NCBI GenBank assembly: GCA_023231475.1
Contig: JALJEE010001228.1
Location: forward strand, 1-64,000
Reading direction: 5' to 3'
DNA from: Seison nebaliae
Lineage: Eukaryota; Rotifera; Pararotatoria; Seisonacea; Seisonidae
Length of the DNA: 64,000 bases
Both the position numbers and the translations under genes were made by a program. Under the pieces are notes generated by a model. That model was not told where the DNA came from and made no database searches. It was given only the letters and a program-made list of their open reading frames with translations. Each line of letters starts with the position of its first letter. Within the stretch, counting starts at the first letter, position 1. This document shows positions 1-64,000 of the stretch, one piece after another.

Positions 1-1695
1 ATTGAAAGGCTTATGACAACCGAGCATCATCCGAACTGATCTATTATATGTTCGATCAAGACATCGTAATGACTTATCAGTATTCGAAATGGAAACTGGC
101 AATCCATAGAAGTCGCAACAGTAACAGACAAATAGCTTCAGCTTCAATTTAAGAGAGAAAAATATATCTTTGGAAAATAATTACAAACGTAGAGATATAA
201 ATATATTATCAGTGACCGTAAAAGGTAATTCAAATTGCCCAAATTATTATTTTCAATGATTAAAAAAAAGTGTACTTAATAATTGACCTACTAGGGTCCA
301 TATTGCAATTTATAATAGATGTAGAATTTGAATTTTAATGCTTAGATCATCATTTCGAAGAAGATTCTCGAAAGACTGCTGTAAAATTTTTACAGGGAAA
401 GAAAGTAGGAATAAAAAGAACTATTTTTTTGTAGTAGAATTATCCGATGTAAGGAGAAAATTAGGAATATTATCAACATACGGAAAATATAGACTTTTTG
501 ATTTTATACGTCAATATAATTTTAGAATGTAACTTACTGTTCAAAATTCAAAATTCAACGCCTTGTGAGATATACAAAATTCAACTATAGTGTTGTTTGG
601 AGGTTGTTTGTTACGTAGAAGACTGGTAGAAACGTCCGACAACAAATTTATTGAAGATAATTTATTGACAATAAAAATGTACTTATATAACTCTTTAGAT
701 TACATTCTAATGATGTTTGATGATGAATGAAAATAATGATTTATTATGATTCGATAGATTCGTTATGTTTACATAGTTTTTGAGAAGGGAAATAATATTG
801 GATCATGTAACGATCTAACGTAAGTAGACGTTTCTACATTAGCTTTAATAATAGAGGAATGAGTTTCGAATTCTCAATTACATTAGATTCCCATGAATAT
901 ATTTAAGTTTTCTAACATATGAAGAATCATTATATCAATAATTATATGGTTCATAAATTATTTTGTTTATTTACTATCGTCTAAGGATTAAGTTTCGTAA
1001 TAATTTCTTGTAATTTCCATGTAATCTTTGCGAGTCTCTTACGTTCAATTGATGGTTGTTGATGGAATATTATAGATGATATGACGAAACATCATTTAAT
1101 TAAGCTTTATTGAAATAATTATATAAAATTTCGTCAACATGTCTAGATTTTGTTCGCCAAATTTTTTTTATTCTTTGAAAATTTTTCAATAACAACATCA
1201 GTTGAATGTGTTTGAACGCATTTCTTCTCTCAAATAAAAGTAGGGGAAAAGAAGTTTTTGAGTAGCCGGTTACTTGATGTTTGTTACTGGTTGATGTGGT
1301 AATGTTGGAAATAGTTGATGGAAAATAAATAAAGTTTAAAAATAGAAAGAAGATCGATTGGAATGAATCATTTGATAAACTCGAAAAGAAAATAAGAAAA
1401 AAAAACAATAGTTGCATCGAAATATTCAAAATATATAATAATTAATTAGTGTTTGTTAAATTGGGGAAAGAATTAGGAATTTATTGAAATGTTCCTCCTC
1501 CTAATCAGTCGTCAACAATTAAGTGATTAAGTGACTGAAAGAATTCGAAATTTTCTTTCTTCAATTCCATTGAGCTTTAGAGAAGATGATGGGGAAATAA
1601 TGAGAATTATTCCCATCAAAATTGTGAGAATGAAACAGAAATTATTCCAGAAATTTTTCAATTTTTTTCTTTCTTTTCTGATTCGTTTTCGATAT
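1..1695. other. AT-rich spacer, no recognised gene
   Basis: Strongly AT-rich. The only ATG-initiated frame of note is a 64-codon one at 338-532 (plus); it is basic, resembles nothing I know, and is of a length expected by chance here. A minus-strand frame at 1100-1429 is mostly Phe/Ile/Ser from T-rich DNA. I see no RNA gene. Confidence 0.5.
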
Positions 1696-2067
1696 TTACT
1701 TTGATCGCTTGTTCTTATTTCGTCGTTTACAATAAGTTTTCGTTGTAATGATCAATTCTTTATCGCCAGTTTTTGGATCTTCTTTCAATCGAAAAGTAGT
1801 TCGACTGTTCTTCAGGTTGGGGAAGAGCATTTGACTAATCTGTTCAGCCGATTGAGGTAGTGGAATACCTTCTTCGCAAACCGTCTTCCATGGTAATGGA
1901 TAAGAATGTGCGTATGAATAGATTGCATCACCATCGTCGTTGACAGACATGCCAACTGGACATGGGACCCAACCGGCTTGTCCTACTAAAGGAGAGTCAT
2001 TTTCTTGATTGCGACTGTTGAACGATTCAACTCCTTTACTATAATGATTTCGATCAATCGATTCCAT
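1696..2067 (-). CDS. Small unrecognised protein, 123 aa
   Basis: Not recognised. The frame is open upstream, but the first ATG is at 2067, giving 123 residues in one exon. The composition looks like a real protein rather than translated AT-rich noise. There is a central Pro/Trp-containing segment (VGQAGWVPCPVGMSV, then YSYAHSYPLPWKTVCEEG), an acidic-basic stretch with KTGDKELIITTKTYC, and a basic C-terminus ending KRRNKNKRSK. Four Cys, no signal peptide and no membrane span. The more balanced base composition across 1720-2060, against very AT-rich flanks, supports coding. It may be one exon of a longer gene, but no clear upstream acceptor was assigned. Confidence 0.5.
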   Translation of the reverse strand: MESIDRNHYSKGVESFNSRNQENDSPLVGQAGWVPCPVGMSVNDDGDAIYSYAHSYPLPWKTVCEEGIPLPQSAEQISQMLFPNLKNSRTTFRLKEDPKTGDKELIITTKTYCKRRNKNKRSK

Positions 2068-4356
2068 GACTACAATCACACTTAATCAAAATGATGATAC
2101 TATTGAAAAATTTATTCTAAATAAAAAGAGAATGAAAGTTGTTGGGATTTATATTGAGTAATTTTATATTTATAAATTCGGAAATAGTTGCAATTCGTTT
2201 CCATGTATAGATATCATTTCAAACGGATAGAATTGGAAAATAATTAAAAACTCCTACTTCAATTACATCGACGACTGACCAACATGGCCAACAATGAATG
2301 ATAATACGAATGAGGGAAAGAAATGAGAATGAAGGAAAGAAACTCGTCATTAAGTTTGGGGAAAGGAAATTTTTGAAAAATGAAATTCGATTATCAAATA
2401 TTAGTTGGAGATACGAATATTGAGAAGTCGAAGTTGAAGGTCAAATTCATTTTGCGATGTCCAATAATCTTTTTTCGGAAATAATAACGACGAATTGTTT
2501 GAGGTGTTGGTGAGAGGTCGATGATGGCGATGATGATTTTTAATATTCTTATCCAGTTCTCTGTCTTTCCCCTCCAATTAGTTGGATGAGAGATGAGAAT
2601 GAGAAGAATTTATTTAATTTCATTTCTCCGAATTAGACGATTGAATGATTCTTGTTAAATTTTATTTACCAACACTATTTTTAGTGTAAGATAAGTTTTA
2701 TTATTGTTTCAACTAATAATTCCTTTCATCAATCCTCCTAAGACAATCGGAGGGCTTGTCTCTCAATAATTATAAACTGAATAATGATGTTCGATCATCG
2801 TGAGATGTCTCATCGATTAAAAGAATGATATGACTATTAGAATAAAGGAATTATTCTCACATTAATTGAATTCTAATTTAATCACTTACCATGAATAACA
2901 ATATATATATATCAATTTTATTCGATAATTTTACACTTTACAACACCTTTAGTCTAATTTACAGAATTCTCATTTAAAATTCTCATAATCATTTTCGTGA
3001 AGGATAATCAAGGTCAATCGATAAGTATTAGGTCAATTACAAATGGATCATCTTTTGAAATTAAAATCTTTTAAATTAATCGATCATACATAAAATATTT
3101 CTATTAGAAAATTATTGTCATAGAAAAATCGATTAATTTATCAGAAAAATTAAAATTTGTGAAATAGTTTCCATTGTTTTTCTTATTCGAATTATACAAA
3201 TAAATGGATACAGAAAATTTCTTTAAGAAATGGATAAAGATAAGAAAAGATTGGTCATTATCTTATTAAAGGACTTGACGCGAGATCAATCGATAGGTAA
3301 ATGAATGGAAAAAACAAATTAAAATGAAGTTTTCTTCTTAAAATTAATAAATTAGTGTAAATTTAACGAATAGAAAAACTGATGGAGGACCATCAATTAT
3401 CATGATCATAACGAATACAACAAATCACTTTTATGTTCTTCATAGTATGTAGTATGTGGTACATACAAATATATATTCACTTTAGAATTATCTATTTAAT
3501 TCGACAATTCTATCCATAAAATTTTGATTAAAATTTGAAAGTTTTTTACAAAATTTCTATTAAAATTTGAAATTTATTTATAATTTAATTAGAAAGAAAC
3601 TCACATTATTCATCTATTAAAATATTGTTATTTGATAGGGATAACAATACAATAAAATTAAAATGATTAATGTTCTCCTCAAATTCATTGCAAATCATCG
3701 AAATTCATGTTTGCAATAGTATTGAATTATTTGATAGCGACAGGAAGAAATTGCTCATTTCTAAATTAAACGTTTTATGCGTCGTTAAATTTTGATGAAG
3801 ATACGCATTTCCCAACATAACTTCGACATAATTTAAATTGCAATTTGCACGATTGTAATCGAAGGTTATCTGAGTAATTCATAAATTTCAAAACGGATTA
3901 TTTACCTCATATCATCATCTTTCCGTCTACCAACGTTTCAGTTCGATTACACGAGCAAGTCCAGAAAAGAATGAGAAGAAATCGAATTTTATTATGAAAA
4001 TGAACCAAAGATAAAAATGAGAAATTGAAAAGAAAACTTTTTCCTACGTTAATATTGGAACTGCCTATTACTTAAAGAAAATCCTTATTGGAAAATTAAT
4101 TAAAATTATAATTTTTCTATTAACTACTAAACTCATGAATGACGATGAGTGGGATGGTTTCGTCAAATCTAAACTTTCATTAGAAATTGTTAAAGGAATT
4201 CATCTTTCCAATTTAATGACAATTTTTTTTTCGTGTTTGACTGTGAGAAAAAACTAAACTACAACTAAAATTAGTTAGGTGAGAGAATGAATGGGAAACA
4301 TAAAGTTTTTTGAATGGAAAAGAAATCATTGAGACAATTCAAGGAATTTTTGTTCG
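2068..4356. other. Intergenic AT-rich spacer
   Basis: About 2.3 kb without a convincing reading frame on either strand. It contains a short (ta)n run near 2901-2911 and long A/T-biased stretches. I see no gene, RNA or mobile-element signature. Confidence 0.5.
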
Positions 4357-5628
4357 TCAGTTTTTCACTTCGAATGTTTGATAGCCCGATTTCGAATATT
4401 GTTTGATTACATCATTAATATCATTAGTCGTTTCAATCTTTTTATCATTACTAATAAAATCGGTTGCACCATTGAAATTTCCTCCACTTGGTTTGTTTTC
4501 ATAATAATTATTCATAAAATTCAAAGAAGAAGTATAATTGGTTGAACCATAAGTTGATGAAACATCTAATGCTTTCGAGGATGTACGACTATCGTCTGAC
4601 ATCTGATAGGACATGTTCGTCGGATATTGTAATTCGGCATTGTTCACGTTAATCCCGTGTCGTTGTAATGTATCATAGATGAAATTCTTCGTTCGAAGTT
4701 GTCCCGCGTATTTTTGCAAATACATTTGCGGGTTAATTTTAACGACACCCAAATTATGAATCTCTCGATTCACACAAGGCTCACCGCCATGCCATTGAAT
4801 GATCGTATTACGAACATTCTTCTCTTGTCTCACAGGTGCTCGTTGATAAAGTACACGTCGCTTTTGTTCTTTGTACGGTAACCATCGTTCGATGATGAAC
4901 GCTGGTGGTTTTGGTGGTAAAGGAGCCGAACGTTCGATAATCACTTTTCTTGGAGGAGGACATGGAGTGGGGAGACGTTTTTGAATAATTTTCATTGGAA
5001 TCTGTCTGGGTGTTTGTGGAGGATTCTCTCTGAGGACGACAGGTGCCGGTGATTTTGCGGCGACTGGTCGTTGTCGAATATGAATCGGAGGTTTACTATT
5101 TGGAGTAATCGGACGGAGTTCTTTAATAACTACTGGACCTGGTGGTGGAGGTGAATTGGGTTGAAGGAATCTTATTCCGATTTGTTGTTTATAAGGAATT
5201 GTGGAATTCGATTTTTTGTAAACAACTTCCGGTTGAGGATCATAATTAATTTCCTTACAATTCCTTGTCGTTGTTCCATTATTCCATTGCATAGATGTAG
5301 ATGTATCCGCCATAACCTCGTTATTGTACAAACCAGCTGCCCCGTCATTTTGTGAAAAATTATCAACATTCACTTCTTTCATTGATGATAATATATCATC
5401 AGCGTTAACGTTCATATGAGATGAAGCATAAGTATGACTATTAACATTACCAATTGTTGATGTAATATCAGTCATGTTATTATTCACATCAACACCAGTC
5501 ACATGTTGATCGATGTTCGGTGTTGCATCGATTTCCTTACTGGAAACATAGGACGTAGCGCCAAATCCATGAATGCCACCTCGTCCTCCCAATTCGGTTG
5601 CTGAAGCAAATTCGTTTGAAACTTTCAT
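4357..5628 (-). CDS. Proline-rich periodic IIERWLPY-motif protein, 423 aa
   Basis: Single exon, ATG at 5628, 423 residues. Residues ~1-150 are Asn/Asp/Ser/Thr-rich and lack clear domains. Residues ~155-275 are a run of degenerate ~15-residue units. Each has a proline cluster followed by a hydrophobic-charged core: GPVVIKELR, PIHIRQRP, APVVLREN, PMKIIQKR, RKVIIERS and AFIIERWLPY, then EQKRRVLYQRAP. The remainder is polar. Alternating Pro clusters and V/I-rich cores ending in charged residues recall the periodic repeats of cortical or cytoskeletal alveolin-like proteins. That is only a resemblance of style and I cannot name a family. No signal peptide and no membrane span. A structural, self-assembling role is inference. 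Confidence 0.65.
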   Translation of the reverse strand: MKVSNEFASATELGGRGGIHGFGATSYVSSKEIDATPNIDQHVTGVDVNNNMTDITSTIGNVNSHTYASSHMNVNADDILSSMKEVNVDNFSQNDGAAGLYNNEVMADTSTSMQWNNGTTTRNCKEINYDPQPEVVYKKSNSTIPYKQQIGIRFLQPNSPPPPGPVVIKELRPITPNSKPPIHIRQRPVAAKSPAPVVLRENPPQTPRQIPMKIIQKRLPTPCPPPRKVIIERSAPLPPKPPAFIIERWLPYKEQKRRVLYQRAPVRQEKNVRNTIIQWHGGEPCVNREIHNLGVVKINPQMYLQKYAGQLRTKNFIYDTLQRHGINVNNAELQYPTNMSYQMSDDSRTSSKALDVSSTYGSTNYTSSLNFMNNYYENKPSGGNFNGATDFISNDKKIETTNDINDVIKQYSKSGYQTFEVKN

Positions 5629-7164
5629 TTCTTAAAATGTATAATTATATAACCAGTGAAACTTGTTAACTATTCAGATTAGATGAACAATAAATACACG
5701 ATCAATTCGACAACGATTGTGAGATAATTGAATAATTCTTTTCATTCGATACACTTTATTAGTGGACATCTGTATTCTTGGTACAAGTACGAACACTTAT
5801 TGCTCCCCCCTCTTCATTTGTCTTCCAATGATACTCAGATTATTATGTAATTATAATTCTTCGAACAATTGTAAGTCTGAAACATTATACTCTCTAACTA
5901 TTTCCTCAATAAATGCATCAGATGTTAAGTATATCATATAATCATTGAAATTATATATACACACCACTAAATTGTAAATATCTCCGTTTTCCTCCCAAGA
6001 AATCAGTTCAAATGAATTTCAAATTCATATCAAACAATTTCAAATAATTTCAAATTTATCATTTTAATACCTAATACCTAATTCATTTCAAATAATTTCA
6101 AATTTATTATTCATTTATTTTAAAATCATCAAACTCTCGAACGTTTTCTTAAGACGACTTTTTTCATTCATAAATTTTAATCAAATTATTATGTTCAACC
6201 GTGACAGAAGTAACAAACAATCAACGAAACAACAACGTCGGAATTCTTATAACGGTTTTTTTGATATTTAATAGGAAAAAGAAACTAGTGAAATATTCAG
6301 TCTCATTATAAAATATATTCATTCGTTATCTACGATTTCAATATATGGAAATGAAGTAAACAGAAATGGAATATTCATAAGGAAAGGAATAATAGGAATA
6401 TAAGTTTTCCTTTTAGTTTCTAAAATTGCATGTTATTTCACTGAAATACAAATTATCAAAATAAAATATTAAGAGGAAATAGAGATTATTCTAGTTTCGA
6501 CGTTGTCACCATATACTTAATTTCCTTAGTTACGATTCCTTGTTGATTTTAGTAGGTTCTATGATATTCTCCATAATATTGAATCATAATAATGAAAATG
6601 TTTAATATTCAATAATAAGAAGAATCATGATGTTTGGAATTCCAAGATGTAGTCAAGGTTAATCAAACAAAAAACACAAGTTCGTTACTTAATTCTTTGA
6701 TTGATGATTATTTAACAAATTATTCTACAAAATAAATAAGATTATTTTCTAATGTTGCCCAATAAAATTTAGGAGTTTAGAAAAATAAGATTTATTAATA
6801 TATTTTATAAAATATTTTTACGAAACTATATTCGAGATTAAAAAAAGAAACAATTGTAAAAAATAGGACGAGAATAATCACATAAATATAATGTCTATTG
6901 TGAAATGTAAAAAAAACTGATATAGTTAGGGATAAATTCTGTATAACAATACAATAAAAAAAAGGATGATGAATGTCATTCGAAGAGAAATAAATAAATC
7001 GAACTTTTATCCAAAAAAAAATCATAGACGGAATTATTTATAAACACGCAAAGAAAGTGAAAAGAATAAATTTAAAAAAAAATCCGGGAGAGGTCTACCA
7101 AAAAAAAAGGAGAAAATATAATCAAAAAGAAAAAAAAGAATAAATTATCGATAAACGAATATCA
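5629..7164. other. Intergenic AT-rich spacer
   Basis: No convincing coding region. It has direct short AT-rich repeats (tttcaaataatttcaaattta-like near 6036-6115). The minus-strand frame at 6795-7025 is Phe/Ile-rich, as expected from A/T-rich DNA. Confidence 0.45.
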
Positions 7165-8436
7165 TTATCTGGAGCGGAAAGAATATTTGCCCAATTTCTT
7201 TTGATAAATTTCTATTTTATGTAATAAACATTTATTCCGATATTTTAATTCTTCGATTTCTTTTTTAGCATTGTCTAATTCGATTTTAGTTCTATTTTGA
7301 CTCTCTTTTTGTTTTGCACGTGAACGTTTTACTGCTTCGTTGTTTCTTTCCCGTTTCATTCGATAATCGGGCGAGTCTTTGGGAATGACTTGATTACCGA
7401 ATCGTGCGACGTTGGCTGATTCTTGAAGCATTGCATGTCGTTTATTTGATAATGAATGATTATCGATTGAATCATCAGTACTCTCATTTTTTCTTTTTCT
7501 GGGACGAAATTGATCAATCGAATAATCATCTTCATCATCATCGTCATTATTCAACGATGTGATTTCATATCGAGGTATTTTTTGTTGCTTCCTCTCATAA
7601 TGATGAGTATTGTATGGATGTCGATATGAGTTCCGTGTTTTGATCATTTCACTTTCATAATCACTTTCAAGTTCCGAATTGGACTGATAATCTTTCATTT
7701 TTGAATAATTGTTATATGATGATTTATTTGAATAATATATGACTTTAGTTGATCGATCATAATAATCGTGATTATATTGTCTATCTGTCTTCTCTCGTTC
7801 AACGAAACGATCCGAATTATTATGATTTCGATGATTGTTATAATTATTTCGATGATTCTGACCATTTATCGTTCCAATAATACTGTTATTATTGTTGTTG
7901 TTGTTGCTTAATCTCAAAACATTATTCTTCATATTGTAACTGTGAGTGGCTTGAGGAGAGTTATCTTCGGAAAATCTTTCATTCTCCTTCTTTCCTATTG
8001 GGGAAGTTGCTGTAATTGATAATGTTCCGGTAGAACTGGCAGTTGTTGAAGATGGCGTCTTCTCATCACTACTAACGATTGGAGTATAAATTAAACTATC
8101 GGAACGTGACATCGGGGAAATGGAAGAGAGCATTGGATTTAAACTCTCTTTAGTTAATGGATTCTCATTCTCACAATATGGCGGTGATGGACTGATGTTA
8201 TTAGGAACGAAGAGATTGGAATGTAATAAGTCTGAATGGTTTTCGGTATCATCTCCAATCGAACCTATGAGGTCAGAGAGGCAGTCGGTGGAGAAATCTT
8301 CTTCTCGAATAGAATCAGTTTTGAATCCATTTAACACCAATTCACGCAGAGATCGCTGACTTCGATATGATTGATAATTACGATCATTAATCATGTGTCT
8401 TTGTTCTTCCATACCCATCATCGGTTCTTTCATCAT
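7165..8436 (-). CDS. C/EBP-like bZIP transcription factor, 423 aa
   Basis: A nuclear DNA-binding factor. The C-terminal ~75 residues carry a bZIP. The basic region RERNNEAVKRSRAKQK has the N-N-x-A-V-x-x-S-R pattern of the C/EBP family. It is preceded by DSPDYRMK, like the D-E-Y-R lead-in of C/EBPs, and followed by a leucine-zipper-like coiled coil ending ~8 residues from the stop. The first ~330 residues are low complexity (Ser, Asn, His and Tyr rich, with an Asn run and an Asp/Glu cluster). The open frame extends upstream to 8556 but begins there with TTG and has a TGA just before; the first ATG is at 8436, giving 423 residues. Single exon. Known C/EBPs bind TTGCGCAA/TTACGTAA-type sites as dimers. 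The exact subtype (gamma-like or other) cannot be resolved. Confidence 0.8.
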   Translation of the reverse strand: MMKEPMMGMEEQRHMINDRNYQSYRSQRSLRELVLNGFKTDSIREEDFSTDCLSDLIGSIGDDTENHSDLLHSNLFVPNNISPSPPYCENENPLTKESLNPMLSSISPMSRSDSLIYTPIVSSDEKTPSSTTASSTGTLSITATSPIGKKENERFSEDNSPQATHSYNMKNNVLRLSNNNNNNNSIIGTINGQNHRNNYNNHRNHNNSDRFVEREKTDRQYNHDYYDRSTKVIYYSNKSSYNNYSKMKDYQSNSELESDYESEMIKTRNSYRHPYNTHHYERKQQKIPRYEITSLNNDDDDEDDYSIDQFRPRKRKNESTDDSIDNHSLSNKRHAMLQESANVARFGNQVIPKDSPDYRMKRERNNEAVKRSRAKQKESQNRTKIELDNAKKEIEELKYRNKCLLHKIEIYQKKLGKYSFRSR

Positions 8437-9674
8437 AATATTAATCGTTCGATTTCCCTCAATTTCCGACCAATCGATATTATACTTTTCCGTTGCTATG
8501 GTGATGGAGGTGATACCCGGTTTCCCTTTGGATACCTTGAAGCGTAGGAAAGACAAACTTCACTATCGTATGAAATTTTAAAATGAAATGAAGTTGTACA
8601 ATAAAGATTTCGCAACATTTTATACTTGTCCATTTGTATTTGTCTTTCCTCTCTTCCCGTACGTATAACCTGTATATGCAAGTTTATACATCGACATGTC
8701 GTTTCATGTTCATAAGCTTGTCTCTCTATTGCGTAATGTTTCTCTAATCGTCTCTACTTTCACCAATTCGAACGAATAGAGAATTATCTCTATTTGAATT
8801 TTTAGTTTTTCCTCTTATTAATAATTTGAAGAATTTGTTTAAATTTTTCTTGTTTATTTAATAATTGTTGATCGATTATTTTTTTTCATTTCCTTTTTAT
8901 TCTCTTATTGATTATCGAGTATTTTTCTTATGCATACATATCTGAGTTGTAGAGTTCTCCTCTACAAATACATATGTTCATCCACTCTTCCTTTCCTACA
9001 GTTGCCAAGTGTTGTATGTGCTAAGGTTATGGGAGTGCTCTCTCGGATTGCCCGACTTGAGAAATCGAATTTAAAACTCAATTCAATTAATGCTTTCAAA
9101 CTTATTCTCTTTTCCTATTAAATTGTATAAACATATAAACACACATAACACACACGAAAATACACACCCTTCACACATTCAATTTCCGATAAAGGTTCTT
9201 CTCACCTTTCTTGTTCAAATAAATTTTTATTTTTAAAGAGTCACCTTGAACACGTTGAAAATCTAGTTAGGAATACAACTAACATAATTTATATGAATCG
9301 ACATTTCACAGTTCTCTATTAAAATTAATTTGTTTAACTTATTTGAAGAATTTCTTTTCTTTTACATATTATATGTCATGTATTATATTACTCAATAGCA
9401 GTATATAGAAATTTACATCTATAAAAAATTATTTAAATAACCGTTATTTAATAGACTTACAATGTTGATGATAATTATCATCTCAATTAATTTAATGAAT
9501 TTTAACAGAAATTTCTTTTGGAATGAAACATTGTTTGATTAATTTTCAAATGTCATTTGTTTAACTTCCAATTTTGAGAAATCGTTTAAGCGTAAACGTT
9601 CAGTTTTCTGTAAAAAATTGAAATTTTAAGTTTTTTCTATTTTTAGTTGACTTTTTCCTTCTGTAAATTTTCCA
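8437..9674. other. Intergenic spacer
   Basis: About 1.2 kb. It has a short CA-rich microsatellite near 9137-9180 and otherwise AT-rich sequence. A 63-codon plus frame (8930-9121) is not convincing. It lies between the divergently oriented bZIP gene and the USP-like gene, so it should hold both promoters, but no element could be assigned. Confidence 0.45.
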
Positions 9675-11363
9675 ATGGTTGGTTGTTGTCTTGCTCGTCA
9701 TTGTCAGCGACAAAGCATCCCAGAATATGTGGTGGATCTCTTCCAATTTCCTTTTATGAATAATAAAGAAAAATTCAGTCCTTTACTCAAAACCAAATTT
9801 AAGGGTTCACTTCCATATTCTATTCCCAGAGGTTCCGTCAATCTTGTAGGAAGTTGTGCTTTAATTAGCGTGTTAGCCACGTTCCAAAGTGTTCCATATT
9901 TTTTGTTAAGTGTGTTTGAGAATCATAAAGGAGATGATTGGAATGTCATTATTGATTACGCTGACGAGAAGATCAATAATCCAATAAGATTAGCACCAAC
10001 TCATCATACGATGGGAGGTAATTACTTGGCAATGGAAATATTACGATCATACGATATAAATCCCAGAAATTTTCGAATTTCTGATTGTCATTACAAAAAA
10101 AACTATGTGGAATATTTCGTATATTTAAGTCACGAACGTTATCCTCGTGAACAAACAACAGCCGTTTCCCAATTTCTTGACAAGACAGCGACGTTGATGA
10201 AATTTAAAAGTATTTGCCCTAAAAGAAATCGTAGAATGTTGCATACATGTTATAGTACATGTATGTCACATAGAGGTAACGATATAGAATTGATGTTGAA
10301 CAATTTATTTCCTTGGAGTAAAAGTGAAATTTATTCTGATGATAAATTAAACGGAAAATTTGAAAGAGAAGAATTTTTTGAAGAGGATTTCTTACGTAAT
10401 TTCTTTCTTATTCGTCGAAGTATTAGTTTATTGACGGTTAGCGTTAATTATGAGAATAATGATTACGATCATCGTATTCCACATTATGACAGAATAACGG
10501 CACTTGGAACCTTTCAATTCTTCAGTGAATCAGCACGAAATTTTATAAGGGAATTTACTGATCATTTTCATTTTAAATGGCTGTATATTACATATCGAGG
10601 AGCATTTGTTCGAAGAAATAACAAATTGAAACAAAGAGTAGGTGTAGAACAATATTATTTTAGAAATGTTGCAAGAGTGATTGAGAAGGGAATAAAATCA
10701 TCCGATGAAATAGTTCTAAAAAGGTTAAAGAAGATTTTGGTACCTGTAAAATATTTAGGTGTATATTTCCAACCTTCAAGTCCACTTAATAATTTGAATA
10801 TATTTGAGAAAGAATTAAAAACGATTCATAATATTCAAGATAGTTATGACATTACAGGATTTATTTTCAATCATGAAGAATCTGGTTTTCAACTTGATCT
10901 TCGATACACTTCAGTATTAGAAATAAATGAAACACACCCGTCAAATGAATTACATAAGGAATGTGTTGAAAATTATAATAATCACATGAAAGATGGAATA
11001 AGGAAGAGATATGTACATACAGATAAGAAATATTCTTCGATAGAAAGAATGAGAATTCTGACAACAATATCACAGATCATATGTCAAAACTTTCTGGGAA
11101 TAAATGATGAAACAAAAAAAATATATTCTTCTTCAACCTCTCATGCTGTCGCAATTGTTCGATCAACAGATAAAAGAAGTTGGTACCATATATTTGGAAA
11201 TCTGGTGCATGAGATTAAAGACATGAAACGAGTATTACCGGCATATCGATATGAGTCTCTTCACGGAATAGTCCTCTCTTCAAACAAACATTATACTCAA
11301 TTGTTACAAGAATGGTACACCATTTTAAATTCCAACTTTAGAATAAGAAAGACGAATGTTTAA
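9675..11363 (+). CDS. Divergent ubiquitin-specific-protease-like protein, 562 aa
   Basis: Single exon, ATG at 9675, 562 residues. Near the N-terminus, GSVNLVGSCALISVL (Cys61) aligns with the catalytic Cys box of USP/C19 deubiquitinases (usual pattern G-L-x-N-L-G-N-T-C-x-x-N). Near the C-terminus, SHAVAIVRS (His490) followed by SWYHIFGN resembles the USP His box (G-H-Y-x-A-Y-x-R followed by W-Y-x-F-x-D). The ~430-residue spacing suits a USP catalytic core. The match is weak between the boxes, and the canonical Asn-Thr before the Cys and the Gly before the His are replaced. It may be a fast-evolving active enzyme, a pseudo-enzyme, or a chance resemblance. No signal peptide or membrane span. The call is inference from two short motifs in the right order. 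Confidence 0.5.
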   Translation: MVGCCLARHCQRQSIPEYVVDLFQFPFMNNKEKFSPLLKTKFKGSLPYSIPRGSVNLVGSCALISVLATFQSVPYFLLSVFENHKGDDWNVIIDYADEKINNPIRLAPTHHTMGGNYLAMEILRSYDINPRNFRISDCHYKKNYVEYFVYLSHERYPREQTTAVSQFLDKTATLMKFKSICPKRNRRMLHTCYSTCMSHRGNDIELMLNNLFPWSKSEIYSDDKLNGKFEREEFFEEDFLRNFFLIRRSISLLTVSVNYENNDYDHRIPHYDRITALGTFQFFSESARNFIREFTDHFHFKWLYITYRGAFVRRNNKLKQRVGVEQYYFRNVARVIEKGIKSSDEIVLKRLKKILVPVKYLGVYFQPSSPLNNLNIFEKELKTIHNIQDSYDITGFIFNHEESGFQLDLRYTSVLEINETHPSNELHKECVENYNNHMKDGIRKRYVHTDKKYSSIERMRILTTISQIICQNFLGINDETKKIYSSSTSHAVAIVRSTDKRSWYHIFGNLVHEIKDMKRVLPAYRYESLHGIVLSSNKHYTQLLQEWYTILNSNFRIRKTNV

Positions 11364-11857
11364 CTTGAACAATAACTTATTTCTAATAAATCTGCGTTTG
11401 GAAGATCTCCAGAAAATTATTGTTAAAAAATTAAAGAAAAGTTTTGAAATAATATGTTCCTCCAATATTAGGAATGTTAGTTCATAGTTGATTTTATAAG
11501 AATAATAAGATTTTTCATAATTGAATTTCTTATATTTCTCCTTAATACGAACATGTTGAAAGTGCTTAGTTCGTGTTAAGGAAACTAATTTGTTAGTTGA
11601 AAATCTTTCTGAAATTTGGAGCTATGTCTCTATTCTTTCTGTTCTTTCTGACCATATACATGTATAATTGCCATATCTTTATTTTCTTTGATCTATGTTT
11701 AATGTTTCATTACGTTGAAATATGGTCAATCGATAACAATTTGAAAATTACATATCATGAGTCCTAAGCATATGTCATGAGTTTCAATTATGATGTAATT
11801 ATCGAAATGAGATTATAAGATAAAGATGCATTATAAATTAAGTTATCCTTAAGGTTA
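11364..11857. other. Spacer upstream of gene A
   Basis: AT-rich; no reading frame of interest. It separates the USP-like gene from the first gene of the tandem surface-protein family. Confidence 0.4.
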
Positions 11858-11865
11858 TAACGTAA
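11858..11865 (+). promoter_or_regulatory. TAACGTAA element upstream of gene A
   Basis: The sequence here reads ATAACGTAATGGCATGG. It corresponds to the element TTACGTAATGTCATGA found ahead of genes B and C, and lies about 100 bases before the start codon in all three. TTACGTAA is a known bZIP (PAR/C/EBP-class) site. Function is inferred only from conservation. Confidence 0.35.
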
Positions 11866-11967
11866 TGGCATGGGAATAAACGTCATCCATAAACGGTAGT
11901 ATATAAGAATACGATGAATCTCAAAATATATATCAAATTCAAATCTTTTAATAAGAAAACAACCGAA

Positions 11968-13237
11968 ATGTTTCGTGGTAAGAACAGTCATGTACAGTTA
12001 GGATTATAGAAGTTTTCATAGTTCATTCTTTCTTCAAAGATTCCTTGAACGGAAAAAAAAACCTCAAGCAGGTGGTCCGATTTATATAATCATCTTCATT
12101 GTTATTGTAATAGCCGTTGGTGGTGGACTTGGAGGAGCACTTGGTTAGATTTTTAGTTACTTAGATTTAAGTAATTCGATGTTAAAGGTAGTGGAGGTGG
12201 AAGTGGAGGCGGAAATGGCGGTGGAAATTCGAATTCGAATTCAAATAACAACAATGTTGTTGTGAATATTAATGTTTAAATTTAATGCATTATTATAAGA
12301 TATAAATTTTATTCTTCATCAGCCCACCCAATCCGCACCAAAAATTGAGGATGCAACAAAAACAAATCTGATAAGCACAGATAAAATTGACCCGATAACA
12401 GAAACGTCAAACGAACTTTCAACGGGGTCTGTACAGCAAAGAGATAGTACTAGAAAGACAGAGACTACAACCGTGGATTCACAGGAATCAACCGACCCTA
12501 ATTTGAAGAGTAGCAGAGAAGAGCTATCTACAAGCATGGATCCCCGGACAACAAGAAGTCAAACATCCACCATGGACCCTCGGACATCAGAAGCTTCAAC
12601 GGCTTTTATGGATCTATGGACAACAAGAAGTCGAACATCCACTATGGATCCATGGACAACAAGGGATTCCAGAAGCACGATGGACCCTTGGACAGCAGAA
12701 GTTTCAACGAGTTTTATGGACCCATGGACAACAAAAGGTCCTAGAACCACAATGGATCCTTGGACAACAAGAAGCACGATGGATCCTTGGCCAACTAGAC
12801 GTCCCAGAACCACAATGGATCCATGGACAATAAGAACTCTCAGAACCACGATGGATCCTTGGACAACAGGACGTCCTAGAAGGACGATGGATCCTTGGAC
12901 AACAAGACGTCCTAGAAGCACGATGGATCCTTGGACAACAAGACGTCCTAGAAGGACAATGGATCCTTGGACAACAAGACGTCCTAGAAGCACGATGGAT
13001 CCTTGGACAACAAGACGTCCTAGAAGCACGATGGATCCTTGGACAACAAGACGTCCTAGAACCACGATGGATCCTTGGCCAACAAGACCTTTCAGAACCA
13101 CGATGGATCCTTGGCCAATAAGAGATTCAACAACTACCATGGACCCCTGGACAACAAGACGTTCAACAACCACAATGGATCCCTGGACAACCAGAACTTC
13201 AACCACCACCATGATGATGATGGGTAACGGCGATTGA
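11968..13237 (+). CDS. Gene A: membrane-anchored Thr-rich repeat protein (12-residue MDPWTTR repeats), 377 aa
   Basis: Four exons inferred: 11968-11996, 12040-12143, 12188-12273, 12323-13237; introns of 43, 44 and 49 nt; all phases agree. The protein starts with a short basic tail (FLERKKKPQAGG), then one hydrophobic span (PIYIIIFIVIVIAV) ending in a Gly-rich GGGLGGA, a Gly/Ser/Asn linker, a charged Thr/Ser segment, and then 19 units of a 12-residue repeat of form M-D-P-W-T-T-R-x-P-R-x-T. Units in the middle (about 12870-13080) are nearly identical; units at both ends are degraded, and one unit is short (9 residues). By the positive-inside rule the repeats would be extracellular and could be heavily O-glycosylated, hence mucin-like. 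Exons 1-3 match genes B and C in length pattern and sequence type; exon 4 is unrelated to theirs. I know of no named family. The membrane-anchored surface role is inference. Confidence 0.75.
12539..13212 (+). repeat. 36-bp tandem repeat, ~19 copies, within gene A
   Basis: A 36-bp unit starting atggatccttgg encodes 12 residues. Copies between about 12870 and 13080 differ by only a few bases; those at the borders are much more diverged, including acquired or lost residues. This is the pattern expected of expansion by unequal crossing-over or replication slippage from the centre. The period is a multiple of three, so the frame is kept. Confidence 0.95.
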
Positions 13238-15182
13238 ACATTCATTGTACAAGAAACAAATATCGTAGGAAGTAAAATTAGCGAACTTTACTTGACACAG
13301 CTTTATATATGTTGATTCTTAGATGATTTTTAGATATGTCTGATTTTTAGTTGGTTCTCACAACTAATCGCCTATAATTATTTATTATGAATAAAGAAGT
13401 TTATATTAAACGAATTAAATTGTTCTAACTATTTATTGCTTATTCCTTTCCAGAATATAATAATAATACAGAAAAATGATCCCTTGCAATAATAATTTAA
13501 TTTCTTTCTTGTGGACTTATTTGACCGAAGATATTTGAATCCTTTTAAGAATAATTCCCATATTTTTTCCCCTACTCTATACCCTCATGTTACAAAAGAA
13601 AAATATTTAAATTGAAAAATTATAGTTTGCAAATCAAATTCATAGTAGAACAGTCTATATTATATGATTTTATTATATATTAGTTCACCGTATATCACAT
13701 ATTAGTCGCAGCATTATTTAGGGTTTTTTTGATCGGGCTATGTCTATATGAACTGGGCATTATACTGGATTTTTATTTGAATGTCCACTGTAATGAACGA
13801 ATTGACAAAATTCTCACTGTCAGTAACCATTTCAAAATGTAAGGTGGTAAACATTTTTGAGCTATGTTACTTATCATTACCTGATTTTCACACGGCCAAA
13901 TTGAATTAATACAATTGACACAGATTTGTAATTAATGATATTTATAATGACTGAAGTTACGAAGAAAATAACGTTAATTTAATGATCCAAACGAATGGCC
14001 GATGGGAAGTTAATCGCATAAATGTTCCTATCACCAAAAACCTGTAAAATTACATCAATATCGATAAGTTTCCAAGACATCCTAGGTATAAAGATATATC
14101 TTTGATAAAAGATACACAGGTCTCCGGTAAATACTCCATAATCGAAATTATAATGATATATAACTCAACTTATCTACCATTACCAATTATGAAAACTTCA
14201 AAATTCATTTCATATGGCAAACATCTTCTTATCTTTATATTAGCGTGCCTTTTAATAAACTATTAAGTTGTTTTTTTCTACTAATTCATTAGTCGTATTA
14301 TCACTCTCCTATCAAGTCATGTCGAATTACTCTTCTAAATTACCTCGCTTACATACTTATTTGTCTTCTTATTGATAGTTTCTCGTGGTCCTTTTCTAAG
14401 TTGCAGTCATTTCTGATATTCTTCCTGTTCTTCTTTTATAAACGATTGGGATGATGGACATAAATAAAAAACTAAAAAAATTTTCAATATTTCGATTAGT
14501 GACTTAAAATCGATTTTTTCAGATTTTCAGATATGATTATAATGATATTATACAAATATGTAAAAATTAACTGTGTATACATCGAAATTCGAATATCTGA
14601 TATATAAGAAGATTCGATGTTCTTATATATCATGTTTTTCTATGGTTTATACTAATCGTAATTGTAAAAGTTCTTTAATCTAATTGTAGCCTTGAGAGAC
14701 TTTGGACGGAAATATTGAAGTGATACCTTCGTAATCTTCGGTTATTCATTGTTTGTTATTGTTTAGGAACAAAATGAAGTTAATGTTACGACCGAGGTAG
14801 TTTAGAGAGACGACGAATAATTGACGAGAGAACATGGCAAACTTACATATTCGACAATATAAATTTAAAATTATAGATATCTGAAAGAAAAAATCAATAA
14901 ATATTGAAGCTTTATACAAAACAAAGAATATTTGAATATTGAAATATATATTTAGAATATTTAGAATATATAAATTTTAATGCAAATTTGTATGCAACTT
15001 TCATAAGTTGTATAGAACGTTGAACATGGATGTATGTGTTCTCTAAGCTAGAGTCCATGACTTATAATTTATTACATGGTGTAGTTGTTGTACACTAATA
15101 TACCCCATAATAAATGACTAACAAATTTTAATCGAAAATGTAGCAACTTAGAAGAAACGGAAGTTAAATTTTCTAAGATTTG
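13238..15182. other. Spacer between genes A and B, upstream part of a duplicated block
   Basis: No gene recognised. The part from about 14600 is detectably similar to 17800-18480 upstream of gene C. Shared words include tttttctatggtttatact, attgtttaggaac, ttaatttgtatgcaactt-like text and aaatgtagcaactt. This shows that a unit of about 3.1-3.2 kb was tandemly duplicated and has since diverged. Confidence 0.55.
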
Positions 15183-15190
15183 TTACGTAA
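15183..15190 (+). promoter_or_regulatory. TTACGTAA palindrome upstream of gene B
   Basis: Perfect palindrome in TTACGTAATGTCATGA, starting 99 bases before the ATG of gene B. Gene C has the same sequence at the same distance, and gene A has a one-base variant. It is embedded in sequence that is otherwise more diverged between B and C, which suggests constraint. Confidence 0.4.
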
Positions 15191-15281
15191 TGTCATGAGT
15201 TGAATTAGCTTAAATAAGATGAGTATGAAATAGAAATGTTTAGGGAAAAATATATTAATCTTTCGAAAAGAACCTGTCGAA

Positions 15282-16131
15282 ATGTTTCTTAGCAAAAATG
15301 ACCAAGTTAAGTTAGGAATTTTGAATCCAATTTGATATTGGTATATCCATTAAGATTTCTGGAGAGAAAGAAAAAGCCACAGGGAGGTGGAATAATAAAA
15401 ATCGTCGTTTTCATTATATTCATTACAATAAGCATTGCTGGTGGCATAGGAGGAGCCAGTTACTATTAGTTAAGATCTTGTGAACACTATATTTTTACAC
15501 AGGTGGAGGAGAATCAAATTCCAATAATAATGACAATAACATTGCTATTATTGTCAATGTTTAGTTTTTCTTTTCTTTTTAATTTAGTTTCTTCTTCGTT
15601 TAGCCAACTGATAGTGATGTTCCGTATGCCATCTATACATCTTACAACCTTGAAAGTGAATCGACCGTGACCGATATTTCCAATCGAGGAACATTTCAAC
15701 CGTTGGAAACTTCAAGTTACCCATGGTGGGAAACCTCTGATGTTTCGGGGGAAACCACCTCTGAAAACCCCTGGGAAGAAAGCACAATGGATTCAGGCCT
15801 CGAAACTACCAATTATTTATTGTGGCCACCTGAAGAAGATTTGGAGGATAGCTCAGAGGGAAGGTGGGAAGGTAGTTCAGATTCATGGCAGAAAATTACT
15901 ACTTATCAACAATGGGAACCTACAACTTATCAACAATGGGAACCTACAACTTATCAACAATGGGAACCTATTACTTATCAACAGAGCAAAATGACCACAA
16001 ATACTGACTCCACAACTACTGTTACAGGACGAATTACTACTACTACTACTACTACTGGGCAGATGGAAACTAATAGTGTTAGCGAGCTGGAAACTACAGT
16101 GATGATTATGATGGGAACTGGTGACAAGTAA
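15282..16131 (+). CDS. Gene B: membrane-anchored Thr/Trp-rich repeat protein, 238 aa
   Basis: Four exons: 15282-15310, 15355-15458, 15503-15558, 15604-16131; introns of 44, 44 and 45 nt; phases agree. N-terminal basic tail MFLSKNDQVK then FLERKKKPQGGG, a single hydrophobic span (IIKIVVFIIFITISIAGG), a Gly/Ser/Asn linker and an IAIIVNPTDSDV segment shared with gene C. Exon 4 then encodes a different ectodomain: Ser/Glu/Trp/Thr-rich, with an 8-residue repeat TTYQQWEP (three to four copies, about 15895-15985) and a Thr run. No Cys. The predicted topology is N-in, C-out. The N-terminal module is nearly identical to gene C at DNA level including introns, but exon 4 is unrelated from codon 6 onward. 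No known family. Confidence 0.75.
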
Positions 16132-18382
16132 TAATTTTCATGATATACTCATATAATACATACATTGTGTAAAATTGATGATCTAACAACGTATTCTTCG
16201 TCATAAAAAAAATTGTATAAAATTCTTTAAAATTTTTTCTGGAATGTGCGGAAGGCGTTACGCAATTTTATTGAATTTACGATTAACTCGATTATATAAA
16301 TAAAAAATATTAAAAGTTATTTTGGGAAGAATTATTTTTAAATTTCAAAAATTCTCGGATAAATTTGCTACTCTAACTTTGTAAGCTTTAGATAATCGCC
16401 CATTTTAGAACATTATACCATTATACCATACTATGAATAAGCATTTTAACTAGAATCAGAATCTTCCACTTAGGAGTTTACATTTAACTGTTTAATAATT
16501 TTTTCATTACCTCTCCAAAACGATTAGTTGTCCAGTTTCATTAAACAATTTAAAGAAGTGAAGGTTTATGTTTATAAAATCAAATTGTTTAAAAAATTAA
16601 ATTACCGTCTACATGTACAAACCGTCTATATTTCGAAGACAATTCGGATGAAGCTTTTCTCGTTACACTGTTTGTGATTTAGTAAAGAAAGTCGAGAAAC
16701 AGAAATACAAGAAATGCGAATAATACCTCTAAATTTTGTTCATTATTGAGAACAAAAGAACGCAGTACTTGGATTATAAATATTGAAGAATTCAGAAAAT
16801 TCTTTCTTTGTTCCACATTCGATTTTTCCTTATCACATCGGGTGGTGAATACGCAAAATATGCCTGCGTTCAACTATCATAATAGTATATGAACTACGAT
16901 CCTTGTTGTTCCAAATGAATCTGAAGAAAACGCATGGTGAACACGATGTCTGTTTATGTATTATGGAGAAATTGAAGGAGTCATAATTTCAAATGATAGT
17001 TCAGTTTATTAATGATGTATTAACTGGTAATGTTCATCACAGTAACGTCATATTATTCTCAATCACTTCTCTTAAGATTGATAAAAATGATTGAGCAAAT
17101 TACACATTACTAACACTTACGCAAAAGAGTTATATTCGTCGTAATTACAATTCACATAATAAGGGGAAAATAATAAAGGTATTTTACTGATGAAATTTCT
17201 GATATTTCATTTCAAATTTCTCGTATTCTAAATTCGAAATTTATTCTCTTTTTCATGGACACATTGAAAACGATTAGTTCTGTCAGTATGGAACATGGAA
17301 TCGTTATATTATTTAACGAAGCAATTTATAAATATTCTCTTTCACTTATCAACTAAAAGACGGATCCAAGAAATCCGATATTTTTCATATAGATAAAGGA
17401 ATAAGACAGCGATGTATTTTGTCGCTTAGGGCACGATTAGAGGGTTTCTCGTCGTCTCTTCAATTTTCCTTCGGTTATTATTCGATTCATTTTCCTCATT
17501 TTGTCGATGAGACGCTATGTCTGTCCTACGATAAGAGCGAACCGAGTGAAGTAACAGAAATTGCATCTATTCCAAGTAGTGGTCGAACTAACGTGGATAT
17601 AATTTGGTTCCGTAAAAGTTCTATAACTTATCGTATTTATTTGTCTAACAGTAAGAATTTAACGATTTTTCCCCAATGTCCATTTCTCCGTCGTAATAAT
17701 TCCTTATATTCTCCGAAGAATTAGGTTATATACCGTGATATTGTCATATATGACTATTATAGATATGTTTTCCAGAAATCGCAACAAATTAATCGTATAT
17801 AGATGGAATTTACTTATATATCATATTTTTTCTATGGTTTATACTTTCCTTTCCTATTCAATAGGACCGTAAATTATCCGTTATCCGTCATTATGGAAAA
17901 TATTGAAATGAAATTGTTATGTTTCAATTGATTATAATCTCTTACTGTTAGTTTTATCTAAAAGCTCATTCTTATTGTTTAGGAACGCAACATAGTTAAT
18001 GGAAAACGTAGTTAAGGGAAGACTAAACGGAGTAATTGGTTAAACTTGAAAACATATCATGACAAGAAAACTCTAATCAATAATCGATAATATACATTAA
18101 AATTATAAACATATAGAAGAAGTTATTTATAGGACAGTCAATAAACATCGAATCTTTATATATAAGAAAATAATAGTTCAATATTGAAGGATAACGCAAG
18201 GTTAATTTGTATGCAACTTACAAGTCGCAACTTGTTATGTAATTATTATACGAATTAGAACATAGTTCTACGCGTTTTCTAACCCAGAGCTAATTTTAGA
18301 TATATTGATGAAGGGGATTCCCCTAATTGATGACCAAATGTAGCAACTTCGAAATAACGGAAATCAATTTTCTTACAATTTC
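16132..18382. other. Spacer between genes B and C
   Basis: No convincing gene. A plus-strand open stretch at 17419-17724 (101 codons, starting with TTG) has less AT-biased composition than its surroundings and could be a gene remnant or an exon, but I recognise nothing in it. Around 16520-16580 the text matches 19610-19680 downstream of gene C, marking the 3' side of the ~3.1 kb duplicated block. Confidence 0.45.
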
Positions 18383-18390
18383 TTACGTAA
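18383..18390 (+). promoter_or_regulatory. TTACGTAA palindrome upstream of gene C
   Basis: Same 16-base sequence TTACGTAATGTCATGA and same distance (99 bases to the ATG) as in gene B. Candidate bZIP-binding site; evidence is conservation only. Confidence 0.4.
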
Positions 18391-18481
18391 TGTCATGAAC
18401 TGAACTATCTTAAATAAAATGACTATAGAATTTAAATTTTAACTAAAAGTAAAATAATCTTTCATAAAGACTCCTATCGAG

Positions 18482-19325
18482 ATGTTTCTTAGCAAAAATG
18501 ACCAAGTTAAGTTAGGAATTTTGAATCCAATTTGATATTGGTATATCCATTAAGATTTCTGGAGAGAAAGAAAAAGCCACAGGGAGGTGGAATAATTAAA
18601 ATCGTCGTTTTCATTATATTCATTACAATAAGCATTGCTGGTGGCATTGGAGGAGCCAGTTACTATTAGTTAAGATCTTGTGAACACTATATTTTTACAC
18701 AGGTGGAGGAGGATCAAATTCCAATAATAATGACAATAACATTGCTATTATTGTCAATGTTTAGTTTTTCTTTTCTTTTTAATTTAGTTTCTTCTTCGTT
18801 TAGCCAACTGATAGTGATGTGAAGCGTACAGGGGGATATACTACTACTGCTGTAGGGGGAGAAAAAACTACATATCCAACTCAAAGGGGATATACTACTA
18901 CTGCTCTATGGGGAGATGAAACTACAAATCCACCTGAATGGGGATATACTACTACTGCTCTACGGGGAGATGAAACTACAAATCCACCTGAAGGGGGATA
19001 TACTACTGCTGCTGCGAGGGGAGATACTACTGTTGCAGCAAGGGGAGATAATACTGCTGCAGCAAGGGGAGATACTACTGCAGCAGGGGGACATACTACT
19101 ATTGCAGCATGGAGACATACTACTACTGCAGCATGGAGACATACTACTACTGCTGTAGGGGGAGAAGAAACTACATATCCACCAGAATGGGACGATACTA
19201 CTGCTGCTGTTGGGGGAGATACTACTGCAGCAAGGGGAGATACTACTGCTGAACCAATGGAAACTTCTAGTGTTGGAGAGGACACTACCAGGGCGATAGA
19301 CGTTACGTATTGGAAATGGTGGTAA
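18482..19325 (+). CDS. Gene C: membrane-anchored Thr/Ala/Gly repeat protein with RGD tripeptides, 236 aa
   Basis: Four exons: 18482-18510, 18555-18658, 18703-18758, 18804-19325; introns of 44, 44 and 45 nt. The N-terminal module (basic tail, one membrane span, Gly/Asn linker, PTDSDV) is the same as gene B apart from one Glu-to-Gly change in the linker. Exon 4 encodes ~18-residue units (GYTTTALRGDETTNPPEG-like) followed by ~8-residue units (ARGDTTAA, WRHTTTAA). It contains five RGD tripeptides and almost no aliphatic residues other than Ala. The Thr-rich, Cys-free ectodomain suggests an O-glycosylated mucin-like surface protein. Whether RGD is used for integrin-type adhesion is unknown; in a G-A-R-D-T repeat it may be fortuitous. 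Confidence 0.75.
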
Positions 19326-19778
19326 GTAGTAGTATGAAACAGAAACAGAGTTTGGGGAGAAACTTCAAGATTGATTTATAATTTACATTAAATTTATTCT
19401 TATTAGTAGAACACCAAATTGTTGGCATTCCAATATTCAAGTAGAAAATGAACACGTATATCTGTATTTCATATGACAATTTACATTTCTTCCTTATTTT
19501 TTTCAAGAAATAAATTAAGAAAATAATAGAAACAAATAAACTGGAAATGAAATTTTTTGAAAATATTTATTGGTTGAATCTACCAAATATGTTAAAATGC
19601 AAAGGGTTAAACAGCCATTAGTTGTCTATTAGTTTCTTTGAATAATTAAAAGAAGTGAAGTTTTATATCTATAAATTATTTTTTAAAATGATATATCAGT
19701 TTTAACTGGATTCCTAAAAATTTTGTTAGAAGAAGCTTTAAGGTTAATCGTTTGTCATACGATACTTTTTCGTATTAA
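19326..19778. other. Spacer downstream of gene C
   Basis: AT-rich; about 19610-19680 resembles 16520-16580, the end of the duplicated block. No gene seen. Confidence 0.4.
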
Positions 19779-22314
19779 TTACCAAAAGTTGAGAAATCCT
19801 GGAAAACCAGTTTCAGTACTTTGAAATACACCTCGAGTTGGTACAAACTTCCGTTCTGTTGTTAAGCCTTTCTTTTTCGGTACGTAATTCATATTACCTT
19901 TAGCGTCTCTTGTAATATGACCATATGTATCACCTTGCATAAAACGAATACCAGGAACATGGCCAGTATAATTAGGAACCAGTCCATTTTCTTTACGATA
20001 TATTGTATTCAACTTCCCGTCATGTTTCTCATTAGCTTTTATTAATAAATTGTTTTCAGATAATGTCGATTTAACGAATTTCTTATGGAAGCTTCTTCTC
20101 TTATCAAATTCGACCAAGGCGTCATGAGTGGCAACTTGGTGCCCATTACCAAATAAATTTCTTTCTATCGGTACGAAACCCATATATTCTGGAAACAAAC
20201 ATATGTAAGATTTAAATGGAAAAATTCTTTTAAAAAAAACTTGATCTCATATACTTCTCTGGACAATCTGGCATATCATAAGGACTTTGAGAGAAATTGG
20301 GAATATGTTTTGGTAGATAAGGAGCAGCATCGACCTGTATTGGTTCCAACGGTTGAGGAATTCGACTTGTTTGGATCTGTTAAAAAAGTGAGACTCATAA
20401 GTCATTTAAGATAAAAAACATCTGCTGCAATTCTTGGATCATTTTTAGATAATTTGCTTCTATGATATTCTTGAATTAGTTTTTGTTTTTCGTGTTGTTG
20501 TTCCCATTTCTTCATTCGATCGGACAAATCTGCCAGGCCGCGAATTGCCGTTTTAGTGTCCGATTCCCCATGATATTCATATTGGCCCGGAATATATCCT
20601 GTGATATTAGATAAGTTATTTAATTAGGAAATTTTAAAAGAACCTGTATATCCGGGAATGATGGAATTATGATATTTGTTATCGCCCCAACTCCTTTTCG
20701 AATATTTCAAATTACATTTCATTTGATCAAGTGAAGTTGGTCGTTTTGTTTCGCCATGTGACTTTTGATTATTATTATTCTCATTATCCTCCTGAACATC
20801 CATTTTACTCTTCTCTAAATCTGATCTAAAAAAGATGAAATTATAAATAAGAATTCAAATGATTCCAACATTGGTTTCCATATTTCTTTCGTTCTGGAAC
20901 TTCGACAATACTCGTCTTGATATTCACTTAATAAACTTTTCAATTCCACTAATTTATATGGCCATTTCTCTTGAGCTTCAATTAATTGGAGAATCTTCTT
21001 GCTATGTATCTTCTCCACATCATCATTAACGTATTTCTCAATCATCTCTTTACATTTGTCAATTTCGTCTTTTCTTAAATTCGATAGAACTTCTTGTTCC
21101 TTTCTAATACTTTTCGCATTTCTCAATCGTCTCAAAAGTTCATTGTTAAATTCTTGGATATATTTATAGTTGTGATTATATTCTTCTTGATATTCCGATT
21201 TCATATCCATACAATCATTTTTTGATAAATCATTAACGAATCGCTCGTACTGTGTTTGAGGATGAAGAATTTGTCGTCGCTTCTCACAATCGACAGCTAA
21301 TAAGTCATTGAATCGTTTCGTTAACATCTCCTCATAAACCTCTTTCCTTTGTACTTTGCATTTCGTGTCTTCGGCAGCTATCTTATAACAAGCATCTTTT
21401 AATTCCATCCCTCTCTCTTGTACTTCCACTTCCCGATTTCGAAATTTTTCTCGTTCCTTCTTTTTTTGAGCTATGAGAATTTTATGCATTTGAGGTCGAG
21501 TCAATTTTCCTCGTTCTCTCAAATTGTAAAGTGTAGCATTGTCATATTCTCCTTCCTCCTCACTTAAATCATTATTATTCGAATTATTTTGATTAAGATC
21601 AGCTAATTCATTTTTCATATTTTCATACAAATTCCGATTCTCTCGGAAACCAAGATCAATTAACGGATATTGTCCATTATATGGATAATATTCACTGTAA
21701 TATAAACGTTGATTATACATATAAGCTGCTTCCATTTCAGCTGGATTACACAATTCACTCCTACGAACAGTTGGACGATCGATAATACGTTCCGTTTTTG
21801 CAGGTGACGGAGGTCGTTGTTCAGGAGTTTTCGGTCTTAGATCTATTTGACATGGTAAGATATCAGTATTATCAGGATCAGATAAAATTGTCAATTGTTT
21901 ATATGTTCGATCGAAATTATCAAGAAAATGTTCTTGTCTCTGTTTTTCTGTTGATTTCTGATTGAAACATGCCTGATAGTTTAAGAATGTGTCACCTATC
22001 GGACTCTTGTTAACACCGTAACATTTTGGCGATCGTTCTGTGGTTATACAATCTTGAACTTCTCGTTCACGTATGGTATTAACCGTTGCGACTTTCATAC
22101 CGATCGTATCTTTTTGTTTGCACTTAAATCCCACATCAAAACTTTGATGATATTCCGTTTCATTATTAGTGAGACCATATTGTTTCTTCAAGATCGGTAA
22201 TGAATCTCGATCTACTCGTGGAATATATGGATAAGGATGTAACGATCGTGCTTTCAATAATTGCTCACAATTATCTACTTGTTGAGGTGTGACACTTCCT
22301 ATTTCACCAGTCAT
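19779..22314 (-). CDS. Coiled-coil protein with C-terminal CIMIP2/FAM166-like module, 783 aa
   Basis: Six exons on the minus strand: 22314-20870, 20825-20644, 20598-20420, 20376-20241, 20188-19779 are joined through introns of 44, 45, 43 and 52 nt (five coding exons recovered). All phases agree and give 783 residues. The first ATG is at 22314 (the frame opens with GTG at 22326). Residues ~1-250 are polar; ~260-470 form a long charged coiled coil. The C-terminal ~300 residues contain repeated P-G-Y-T-G motifs: IIPGYTGYIPGQ, YMGFVPIE and PNYTGHVPG followed by G-x-T-Y-G. The pattern Y-T-G-H-x-P-G followed by G-x-T-Y-G is characteristic of CIMIP2/FAM166 microtubule inner proteins of ciliary and sperm axonemes. 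The stop at 20815 in the coiled-coil frame falls inside the 44-nt intron, so the two parts are one gene. A ciliary or flagellar role is inferred from the motif. Confidence 0.6.
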
Positions 22315-22974
22315 ACCGCCACTCACATTAACAAAGAAAAAGTGAAATTATTCAAAAAATTCGAGTTCAATTAAACGATTTTCTATTTCTCTTATTTTTA
22401 TAAGTGAAAATTTTAGTTGGAGAACTAAAAATTAGTTGTCTTATTCAATTTTTTCTTTAGTGTTAAATTGTGAAATTTAATTGGAGTGTTGGAGAACGAA
22501 AAAATTTGATGGAAAATTTATAACAAATCTATTTTATTTGAAATCAACCAAAGAAACCGAAATAAGGTTCTATAGTGGAAAGTCATTTGTTAAATGTAAC
22601 TCGCTTCCAATTTGCTGATAAGTCCTTTAATTTCTTGGTGGGTCGAATGTGCTGAAAGGAGATTTAATAGAAAGTTTCTTTAATTTACAAATAAGAAGAA
22701 TAAAATATCATTAGAATAAATGAGTTTTGTTAAAAATCGAATATTCGCTGTAAATGTGTTATGTGAGATGAGATGGAACTTTCCCGTGAAAGGTTAGAAG
22801 TTGAGGAATTTATAGAATGACATCGCAAATAATTTGAATGAATAAAGAAAGAATATCATTAAGAAAGATTTGTTAAATAAGAATTTTCCAGAAATTACTG
22901 GATCGAATTACAAATGAAATTTCCTATTATTCATCATATCATGAGAATTAATTAGTTTTATAAGGAGGTAATTA
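22315..22974. other. Spacer between minus-strand genes
   Basis: About 660 bases of AT-rich sequence downstream of the DYRK gene stop and upstream of the coiled-coil/CIMIP2-like gene. No coding frame of note. It would contain the promoter of the gene at 19.8-22.3 kb. Confidence 0.4.
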
Positions 22975-26934
<3,960 letters not shown>

Positions 26935-27772
26935 CTGATATTCTGCCATCATGTCCAAGAGTTACGTCTCGTCATTAATGATTTCATGTCAAACGGAAAT
27001 TTATAGATGGTATTGAAAAAACAAAAACTTTTTAATATTCTTACTCAAATTTTTTAATGATAAATTTTATGTGGAAATATCATCAACGTCCACGACAACA
27101 CATGAAGTGAGAGAGAGGAAGGAAAGAATGAGTAACAGGAGACGAAGTTACCGGACAACGAAATGATCATAAGAAACGATTGAATTGAAAATGTTCTCTG
27201 TCTATGGACGTGCAAAATGAAGAAACAGATGAAATTGAAGTGTTGGTGGGGAGGTGAAACGGAGAAGGAAAATCGATATTTCATAATGAATATTAAATGA
27301 AGTCTAAGGAAGCGATATTGGGGAGAGAAATCGATAAATTTTAATTGTTCCAATTTGGGAGAAATGATAAGGAAATGACAATCTTCTACATGAAAATTAA
27401 ACGATACTAATTTTCTTTTATTGAAATATAATTGATGAGAATTAATTTTTTATTTCGACGGGAATTCAAGAGGAAAAAAGAGAAATTGAGCGGACGAGAC
27501 AATAAGAGATAATTGAGTGGAGAAGAAGAATCGAAGAGATTTTCTTATAAATTTCACATACATATAATTATACATAATCAACATTAGATTTTTAAAGAAA
27601 ACTTCTTCTGTACACAATAATACACACACACATACACACACACATATATAGAAAGAGGTAGACGGGAAGATGTTCGAATCAATAAAATATGTTATTTCTT
27701 TTAAATTGGACGGTAATTAAAGTGGAATTGAAGCTTAACTCTTGACCGTTCCACAAATGAAAGGAGACGAAC
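26935..27772. other. Probable long intron or spacer upstream of DYRK1A
   Basis: AT-rich without a convincing frame. A (ca)n-type microsatellite is at about 27619-27652. A splice from 27773 to 26934 would remove this stretch and keep frame, so it may be an intron. Confidence 0.35.
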
Positions 27773-28111
27773 CTGCAAATATGTTTGAGTCATCTAATTT
27801 CGGCTGAGAAAGAACGACGATTTTCCGCATATTCTTCCCATTTTCACTCGAGATTATTGAACTGTTATTTATTGTTCTATCAATATTGATGATATTTGTA
27901 TTAACATGTTGTCGGGTGGATGTTGATCGGTCTCTATAATTCTCTTCGGCATCAGTGATGTAGTGGCAGTGTGGTATCGATACGGTGAGATAGCCACTTT
28001 CCACACTGGAACTATTTGAAATTTTGTCGTTGATCCAATGAATTAGTTGTTGTTTCGACTGACTCTTCTTCTTCTGCGAATTCTTCTGACAATAGTCACA
28101 TCGATGACAAT
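27735..28111 (-). CDS. Short Cys/His-containing coding exon (possible DYRK1A 5' exon or end of a separate gene)
   Basis: The frame begins after an acceptor (tatctag, 28112-28114) with DCHRCDYCQKNS. It continues through VESGYLTVSIPHCHYITDAEENY and a polar Asn-rich part, and reads to a stop at 27735 ending SSPFICGTVKS. Alternatively the donor cag|gttcgtc at 27773/27772 splices in frame to 26934 of the DYRK1A gene, making 27735-27772 intronic. The upstream phase (one base carried in) fits the donor of a 33-nt candidate exon at 30424-30392. The C-x-x-C-x-x-C-like cluster with His is suggestive of metal binding but too short to classify. Confidence 0.4.
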
Positions 28112-30391
28112 CTAGATAGGAAAGAGAAGGAGAAATTAATTGAGAAACGATTAAAAGGAAAGTTTGAATATGTTTAGAGCATTAGAATGGATCGAGAAGA
28201 AATTGTAAGCAATTAATATTAGGCAATTATGCAAATGAATTAAAATTGATACATTGTCGTTAATAAATGAACTACGTGAATTGTCGTCGTGTGATGACGA
28301 ATAGTCGATGAGAGGAAAAATGGTTCGAACGAGAAAGTAGTTGTCGCAATGGAGTTGCGTGGTACGATTCTTTCAAAAATGTCCACTCCCGTCACTGGGA
28401 ATAAGTTGATCAATGTATGATGTTTGATCACAATTCGATCATGAGAAGAAGAGAATGGAGAGTTTGATTGAAATGAAGAGAAAGACGAGATGAAGAAGAA
28501 ATGAAGAGGAAGAAGTTAAATAAAGTTAATGTCATTTTGTTTGATGAGATGGATAGTCATCAGTTGCGTGCATTGAAGCAATTTGGGAGGGCATTTCGTA
28601 CAATGACATCATCAAACAATTGGACTGTGGCGATAAATGAATGTCAAATAGAAATGAAATTCTTCCACAATCACATGAAGAGAAGAAGAGGAATATTTAT
28701 ATGAATAAATTGATTGATCAAGAAAAGGAAGCAAAATGAATCGGATGTAATTTGAAAGAAATCAAAAATAAATATAATTATAAGAATCAGTAGGAATGGG
28801 AAGAGATTGAGAAGGAGAAGTTCAACTCATTGAGATTATGTAAATACTTCCAATTCTTAATAATATACTGATATTGATTTGATCGATTGACTGGAGATAA
28901 TACGAATTCATCATTCCCAACATGTAACATGAGAAGAATTTTCATCAACAAATAAATTGGACATTGAACAACACGATCGTTTGTGAGCGACAAAGGAAAG
29001 ATTGTGCGAGAATAATTCTCCAAGTTGTTAATTCGACCCAAATGCATTTTCTTACTCTCTACGTGCAATTTCCGAACAACGCTACTCCTTACCTCGCTCC
29101 AAGGAAATGTCATTCGATTGTTTTTATTAGATTCCTTCAGATCAGAATATAACCAATATTCCTATAACAGGTTATTAATATACCTGTACTCCAAGACTAT
29201 GTGAGGAGAATGAGAGGAAGATTCATAGAAATTCATTTTCTGTCGGTATTGATATCTTGTTGGAATATGTCATCTACCAATTCTATTGACTTTGTAAGAT
29301 TTTATGAAGTTTCCTATGATAAAGTTGAGGGAATTTGATGAGAATGTAACAGGATCTCGAGATGAAGACCAATGATGATGAGGTGTAGCAAGAATGGATT
29401 GATGAGAAGAAAGATGACACAATCATCGAGTAGAATAGAACCAATAAGAGAAGTGGGACTTTCTTTCGAACATTCGAAAAAATATCCCAAGGGTAGTTAT
29501 CGCAACTGGAATTCACTCATCTCCTTATTCAATAAACGAACCAGTTTACTATGATACATGGAGGCACAGAAGAAAGAACTATTGTCACATAAGTGGAATG
29601 AATGGGGGACTACGAATGGAAAAGCGGGAACGGAAAGATGGAACTATTGTAGTTGGAAGTAGAATGTGGAGAAGACATCTACGAAAGGGGAGCGACGAAT
29701 ACAATTATGAGAAGAAATGGTCAGTATAAACTGCTCAGTTCAACCATTCAATCAATTAACTCTTCTTATGTCCACCAGATAACCATTATCTTTTTTATGA
29801 CGATTATACAAAGATAGATATTTATACGTATTATTATTGTTATGTTTAAGCAGTTGTTGAATGATGCAGTTAATATGGATGATGAAATTATGTGAAAAGG
29901 TTTTCTCTTCGTTAGAGAATTGGATGAGTCCTTCTTACCTAGATGTGATGGGGAAGGTTAGGCATATGTGAGAATAGGAGACATAAAATTATGATACAAA
30001 TGCCAAATATAATTTTGGAAGAGTATGGTGTAGAGAGATGTAATTATCATAATGGACGATTATTTTAGAGTTAGATAAATAAATGTAAATTGAAACATCA
30101 TAATCTATTCGGCAATATATGCGCCATCCATAAGAAATACGATCGTAGAAATAGAAGGAGAAGTTTGGTCTGACAATACGGAATAAAATAAAATCTTTCA
30201 ACCATAATCTAATGAAATTTCTCATAAGGAGAAGTAAAAGAATATATTTATAATTCTTTAACAATTTCGTTTTAGTCGATCGAACAATTGTCAGATGGAA
30301 GGAAGATAGTTAGAATGAGTGGGAAGAAGAAGGAAAGAATCTTATGAATTTTTTGACATTACCTAACCCCAATGAGAAGTGGACAATATAC
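28112..30391. other. Long intron or intergenic sequence
   Basis: About 2.3 kb with only short, unconvincing frames on both strands. If the exons at 27773-28111 and 30392-30424 belong to one gene this is an intron far longer than others here. Otherwise it is intergenic and holds a promoter. Confidence 0.35.
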
Positions 30392-33300
30392 CTGAATGGA
30401 ATGTAAATGATTGGACTGACCTCTCTAAAAAAGAATATCATTCATTTCTCATCTTATCATTTTGGGATTATTAGAAGAATGATTGAAGAAATGAAGTCGT
30501 ATAGAAACCTTTCAAGTTCATTTGAACAGATTGTTTTTTGTCATTCGTTTTGATAATATGATAATTTGCAAATTGAAAATTATCTTTCATCTTTCTCTTA
30601 TGTCCTTCACCTTCACCTTCACTTTCTTTCCGATGATGATTCTGATGATTTTGATTATTCTGATTATGATGCTGTTGCTGTTGGAGTAGAATTTCAGAAC
30701 TTAAGTAAATAAATTCTGGGGCATCGGTTGTTGTGTCTATGTTTGATGAGACGGTCGATGATTGATTGATAGATTCATTAAGAGATGGGAAAAATAGATT
30801 GGGATGGGATCGACCTTTATCATTGGCATATTTTGATAATTTAATTAGATTTCCATTAATGCGACTTTTCGTATTAAGATACAATTGGGAACGTGTCAAT
30901 GATCTCCGCAATCTATCTACATTCGATAAGGTTTTCTCCTTATTCAAATCAGAAATATTCTGTACAGACAATGATAGTTTGGAGAGATGTTTCGATTTAC
31001 GGAAAGATCGAAAAACCGTTTTCTTCTTTTCCGGCTTCTCTAAATCATCTACATCCGATTCGAGTGGTAATGTCAAATAGCAGGAGCGGGAGAACAATTT
31101 CTTTGCCAAACTGAGAGGTTCGTTCGTTGAGAAACTGGTGAATTGGGGAAAGAATTTGTTCCGAATCGATTTCCTAAAACTTTTCGTATATTTTTTCTTT
31201 GGTAGAATTTTATTGGGATATTCGTCGAATTCCTTCGTTAGAAGATTTGATATCGACTCCTCAAAATTCTCTCCTTTCTCTCTCATTTCATATCGTTGTT
31301 GTTGCTGTTGTTGTTGGGGTGGATGGTATTGCTGATGGTTATTATTATAAGAATAATGAATCGATTGAGAATACTGCTTTTGTTGTTGTTGTTGATGTTG
31401 ATGTTGAACATCTGACAATGGTTTGGACTGATGTTGGGAACGTGAAGAGTTGGGAATCGAATGTATGAATTCTAAGAGACTGTTATTGTACATCGGTTGT
31501 GTAAGATTGGAGGACTGTTTCTCATTCAATAAAATTCTTCGGATATATTCGTTCTGCCACGAGCCATATTGAATAGTGTTCGGATTTGGTAATTTCCGTC
31601 GTTTTCTTTTAAGTGTATTACTCAAATGGAAACAAGTAGCTGTTGTCGACAATTTATCGTTATCATAAAACATTTCATCAGAAACTTCTTTGTCCGTCTG
31701 TATCTCTTGATCATTCATTAAATAATTCTCACGATTCTCCAAAATACTCTCATCCTCATTGTCGTCTTTCTTCTCCATTTTATTCAACTTAATATCCGCC
31801 ACTCCATCATCATCTTCATTCTCCATAAAATCTTCGACATTCTCATCTTGACTATCATCATCGTCATCATCATGATATATTTGATCACTTAATTGTCGGT
31901 TGTAACCTACGAAATAATTCGAATCGATTAGGTCACTCTCAATCGTCGTCTGTTTGCTTATTACTGTTTTATCGTTCTCACCCTTCGAACTGCCACTGTC
32001 GTACAAATATTGATTGGAGAGTTTGTTGGATTCGTAGAAGAATTGATCATATTGATTCAAATTCATTCCAATTAAATTCGGTCGGACGAAACATTCCGAG
32101 TCGTTCAATGAAGAAATTCTTCCATTTCTCTCTTTTGTCTTACTATGATAATCATCGAATAATTTATAAGGATTCAACAATTTATTTGATTGCTCTTCCA
32201 ACTGCTGTTGTTGTTTGCACTTCCTATTCATTTTATCTTGTTTGTTATTTGATAAGGATGAATCGATTATCGAATTCTTGCAATTTTCTTCATCAACATC
32301 TACTTCTTTTTCAACTTGATGCTTCGGTTCGTTTACTACGTCGTTCTCTCCGTTACTTCTCTTCTTATCTTCTTCTTCTTCTTCTTCTTCTTCTTCTTCT
32401 TCTTCTTCTTCTCCTTTTTCCTCAACAATTTTTCTTCTTTGCTGTTCACATGAATTATCATTAATACAGTTAATATTGTTATTCTTCTTTCTCTTCTTTT
32501 TCTTCTTCTTCTTCTTCCTTTTCCTACTATTACCATCTCTACTGCTCGTATTATTGTTGTTGTTATTATTATTATTATCGTCATCGTCGATCATGTCTTG
32601 CTCATCATCTTCATATTCCTCATCCTTGATAGACTTATCATTCGTTTTATTGTTATTATTATTGTGTTGGTTTTCATTATTTCTTCCACTTCCATCGATA
32701 TCTCCATCGATCACATATAGAATTGAATTATTTCCCATAGACATATTGGGATAGCAGTCTCGTTTCGATGATAATACCGTATTACTCAAACTGTCATAAT
32801 CACAATTCTTTTCCATTCGCTCCGGTAACATATAATGAGAATAAACACTATGAGAACGTAATCTGTTCATTGTCGAATGATTACCATAAATTAAGGATGT
32901 TGATGTGTGGAGCGATGGAGATGTCACATCTTGTTCATCTAATATTTCCAAGGAAGATGACGACGAAACTGAGGGCGAACTCGAAGTGGTTTGGGAGGAA
33001 TGCACTTTCTTGACGTGCGATGTCTCACCTGACAATGCCGAATTGGATGATGTAATTAATCGTGTAGATCGAAAGGAATTATTGTTTGACAATTTAGCAA
33101 AATGAGAATTTCTATCAACTACAGGAACTTTCCTTAAATATTCATCACCTCCCAAACAACGATGAGTACGACTTAACTTTTTATGATCTTTTCCTTCATC
33201 ATTCTCATGATATCTCCGTTGATGATGTTGTCTACCCACATTTCCATATTTAGTCGTCGAATAATATGATTTATTGAAATTCGTTCCATTCTCATGATTC

Positions 33301-34448
33301 TCACTCTTCATTCGATAACGTTCGAACATCGATTGATGTAATAAAGAATATCTGTGTTTATGATTATGACTATAATAATCATAATATTTCTCTGAATTAA
33401 TTTTATTTCCTGTCACTTTTTTTTCACTTTTTGACATTTTCCGATGATATTGATGTCGTTTAATATTCGTCTTATTGTTATGGGATTTCGATAAAGAATT
33501 ATGAAAATTACAATTCGATCTTTCTAAATCTTCCTCCCGCCCCATCGACAACGATGAAGACGATGATGTTTTTAATGCAGATGAAGATGATGATGAAGAA
33601 GAAAAGGATTGATTCGGATGGCTGGTCTGATCATCGATTAATCCTTTCTTCTTCTTCATTTTCCAAAGGAAATTAATTTTACTTTTCGACAACTTTCCAT
33701 TAATCTGCGTTTCAAGAAACTGATGGCCAAATTCCTCTTGTGTTGAAGGAGTACAACGATGATGACGATGATGATGGTGATGATGACGATAATATTGATG
33801 TCTTAGATTATTTTGAAATTGATGATTAAGTTCCATTTGCTTTTGTTGTTGTGAAGGATGACCATGATCAAATATATTAATTTGTTTCTTTTTATCGATC
33901 AATCGATATTTATTCAAATTCTTCAACCAATTTCGATTCGATTTTTCGATTGACATGTTTTCTCGTTCATCGACATATTCCTCCTCGGTGATGTCAGTAT
34001 CGGATCGTAATATATTCTTGGCGTAGGTGAAAGAACTATTCCTTCTTTCGTCATTATCATTCGAATTAATTTTTTGATTATTCGTCAAATTATTATTAAA
34101 TGGTAAAATTTTCATATTATTCAATTGTTGTTTATTTTGATGTCGTCTCATCCACTCATAATCGTCCTTACAATACATTTCATGATGGTAAGGCTGATAT
34201 TGTTCGAGATATTGTTGATCGAATGTCCCCTCATCTTCATTTCGTCGTCGATGAGCAGATGATGAGATAAAAGTATTCGGTTGCGAATGTTTTTGATGAT
34301 TAAAAGAATGTTTCACATCCTCATCGTTACTTCGACGGAATTTGATGATACGATTTAAATGGAACAGTTTCTTCCTGTCGAATTTCCGTAGATTCTTTGT
34401 CCTCAATAATTCATGGTCAATACCATTATCCAATTTAACTATGTCCAT
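30392..34448 (-). CDS. Giant low-complexity protein or exon, about 1,313-1,325 aa
   Basis: ATG at 34448. The frame runs uninterrupted to a stop at 30471 (1,325 residues), or leaves by donor aaag|gtttcta at 30509/30508 to a 33-nt candidate exon 30424-30392. It is not recognised. The protein is extremely biased: His, Asn, Ser, Arg and Gln-rich regions, a long Lys run (KKKKKKKKRKK) beside Asn runs, a pure Glu run coded by a (ttc/gaa)n tract at about 32375-32420, and Gln/His runs near the C-terminus. Two parts look more ordered: ~residues 1010-1060 (NPNTIQYGSWQNEYIRRILLNE) and ~1150-1250 (a basic Arg/Ser/Leu-rich part, RRSLTRSQLYLNTKSR). A disordered nuclear or regulatory protein is likely. It could instead be the N-terminal exon of the downstream DYRK1A gene, since phases agree across all joins. 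Confidence 0.6.
32375..32414. repeat. (TTC/GAA)n trinucleotide tract encoding poly-Glu
   Basis: A run of ttcttcttc on the plus strand, read as consecutive Glu codons by the minus-strand giant exon. A second, shorter such tract (about 32490-32520) encodes Lys. Confidence 0.9.
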
Positions 34449-35008
34449 TCTGTTGTGAGGAGAGATTATCCCATCTTATCAGTCTTATCAGCAGAAAAAT
34501 ATTAATTTGAATGATTTTCTTCTTCGACTTTCCATTCCTTCGAATTCAGCAATTTTCTTTTTTTTGCACACGAGAATTGACAAGAACCAAAATTTAGGAG
34601 AGAACATTCATTCGGAGAGGAAACAAATGAAGAACATGAACATCGAAATATATTTCCAAACCAAATAAATCGACTCACTAATTATGATTTGCACATGTTG
34701 GCATAATATGTTTGCCTGATAAGAAGAAAAGAAAAGAAAGTTCTGTTTAATTCTAATTCCGTTCCATTTACTTTCTTCTTTGAGCAAATCCCTACACACT
34801 TTTTCACACACACACATAAACACACAACCGCACAGATACACACAACCTCTCACACTTACATAATTAAACCACATCAACTATTTGAATGGTAATAAATTTT
34901 TAATCAGGAAATAACTTAAAAAATAGATTATTTTCCGTTTAGGTAAAATAAGAAAACCGTTTTTCTCCTCAAATAATTTGGAGGATATTTTGAATATTTA
35001 TAATTTAT
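34449..35008. other. Spacer with CA-rich microsatellite
   Basis: AT-rich sequence with an imperfect (ca)n tract at about 34803-34855. No reliable gene. It would contain the promoter of the giant minus-strand gene. Confidence 0.4.
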
Positions 35009-35403
35009 TTATCCTTTACATTCTTTAACACCCGATTGAACATGTGCACCGCAAAATTGGATAAAAGATAGTGGAATTAAAATAAATAAATAAATAAAAA
35101 CTCCGTAAAGAAACCACGAAATATTTCGTGTTATCTCACTTGTGTATAGTACATGATGAAGATGTGAATGGTTTTTATCTGGTGAGAGATGATGAAGTAA
35201 CTGTCTGGAATAGACTTCGCCATGTGGAATTGTTGTGGATGATGATAATATTGGAGAGATAAACACTCGTTCCAATATGAACAATGGGCGATGTGGCAGT
35301 TAAAAAGATTGCCCATAACACTATTGGAAATGAAATAAAAAGATAAGATGCCTCTATATGTCTTTTCAGATGATGTATATTCCGTCCAACTCACATACAT
35401 CAA
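35009..35403 (-). CDS. Possible small membrane protein, exon structure unresolved
   Basis: Two overlapping minus-strand frames carry protein-like hydrophobic segments. One (after an aatag at ~35325) reads LWAIFLTATSPIVHIG. The other, at the C-terminal end, reads ITRNISWFLYGVFIYLF then IPLSFIQFCGAHVQSG and stops at 35009. This looks like a small gene with two membrane spans interrupted by at least one short intron, but I could not find a join with consistent phase. Not recognised. Confidence 0.25.
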
Positions 35404-38195
35404 ACTTGCACTAATTGACTGACTAACCAGTAGTACTTGTAAGAGAGTAGAGTAGTTTCACGTGCGGGTATCATGCTCTATCATTCTTATGTGCAATGTG
35501 CAAATATTCGTTCTACCAATATTTTACGTATTCGATCTCCTCTTTAAGTCGTGCTGTCGAAGACGGTAAAAAGTTAATACGTCAATCCAATTATATGATT
35601 TAATATTGCTCATTCACATCTTCTCATTTTACGGGAGAAGTGTGTCATTACATCGAATGGAAATCTTATTAAATCCTCAAAATTCACTTGTATATTCAGC
35701 TGTATAAATATTGTTCATAATTCATAAAAAATAGTTTTCCTTAAAATTCTAATTTGTCTCCTCTACGAATTAATTGGAAATTGATAATGTTTCACCCCCG
35801 AATTTCTTCCTATTGTTTCTTAAAACATTTATTATGCCGCTACCGTCATCCGGTGAGTTAATGATTCATCGGAATAGGGAACATCGGAAGAAAAGCAGAA
35901 AATAATTAGACGGATCGGATAAGGAGAAAGTAATAAAGTTATTGTTATTTATGAAATTTGTTCGTCATGCTCTTCTCGCCGTATTTAACCAGCGGGAGGG
36001 GAGAAAAAGAAATCGTTATGAAAATGTAATTGGACAACTTCGGAAATTTGCTTGATATATATTAAGTGGAAAGGAGAGCGAAATGTCTGATGAGAATGGA
36101 TGACGACTCAATGGAATCATGACGACAACATCAATGTCATAATTTTAATAGATACTTAACTACTTGTTCCAATCATTATAGTTGAGAATTCATATTATCA
36201 CATCTTCTCCCAAACGATTAATTTTATTAGCAGACATTTTTATAACACATTCCTTTGTCTTATCAGATGCCTCTTGCCTGAAAACGATTCACGAACAGTC
36301 TCTTCATCAGTTGATGATCGATGGAGCAATCGATTTCTTTAGAATCAGAAAAATGGAGAATTGATGTCTGACCAATTTAAAGGAGTTTCATTCAATTCAC
36401 CTCCATCAAATCCGAAGGACAATCTCATAGGAAAAGCATATCATATACTATCCTCTCTGATATGAATGAGGAGGAACGAAAGAGAAATGGAACGATAGAT
36501 TTCTTTGCACTCATCATGGGGGTGGAGAGGAAGTTGTAAGAATGAGGGTGATTGGAGCAATAACTGGTGTTTACTCCTCCGCTCAATATAAGTGTCAGCA
36601 TAATTTATTATTGTTATGTATGTTGATCTCTCCTATCTATACGACTTATTGTTCATGTTCTACGTCTCATCTGCACTTCACAATTGAGTCTTCACTTCAA
36701 AATATTTATTTATCAATGATTCAATATTGGAATGAGATTTCTATTAAGCCACTACTCATACAAAAATATAGTTGTATGATTACAAGGAGCATCAACGACT
36801 CAATCTCTACAATTGACCCAATCACTCCAACTAATGGATGAAACGCTCTTTCCTCTTCTCCCAAATTGGACAAACATCTGATAGAATAACAATAGAATAA
36901 ATCTGATAGAAGATCATCATTAGAGATCCTGGTCTTCTTCATGAAATTTTATGAGCTTTTTATGATGATGATACGTTATCTTATTTTAAGAACATCAGAA
37001 AATCTGGAGAATAAAAATTGAAATTTACCTCTCACTTTTCCATATAACAATTAATCTTCAGATGGAGAATGAATAAGAGAAAGGTATTGGGAAGGAATTG
37101 AAGAAGGAAAGTTTATTCGATTATATTACATTGTAATAAAGTATAGATATTATACTTCGTTCGACGTAACCTTTCCTAAATAATTGATTCTTCTTTTTTC
37201 ATAACATGACGTTGTTCGAGCCAGTTCCAATGAATATTCTAAGGTTTCCTTTTCATTCTTACATTTATCCACTATCGCTTCTTGGACAGTAGAAGAAGTT
37301 GTTCATATTTCCTACGATTTCTTCTTCACCTCCTCCTCCTTCCCCAACCCATTCATTCCATTTAAAATAAACAATTAAGTATTTGACTTTATGAATAATT
37401 CGACTACATCACTTCTCCAGCTTCCCATAAATGAGAGGTGAATGAATTTATCTGAATGAAATTGTTCCTTATTTATCAATCTTCTTGACATTTTTTCATC
37501 AACTATGCACCAAATGAGACTCCCACAAAACGAGAAGGAAGAGGAAGTAGCAAGAATGTCTGTGTCTTTTCATAAATAACGAATGTGAACAAATAATCGG
37601 AATGAATTGATCAAATTCAACATCTATCTATCGACAACTCTTCAATTCCAAATGATCACTCAATTCTCTCAGGTACATTAAATCCATATCAGACACAATT
37701 TTATTGTTCTTCTCGTCAACACAAACACAAAATTTATTTACTAATTATTTTGGTCACTGACAAATTGTGCAAAAACATTTGCACAAATTTCTTCTCTTAA
37801 TCTTCTTCTATCTTTCATAGGAAACAAGTCAGAGAGAACGAGGGTGTAACTATCACTGAATTTGATACAATTATAATTGAAATCCTTTTTCCTTTATAAT
37901 AATTTTCAGATAATAATACACAATCGCCTAATTGTCTACTTGCCGCAACGACTTTCCAGACACGGATGTTAGGAAATGGTAAGAAACCAAATTCTTTTCA
38001 TCCGAAAGTTTAAGAGGGAGGAAACGTACAAAATTAAAGAAAGATCCTTTATTCCGTTAAATTTTTATCTGTCGTACTCACAGTCGGAAACCCTTATTCT
38101 GTTTATCCTTCACACAGGAAATTATGTCGATCAATTCTACGTTTTCTTTAACAAGGTCGAATGATAGTAAGAAAAAAAAGGAAAGTCTTTTTTTC
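35404..38195. other. Gene-poor spacer
   Basis: About 2.8 kb. The frames present (for example 36182-36364 and 36542-36841, plus) have composition expected of translated AT-rich DNA and no motif. I see no RNA gene or transposon. Confidence 0.45.
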
Positions 38196-38706
38196 TCAAT
38201 AAGACTGGAAAAGGATTGTTATTGTCATTAGGAAAAATATGTTCGTAAGATAATTGTTGAAAATACTTCTCGCACTCTTATTACAGTAGTGATCATTGCA
38301 ACAATACTGAGTGATGCCATCTTTCGAATAAGATTTACAACTCTGAACACAACCTCGCTTCTTCGCCAAATTGTTCTCGTCTTCTATCTTCTGCGAATAA
38401 TCGATTGGAGATTTAGGAATAATTAATCCTGCGACGACTAATCGAATCAACTAACATAACACTGATTACCTGAACGACAAAGTTTCTTGTTACTTGTTTT
38501 CTTTTGGAATTTGTCAAGGCAAAAGTTATTCTTCAACGATGGGCTGCACACGTAACAATTAATTCCGAATTGACAATCGACAACTTTTCAATAAAAATCG
38601 ATTTTTTCACGGATACCCAAAAAATTGTTAGCGGAAGATCAAATAAAATTGATTAACCTTTCACCATCGCGACGACAAATGCACAAAGCAAAATTAAATT
38701 ATTCAT
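38196..38706 (-). CDS. Ly6/uPAR-like three-finger protein, probably GPI-anchored, 131 aa
   Basis: Three exons: 38706-38658, 38583-38470, 38428-38196; introns of 74 and 41 nt; phases agree, giving 131 residues. A signal peptide (MNNLILLCAFVVAMVKG) is followed by INCYVCS, a Cys-spaced middle (NFCLDK, KLCRSG, RGCVQSCKSY) and the C-terminal CCNDHYCN box. The C-C-x-D-x-x-C-N ending is the hallmark of Ly6/uPAR three-finger domains. The last ~20 residues are hydrophobic (YLTNIFFLMTITILF), consistent with a GPI-attachment signal. Family members are cell-surface modulators of receptors or channels, or structural factors at junctions; the specific role is unknown. Confidence 0.8.
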
Positions 38707-39322
38707 TTTCATCCACATCTAATTCGTTCCCGGTTGCTTTCCTTCAATTCAACATCATTTCCCAGAAGTAAATCCCTCCCATGTTTTTCTTCCATTCAAG
38801 TTCCAATTAACTCAATCAATTAATTTGTTCTCGTCAATCGACATTTCAAAATAGACCAATTAATGATTACGAAATTTATTAATCATAAACATTACTTCTT
38901 TCAAGTGTCTTTCTCTAATGTTTTATATTAATTTTCTATTAAAAGTCTACAAAGTAAATTGTACACAATAAATTTAGGAACTTAAAAATAAGAATTGGAA
39001 TTTTTTATTTTTAAAACTGAAATTGACGTAGGTGTAAACTAGAATTTAGAGAGAAAACGGAAAATTTTGAAAGAGAACGTCTTTGGATGAAAAAAGAGAA
39101 TTTAAAATTTTGAAATTTTAAATATAGATATTTTATTTTATAATTCAAATTTTAGGCTTCTCTCAAATTCTTCTTTGTTTATTCGTCTTTCTCCGCCAAT
39201 AGTTGAGATACTTCCTCCGTACATTGGGACAAATGAAATCGATTAAACTTTAAGATAAGGAACTTGGTTTATGACAAATTTTGCCTGTTTGATAATTTGT
39301 CAAATTAAATCGTATTCGAATA
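38707..39322. other. Spacer between the divergent Ly6 and SOAT genes
   Basis: About 600 AT-rich bases between divergently transcribed genes, so it should include both promoters. No specific element recognised. Confidence 0.4.
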
Positions 39323-41124
39323 ATGTCGACGGAGGGGAAGAATTCGAACATCTCGAATGAAGCGGAAGAAGATGAAATGAAGAAAAAGTTCTTTTCCTCC
39401 AATTCCATTCTTCTATTATCCTAATAGAACCGTGTTGCCCACCAAAAACTTCCAAGCAAGAAATTCAGTATTGACGTTAAGAATTTGTGTTAAATAAAAG
39501 AAAATTCATTTTTTCCTTAGTGAACTGTTTCTAGTGGATCATATCCAGACAATTTATCATATTTTTGTTGCCATTCTCATTCTATTCGTGTGTAACACAT
39601 TCGCATTCGATTTGATTGAAGAAGGACGGTTCTTTCATTTTTCTGCTTTTTTTTTCAATTTTGACAAACATTTGAGAATTTCAGTCTTAATTTAGATTTC
39701 GATCTATTACGATGGGCGTTCGGTGATATTGTTCGTGTCTTGAAAATTTGGTGTGGAATGAAAATTTCCACTTTAATTCTCGTATATTCCTCTTATGTTG
39801 TATGGGTACATTGTCGTCATGTGAAGATGATAGATCGGATATTTTTAGGAATTTATATATTTTATCAAATCTCATTTTTTCTTGTACCAATTGTATTGAC
39901 ATATGATCAACAACGATTACCAGTGGCATCTGCATCAATCATAGTTTTAGAACAAGTTAATTTTCCCCATTCATTCAACTTCATTCAATAGAGAAACAGT
40001 TGAGATTGATGATGAAATCACATTCGTTTATTAGAGAAAATATTGGTAAAGTTTTGAGAAGGAAAGTTTGGGAGAAGAAGAAGAATAAAATTCCTTATTT
40101 TAATAATTATATATATTTCCTTTTTGCACCAACACTTATTTATCGAGACGAATATCCGAGAACGAAACAGATCCGATGGAATTTCGTCATGGCTAATTTC
40201 ACACAAGTCGTTGCATGTGTCTTCTTCCTCTATTATCTCTTCTCTCAATTTTGTCTTCCTGTTTTCAAAAATTTCAATGAAAATCATCTGACCCTTCACA
40301 AATTCATTCGTTCCATCTTTCTTAGCACACTACCTGGATCGTTATCTCTATTTATCAGTTTCCATTTTCTATTTTATTTATAAATGATTTTTCTTCATTT
40401 TAAATACATTCAGGTTTTTATTGTTTCCTTCATGCATGGTTGAATGCTTGGGCGGAAATGTTACGATTTGCAGATCGTCTTTTTTATAAAGTTTGTTTTT
40501 AAATTTTTTCAATAAATTAAAATTTTTCGTGATCGTTTGATTAATAGGATTGGTGGAATTCGACATCTTTTTCACAATATTATCGCAAATGGAATATCGT
40601 CGTTCATGATTGGCTATTCACTTACATCTACAAAGATGTATTTCTCATATTCCGAAAACGAACATTTTCCTTATTCGTCGTATTTGCAATTTCAGCATTA
40701 CTTCATGAATATGTTCTCGTTTTCGCTTTCGGTTTCTTCTATCCGGTGTTATTCGTCCTCTTCTTCGGACCAGGAGGTTCATTTAACATTTTTTAATTTT
40801 TTTTTTATTTTTACTTTTATTTTATTTTTTGTTAGTTTTATTCGTCTTTTTATCAAGACGCAAACCGAGAAGTTATTGGAACGTCATTATGTGGGTGGCT
40901 CTTTTCTCCGGTCAAGGTTTATTGATGTGTCTCTACTCCGTCGAATGGTATTCTAGAAGAAATTGTATGATTTCTGATGTTTACCTCTTTTTCTCATCAT
41001 TTATTTCTTTATTCTTTCGTCAATTCAGATTTGGCTCATCGATTTCATTAAACCACGATCATGGTTCTGTCAGAGTCCACGTACTCTCCACAACATCACT
41101 ACCAACACAACATCTATTGTCTAA
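39323..41124 (+). CDS. SOAT1: Sterol O-acyltransferase (ACAT/SOAT, MBOAT family), 464 aa
   Basis: Nine exons inferred: 39323-39387, 39428-39475, 39521-39628, 39685-39955, 40000-40357, 40414-40490, 40548-40776, 40836-40978, 41029-41124. Introns are 40-59 nt, phases agree, total 464 residues. It esterifies sterols with acyl-CoA in the endoplasmic reticulum. Family landmarks in order: [62 protein letters not shown], the FYKDWWNST motif, [15 protein letters not shown], the catalytic-His segment ISALLHEYV, then YWNVIMW and [11 protein letters not shown]. Multi-pass hydrophobic profile. It is shorter than vertebrate SOAT (about 550) at the N-terminus, and the ATG at 39323 is the best start because exon 1 joins in phase. 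NCKAP1 begins 173 bases downstream on the same strand. Confidence 0.9.
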
Positions 41125-41297
41125 TTTTATAGAACTATATTTTTTATTCATTTCCATTCAACATAACTTCTTTTTTATTTAATCGACAACTGAAACATTC
41201 TAAAGAAGAAAAAATTTTTTTTCAAAAAAACTCATCGAATTTTATTTATTCCATTAATATTTAACAGAATTCCATTCTATTTATATTAGTTGTGAGA

Positions 41298-44200
41298 ATG
41301 AGGTTGGATCTGTTGAAAGATCGAATTGCAGAGAGAATTTTAATTTTGAATGATATTTCCGTGGGATTATTAACGAGATTATATAACATCAAACTCAATT
41401 TACAAACGAATAATTATAAACCGCAAATTTTAAATGATAATAATCTGGATGGATTAAAGAAGGAAGTTGAGAAGAAATATCCACTCAATCATTCACAAGT
41501 CATCGATCTTTATCGACCATTAGTGACGAGACGGAATGAAATCCGAAAACAATTATCTTTATATTACGACACATTTTCGGATGTATTCGATTATCATATC
41601 AAATCGACGGAATTGTTAGCAGAGATTAATGTGGTTGAATTGTTGTTCAATTTGAAAACGACGACTCGATTGACGATGAGTTTTTTGAATTTCCTTTCAA
41701 ATTTCATTTGTGTTCATTTACTCTTCTCCACCATTCCCAATCGGAAATTAGTCACTACATTTTATATCGCTGTCGATATAGTGAATGATCATCGTCCTGA
41801 TGAATTACATCATAAATTGGAGCAATTCATTCACGAATATGAACGACCAATTGGTCAATTACAGAAAGAACTTTACACTTATTCCAACACATTCAAATTA
41901 TGTTTATCATCATTACGAGAATTATGTGGACAACGATTTGGATCCATCGACAAATGGAAGACATCATATTTATTCAATGTTACTATTAATGCACCACAAT
42001 TAGATACGATATCATTATATGATCATGTAGCATGGCAACTCATCGCACAATCGTCATTAGAGAAATGGATAATTTTAATAACAGTCGTTTGTCCAAAAAC
42101 TTTGGAGTCGGGAGATGTGGAAGATTGTCTTCGTTTAGCCGTTTCACCATATTCCTCTTTATGTATCTCATTATTTCGCGACGAATTATTACCTGCACCA
42201 CATGTGCACGCTTTCTTAATGGAACATTTATTCCATGAGAAGAATGAAATGAGAAGAATTCAAGATATGATTCGAGATGCTCATGTCGATTCAGTGAAAC
42301 GAGCAAATTATATTCATCTCGAACGACGTCATTATCTCATGAAACAATTGACGAATTTAGTGAATGTTTTTCGAGAGATGCCATCGGCTTTAGCACCTAA
42401 AGCACTTCTTTGTTATTCAGCCATTCAATATTCGATGGATGAAGCTATTTGGTTAATTCGTCATTATGAATGGACATTAACTCCTCAATCACTCGTATGT
42501 TTATCTCGTGGTGGTGTGGGAGCAGCATGTCAAAAGAATAGTTCAACAAATGTTCAAATGACATCTCAAATGATTGAGAGAAAGAAATCGGAAGTGTTAG
42601 ATAAATCTTTACCAAAACTTTTATATTTATGTGAAGAATTGAAATGTCTTTTACTTCAACATTCTTCCATTTCAACATCATCAATTATCCCATTATATTA
42701 TATTCGTCTACTTCAATCAAATCATTTCGTTTCACTCGTTCTTAATATCAAAACCATTTACGATTGTACAATTCGAGCGAATACATCGAGTTTTGGTGAG
42801 TCGACTATTCAAATCGTACCTAACGAACCATCAACCACATCGACAAAGAAAGTCAAATTGGATTATTATACCAATATTCTTTTCAATAATTTATTAACTA
42901 ATATTTATTGTTTGAATATCGAACGACATCAGGAGAATGATGAAAATAAGAATTTAGATGAGAGTTTAGATGAAGAGAATACCCTTCAACGAAATGGGAA
43001 ATCTGATGGAAATAAATCGCCATTACATCGTCATAATCAAGAATTAATCAAATCATATTCCATCGATTCATTACGATATCAGATATTGTGTTCATATCAA
43101 AAAAATCATGGAAATTTCGATGAGAATCGTGAGAGTTTAATGAGAATTTTGAATGAGATTGACACATATTCACTTTTGATTGAAACGAATTCGAAACAAT
43201 TGACAGATTTATGTGATTTATCCATTTTCTGTTTTTATGACGTTCAATTGAATACTCGTTTCCAATTATGCTTGAGAGATGTTCGACATTCATCATTCAT
43301 TATCGTCTTTCCATTAATCTGTCGACATTTCCTCAATTCCACTCATCGAATGTGTCCCGAAGAAATTGGAATGATTGGTGATCGTAGTTTTGCCACCGCC
43401 GATACATTTTTGACGGAGATATCTCGATCAATTCGAACTTATCTTTGTGATATTGCTGCCACACGCTGTATCGATACAGAACAACAAGAACAAGAAGCAT
43501 CAGCGGCTATAATCGCTTGTGATGAATTAACAGATTCATTAAATAATTTGCAAAAAGAAGCCAGTTTAAAAAAGAATACATTTAGAAGAGGAAAAAAGAA
43601 GAAGAAGAAACGACAAAATAATCATCATCAAATTGTTCATTCATTAGGATATCATTTTACTCGTTCTGATTTTTTAGTTCAGACAAACGAAGTAAGTAAT
43701 TCAGCAATTAATCGACTTTTCTCTGAAGCTCAAATGTCCACGAAAGATATCGGTTATTCATCCCAATCATTCCGTATGGAACATTTACATGACAATCTCA
43801 CTTATTTGAAACGACAACAATTCACTGATATGTTATCGTCTATAGCACAAGTGGATAAATTGAATGTTTGGACACAACAATTATCACCGTCCGATTATTT
43901 TGAACATTGGTTGGAAAGGAAATTGATTCGAATGGCGTCTGCCATATCAACTGATCGTCATCGAGATTTCCAAGATAATTTATGTTGTAAACGACCACAG
44001 AATCTTCTAAGAATTCTCATTCATTATATGGAGACTGTACAATTCGCTTCAAATCGGATTCGGGTAGATCTCAGTCCAATGTTATCCGATATTCTCTTAC
44101 AAGAAACACAGAAAGAAGATATTTTCAAATTGGAGACGATAACGGACATATTTGCCCGATTCTATCATCTCCGTATTATCGAAGGTGCAGCTGATGGTCT

Positions 44201-45699
44201 CGTTGTTTATTCGCGACATCGAGAATGTTTTGTCAATCTCCAACATATGATTCGACGATACAAAACTATCAATCTCAATGTCACGTCGAAAGAGAAGGAA
44301 AATAAAGACAATTCAAATTCAACTTCCAACTCATCAAATTCCACATCTCCTTTCAACACACCATACACTCCATCCTCCATATTATCATCGAATGTCAGTT
44401 CTGATGGGGCGATTAGAGGATGGACATTTTTCCCCTCTAAAATTCTTAAAGGATTTAAATTCGATGCGGAAGAATATACGAATTTCTATGAATTATTAGC
44501 ATTAGCGACCGTAATTGGCGTTTACGGGGTTGAATATATTTTCAATAAATTCTCCGAACATATTCGATTGCTTTGGAGACAAATGTTGGATTGTGTAGAG
44601 AATAATTCAGAGAGTATCTCTTCCTTCGCTAACAATTATACGGATCATGAACGGATGGAAGAGATTGTCAATAAAATGAAACAAATTCCTGATTTTCTTA
44701 TTCATCTCAAACACATCGGTTTATTACTTCATTTCAAACAATTATTACAAGCCGCAATTAAACGCGTCCTTCTTAAACGACAAACGTATTTATTGAAATC
44801 ATTAAATCAATTCCCATCGAAACCGTTTGATGATAATAATAAAAAACAAAATGTTTCTATTCTCTTTTCTATGTTTATTTAAAAATTTAATTATTTTCTC
44901 TTCTCTAATAATAGATGTTAATGGAACAATTGAAGTGTTCCGTTGGATTGACAAAGATGTTCGATCGTCTTTTTATTAAATATATTCAAACTCATTATGA
45001 AAATTATTCAAGTTCACTCTATTTATTCTATATGTGTTTCATTAGAATTTTTTTAGAAAAACAGAAATTAGAATTAATTCAATCAATTCTCTTATTTCTT
45101 GCTTCAACTATCAGATATTTAGCCGATGATCCAAAATCCATTTATCTACCATCATATGGTGCTCATTGTAACAATATTCATTGTATTGGCAGAGCATTGA
45201 ATTTCTTGGTGGAGAATATGAAATATGCTTGGAATATAACTAATGAAGATATTCTCTCATTCTCCGAACATTTTTTAGCAGTTTCTTTTTTTTTATCTCC
45301 AATCAATAATTAATAAACTTCTTTTGATTAGATGAGTTCGTTAAATATTCAACGATTAGGTTTCCAATCGGAAAGACGATTAAATTTATTCAATCAAACT
45401 CATCTCTTCCCCTCCATCAGTTCCCTCCAATTGAACTTCAATTCGAAATTCATGTCCATCAATTCAAATTTCACTCACTCCTTCACTACTCAACAACATT
45501 CGCTATTGAGAATTCGATATTCTCTTCTCATTCTTCTCGATCTGGTTCGTCTCCAATTTATTTACAAGAAAAATTTATTTATTTTTAGATCGTTAAAGAA
45601 TGTCCATTTCTTCATTTGAGTAATATCGAAATTTATCTGCCAACTCCTCTCCTCATCACAGCTTATAATTATTTGACAACTCAAGAATATTTATTTTAA
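41298..45699 (+). CDS. NCKAP1: NCKAP1/HEM (GEX-3), WAVE regulatory complex subunit, 1,414 aa
   Basis: Exons 41298-44852, 44915-45280, 45332-45544, 45589-45699; introns of 62, 51 and 44 nt; all phases agree. NCKAP1 (Nap1/HEM) pairs with CYFIP in the WAVE complex, which relays Rac signals to Arp2/3 actin assembly. Collinear family blocks include AERILILNDISVGLLTRLYNI at the N-terminus, LETLSRGD-position LDTISLYDHVAWQ, LFRDELLPA, LRRHYEW-type IWLIRHYEW, CDLSIFCFYD, STHRMCPEEIGMIGDRSF, and GAHCNNIHCIGRALN near the C-terminus, then VKECPFLHLSN. It is longer than the usual ~1,120 residues because of polar insertions (for example Asn/Glu-rich near 42900-43050, Lys-rich near 43590 and Ser/Asn-rich near 44290-44400). 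The open frame starts with GTG at 41292; the ATG at 41298 fits the family start. Its stop is one base from the stop of the convergent gene. Confidence 0.93.
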
Positions 45700-45700
45700 A

Positions 45701-48238
45701 TTAAACCCAACTGATACTGTTACTTGGGCTACTGGAAGAATTCTTATTATTAACCGAACTCTCATCCGATGACGATGAAGATTCATGAACGATCTCAATT
45801 CCTGATTTTGTCACTGCCAATTCATGATACGATTTACTAACATCATCATTGAATGAATTATCTTTGGAATGAACATTCTCATTGTTTGAATGAAAAGAAA
45901 ACATGTTCTCTGATAAATTCAATACATCTCCATGTTCACTATCTCCATGTTCATTCATATCTACATTCGTTGTCTTCTTGTCCATAGAAATGTTTTGGGA
46001 ATTATTTGAAATCGAATGAATTTTTTCTGCAGTTTTTTCTTCCGATTTCCAATTTCCAGAAATATTCATATCAGTTTCCATTTCCAATTGTTCCATATAA
46101 TTATTTATTTTTTCTCTAAATCGTTTTTCATCATTCTCAAGAACGTTCTCGTCAATTTCCTTTCCGTTCATTCCATCGAAATCCACGTTAATCTTTCCAA
46201 TCCGTTTCTCACTATCTGCTAATAATTTTGAGAAATGTTTATTTTCTTCCGTTATTAATCGATCATTATCATCATCTATTAAATTTCTTTTACTCATCAA
46301 TTTATCATCATCATTCTCGTCAATTGATATTTCTTCTTTTCTATTCACTTCAGTAAACTCATTTAATAAAACATCTTCGTCAATCACCGTCAATTTTTCT
46401 CTTAATAAATCGATATCGGTTTGAAGTTTATTCTCTTTTAATTCCATCGTTTGCATATGTGCCATTAACATATTTAACAGATCTTGATTAGGAGATGATT
46501 CTTTCCTTCGGGACGATTGTCTCCCGCTCATCAATCTCCCTGAAACGATTTCTTCAATTTCCTCTTTCGGAGTTTCTCGTTGAGTTTCAGCCAATCTCAA
46601 AGTCAAACTAAAATGAAAAAAATGTTTAAATTAATAACTTGAAAAAAATGTTAGAATAACATTTTCTTCTGATCTGTTAGACTATCAAAATCATCTTGTA
46701 ATTCATCGAATTTCTTATTTAATTCACGTAGTAAAAACCGTTTGTGATGGTTCTCCTTCTCCAACTCGTTCAATCGTTCTTCATATTCTTCAATTCTTTA
46801 AAAGTTCTTATTATCAAATCAAAGAATTAAAATGGATTAAAAACCTTTTTTCATAACGTTGAGTGTTTACCAAAAAATCTTTCTCTAATTGTTTCGATGA
46901 TAAATTAAATCGTTCGTTCAATTTAATTTTCTCTTCGTCGATCACTTGCTCCAATTCTTCCCCAAATAATTCTTCTTTCAATTTCAAATCATTCTCCTTC
47001 GAGAAAATTTCCTCTTGTCGCTTATTCAATTCATTTTCCCACGATCTCAATTCCGTTTCTTTCTTTCGATATCGTTCATGAGATTCATTGATAATTCTTC
47101 GACTATTACTCAAATCCGTTAAAATCTTCTCCTTCTCTTTAGCGAGACTTGAATATAATTTATCTTTTATTTCATCTTCTCGTTTGATGAGACGTTCCTC
47201 TTTCAGTCGAATCAATTGGAAACGTTTCTCATATTCTTTTTCTAACAAATCGATTTTCTTCTTATATTTCACTTCGTGTTCTCTCAATAATTCTTGTCTC
47301 ATCACATTCTTCTCATCTGTCAATCTTCTCCCAATTTCTTCCTCAACTTCTTTCTTCTTTTCACGTTGTAATTGTAATTTCATTAGAAATAATTGTTCGT
47401 TAGTCGACTCATAATCTTTGTTCTCTTTCACTTTGATCATATCATAACGTCGATCGATCTCTTTCAATTTCGCATCAATCGGTAACGCAACTTCCGAATT
47501 AGTTTTCGAATATTCAGTTAAAACTTTTGAAATGAATTTGAAAAAAAACGTTTGACGAAGTGGGATAGGAATCGAATATATGTCACTCATTTGTTTCTTC
47601 CCATTCCTCAAATTGTCGTCAAGAGTCAACTCGAAAGTTTTTGGGAATTGAATACTATTCTCCTCATTCACTAAAAGTACATCGAGAATATCAGACAGTT
47701 TGAATGAATTCAAATAATTCGTGTCACTAGAGAGCAATGCTTCTGGATCGAAAACTGAAGAGGTCAAAAGATATTTCCTCTCTTTCATATACATCGAAAT
47801 TAACCAGTTGAATATCATTTCCGTTCGATCCACCGTCGTACTTTGATTAGTGAATTGATTATTCTTCAAAATGATTTGTTGTCGAAGGAAAGCCCTCGTA
47901 TTCTCTACCGTTCCATCATTTCTCAATTCATTCAATAATTCTTCGTCTTTCTCATTCATCAAATTTTCCTTTTCTGTCAATTTATCGTTCGTTCTTGTGT
48001 CTGTGAATAATGTTGTAGTGCCATTGTGTGAAATGGATTCATTGATGGATCTTCCACCAATTCTATTGGAAGTAGAAGAAGTAATGGACGAATCGGAAGA
48101 TTTCACATCTTCACTCGAATATGTTGAGGGAGATAATGTGAAGGATAAAGATGACGACTTTGGGGAAATTTTCGATTTTCTCGTACTTTTACTTGTGGTG
48201 CTGGAAATCCGACTATATTCACTGGTAGAATCACTCAT
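45701..48238 (-). CDS. OFD1-like LisH coiled-coil protein, 811 aa
   Basis: Exons 48238-46845, 46795-46661, 46607-45701; introns of 49 and 53 nt; phases agree, 811 residues. After a Ser-rich N-terminus the region ~105-225 resembles the OFD1 N-terminus. LLNELRNDGTVENTRAFLRQQ parallels the OFD1 start; a LisH-like helix pair follows (NWLISMYMKERKYLLTSSVF), then SDILDVLLVNEENSI and LRQTFFFKFISKVLTEYSK. The remainder is a long charged coiled coil and an acidic Asn/Ser-rich tail. OFD1 proteins act at distal centrioles and centriolar satellites in ciliogenesis. Assignment is by pattern over ~120 residues; other LisH/coiled-coil centrosomal proteins (for example FOP-like) are possible. An AATAAA for this strand lies at 45690-45695, inside the last codons of NCKAP1. 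Confidence 0.6.
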
Positions 48239-48786
48239 TCTCCGATGGTTCCAATTGATTACTATGGTAATTGTTTATAATTTTATTCTTCTGATTTTTG
48301 ACTATTGTTCCTCTTCTTGAAGTTTTAATGATTTGCTTCATTTTAATTTTTAGCCTTCAATTCGATTAATTTCTATTAGTCATCAAAATTTTCGAATTTT
48401 ACATATAATTTATTCAAAGTTAAATATTAAAATTCTAATAATATGTATCTTATGATGATGTGAATAACACCCATAAAATACAATAGAACAGGATGAAATA
48501 TATGCAATATACTGGAACATTAATACGAATCGATATCATATAAAATAAGAACAAATTTATACTTTGAAAATTTTGAGAATATTTCAACGTTTCATAGGTG
48601 GAATCTCGTCTCCTATGTTCCTTGTTTAATCCATAAGGTGGTTTTGAGAAAGTGATATAAAAAAATATCATGAGAAGAATGACATATGGGCAGCATTTAA
48701 AGTAAACCTCCTCCGCAGTACATTATAAATATAATTTAAGTTTAAGAATTCAATTTTTATTTCGTCATCAATTTCGACAAAAAAAA
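48239..48786. other. Spacer between OFD1-like and pacifastin-like genes
   Basis: About 550 AT-rich bases upstream of both divergent genes. A minus-strand 73-codon frame (48450-48671) is not convincing. Confidence 0.4.
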
Positions 48787-49002
48787 ATGAAATTTTTACA
48801 ACTAATTTTCGCCATTTCCTTTTTGGTATTAAGTCATGCAATCAGTTTACGTCGACCATTAACCAAATGTTATTTGAAAGGACATCAATATGAAAGTGGA
48901 GATATGTTCAAGAACGATTGTAATATCTGTGGATGTAATTTGGGGAAAGTGATATGTACCCAGAGACAGTGCAATAATTTGGCAACCAGCGTTCTCATTT
49001 AA
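48787..49002 (+). CDS. Secreted pacifastin-like peptide, 71 aa
   Basis: ATG at 48787, preceded by an A-run. A signal peptide of about 18 residues (MKFLQLIFAISFLVLSHA) is followed by one six-Cys domain with Cys at 28, 45, 48, 50, 57 and 62. The part DCNICGCNLGKVICTQRQC has the pacifastin spacing C-N-x-C-x-C-x2-G-x3-C-T-x3-C. The first Cys-Cys gap (16 residues) is longer than the usual 9-12. Pacifastin domains are small serine-protease inhibitors of invertebrate body fluids; a single-domain VWC-like peptide is the alternative. A single exon is enough for the whole peptide. Confidence 0.7.
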   Translation: MKFLQLIFAISFLVLSHAISLRRPLTKCYLKGHQYESGDMFKNDCNICGCNLGKVICTQRQCNNLATSVLI

Positions 49003-49218
49003 ATAAACTCTCATGTCTCACATGTCAGACAAACACAATGGAGAGAATTATATTTTCAAATTATTTCAGGGAATTAATTTAACCAAAATATCTTTTCAAT
49101 TTTAAAAGTTATTTATTAATAAATTTTGATGCTATTCGAAAGAAATAAATATTTTAACTTCTCACATTTTTAAATGTAGTTAATGTTTAATTGTTCTTAT
49201 TATGTAATCTAGTTTTTC

Positions 49219-52200
49219 TTATCGTCGATATGGTTGATAAGGATTAGTCGTTCTTAATAGATAAGATTGGAGATCCAAATTAGAACTGTTGTTTGAACGA
49301 CGAAGATATTGATTCCAACTCTGGAGAATTTGCTGAGCAAGTGGCATCAAAGTGGAGTTCATTTGATGGTGTTGTTGATGGTGAGAGATGATGTTGTTAT
49401 TCGTCAAATTCATTCCATAAGTTCGTGGTTGTGTAGCAGGTAAGAATGAAGGAACGATTTTAGGAATATTATTTGATAATCGATTGCGAATATCCATATT
49501 AATTAAGGAATTTAAAGAAGATCGATAACGAATCTGATTCTGCATATTATTCAAAAGTAAATTTAAATTAATTTGATTAACATTCGGTGCTATCGTCGTA
49601 TGATAAGGGATATGTGACGAATGATAAAAACATTGATTATTTGAAATCGGTTTGGGATGATGAGATATTTGGGAATTAATGGAGGGAAACGGAATGAAAT
49701 TTCTTCCTATGGACGTCATTTTCCCGTATGATAAATCGGTAGAAGTTAACACTTTGTGAGTGGAAGATAATCGTTCAGAATTCTGTAATATCGATACCGG
49801 TTGATGAGGAGGAGGTTGTGAGAAGGTTGGCGGTTTTTCAAAATATATTTCCTGATTCGATTTCTCCATTTCAATATTCACCGGAAGTGGAATATAATTT
49901 GATGATTTGATCATTTTACTCTCTTCGAACAACGACGAATCAGGTGAAACATCGTCAATGGAACTTTTATCATTACAATCAATTGGCGATTGTCGAAAGT
50001 TTTCCAATCTTTTCCCTCTCATTGACGACATTGGGGAATCATCAATATTAGTTAAACTTTTATCGGAAGTCTAAAAAAGAGAAAATTAGAGAATGAAATG
50101 GATTTATTTCAACTAACCAATTCACTGAATTGTGATGATCTTGAATAATTCATGTTATTGTTATTACTATTACCATCGACAATATAATTATCATTTGGTT
50201 TCATCATGGATGGATAAGGAGGAATTTGATTCGCATATTGGGTGGAATAATGAGGTCGAACAGATTCGCTAACGGCATAATTAATTTTTTGATGATTCGT
50301 TCCAATTTGTAGGGAAGATATTTCCAATTCATCTTTTCCATTCAATGACCGATCATTCATTTCATTCTTTGACGATATATTCAACAAATTGTTATTGTTA
50401 TTGGTTGGAGACTCTTCGACCATCAACGGAGTGACTGACAATGGTTCACAAGATGATAGGGAAGATGATGGAAATGAATCACAAGACTTCACTTTCTGGA
50501 GACAATTACAATCGTTTTTCGTATGAATATCATTGAGATTGTAGAGAATTGGTTGATTCTCCAATTTATTTGACCTGCTGAAAAAAGAATATTTTAAATT
50601 TAGAATTTTTTTTTAGTAATTCAAATTTTAACCAATCATTAAATATTTGTGGGGGAATAAATAAAGATTGTTCTGATTTCAAATTCATTACACAACTTCT
50701 TCTCGAATCGCCGATATTGATGTTGTAATTGGGTGGCCACCATCGCTCTTGTTTGCTGAATGGTTCATAATTATTGACAAGTGATTTCCGATAATATTTC
50801 AGTAGAGTACGAGATCGTTCGATAAGTTCCGGATTAAAGACAGAGGATACTATCTTATCGAAGGGCAATCTTCGATATTTGTCGTTCGGATAAGATAGTG
50901 TTCCTTTCCTTACCATGAAATCGTTCATATGTCTGATCTTCCTGACATTTATGACAGTATCATCTGATGAACCATCATAATTATCATCAGTACTGGAGCA
51001 ATCGTTATCACTTTCATTCACATCTTCTTCCTCACACGATAAGATATCTAATTCACGATAATCTTTCTCAATCGGTCGACAATTTTGCGATTTCGTTCCA
51101 TTTCCTAAAGAGGTCAGATGTTGTAACATGCAATTTTTCATTGAGTCACTATTAGAGCAGAAATTGGATGTTCGACAATGAGCTAATGGTAAAGCGAAAA
51201 CATTTCGACTCGTTCGTAAAAGTAAATGTTGTTGATTGACTTGTTCAATGAATATTTGTCGACAACGTAAACATTTCGTACCGGCGATATCTGGTCGAGT
51301 ATATTCGAGACAATTATGTCGCATTAATCGATAATAGAAATGATCATTCCAGAAGGGTGTGTTAGCAAACGGATTCTTTAACAATAAATGTTTATAATTC
51401 AATTTGGCTCTCGATTGATATTTAGCACAATTGCCCGAATAATTCAAATGTTCGATATTTAATCCTGATTCATTATAAATATCATAATCTTTATCCGGTT
51501 CATCCATAATTCGAATAGTTACCTTTCCTGGATCAATCCAAATTCTGATATCTCGTTCAGTTGGATCATCATCTTCCTCATTCAATAATGAACCATCTAA
51601 ATCGGTACTATGAGAATCCATCCAATGACTAGCATTATTATTTGATAAATTCAAATTAAATCCACATGCTCGTTGGAGGAAATCATAAGTCTCTTTCGTT
51701 TGCTCTTTCAATCGATTCATTTTAATTTCATCTTCGAATCGCAATCTTGCTTTTGTTTCTTCATCTTCATATTGTCCCTCTAGTCCTTCTTTGATTAATT
51801 GATCTAATTCATCTTCCGATACTATACTGGGAGTGTTTTGTTTTGTTTCCGATTTATCATATTCATGATATTCATCATCGAATTCTTCAACGAAATCTGA
51901 ATTCTTCTGCTCTGACGGCCATTTCTGATTTGAATTAAATTCCTCCTCATCTTCTTTCTTTATGAGAACATTGTCATTTTCTATCGATTCTTCCGTTTGT
52001 CCATTACCGAATGAAGGATAAACTTCATTATTTTCAGGTATCTGTAAATAATAGTTACTGTTCATTCGGGAAATATCCATCAGATGGTTTTGATCAGATT
52101 TATTCATTTGAGAAGAACATTGGTCATTCATCGGGAAACACATAGGACTCTGATTATACAACCAAGAATTGGATTCATTCATTGATTGTGACATTGTCAT

Positions 52201-53954
52201 TTGATGATTAATTGGAGGAACTTTGTAATTCATTTGATTATATGGAACCGGTTTATTATCATATAAAGGAAATGATAATTCCTGATATTTCATTATCTCC
52301 TTATTCGACACTATATCAGATCGATAATTATTATCATTCACCATATGATATTGATTGTTGGGTTGCTGATAATATTGTGGAGTCATATAATTATTGGTCT
52401 GATTTAAATTATTATAATTATTTTGACTATAATTATTTACGATTTGAGGTGGTGGTATATTTATGGATTCTTCAAAATATTTCGTTTGAGATGATTGATT
52501 ATCATACTCTATAGAATGTCTCTCTTGTGGATATTCTGGGGGATTAGGATAATGTGGAGGTGGTCGATATTGTTGTTGACATGGTGGTGGATATGAAGAT
52601 TGATACTGACCAAATTGATTCGTCATATTCTTCTGACAATGATATTTTTGTGGTTGCATTCGATATTGAGAATGAAAATGACATGGCTTATCATCTGGTG
52701 GTGGTTGATATCGATCATATTGAAACGATTGATCAAATTGATGATGGTGATGATGATGATGCAAATTATGAAAATTCTGCTGATTCGAATGATATCGAAT
52801 ATCTGATTGATGTGTTTGATCTGAAAAAGATCGTTGTTGAATATTATATGGTTGATGATAATATCCAGGATTGGTATTAGATTGCTGATGAGAATTATGA
52901 GTGACTACTAATTTCATTAAATTTTGATGATGGAATTCCTTCTCTTGTTTCAATTTCCGTTCATATTCCAATTGATGTTGAATTCGTCTGTCCATCTGTT
53001 TTTGAATTCTCAAATGAGTCTTATTTATTTCTTCGCCACAATCCATGAAATTTTTGGATATTTGCGCCTGATGGAATATGGTGGCATTAGCACGCATCGA
53101 TTTCTGAGTCAATGCAGACATTCCATTATTTTTATTCATCATAAAATCGGAATTCGATCGATTATTTGGAGCCATTAAACCATCAGGGAAATTTTCCGAA
53201 ATATTTTTCCGTTCTAAAGAAACAGTGTCCAATTCCTCTTTCGAGCCCATTTGATTGACAACATAAGAATTTAAATGATTCGTTTTCATCATTCTTTCAT
53301 CACCATCATCAATTCCATCAATGAAATTCTCTCCATACAATTCAGACTTATTTACTTTACCAGGTTTGATCTCATATAACATTTTCTTATCACCACATAA
53401 TTCGAAAGACAAATTCCAATAAAGTAATTTGGCTAATGAATCAGGATTTAAACCGATTTCCTTCATCGCTCCTGAAATACATGGATCCATCATTTCTGTA
53501 AAAAAAATCATCAATTATTAATTCCATGGTAATCATTCTAACGTTTATCTGATGAAATGATACAACATCGATAACCAGATCCACGATCAACTTCATTCGG
53601 ATACCAATGTGAAGCGAATTTCTTACTAAATCTCCGTCGTAATGCCTGATATAAAGCGATCTTTAATATCTGTAACAATTCACCATTTTTCAATTGAGCT
53701 TCCGAGTAGAATTTCTTGTCATGAGGTATGAGTCGTTGTTTGGGAATACTTCGCCGCTCCGTCTTCTCATGGAGATGAGCACAAGTCGTTCGTTGCTCCA
53801 ATTCATCCAAACGTTTTTGAAACGGTTTTACCATGGTAAAATATTCGAATATTAAATGAGTGATATAAACACAAGTCACTTCAATTTCCTCCAAATGTTC
53901 CATATCTAATGGATCATTGAAATTCCGAATGACATTGCGTAATGTGGAATTCAT
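49219..53954 (-). CDS. Giant BTG/Tob-family protein, 1,528 aa
   Basis: Exons 53954-53543, 53495-50633, 50577-50118, 50070-49219; introns of 47, 55 and 47 nt; phases agree. The APRO (BTG/Tob) domain is N-terminal. Helix-like EEIEVTCVYITHLIFEYF is followed by an ~60-residue charged insertion, then LRRRFSKKFASHWYPNEV, GSGYRCCII, and DPCISGAMKEIGLNPDSL after the first intron. Family BTG/Tob proteins are anti-proliferative adaptors binding the CAF1/CCR4-NOT deadenylase. The remaining ~1,300 residues are low complexity (Gln, Asn, His, Tyr, Pro, Ser), with His-Gln-rich blocks. One more ordered part (about residues 770-900) contains DIRIWIDPGKVTIRIMDE, resembling BTG box B, and a C-x-x-C-containing stretch (TKCLRCRQIF). 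Usual family length is 150-350 residues, so this is extreme. Confidence 0.75.
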
Positions 53955-54957
53955 ATTCTTCCCACGAAGTTGTTGAGAATACGAATAATGGAAAATTTAA
54001 TACTCCTATCGATAATTCTATTCACATTCCACTAATGAAAAAAACAAATTGAAATTTAATTCTTTTGACAAAATGAAATTGTCATTGTCGATTGTGAAGG
54101 TGAAGATGTGAAGGATTGGAATATTTATAATATTCTTTCGGAAAAAATGCGCTCGATAAAATTGAAAATTAATTATTCAAACTTGGCAGTTATCCATTAG
54201 TTTCCAATTTATTGAATTAATGAATTATTAAATAAACGCTCGACTAATGAACGCTTGACACATCAGAAAATATCGTTAAAACAATTAATTGAGGAAATTT
54301 CCAATTGAACAATTCTTTTAAATTTAAATAGAATAAAAATAAACTTCTCACAATTTTACAAGAATATTTATAGATAAAAAATTTATCTGTATTCGTAAAC
54401 TCATATTTTACTTGTTCTTACAAAAAACATATAAGTCTGTAAATTGTAGTGTATAACTTGTGAGATAAAATAAAATAAATTAGATAAATTTTACAACTTA
54501 TTACACATATAGTGATTGCTATTTTTAGATCAAAAAAAAATATATTTTTTTTATTGAAATAAATTGACATTTAATGGATAATTATTTGTTTGTTACTTTT
54601 AAACTCATATCAGATTTGTTGGGAAAAGAGAGGTGAAATATGAATTTAACAAGTAGTAGATATGTTATTTAGGAATGATCAATTTATCATTCGGAAAGTA
54701 TTGTTCAAATGACGGAAAAGGTCAAATTCAGTTCATAATGCAAAAAAGTTGCAACTGGAAAATAGGGTCCAAATAATTTTTGAAATTAATTCGAAATATC
54801 TCAGAATTAGAAGAAGAGATTATAAATTTAGAATTGAGGAGAAATATTGATGGAATTAGTGGAAGAAGGGTGAAAGAAAAAATTGTTTTAAGTGTAAATG
54901 TTTATTGATGATGAGAATGAAAGTAGAAAAAAAAATAGAGAATTAATTGATTAAATA
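53955..54957. other. Spacer between BTG/Tob and Ras-like genes
   Basis: About 1 kb of very AT-rich DNA, with poly-A/T runs near 54530-54560. It contains the promoter side of the BTG/Tob gene and the 3' side of the Ras-like gene. No further gene seen. Confidence 0.45.
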
Positions 54958-55682
54958 CTATGAAACTAGACATTGACTGCATTTGACCGTTTGCTTTCCA
55001 ATTTGTTGTTTATCTCGTAAATCGTTCCTAAAAAAATTAATTGAAAATCAATTCATTAATTGTCCTAACAATATTAGTCGTGTTATCTGAACGAACACAT
55101 TGTCCACATTGTATCGAGTTTTCGCGCTCGTTTCCATTAGACCCACATTGATATTTTGTGAGAGTGCCTTGATAGTCTCAATAGTGACTCGTTCTTGATC
55201 GGTAGAATGTAAATCGTGTTTGTTAGCAATAAGCAACATCGGAACTTTTTGTGTTTCTTTTATTCGACAAATGAAATTGTGATATCGATACACTTCTTTC
55301 GCGCTGTTCAAAAAGAATTTTAAGGAAAATTAATTGAAAAAGACGAACCTGTTAATATCATCAATTGACATGACGATAAGGAAACCGTGACCGATTCTGA
55401 TTAAGTGTTCGATAACTGATAAATATTCGTCTTGACCAGCTGTGTCATAAATGACTAGACGGACATCTCGATCGTCGATGTGGATAGTTTGCATGAATTT
55501 ATCTTCGATTGTCGGATCATAATTCTCTAGGAAATATTGCTATTTGGAGAGATTAGGAAGGAGAAATTTTAGAGAAATGGAACATGAATATATTGTATTG
55601 TGAGGGCACTCTTACCCACGAAACAATGTCCAAGAACAACGATGTTGAGTGGGACATTATTCTTTAACGAATCCTTCTTCAT
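54958..55682 (-). CDS. Divergent Ras-family small GTPase with CAAX box, 197 aa
   Basis: Four exons: 55682-55584, 55539-55349, 55303-55070, 55027-54958; introns of 44, 45 and 42 nt; phases agree, 197 residues. Order of motifs: P-loop LNIVVLGHCFVGKSALTIQYI, switch I NYDPTIED, DTAGQDEY (switch II), the guanine-specificity ANKHD, and ETSAK. The C-terminus is KCSQCLVS: a CAAX box (CLVS) for prenylation with an upstream Cys that could be palmitoylated. Compared with the Ras P-loop G-A-G-G-V-G-K-S, here it is G-H-C-F-V-G-K-S, so both glycines equivalent to Gly12 and Gly13 are replaced by Cys and Phe. In Ras, changes there usually block GAP-stimulated hydrolysis. Closest to the Ras/Rap/R-Ras/DiRas branch, not Rho or Rab; subfamily undecided. 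Confidence 0.88.
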
Positions 55683-56480
55683 TTTCCCTCTAATTCTTCA
55701 TAGAATTAAAAATGAGTTAACATATCTGCTTCAATGCTAGAAGATAGATTGGAGGGAAAGCAATTGAAATTGAAGTAAGAGGAGAAGAAGGTCGATGAGA
55801 AGGAAAAATAATGAAATGACATGAAACAAACGATTTCCATCGATTCATGGAAACGAGAACGTTATGTAAAAAAGAATTCTTTTGTGAAGATCACGTCGTC
55901 TGTTTCAGTCTGTGTTGGATGACGATAGAAATTTTTTATACTTATCTTATTTTGATGAGTCATCGCGAAGTTCTATCAATTTTCCAAAGGTCAAACAATA
56001 AAATGAGAAAGAATATTTTGTGAAAGAATTTTCAGAAAGAAGTAGTTAAATAAAATTTCTCTTTATTAATTCAAAATTTATTTAAACGGTAGTCAATTTC
56101 CGTTGGTAGTTCCTCTTCTTGAAACAAGTCTTACCAGCAAATATTTCTCTTCGTTCACGAGACGGAACACATAACAATGCGAAAATATCATAAGTTATTC
56201 TTCTTTTCGTCAATTCATTTCATAATTTATTTGTTCTTTTCATTCTCTTTCCCCTTTCCCTCGTCCATTTTCTCCCTGCCTTCTAAACGTCTATTGGCGT
56301 GGAAGGAACATTAATCAACGATGTTACCGAATGTTGAGTAGTTGTGATCTCGAGTAATTCTACAAGGAATGGACTCAGATAAAATTTCTTATTCATTCTT
56401 ACGAGAAAAAGAGGAATGAGTTCTTATTAGAATTGGAAGCTCATTGAGCACGTGATGAGATTGTAAGAAGAAAAATCAGA
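55683..56480. other. Divergent intergenic region, Ras-like / ACSF3
   Basis: About 800 bases between head-to-head genes; probably holds both promoters. No specific element assigned. Confidence 0.4.
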
Positions 56481-58532
56481 ATGTTACGTTCTCTGATGAG
56501 GAGAAGGAAAAAGTTCAATTTTTTTCAAATCATCAAATCCCTCCAAAAGAGACGATATCACAAAGATGAATCAATAATAATTCCGTCTTTTTGCAATGCT
56601 TTCCGTCATCGCGAGAAGATTGCAATTATTGATGAAATGAATAATATTTATAAAGCGAATAAAGTGAAAAAGTTTACTTATTTACAATTGATCAAAGTCG
56701 CTTCATATTTGGCGTTTAAATCGAAATATTTTGCTCAATATCAATTCAGTCGAGTATCGTCGAATTCTCGTTTTCTTCATTCATACGATGTAGCACACGA
56801 TATAAAATTACAACCAAAAATTGGAATATTATTAAAGAAAGATGTCAAATGGATTTCTGTATTATATGCCGGTTGGCTAAAGAAATGGTGTATTATTCCC
56901 TTATCATTGGAACAACCGAAATCTTATATCGAATATGTAATAGAAGATGCAGGAATTGATCTCGTAATTACGACGAGTGAAATTGTGGAAGAAAAAAAAT
57001 GTAAAGATTTAAAATGTGAAATATTAAAATTGGATGAACAATTTGAACAAATCCATCAACGTTATGAAATGGAAGAGAATTTGAAGGAATTGATCGACAA
57101 TACAGAAATGGATATTTCGAAAGAAGAAGGAGAGGAATTGAATTCATCAAAAGAATTCATCGAACGAATCAACGAAGAATGTACTGATCTCGCACTCACC
57201 AACTCTTATAATGACGTTCCTAATCTCATTTTGTACACGAGTGGCACAACCGGCCCACCCAAAGGTGTCACTCACACACACAATTCAATCTTCCATCAAA
57301 TGAAGACACAAATTATCGATTGGAAATGGAAAGATGACGACGTCATTCTCAACATTTTACCGCTTCACCATGTTCATGGACTTGTTAATTGTCTCCTAAC
57401 TCCATTGCATGTTGGTGCGACCGTTTGTCTAGCGTCATTTCAACCGGAACGGACGTGGGCACGATTATTGACAACACATCAACAACCGTTTGTAACGATT
57501 TTTATGGCCATTCCAACTATTTATAAGAAATTGATCGATTCACATTATAAGAGAATGGGAGGACAAAAAGAATCGTTGAAGAGAATCCATGAAATATGTC
57601 GAAATCGTATCCGTTTGATGGTTTCCGGTTCGTCACCGTTACCTGATTCCATTTTTCATGAATGGCAAAGAATTAGTGGTCATCGAATATTGGAACGATA
57701 TGGAATGACTGAAATTGGAATGGCATTAGGCAATTCATATGAAGAGGAAATGAGAAGAAAACCAGGTCATGTTGGTTTAATGATGAATGGTGTCAACATT
57801 CGAATAAGATCAACGACCGAAAAGAACAAAGGTAAATTACTACTTGATCTTCGATATGGAGATGATTTCTCCAAATTGTCAAACAAGACGATCGTCGGTG
57901 AATTGTTAGTGAAAACTCCGTCGATGTTCCAACAATATCTCAATCGACCTGAACAAACAAAAGATAGTTTAACAGATGATGGATATTTCATTACTGGTGA
58001 TACGATCGCTTGGAATCCTTATGAGAAGATGTTTTCCATGATCGGTCGGACATCAGTTGATGTGTTGAAATCGAAAGGATATAAATTATCAGCTTTAGAT
58101 ATCGAACGTGTATTACACAGTTCTCCATTATTAAATGATTGTGCTGTGGTCGGTGTCGACGATTTGACATTAGGACAAAAAATTTGTGCGATTTGTGTAA
58201 CGAATGGTGGTCTATCGGACGGTTCGTGGGAAGTGGCCAAATCCAACCATCATCTTGTGAAAAAATTAACGGAACATTGTAAAAGTCGATTGGCAGCATA
58301 TTCGTTGCCGAATGAATATATTTTTGTAAAGAATCTCCCCAGGAATACAATGGGGAAGATAAACAAGAAGGAACTCGTAGAAAAGTATTATCCATCTACC
58401 AAACCAACAGATAATGAAACAAAATATATTAGTACCAATTATTTCATCGGATCAGATTTCGTCAATGAATGTTTACCAAGTAAATCTCCATTGATTAATC
58501 ATGGTATCTCCATCTTTAACAATCGACGTTAA
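56481..58532 (+). CDS. ACSF3: Acyl-CoA synthetase family member 3 (malonyl-CoA synthetase-like), 683 aa
   Basis: Single exon, ATG at 56481, 683 residues. The very basic N-terminus (MLRSLMRRRKKFNFFQ, then QKRRYHKD) is compatible with a mitochondrial targeting signal. AMP-binding (ANL) motifs: LILYTSGTTGPPKGV at ~residue 250, LPLHHVHGLVNCLLTPL (typical of ACSF3), GSSPLP, RYGMTEIGMALGN, GYFITGDTI, IGRTSVDVLKSKGYKLSALDIE, and the C-terminal catalytic lysine in NTMGKINKKEL near residue 626. ACSF3 converts malonate or methylmalonate to the CoA ester in mitochondria. The protein is longer than usual (~575) because of an insertion around residues 170-240 (Glu/Lys-rich) and a C-terminal tail. Intronless, unlike its neighbours. 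Confidence 0.9.
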   Translation: MLRSLMRRRKKFNFFQIIKSLQKRRYHKDESIIIPSFCNAFRHREKIAIIDEMNNIYKANKVKKFTYLQLIKVASYLAFKSKYFAQYQFSRVSSNSRFLHSYDVAHDIKLQPKIGILLKKDVKWISVLYAGWLKKWCIIPLSLEQPKSYIEYVIEDAGIDLVITTSEIVEEKKCKDLKCEILKLDEQFEQIHQRYEMEENLKELIDNTEMDISKEEGEELNSSKEFIERINEECTDLALTNSYNDVPNLILYTSGTTGPPKGVTHTHNSIFHQMKTQIIDWKWKDDDVILNILPLHHVHGLVNCLLTPLHVGATVCLASFQPERTWARLLTTHQQPFVTIFMAIPTIYKKLIDSHYKRMGGQKESLKRIHEICRNRIRLMVSGSSPLPDSIFHEWQRISGHRILERYGMTEIGMALGNSYEEEMRRKPGHVGLMMNGVNIRIRSTTEKNKGKLLLDLRYGDDFSKLSNKTIVGELLVKTPSMFQQYLNRPEQTKDSLTDDGYFITGDTIAWNPYEKMFSMIGRTSVDVLKSKGYKLSALDIERVLHSSPLLNDCAVVGVDDLTLGQKICAICVTNGGLSDGSWEVAKSNHHLVKKLTEHCKSRLAAYSLPNEYIFVKNLPRNTMGKINKKELVEKYYPSTKPTDNETKYISTNYFIGSDFVNECLPSKSPLINHGISIFNNRR

Positions 58533-59616
58533 TCATCTTCTTTTCTATCGATTTCTCCAACAAGAAATATTCTCCTCCTTTTCTCTCTCTCATTTTAATC
58601 CAATTTTCAATTGAATATTATATTTCTAGTTTTCTTTTAATTGGAAATAAACTTGAATTGTCTCCAATCAAATTACTATTAACATATACAAGTTTGGAAT
58701 AGTCATCTTAAATATATCAATAAATTTCTCAAACTAATAAATAATAATTTCGAGACTAATTACAATATAGGTTATTTAAAGTTTCCATTCTACGATTGTA
58801 TGACGGTCGTTCCTTCAATTCTTTTTAAAATTAACCGAGATATAGTTACAAGAAATTGTGTTCAAGAAACAGATTAATGTTCTCATTTTTTCATTAATAT
58901 TCTAATTCTTACAGCCGACAATCATTGCTCTTTTAAATATCCAGTAATATCCAGTCTATACATGTCATAAAAGGATCATTCTAAATGGATGCTTTTTGAT
59001 GTTCTCAAAGTCTTCCTTATAATCGTTTCAAGTTTGATGTGCGTTTCAATCTGGAAACAAACACGAAAAGTCCTCGACAGGGACCATATTCATTTCTCGT
59101 TAATTTCATCGAGTAAAAATACCATATCATTACCATTAAATACCATAAAAAGTTAATTAATATTTTTTGACCTCCAACGATAATTATAACTAGAACATAA
59201 TATATAATAATATATAACATAATTCATTTAAATTATTTTAATATAATTTGTGTAAATCCTTTTAATGACTCTCGGGACTCTCGAGATTTTAATTTCATAA
59301 ATTAATTATAAAAGTGACAGTTTCAAAACATATATTAATAATTAAATGTATCGTTCTAATATGTGCTAAAGTAAGTTCTTTTAATTATAATGGAATGAAA
59401 CTGAAAAAAAGCATCAAATAATTAGATTCTAATTGATTTACGATTTCTAGTGATAGAAAGACGAGTTTTAATATTTAATCGAAGAATAATGTCAATTTAT
59501 GTCAAGATTCCAGTATGACTAAAATGTTTATGTTCAAATTTCCAACCTATTTATCTGGAGAAATATCATAATGTGTAATTGTAGTTTATTGACATATTTG
59601 TTTAAAATATGAATGA
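58533..59616. other. Spacer between ACSF3 and the seven-helix receptor
   Basis: About 1.1 kb of AT-rich DNA. AATAAA-like words follow ACSF3 (about 58645-58735). Frame 59017-59220 (minus) is not convincing. Confidence 0.45.
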
Positions 59617-60774
59617 ATGAGAAGGTCAATACCTTCTAAAAATTCGTCTAACAAAAACGATATGGAAATGTATTATATTCAAATTATCGGTCAATTTAAA
59701 TTTTCATCTCCCGATTTTATTTCATTAGAAATGACGAATTATTCTTTCACAATAGCATCAACCGACCGTCTTCTGATGAGAAATGGCGAATACATGTACT
59801 TGATAGGAACATTGAAAATTAACATAATCGTTTTCAGTGTCGTCAGTATAATTCTTCTTCTTATTTCGTTCTATTATCATACAAAACGGTTTGTGGTCTA
59901 TCGTAACCGATTACATCAAATTCAATTCAACATAAAATCATGTGCTTCTCTAACATATATTCAATTGTTGATACTCTATCGAAATGCATTTTGTTTGTTA
60001 ACTCTATCTGCAATGATAGGAGTGCAAATAATCAACTTAAATAAATTAGATACAGAAGAACTTTGCACCTACTTCGTTTTTCAAATAACTATTGGGAATG
60101 TTTCATTTTTCATAGCACAAATCATGATCAATTTCACAATTCTGGAAATATATAAAATTTTAAAAGACAATAAATCTTCTTTGTATTCCAACGATAATTA
60201 TGAATGTTCGATGGTTATTAAGATTATTAGAATATTTAGAGCACGAGACGCTACAACTTTTGAGAAGGTTGTCGGTAAATTTTCCATCGAAATGACGCTA
60301 CTCACCTTAATCATTACGCTCTTTACTCTAGACGTATTTCAGCGTGGAACATATTTGTGTAATAAAACCGTACCAAACTTTTCACATGCGGAAGATTATT
60401 TTAACTCAATAAAATTATTTGTTGTCACCGCCGTTTTTTGTATCGTCTTGGCCACCATCATTGCCTTATTCGATATTTATGAGAATTCACAATTAAAATT
60501 ACGATTTTTTTGGATCTATCAACAATTATATGCATTCCGTTTTTCTCAAATGCTTTTCTCAACAATCTCGAATCTCATTGAAGCACCGTTATTTTTTTTA
60601 ATTTGGAAATTAAGAGTGAAACCTACAACTTCTGACTCCATAGTAATTCATTCGTTTTTTGTCTTAACAGCAATTGCAAAGGGAACATCTTTCATATGCG
60701 AAACGATCTTTTTTCAAATCATCTCAAAACGACTGAGGAAAATGGCAATTCAAAATCGACAATTCTCCAATTAA
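59617..60774 (+). CDS. Seven-transmembrane chemoreceptor-like protein, 385 aa
   Basis: Single exon, ATG at 59617 (a second Met at residue 17). Seven hydrophobic segments can be placed. They are about residues 65-92 (INIIVFSVVSIILLLISF), 112-135, 148-172, 222-246, 266-288, 307-333 and 345-370, with a polar N-terminus of ~60 residues and a short basic C-tail. A TM5-TM6 loop of form N-S-Q-L-K-L-R-F-F resembles the L-x-x-R-[FY] loop signature of several nematode-type serpentine chemoreceptor families (Sra/Srab/Sre), but the match is short. No rhodopsin-like DRY or NPxxY motif is seen. A chemosensory GPCR is the best guess; the family is undecided. Confidence 0.65.
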   Translation: MRRSIPSKNSSNKNDMEMYYIQIIGQFKFSSPDFISLEMTNYSFTIASTDRLLMRNGEYMYLIGTLKINIIVFSVVSIILLLISFYYHTKRFVVYRNRLHQIQFNIKSCASLTYIQLLILYRNAFCLLTLSAMIGVQIINLNKLDTEELCTYFVFQITIGNVSFFIAQIMINFTILEIYKILKDNKSSLYSNDNYECSMVIKIIRIFRARDATTFEKVVGKFSIEMTLLTLIITLFTLDVFQRGTYLCNKTVPNFSHAEDYFNSIKLFVVTAVFCIVLATIIALFDIYENSQLKLRFFWIYQQLYAFRFSQMLFSTISNLIEAPLFFLIWKLRVKPTTSDSIVIHSFFVLTAIAKGTSFICETIFFQIISKRLRKMAIQNRQFSN

Positions 60775-61444
60775 AATTGAGAAACAGAAAATTTCATGCT
60801 TTTATAACATCATCTCAATTTGTTGCAATTTCCATTTTTCATTGGAAGTACTATTCATAAATCATTTTTATTATATTCTCTATTTAAACTTTTTAAATGA
60901 AACTATAACTTCTATTCAACAGGTGAAAGTTTACTCTATCTTAATTGCCAATCCTTATTCTTAATTCGACACAAATTACGTGATAGGATACTCACACGGG
61001 AAGTCTAAAAATTAGTCCGCCAACTGCGTACATAATGGTTTTTTGATTTTCAGCACTCTCACATCATCCTTCCTAATATGTTCTATTCCGTTCAATTCAT
61101 TCATGTTAAATTTCAGAATCAAGGAGCGGAACTCACTTTATAACTCTATAAGTTTTATGATAGGCTCAACCTCTTTTTCTGAGGATTTTATTTTAGGAGC
61201 GGAATTCATACTGTGAAAAACGCTCATTTAGCTCAAAATATATATTTGTGTAAAAAGCGCTCGTGGTGTAAATTAAAAGGGAAATGGATGATTCAGTCAA
61301 TAGCTACAACGTTTATCTTTTATACCCAGGCAATTCACCCAAGATGTTTTTCATGGAATTCGTCGAAATTCCTCCAGCTAATTGGACTCAATTTTTGAAT
61401 ATTTTCAGGAATACTATATAGAGAATGCGAGATATTCTCTGCAA
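60775..61444. other. Spacer left of the degraded transposon
   Basis: AT-rich. It contains two copies of a ggagcgga[a]ctca-like word (about 61123 and 61195) that reappear inverted inside the transposon relic (61620-61700). No gene seen. Confidence 0.35.
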
Positions 61445-62085
61445 TTATGGAACAACGATCAATGCACACTCAAGAGGACATCCCAAGAACCACCAATCTT
61501 TTGGAAGGAAATAATAACGGGTTAAAAATTTTAATACCTCACCACCATCCGACTTGTGCCATGCTTGAAAATTATTCTTAAAAGTGCTTTCAACATGAAA
61601 CGCTCGGAAATAGAAAAAATAGGGTGAGTTCTGCTCCGAACATAGAGTAAGTTCCGCTCCGAAAATAGAAAAAGGGGTGAACTGAAACGATGGTGAGTTC
61701 CACTTCGTAACCCTAAACTGCTTTTCATCCGAGAAGATTACATGATTCAATTTCGGTGTATTCTTAAGAAAGCCTCTATTCGGACCCGCTCTGCTTTGTG
61801 AGATTGAGAAAGATAGGGCTTATACTTAACCTTCTTTGCTTTGAAATTCGACCATTTTTCTGCCCACTGTTGTCTTGCTATAGCGCACTTTTCCTTCTTT
61901 CTTCAATTGATTTCAACGGAAATTCCTTCATAAATGACCTTAATCGTCTTGTGCCACGCTTTCTATCTGATCACCATTATTTTGGACATCTCCTCTTTTA
62001 CAGCCATTCCCAATTATCGGTCTAAGAAGTTTCTGTCGGTGCGCAACCTCTCTAATAGAATTACCTTCCTGATAAAGATTTAATA
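61445..62085 (-). mobile_element. Decayed Tc1/mariner-type transposase
   Basis: On the minus strand, near 62000-62085, the frame reads EVILNLYQEGNSIREVAHR, the N-terminal helix-turn-helix pattern of Tc1/mariner transposases. A frameshifted SDRKRGTRRL follows, like the GRPR-type hook. Further on, at about 61745-61710, HVIFSDEKQFRV matches the I-F-S-D-E-K-x-F core around the second DDE aspartate. Frameshifts and stops separate these parts, so it is a pseudogene. Near 61620-61700 short repeated words interrupt the similarity. Terminal inverted repeats were not identified by eye. Confidence 0.65.
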
Positions 62086-63670
62086 TAACTTCTTACCTTT
62101 CTTAAAAAAGCTTGATCACGAGCAATTTTAAATAATTAATTTTTTTAATTCAAAATATTTTGAAAAAGTTTACAAAGTAAACGTTAGTGTCCGAACATTC
62201 ATGAGAGAACAATTATTAGCTTTGGATGAATACCTGTAAATTTTCATGTGCGAACATCTATGATACTCTCTGTAACTCAACAATATAACCAGAGCCCAAC
62301 TCTATAATACTGACAGTTAAGTTTGACACACGTGAAAATAACATGTGTGGACAGCTATACTCCTAAATTTTTTGCTTAGCGCAGATATGGCGCCAGTTTC
62401 AAAATCTAAAGTAAAGGATAGTTTAATGTTGAAGATTTAGCAAATAACGACAGAAGAAGCAATTATTATGGTAGCAAATTTTGTATTTTATGGTAATATA
62501 TTTTTATAATATTGGTAACACGATTAGTCGTGCACAATACAACTCTATTTGCGTATTAACTGGATGGCTTAGGCTTCGTTGGAATCATTATTCCAGATAA
62601 ACATATCTAATGAACTGCATAAACTGACAGACATATTACGTCTTAAATTTAAAAACCATTGAAAAACTAAGTCAAGAACTGTCCTAATTATGAGTTAATA
62701 ACTATCCTTTGGAGAATTCTTATGTACGATTACTATCTTTCCGGTTCAATTTTCAGTCTGTTTTGAAGTTGAGAACTGTCCGAAAAATTATTAAAAAGTT
62801 GAGAACTGTCCGAACGAATAAAAAACTAAGTTGAGAACTGTCCTTTTTTTGGTTGAGAACTGTCTTCTACAAGATTTTTATATAGAGTTACGCTCTGTCC
62901 CCCAATCCTATGGAGAGATTGTAAAATTCTCTTCAGGATGACCTGATTATTTAAATAAAAAGTTAAACAAGATATTTTTTTTCGATCGGACTGAAGAATT
63001 GACAAGTTTATAGTTGAATAGCAGATTAAACGTGTTAAGTTTTAATGAAAATCCATCGCTAAAACCAAATCATCAAGGAACCTTCTGCTATTTGAGGTCA
63101 AATTTCCTGCCAGCTACATCATTTCTTTTAAAGAACGAGATACACCGAAGAATAAAAATATTACCGTTGAAATGTCCATTAGATAACTTCCGTCTATGTT
63201 TCAATAAAAACCAGTACTAAGAAATAAAAAGATTGGGGGACGTCATACAAACCACTCCACTAGATAAATATCGTTCAATTACCTATGTTTTATTAATTGA
63301 AAATTATAAGTATTACTAAATTTTCAAACTACTAAATTGTTTAAGTTCACTTTTCCAATACCAAATTCCTTTTATTGTAATGTCATTGCCGAAATGAATA
63401 AAGAATTGTTCTGCAAGTTCAAAAAGAAATAATTGTCCTTCGCAATTTTTATCAGGAAATAGAAAAAAAGAAGAAACGAAATTTCATAACTTTTCTTTTC
63501 CTATTAACAATAGACTTTCGACAAACGGTAAAACAATGAGACGATGCATTATTATGTCGTCGGTTACTATGGAGACAAATCTATCATGCTAAATTCGATT
63601 ACATCAATAATTGAAAAGACTAACTTTGACATTTTGTGCACAATTCGAGAATATCGTTATTTACAACACG
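62086..63670. other. Spacer with repeats, no recognised gene
   Basis: AT-rich. It contains the GTTGAGAACTGTCC repeats at 62671-62865 and nothing else that I recognise. A 68-codon plus frame (63014-63220) is not convincing. Confidence 0.4.
62671..62865 (+). repeat. Interspersed 14-bp direct repeat GTTGAGAACTGTCC, five copies
   Basis: Copies at 62671 (GTCAAGAACTGTCC), 62768, 62798, 62830 and 62852 (last base changed). The last four are spaced 30, 32 and 22 bases; the first is ~97 bases away. The spacers are not alike apart from A-rich text. No protein code seen. Confidence 0.85.
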
Positions 63671-63940
63671 ATGTTTACATCTCTCCAACAAAATCGCTAC
63701 CATTCATCAGATGATATAGCTAAGAAGAGTTTATTTGACGGCAATTCTTATCCTCGAACGAAGGCAGATGAGTTACAGGAGAAATTGAAGAAACTTGAAG
63801 TGCGATATGTTAACGGGAGGAAACTTCATAAAATTGACACGAGCAAATTTGAAAAGTCGAAGAATCGGCAATCACAAAAGAACATTAAAAAATCAATCAA
63901 AAATCCAATAAGATTACCTCCGGTGAATAAGACCAGTTAA
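63671..63940 (+). CDS. Small basic protein, unrecognised, 89 aa
   Basis: ATG at 63671 (the open frame extends upstream to a TTG at 63611). 89 residues with a helical charged middle (ADELQEKLKKLEVRYVNG) and a strongly basic C-terminus (KFEKSKNRQSQKNIKKSIKN, then PIRLPPVNKTS). No signal peptide, Cys pair or membrane span. The less AT-biased codons suggest a real gene, perhaps with exons beyond the window. AATAAA follows at 63976. Confidence 0.5.
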   Translation: MFTSLQQNRYHSSDDIAKKSLFDGNSYPRTKADELQEKLKKLEVRYVNGRKLHKIDTSKFEKSKNRQSQKNIKKSIKNPIRLPPVNKTS

Positions 63941-64000
63941 CATCCGAATAATTTTTTAAATTTTTTTTTCATCCAATAAAGATGTCACGTCGATTGCATT

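Follow-up and report, generated by a model that had tools for sequence, protein, structure and literature searches.

A Five-Gene Family of Putative Single-Span Membrane Proteins with Diversified Threonine-Rich Repeat Domains in the Rotifer Seison nebaliae

Results

Gene Layout and Splicing

Seison nebaliae is a tiny marine rotifer of the seisonids. According to PMC8351084, seisonids live on Nebalia crustaceans, and two lineages of the species were found in the pooled sample used for genome sequencing. The window, i.e., the whole 64,000-nucleotide stretch of DNA analysed, comprises bases 1-64000 of contig C261 of the 36.0-Mb, 846-contig S. nebaliae assembly used for all genome searches. Three genes, named A, B, and C, lie in it on the forward strand (Table 1). 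A previous examination of the letters of the window (the sequence-only reading) had described them as sharing a four-exon layout and this was confirmed, with exons 1 and 2 of 29 and 104 nt, introns of 43–49 nt that all follow the GT..AG rule, and open reading frames throughout. The donors start with GTTA or GTTT. A 48-nt intron with the ends GTTAAT and TTTGTAG, located between conserved kinase stretches of the window's protein kinase gene, is a single example that indicates that introns of this type occur in this genome. The spliced product of gene B is identical to the deposited "hypothetical protein SNEBB_011225 [Seison nebaliae]" over all 238 residues (100% identity); thus, the same splice sites were picked by another annotation. 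Splicing would also take place in A, C, and the two further genes described below, D and E, and the five genes are presumed to be expressed in common.

Table 1. Positions of the genes and associated features in the window (other two members by their own coordinates).
Feature	Position	Strand	Description
Putative promoter element TWACGTAATGKCATG, gene A	11858..11872	+	Exact match, 110 nt before ATG
Putative promoter element, gene B	15183..15197	+	Exact match, 99 nt before ATG
Putative promoter element, gene C	18383..18397	+	Exact match, 99 nt before ATG
Putative promoter element, other two members	L009 4571; L012 3457	coding strand	Exact match
Gene A	11968-13237	+	377 aa; exons 29/104/86/915 nt; introns 43/44/49 nt
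Gene A anchor module	11968..12273	+	Exons 11968-11996, 12040-12143, 12188-12273
Gene A exon 4	12323..13237	+	Thr-rich; 12-residue MDPWTTR-type units
Gene B	15282-16131	+	238 aa; exons 29/104/56/528 nt; introns 44/44/45 nt
Gene B anchor module	15282..15558	+	Exons 15282-15310, 15355-15458, 15503-15558
Gene B exon 4	15604..16131	+	Thr-rich; 8-residue TTYQQWEP units
Gene C	18482-19325	+	236 aa; exons 29/104/56/522 nt; introns 44/44/45 nt
Gene C anchor module	18482..18758	+	Exons 18482-18510, 18555-18658, 18703-18758
Gene C exon 4	18804..19325	+	Thr-rich repeats; five RGD motifs
B–C shared tract	15282..15620 (B) = 18482..18820 (C)	+	336/339 identical, 3 mismatches

Upstream of the genes, a 570-codon open frame with no Pfam match (9651-11363, forward strand) directly precedes gene A, and a bZIP_2 gene (7165-8559, reverse strand; Pfam E 1.3e-7) is located about 3.4 kb before it. 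The window also includes two ordinary animal genes, the protein kinase gene (24051-25307, reverse strand) and an Nckap1 gene (41265-44882, forward strand; E 4.7e-149). Its first 157 nucleotides (1-157) match a repeat present in L010 and L013, where it lies beside retroelement-like frames.

Family Members in the Genome

The search for further copies of the 5′ module (exons 1 to 3) that the sequence-only reading had proposed was carried out, and its count of three genes had to be raised to five: A, B, and C on C261, D on C396, and E on C5. The four-exon layout is the same in D (exons 29/104/65/693 nt, introns 59/44/45 nt, 296 aa) and E (exons 29/107/56/753 nt, introns 44/44/52 nt, 314 aa), and all 15 introns of the five members have intact ends. 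The pattern FL[ED]RKKKPQ and protein E, used as queries against the assembly, each led to the same five places. Protein A matched A, B, C, and D and missed E, the DNA of the C module and that of D each matched B, C, D, and E, and the A module DNA, extended by 138 nt upstream, matched only A. Gene A is the more distant member; at the protein level its module is 60% identical to those of B and C and 51% identical to that of D. The A module reached 91.4 bits when compared with a model built from the other four, a value equalled by 0 of 2000 segment shuffles, which together with the identical layout of D and E indicates that the kinship is more than chance.

Several other candidates were discarded. 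A match to the pattern on C685, with two mismatches, has an in-frame stop as read by eye, and the reversed pattern used as control produced two matches. A gene on C347 (L010 2587-4226) has a similar plan, consisting of a short basic N terminus, a span, GGG, and long Asp/Glu repeats. It matched module A at E 1.6e-4 and module E at E 8.1e-5 with the composition correction off, but its 16.0 bits against the family model were equalled by 75 of 2000 segment shuffles and it runs on in frame without introns 2 and 3; it was left out of the family. The weak matches of protein A (E of 0.05 or higher), located on C736, on C20, and at other places, are of low complexity, that on C736 being a long proline/methionine-rich frame. 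D and E were not considered alleles of the window genes because their flanks match the window over limited stretches only, namely the gene and upstream regions, the 3′ end of B, and one stretch of 37 nt. A 270-nt stretch located downstream of E is also present near D and on C681 (L009 7577-8319, L012 5009-5267, L013 2108-2886). The C681 version is 90% identical to D over 781 nt and 81% identical to E over 272 nt, and a copy of the gene was not found on C681. This contig also has frames that, with a YADD motif, resemble a reverse transcriptase.

When compared with 5.8 billion proteins, the whole B protein (197 candidates), its residues 1-68 (39 candidates), and a profile of the five members (among the best 7980 scored) all returned B alone among the candidates kept by these capped searches, and A, C, D, and E did not appear among the deposited proteins in them; they require shared 5-residue words and similar length and can miss distant or longer relatives. 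None of the five members (0/5) matched a Pfam family at E 0.1, mucin-associated domains included, and a PDB sequence search gave 0 matches. Among the papers listed on rotifers, Seison, and helminth mucin-like families, no such rotifer family was apparent from the titles and the opening portions of the abstracts. The sequence-only reading knew of no named family with this design, in agreement with the Pfam, PDB, and protein search results.

Protein Architecture and Topology

The five proteins have, in this order, basic residues, one hydrophobic span, a Gly/Asn linker, and the Thr-rich product of the last exon, and all lack cysteine. In a hydropathy scan, the best 19-residue mean was 2.35–2.72 and the next best did not exceed 0.56 in any of the five members, in agreement with the one membrane span per protein suggested before. 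A basic stop-transfer tail had also been assigned to exon 2, and this had to be corrected: the basic cluster precedes the span, the net charge being +3 to +5 on the N-terminal side of the span and 0 to −2 over the 15 residues that follow it. According to the positive-inside rule, basic residues on the N side are typical of a signal anchor that leaves the following repeats outside. The position of the basic residues makes this arrangement likelier than a stop-transfer tail, and the module is probably a signal anchor with the repeats facing outwards. The reverse topology was also considered. DPW motifs in epsins bind clathrin adaptors, and the many DPW units of A could do the same if the repeats were cytosolic; this is extremely unlikely, given that all five proteins have their basic residues N-terminal to the span and that DPW repeats were seen in A only. 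Another possibility is that the N-terminal module is a long cleaved signal peptide and the product is a secreted mucus, cement, or silk-like material, of which the foot glands are a possible source. Signal peptidase suits small residues at the cut site, and the span ends in such residues (GGA-S, GGA-L, read by eye); repetitive, cysteine-free, Thr-rich chains also suit a secreted material. However, the approximately 22 residues with a basic cluster before the span and the hydrophobic stretch of about 19 residues are more anchor-like, and we consider secretion a realistic but rather doubtful alternative to the signal anchor.

Exon 4 codes for 28–37% Ser plus Thr and 8 to 40 Trp in the five members. 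Tandem repeats were present in all of them, with units of 12 amino acids in A, 8 in B, D, and E, and 18 and others in C. A Trp followed within six residues by a Thr/Ser-Thr pair was found at 14 of the 17 Trp of A (shuffle frequency 0.0005, n = 2000) and 38 of the 40 of E (0), as well as at 7/9 in D (0.0295), 6/9 in B (0.054), and 5/8 in C (0.056). This theme is clear in A and E, where repeats count multiple times, and is only suggestive in B and C. Among the 77 frames of at least 150 codons in 197,557 bases of this genome, a non-random set of 24 sources with the window among them, the five exon 4s were the only ones with at least 18% Thr. N-glycosylation sequons were absent from A to D (0) and E has one, located inside the module. 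An AlphaFold2 model of SNEBB_011225 generated from the single sequence had a mean pLDDT of 33.8. Inside the repeats of A, 4, 5, and 6 variable sites fall at codon positions 1, 2, and 3, respectively, and comparisons of unit pairs gave 73 synonymous and 95 non-synonymous single differences; a clear signal of coding constraint was not found by these two counts.

A Shared Promoter Element

The 15-bp sequence TWACGTAATGKCATG occurs exactly five times in the 36-Mb assembly, each time on the coding strand of a family member and 95–110 nt before its ATG. The pattern was written from these sites, and the evidence of the four similar promoters is therefore partly circular. Gene A is the informative case because no other sequence was matched by its module plus 138 nt of upstream DNA. 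With up to one mismatch allowed, the pattern produced 9 and 2 matches versus 2 and 2 for the reversed control. Six further sites have one mismatch, and no family-like gene was seen by eye within the 900 nt that follow them. Our best guess is that the five genes are co-regulated. The element resembles, in our judgment, a TTACGTAA-type bZIP site, and we take the basic region of the bZIP_2 gene (7165-8559) to resemble that of C/EBP. As read by eye, an ATG inside the element starts a reading frame of 2–7 codons in every one of the five genes; if transcribed, this frame could serve as a short upstream frame.

Probable Conversion of the Anchor and Divergence of Exon 4

The tract shared by B and C begins with the start codon, stops 17 nt inside exon 4, and includes the introns, whose 133 bases are identical. 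The base that precedes the ATG already differs. In the 146 nt upstream, identity is 113/145 (78%) for B–C, 113/146 for B–D, and 118/146 for C–D; farther upstream, B–C identity is 61–62% with many gaps, slightly above the 53–54% of B–D, and from this comparison B and C may have been slightly closer to each other even before they acquired the tract. Across the 168 variable sites of the four aligned genes B, C, D, and E, the longest run of agreement between B and C covers 40 sites and is reached by 3 of 10,000 permutations, while the longest runs of the other five pairs were equalled in 2788 to 9966 of 10,000. The tract looks like a short, recent gene-conversion-like event that copied the anchor, although an assembly error is conceivable. 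For pairs other than B–C, the introns are 59–86% identical and exons 1-3 have a dN/dS of 0.23–0.34 (pairs among B, C, D, and E).

The ends of exon 4 are 70% identical between B and C over 94 nt that extend across the stop, and the 3′ flanks of these genes are 79% identical over 75 nt. The ends of the B and E exons are 79% identical over 67 nt and the heads of the B and D exons 71% over 63 nt; the repeats of B–D, B–E, C–E, and D–E align weakly. No alignment was obtained between the middles of B and C, between C and D, or between A and any of the other four. The last exons had been described as unrelated, which is at odds with the B–C and B–E ends and the B–D heads. No additional copy of exon 4 of either B or C turned up in searches of the 36-Mb assembly that can miss low-complexity relatives; E as query matched B, and B as query missed E. 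Since heads, ends, and 3′ flanks can be aligned and the B and C exon 4s were found as single copies, the repeat ectodomains look to have diverged in place rather than to have been swapped. For A, with an exon 4 that aligns with no other, divergence in place is an assumption. The intron identities and the module dN/dS indicate that the repeat exon changed more than the neighbouring sequence.

The swapping of ectodomains, proposed in the sequence-only reading, would have joined the anchor repeatedly to repeat exons from elsewhere. It would account for the 336 of 339 identical positions of B and C followed by an abrupt difference and for the unalignable exon 4 of A. However, the tract starts at an ATG inside upstream DNA that is 78% identical, the exon ends and 3′ flanks of B and C can be aligned, and neither exon 4 was detected a second time within the sensitivity stated above for low-complexity relatives; the pattern is rather that of an anchor homogenised between B and C, and swapping is unlikely. 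It was also considered that B is the sole working gene and that A, C, D, and E are decaying, with frames kept open by accident of the repeats. B is the only member found among the deposited proteins searched, the ends of B and C can be aligned as DNA but differ as protein, and the Met-rich end is missing from D. Nevertheless, the frames and the ends of all 15 introns are intact, the promoter element is present in all five genes, and the module dN/dS is below 1, making decay very unlikely.

Discussion

The best explanation is that the five genes form a family, known so far only in Seison, of single-span membrane proteins with mucin-like outer domains, to which we assign a probability of about 0.5 on the basis of sequence analysis. 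The occurrence of five members with one layout supports the membrane mucin-like family, in which the anchor is constant and the Thr-rich outer part has diversified, that had been suggested from the window. The proteins might act in recognition, mating, or immune evasion, as put forward in the sequence-only reading. In the proposed model, exons 1-3 would be a constant module composed of a short cytosolic N terminus that closes with RKKKPQ, a span that is Gly-rich at its end, and the Gly/Asn linker. Exon 4 would supply a cysteine-free Thr/Ser/Trp-rich repeat domain, presumably located outside the cell as part of a surface coat and probably O-glycosylated. This domain would diverge in place as repeat units are gained, lost, and homogenised, while the anchor would be maintained by purifying selection and would have been copied recently between B and C. 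Against this explanation stand the near absence of N-glycosylation sequons, the lack of alignment of the A exon 4 with any other, the return of B alone among the deposited proteins searched, and the spread of variable sites over codon positions (4, 5, 6) in the repeats of A.

A more ambitious proposal, which we regard as rather unlikely, is that the genes are a diversity-generating surface family for attachment or for strain or mate recognition in a crustacean-dwelling animal. If so, the repeat ectodomains change much faster than the adjoining introns, conversion bounded by the start codon and by the beginning of the repeat exon keeps the module uniform, and the promoter element is private to the family, in a species reported to have two lineages. 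The five genes may be a compact example of divergence in an orphan surface-type family, with a repeat exon that changes in place, a homogenised anchor, and a private element. If expressed at the sites of contact with Nebalia, they would be a molecular handle on how seisonids deal with their host. Seisonids adjoin the parasitic acanthocephalans in the preferred tree of PMC8351084. The tract ends, the element, and the list of members lead to straightforward predictions of what sequencing reads of the two reported S. nebaliae lineages would show.

Membrane mucins have one span and Thr/Ser-rich tandem repeats outside. The Seison proteins have Ser/Thr-rich tandem repeats and a hydrophobic span, as expected of membrane mucins in a broad sense, but their anchor is N-terminal, they lack cysteine, and they have no mucin-associated domain in Pfam. 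Nematode cuticle collagens are a gene family in which an N-terminal anchor is followed by a low-complexity repeat domain, a plan also found in the Seison family; unlike them, the Seison proteins have no collagen Pfam match and no cysteine. The micro-exon genes of schistosomes have most of their coding sequence in short symmetric exons. The likeness lies in the short 5′ exons, the diversified product, and the host-associated worm, but in Seison most of the coding sequence is in exon 4 (522–915 nt), and the lengths of exons 1-3 (29; 104/107; 56/65/86 nt) are in no case a multiple of three.

By analogy, the nearest system that would work alike is SmPoMuc of Schistosoma mansoni. According to PMC2576457 and PMC3757033, SmPoMuc is a small lineage-specific multigene family with repeat domains; some copies are clustered and others dispersed, and members recombine or undergo gene conversion with one another. 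A SmPoMuc gene is divided into 15 exons of about 60 bp by introns of about 550 bp, with repeats derived from an amplified exon 2 near the 5′ end (PMC2576457); in contrast, the Seison genes have four exons, introns of 43–59 nt, and repeats inside one 3′ exon. As the gene structure is different and a sequence link was not found in protein searches limited by shared 5-residue words and similar length, the Seison family was not filed as a member of SmPoMuc. Judged by this comparison, repeat-bearing mucin families with conversion, such as SmPoMuc, are already known, and what appears to be new is a lineage-specific family in Seison.
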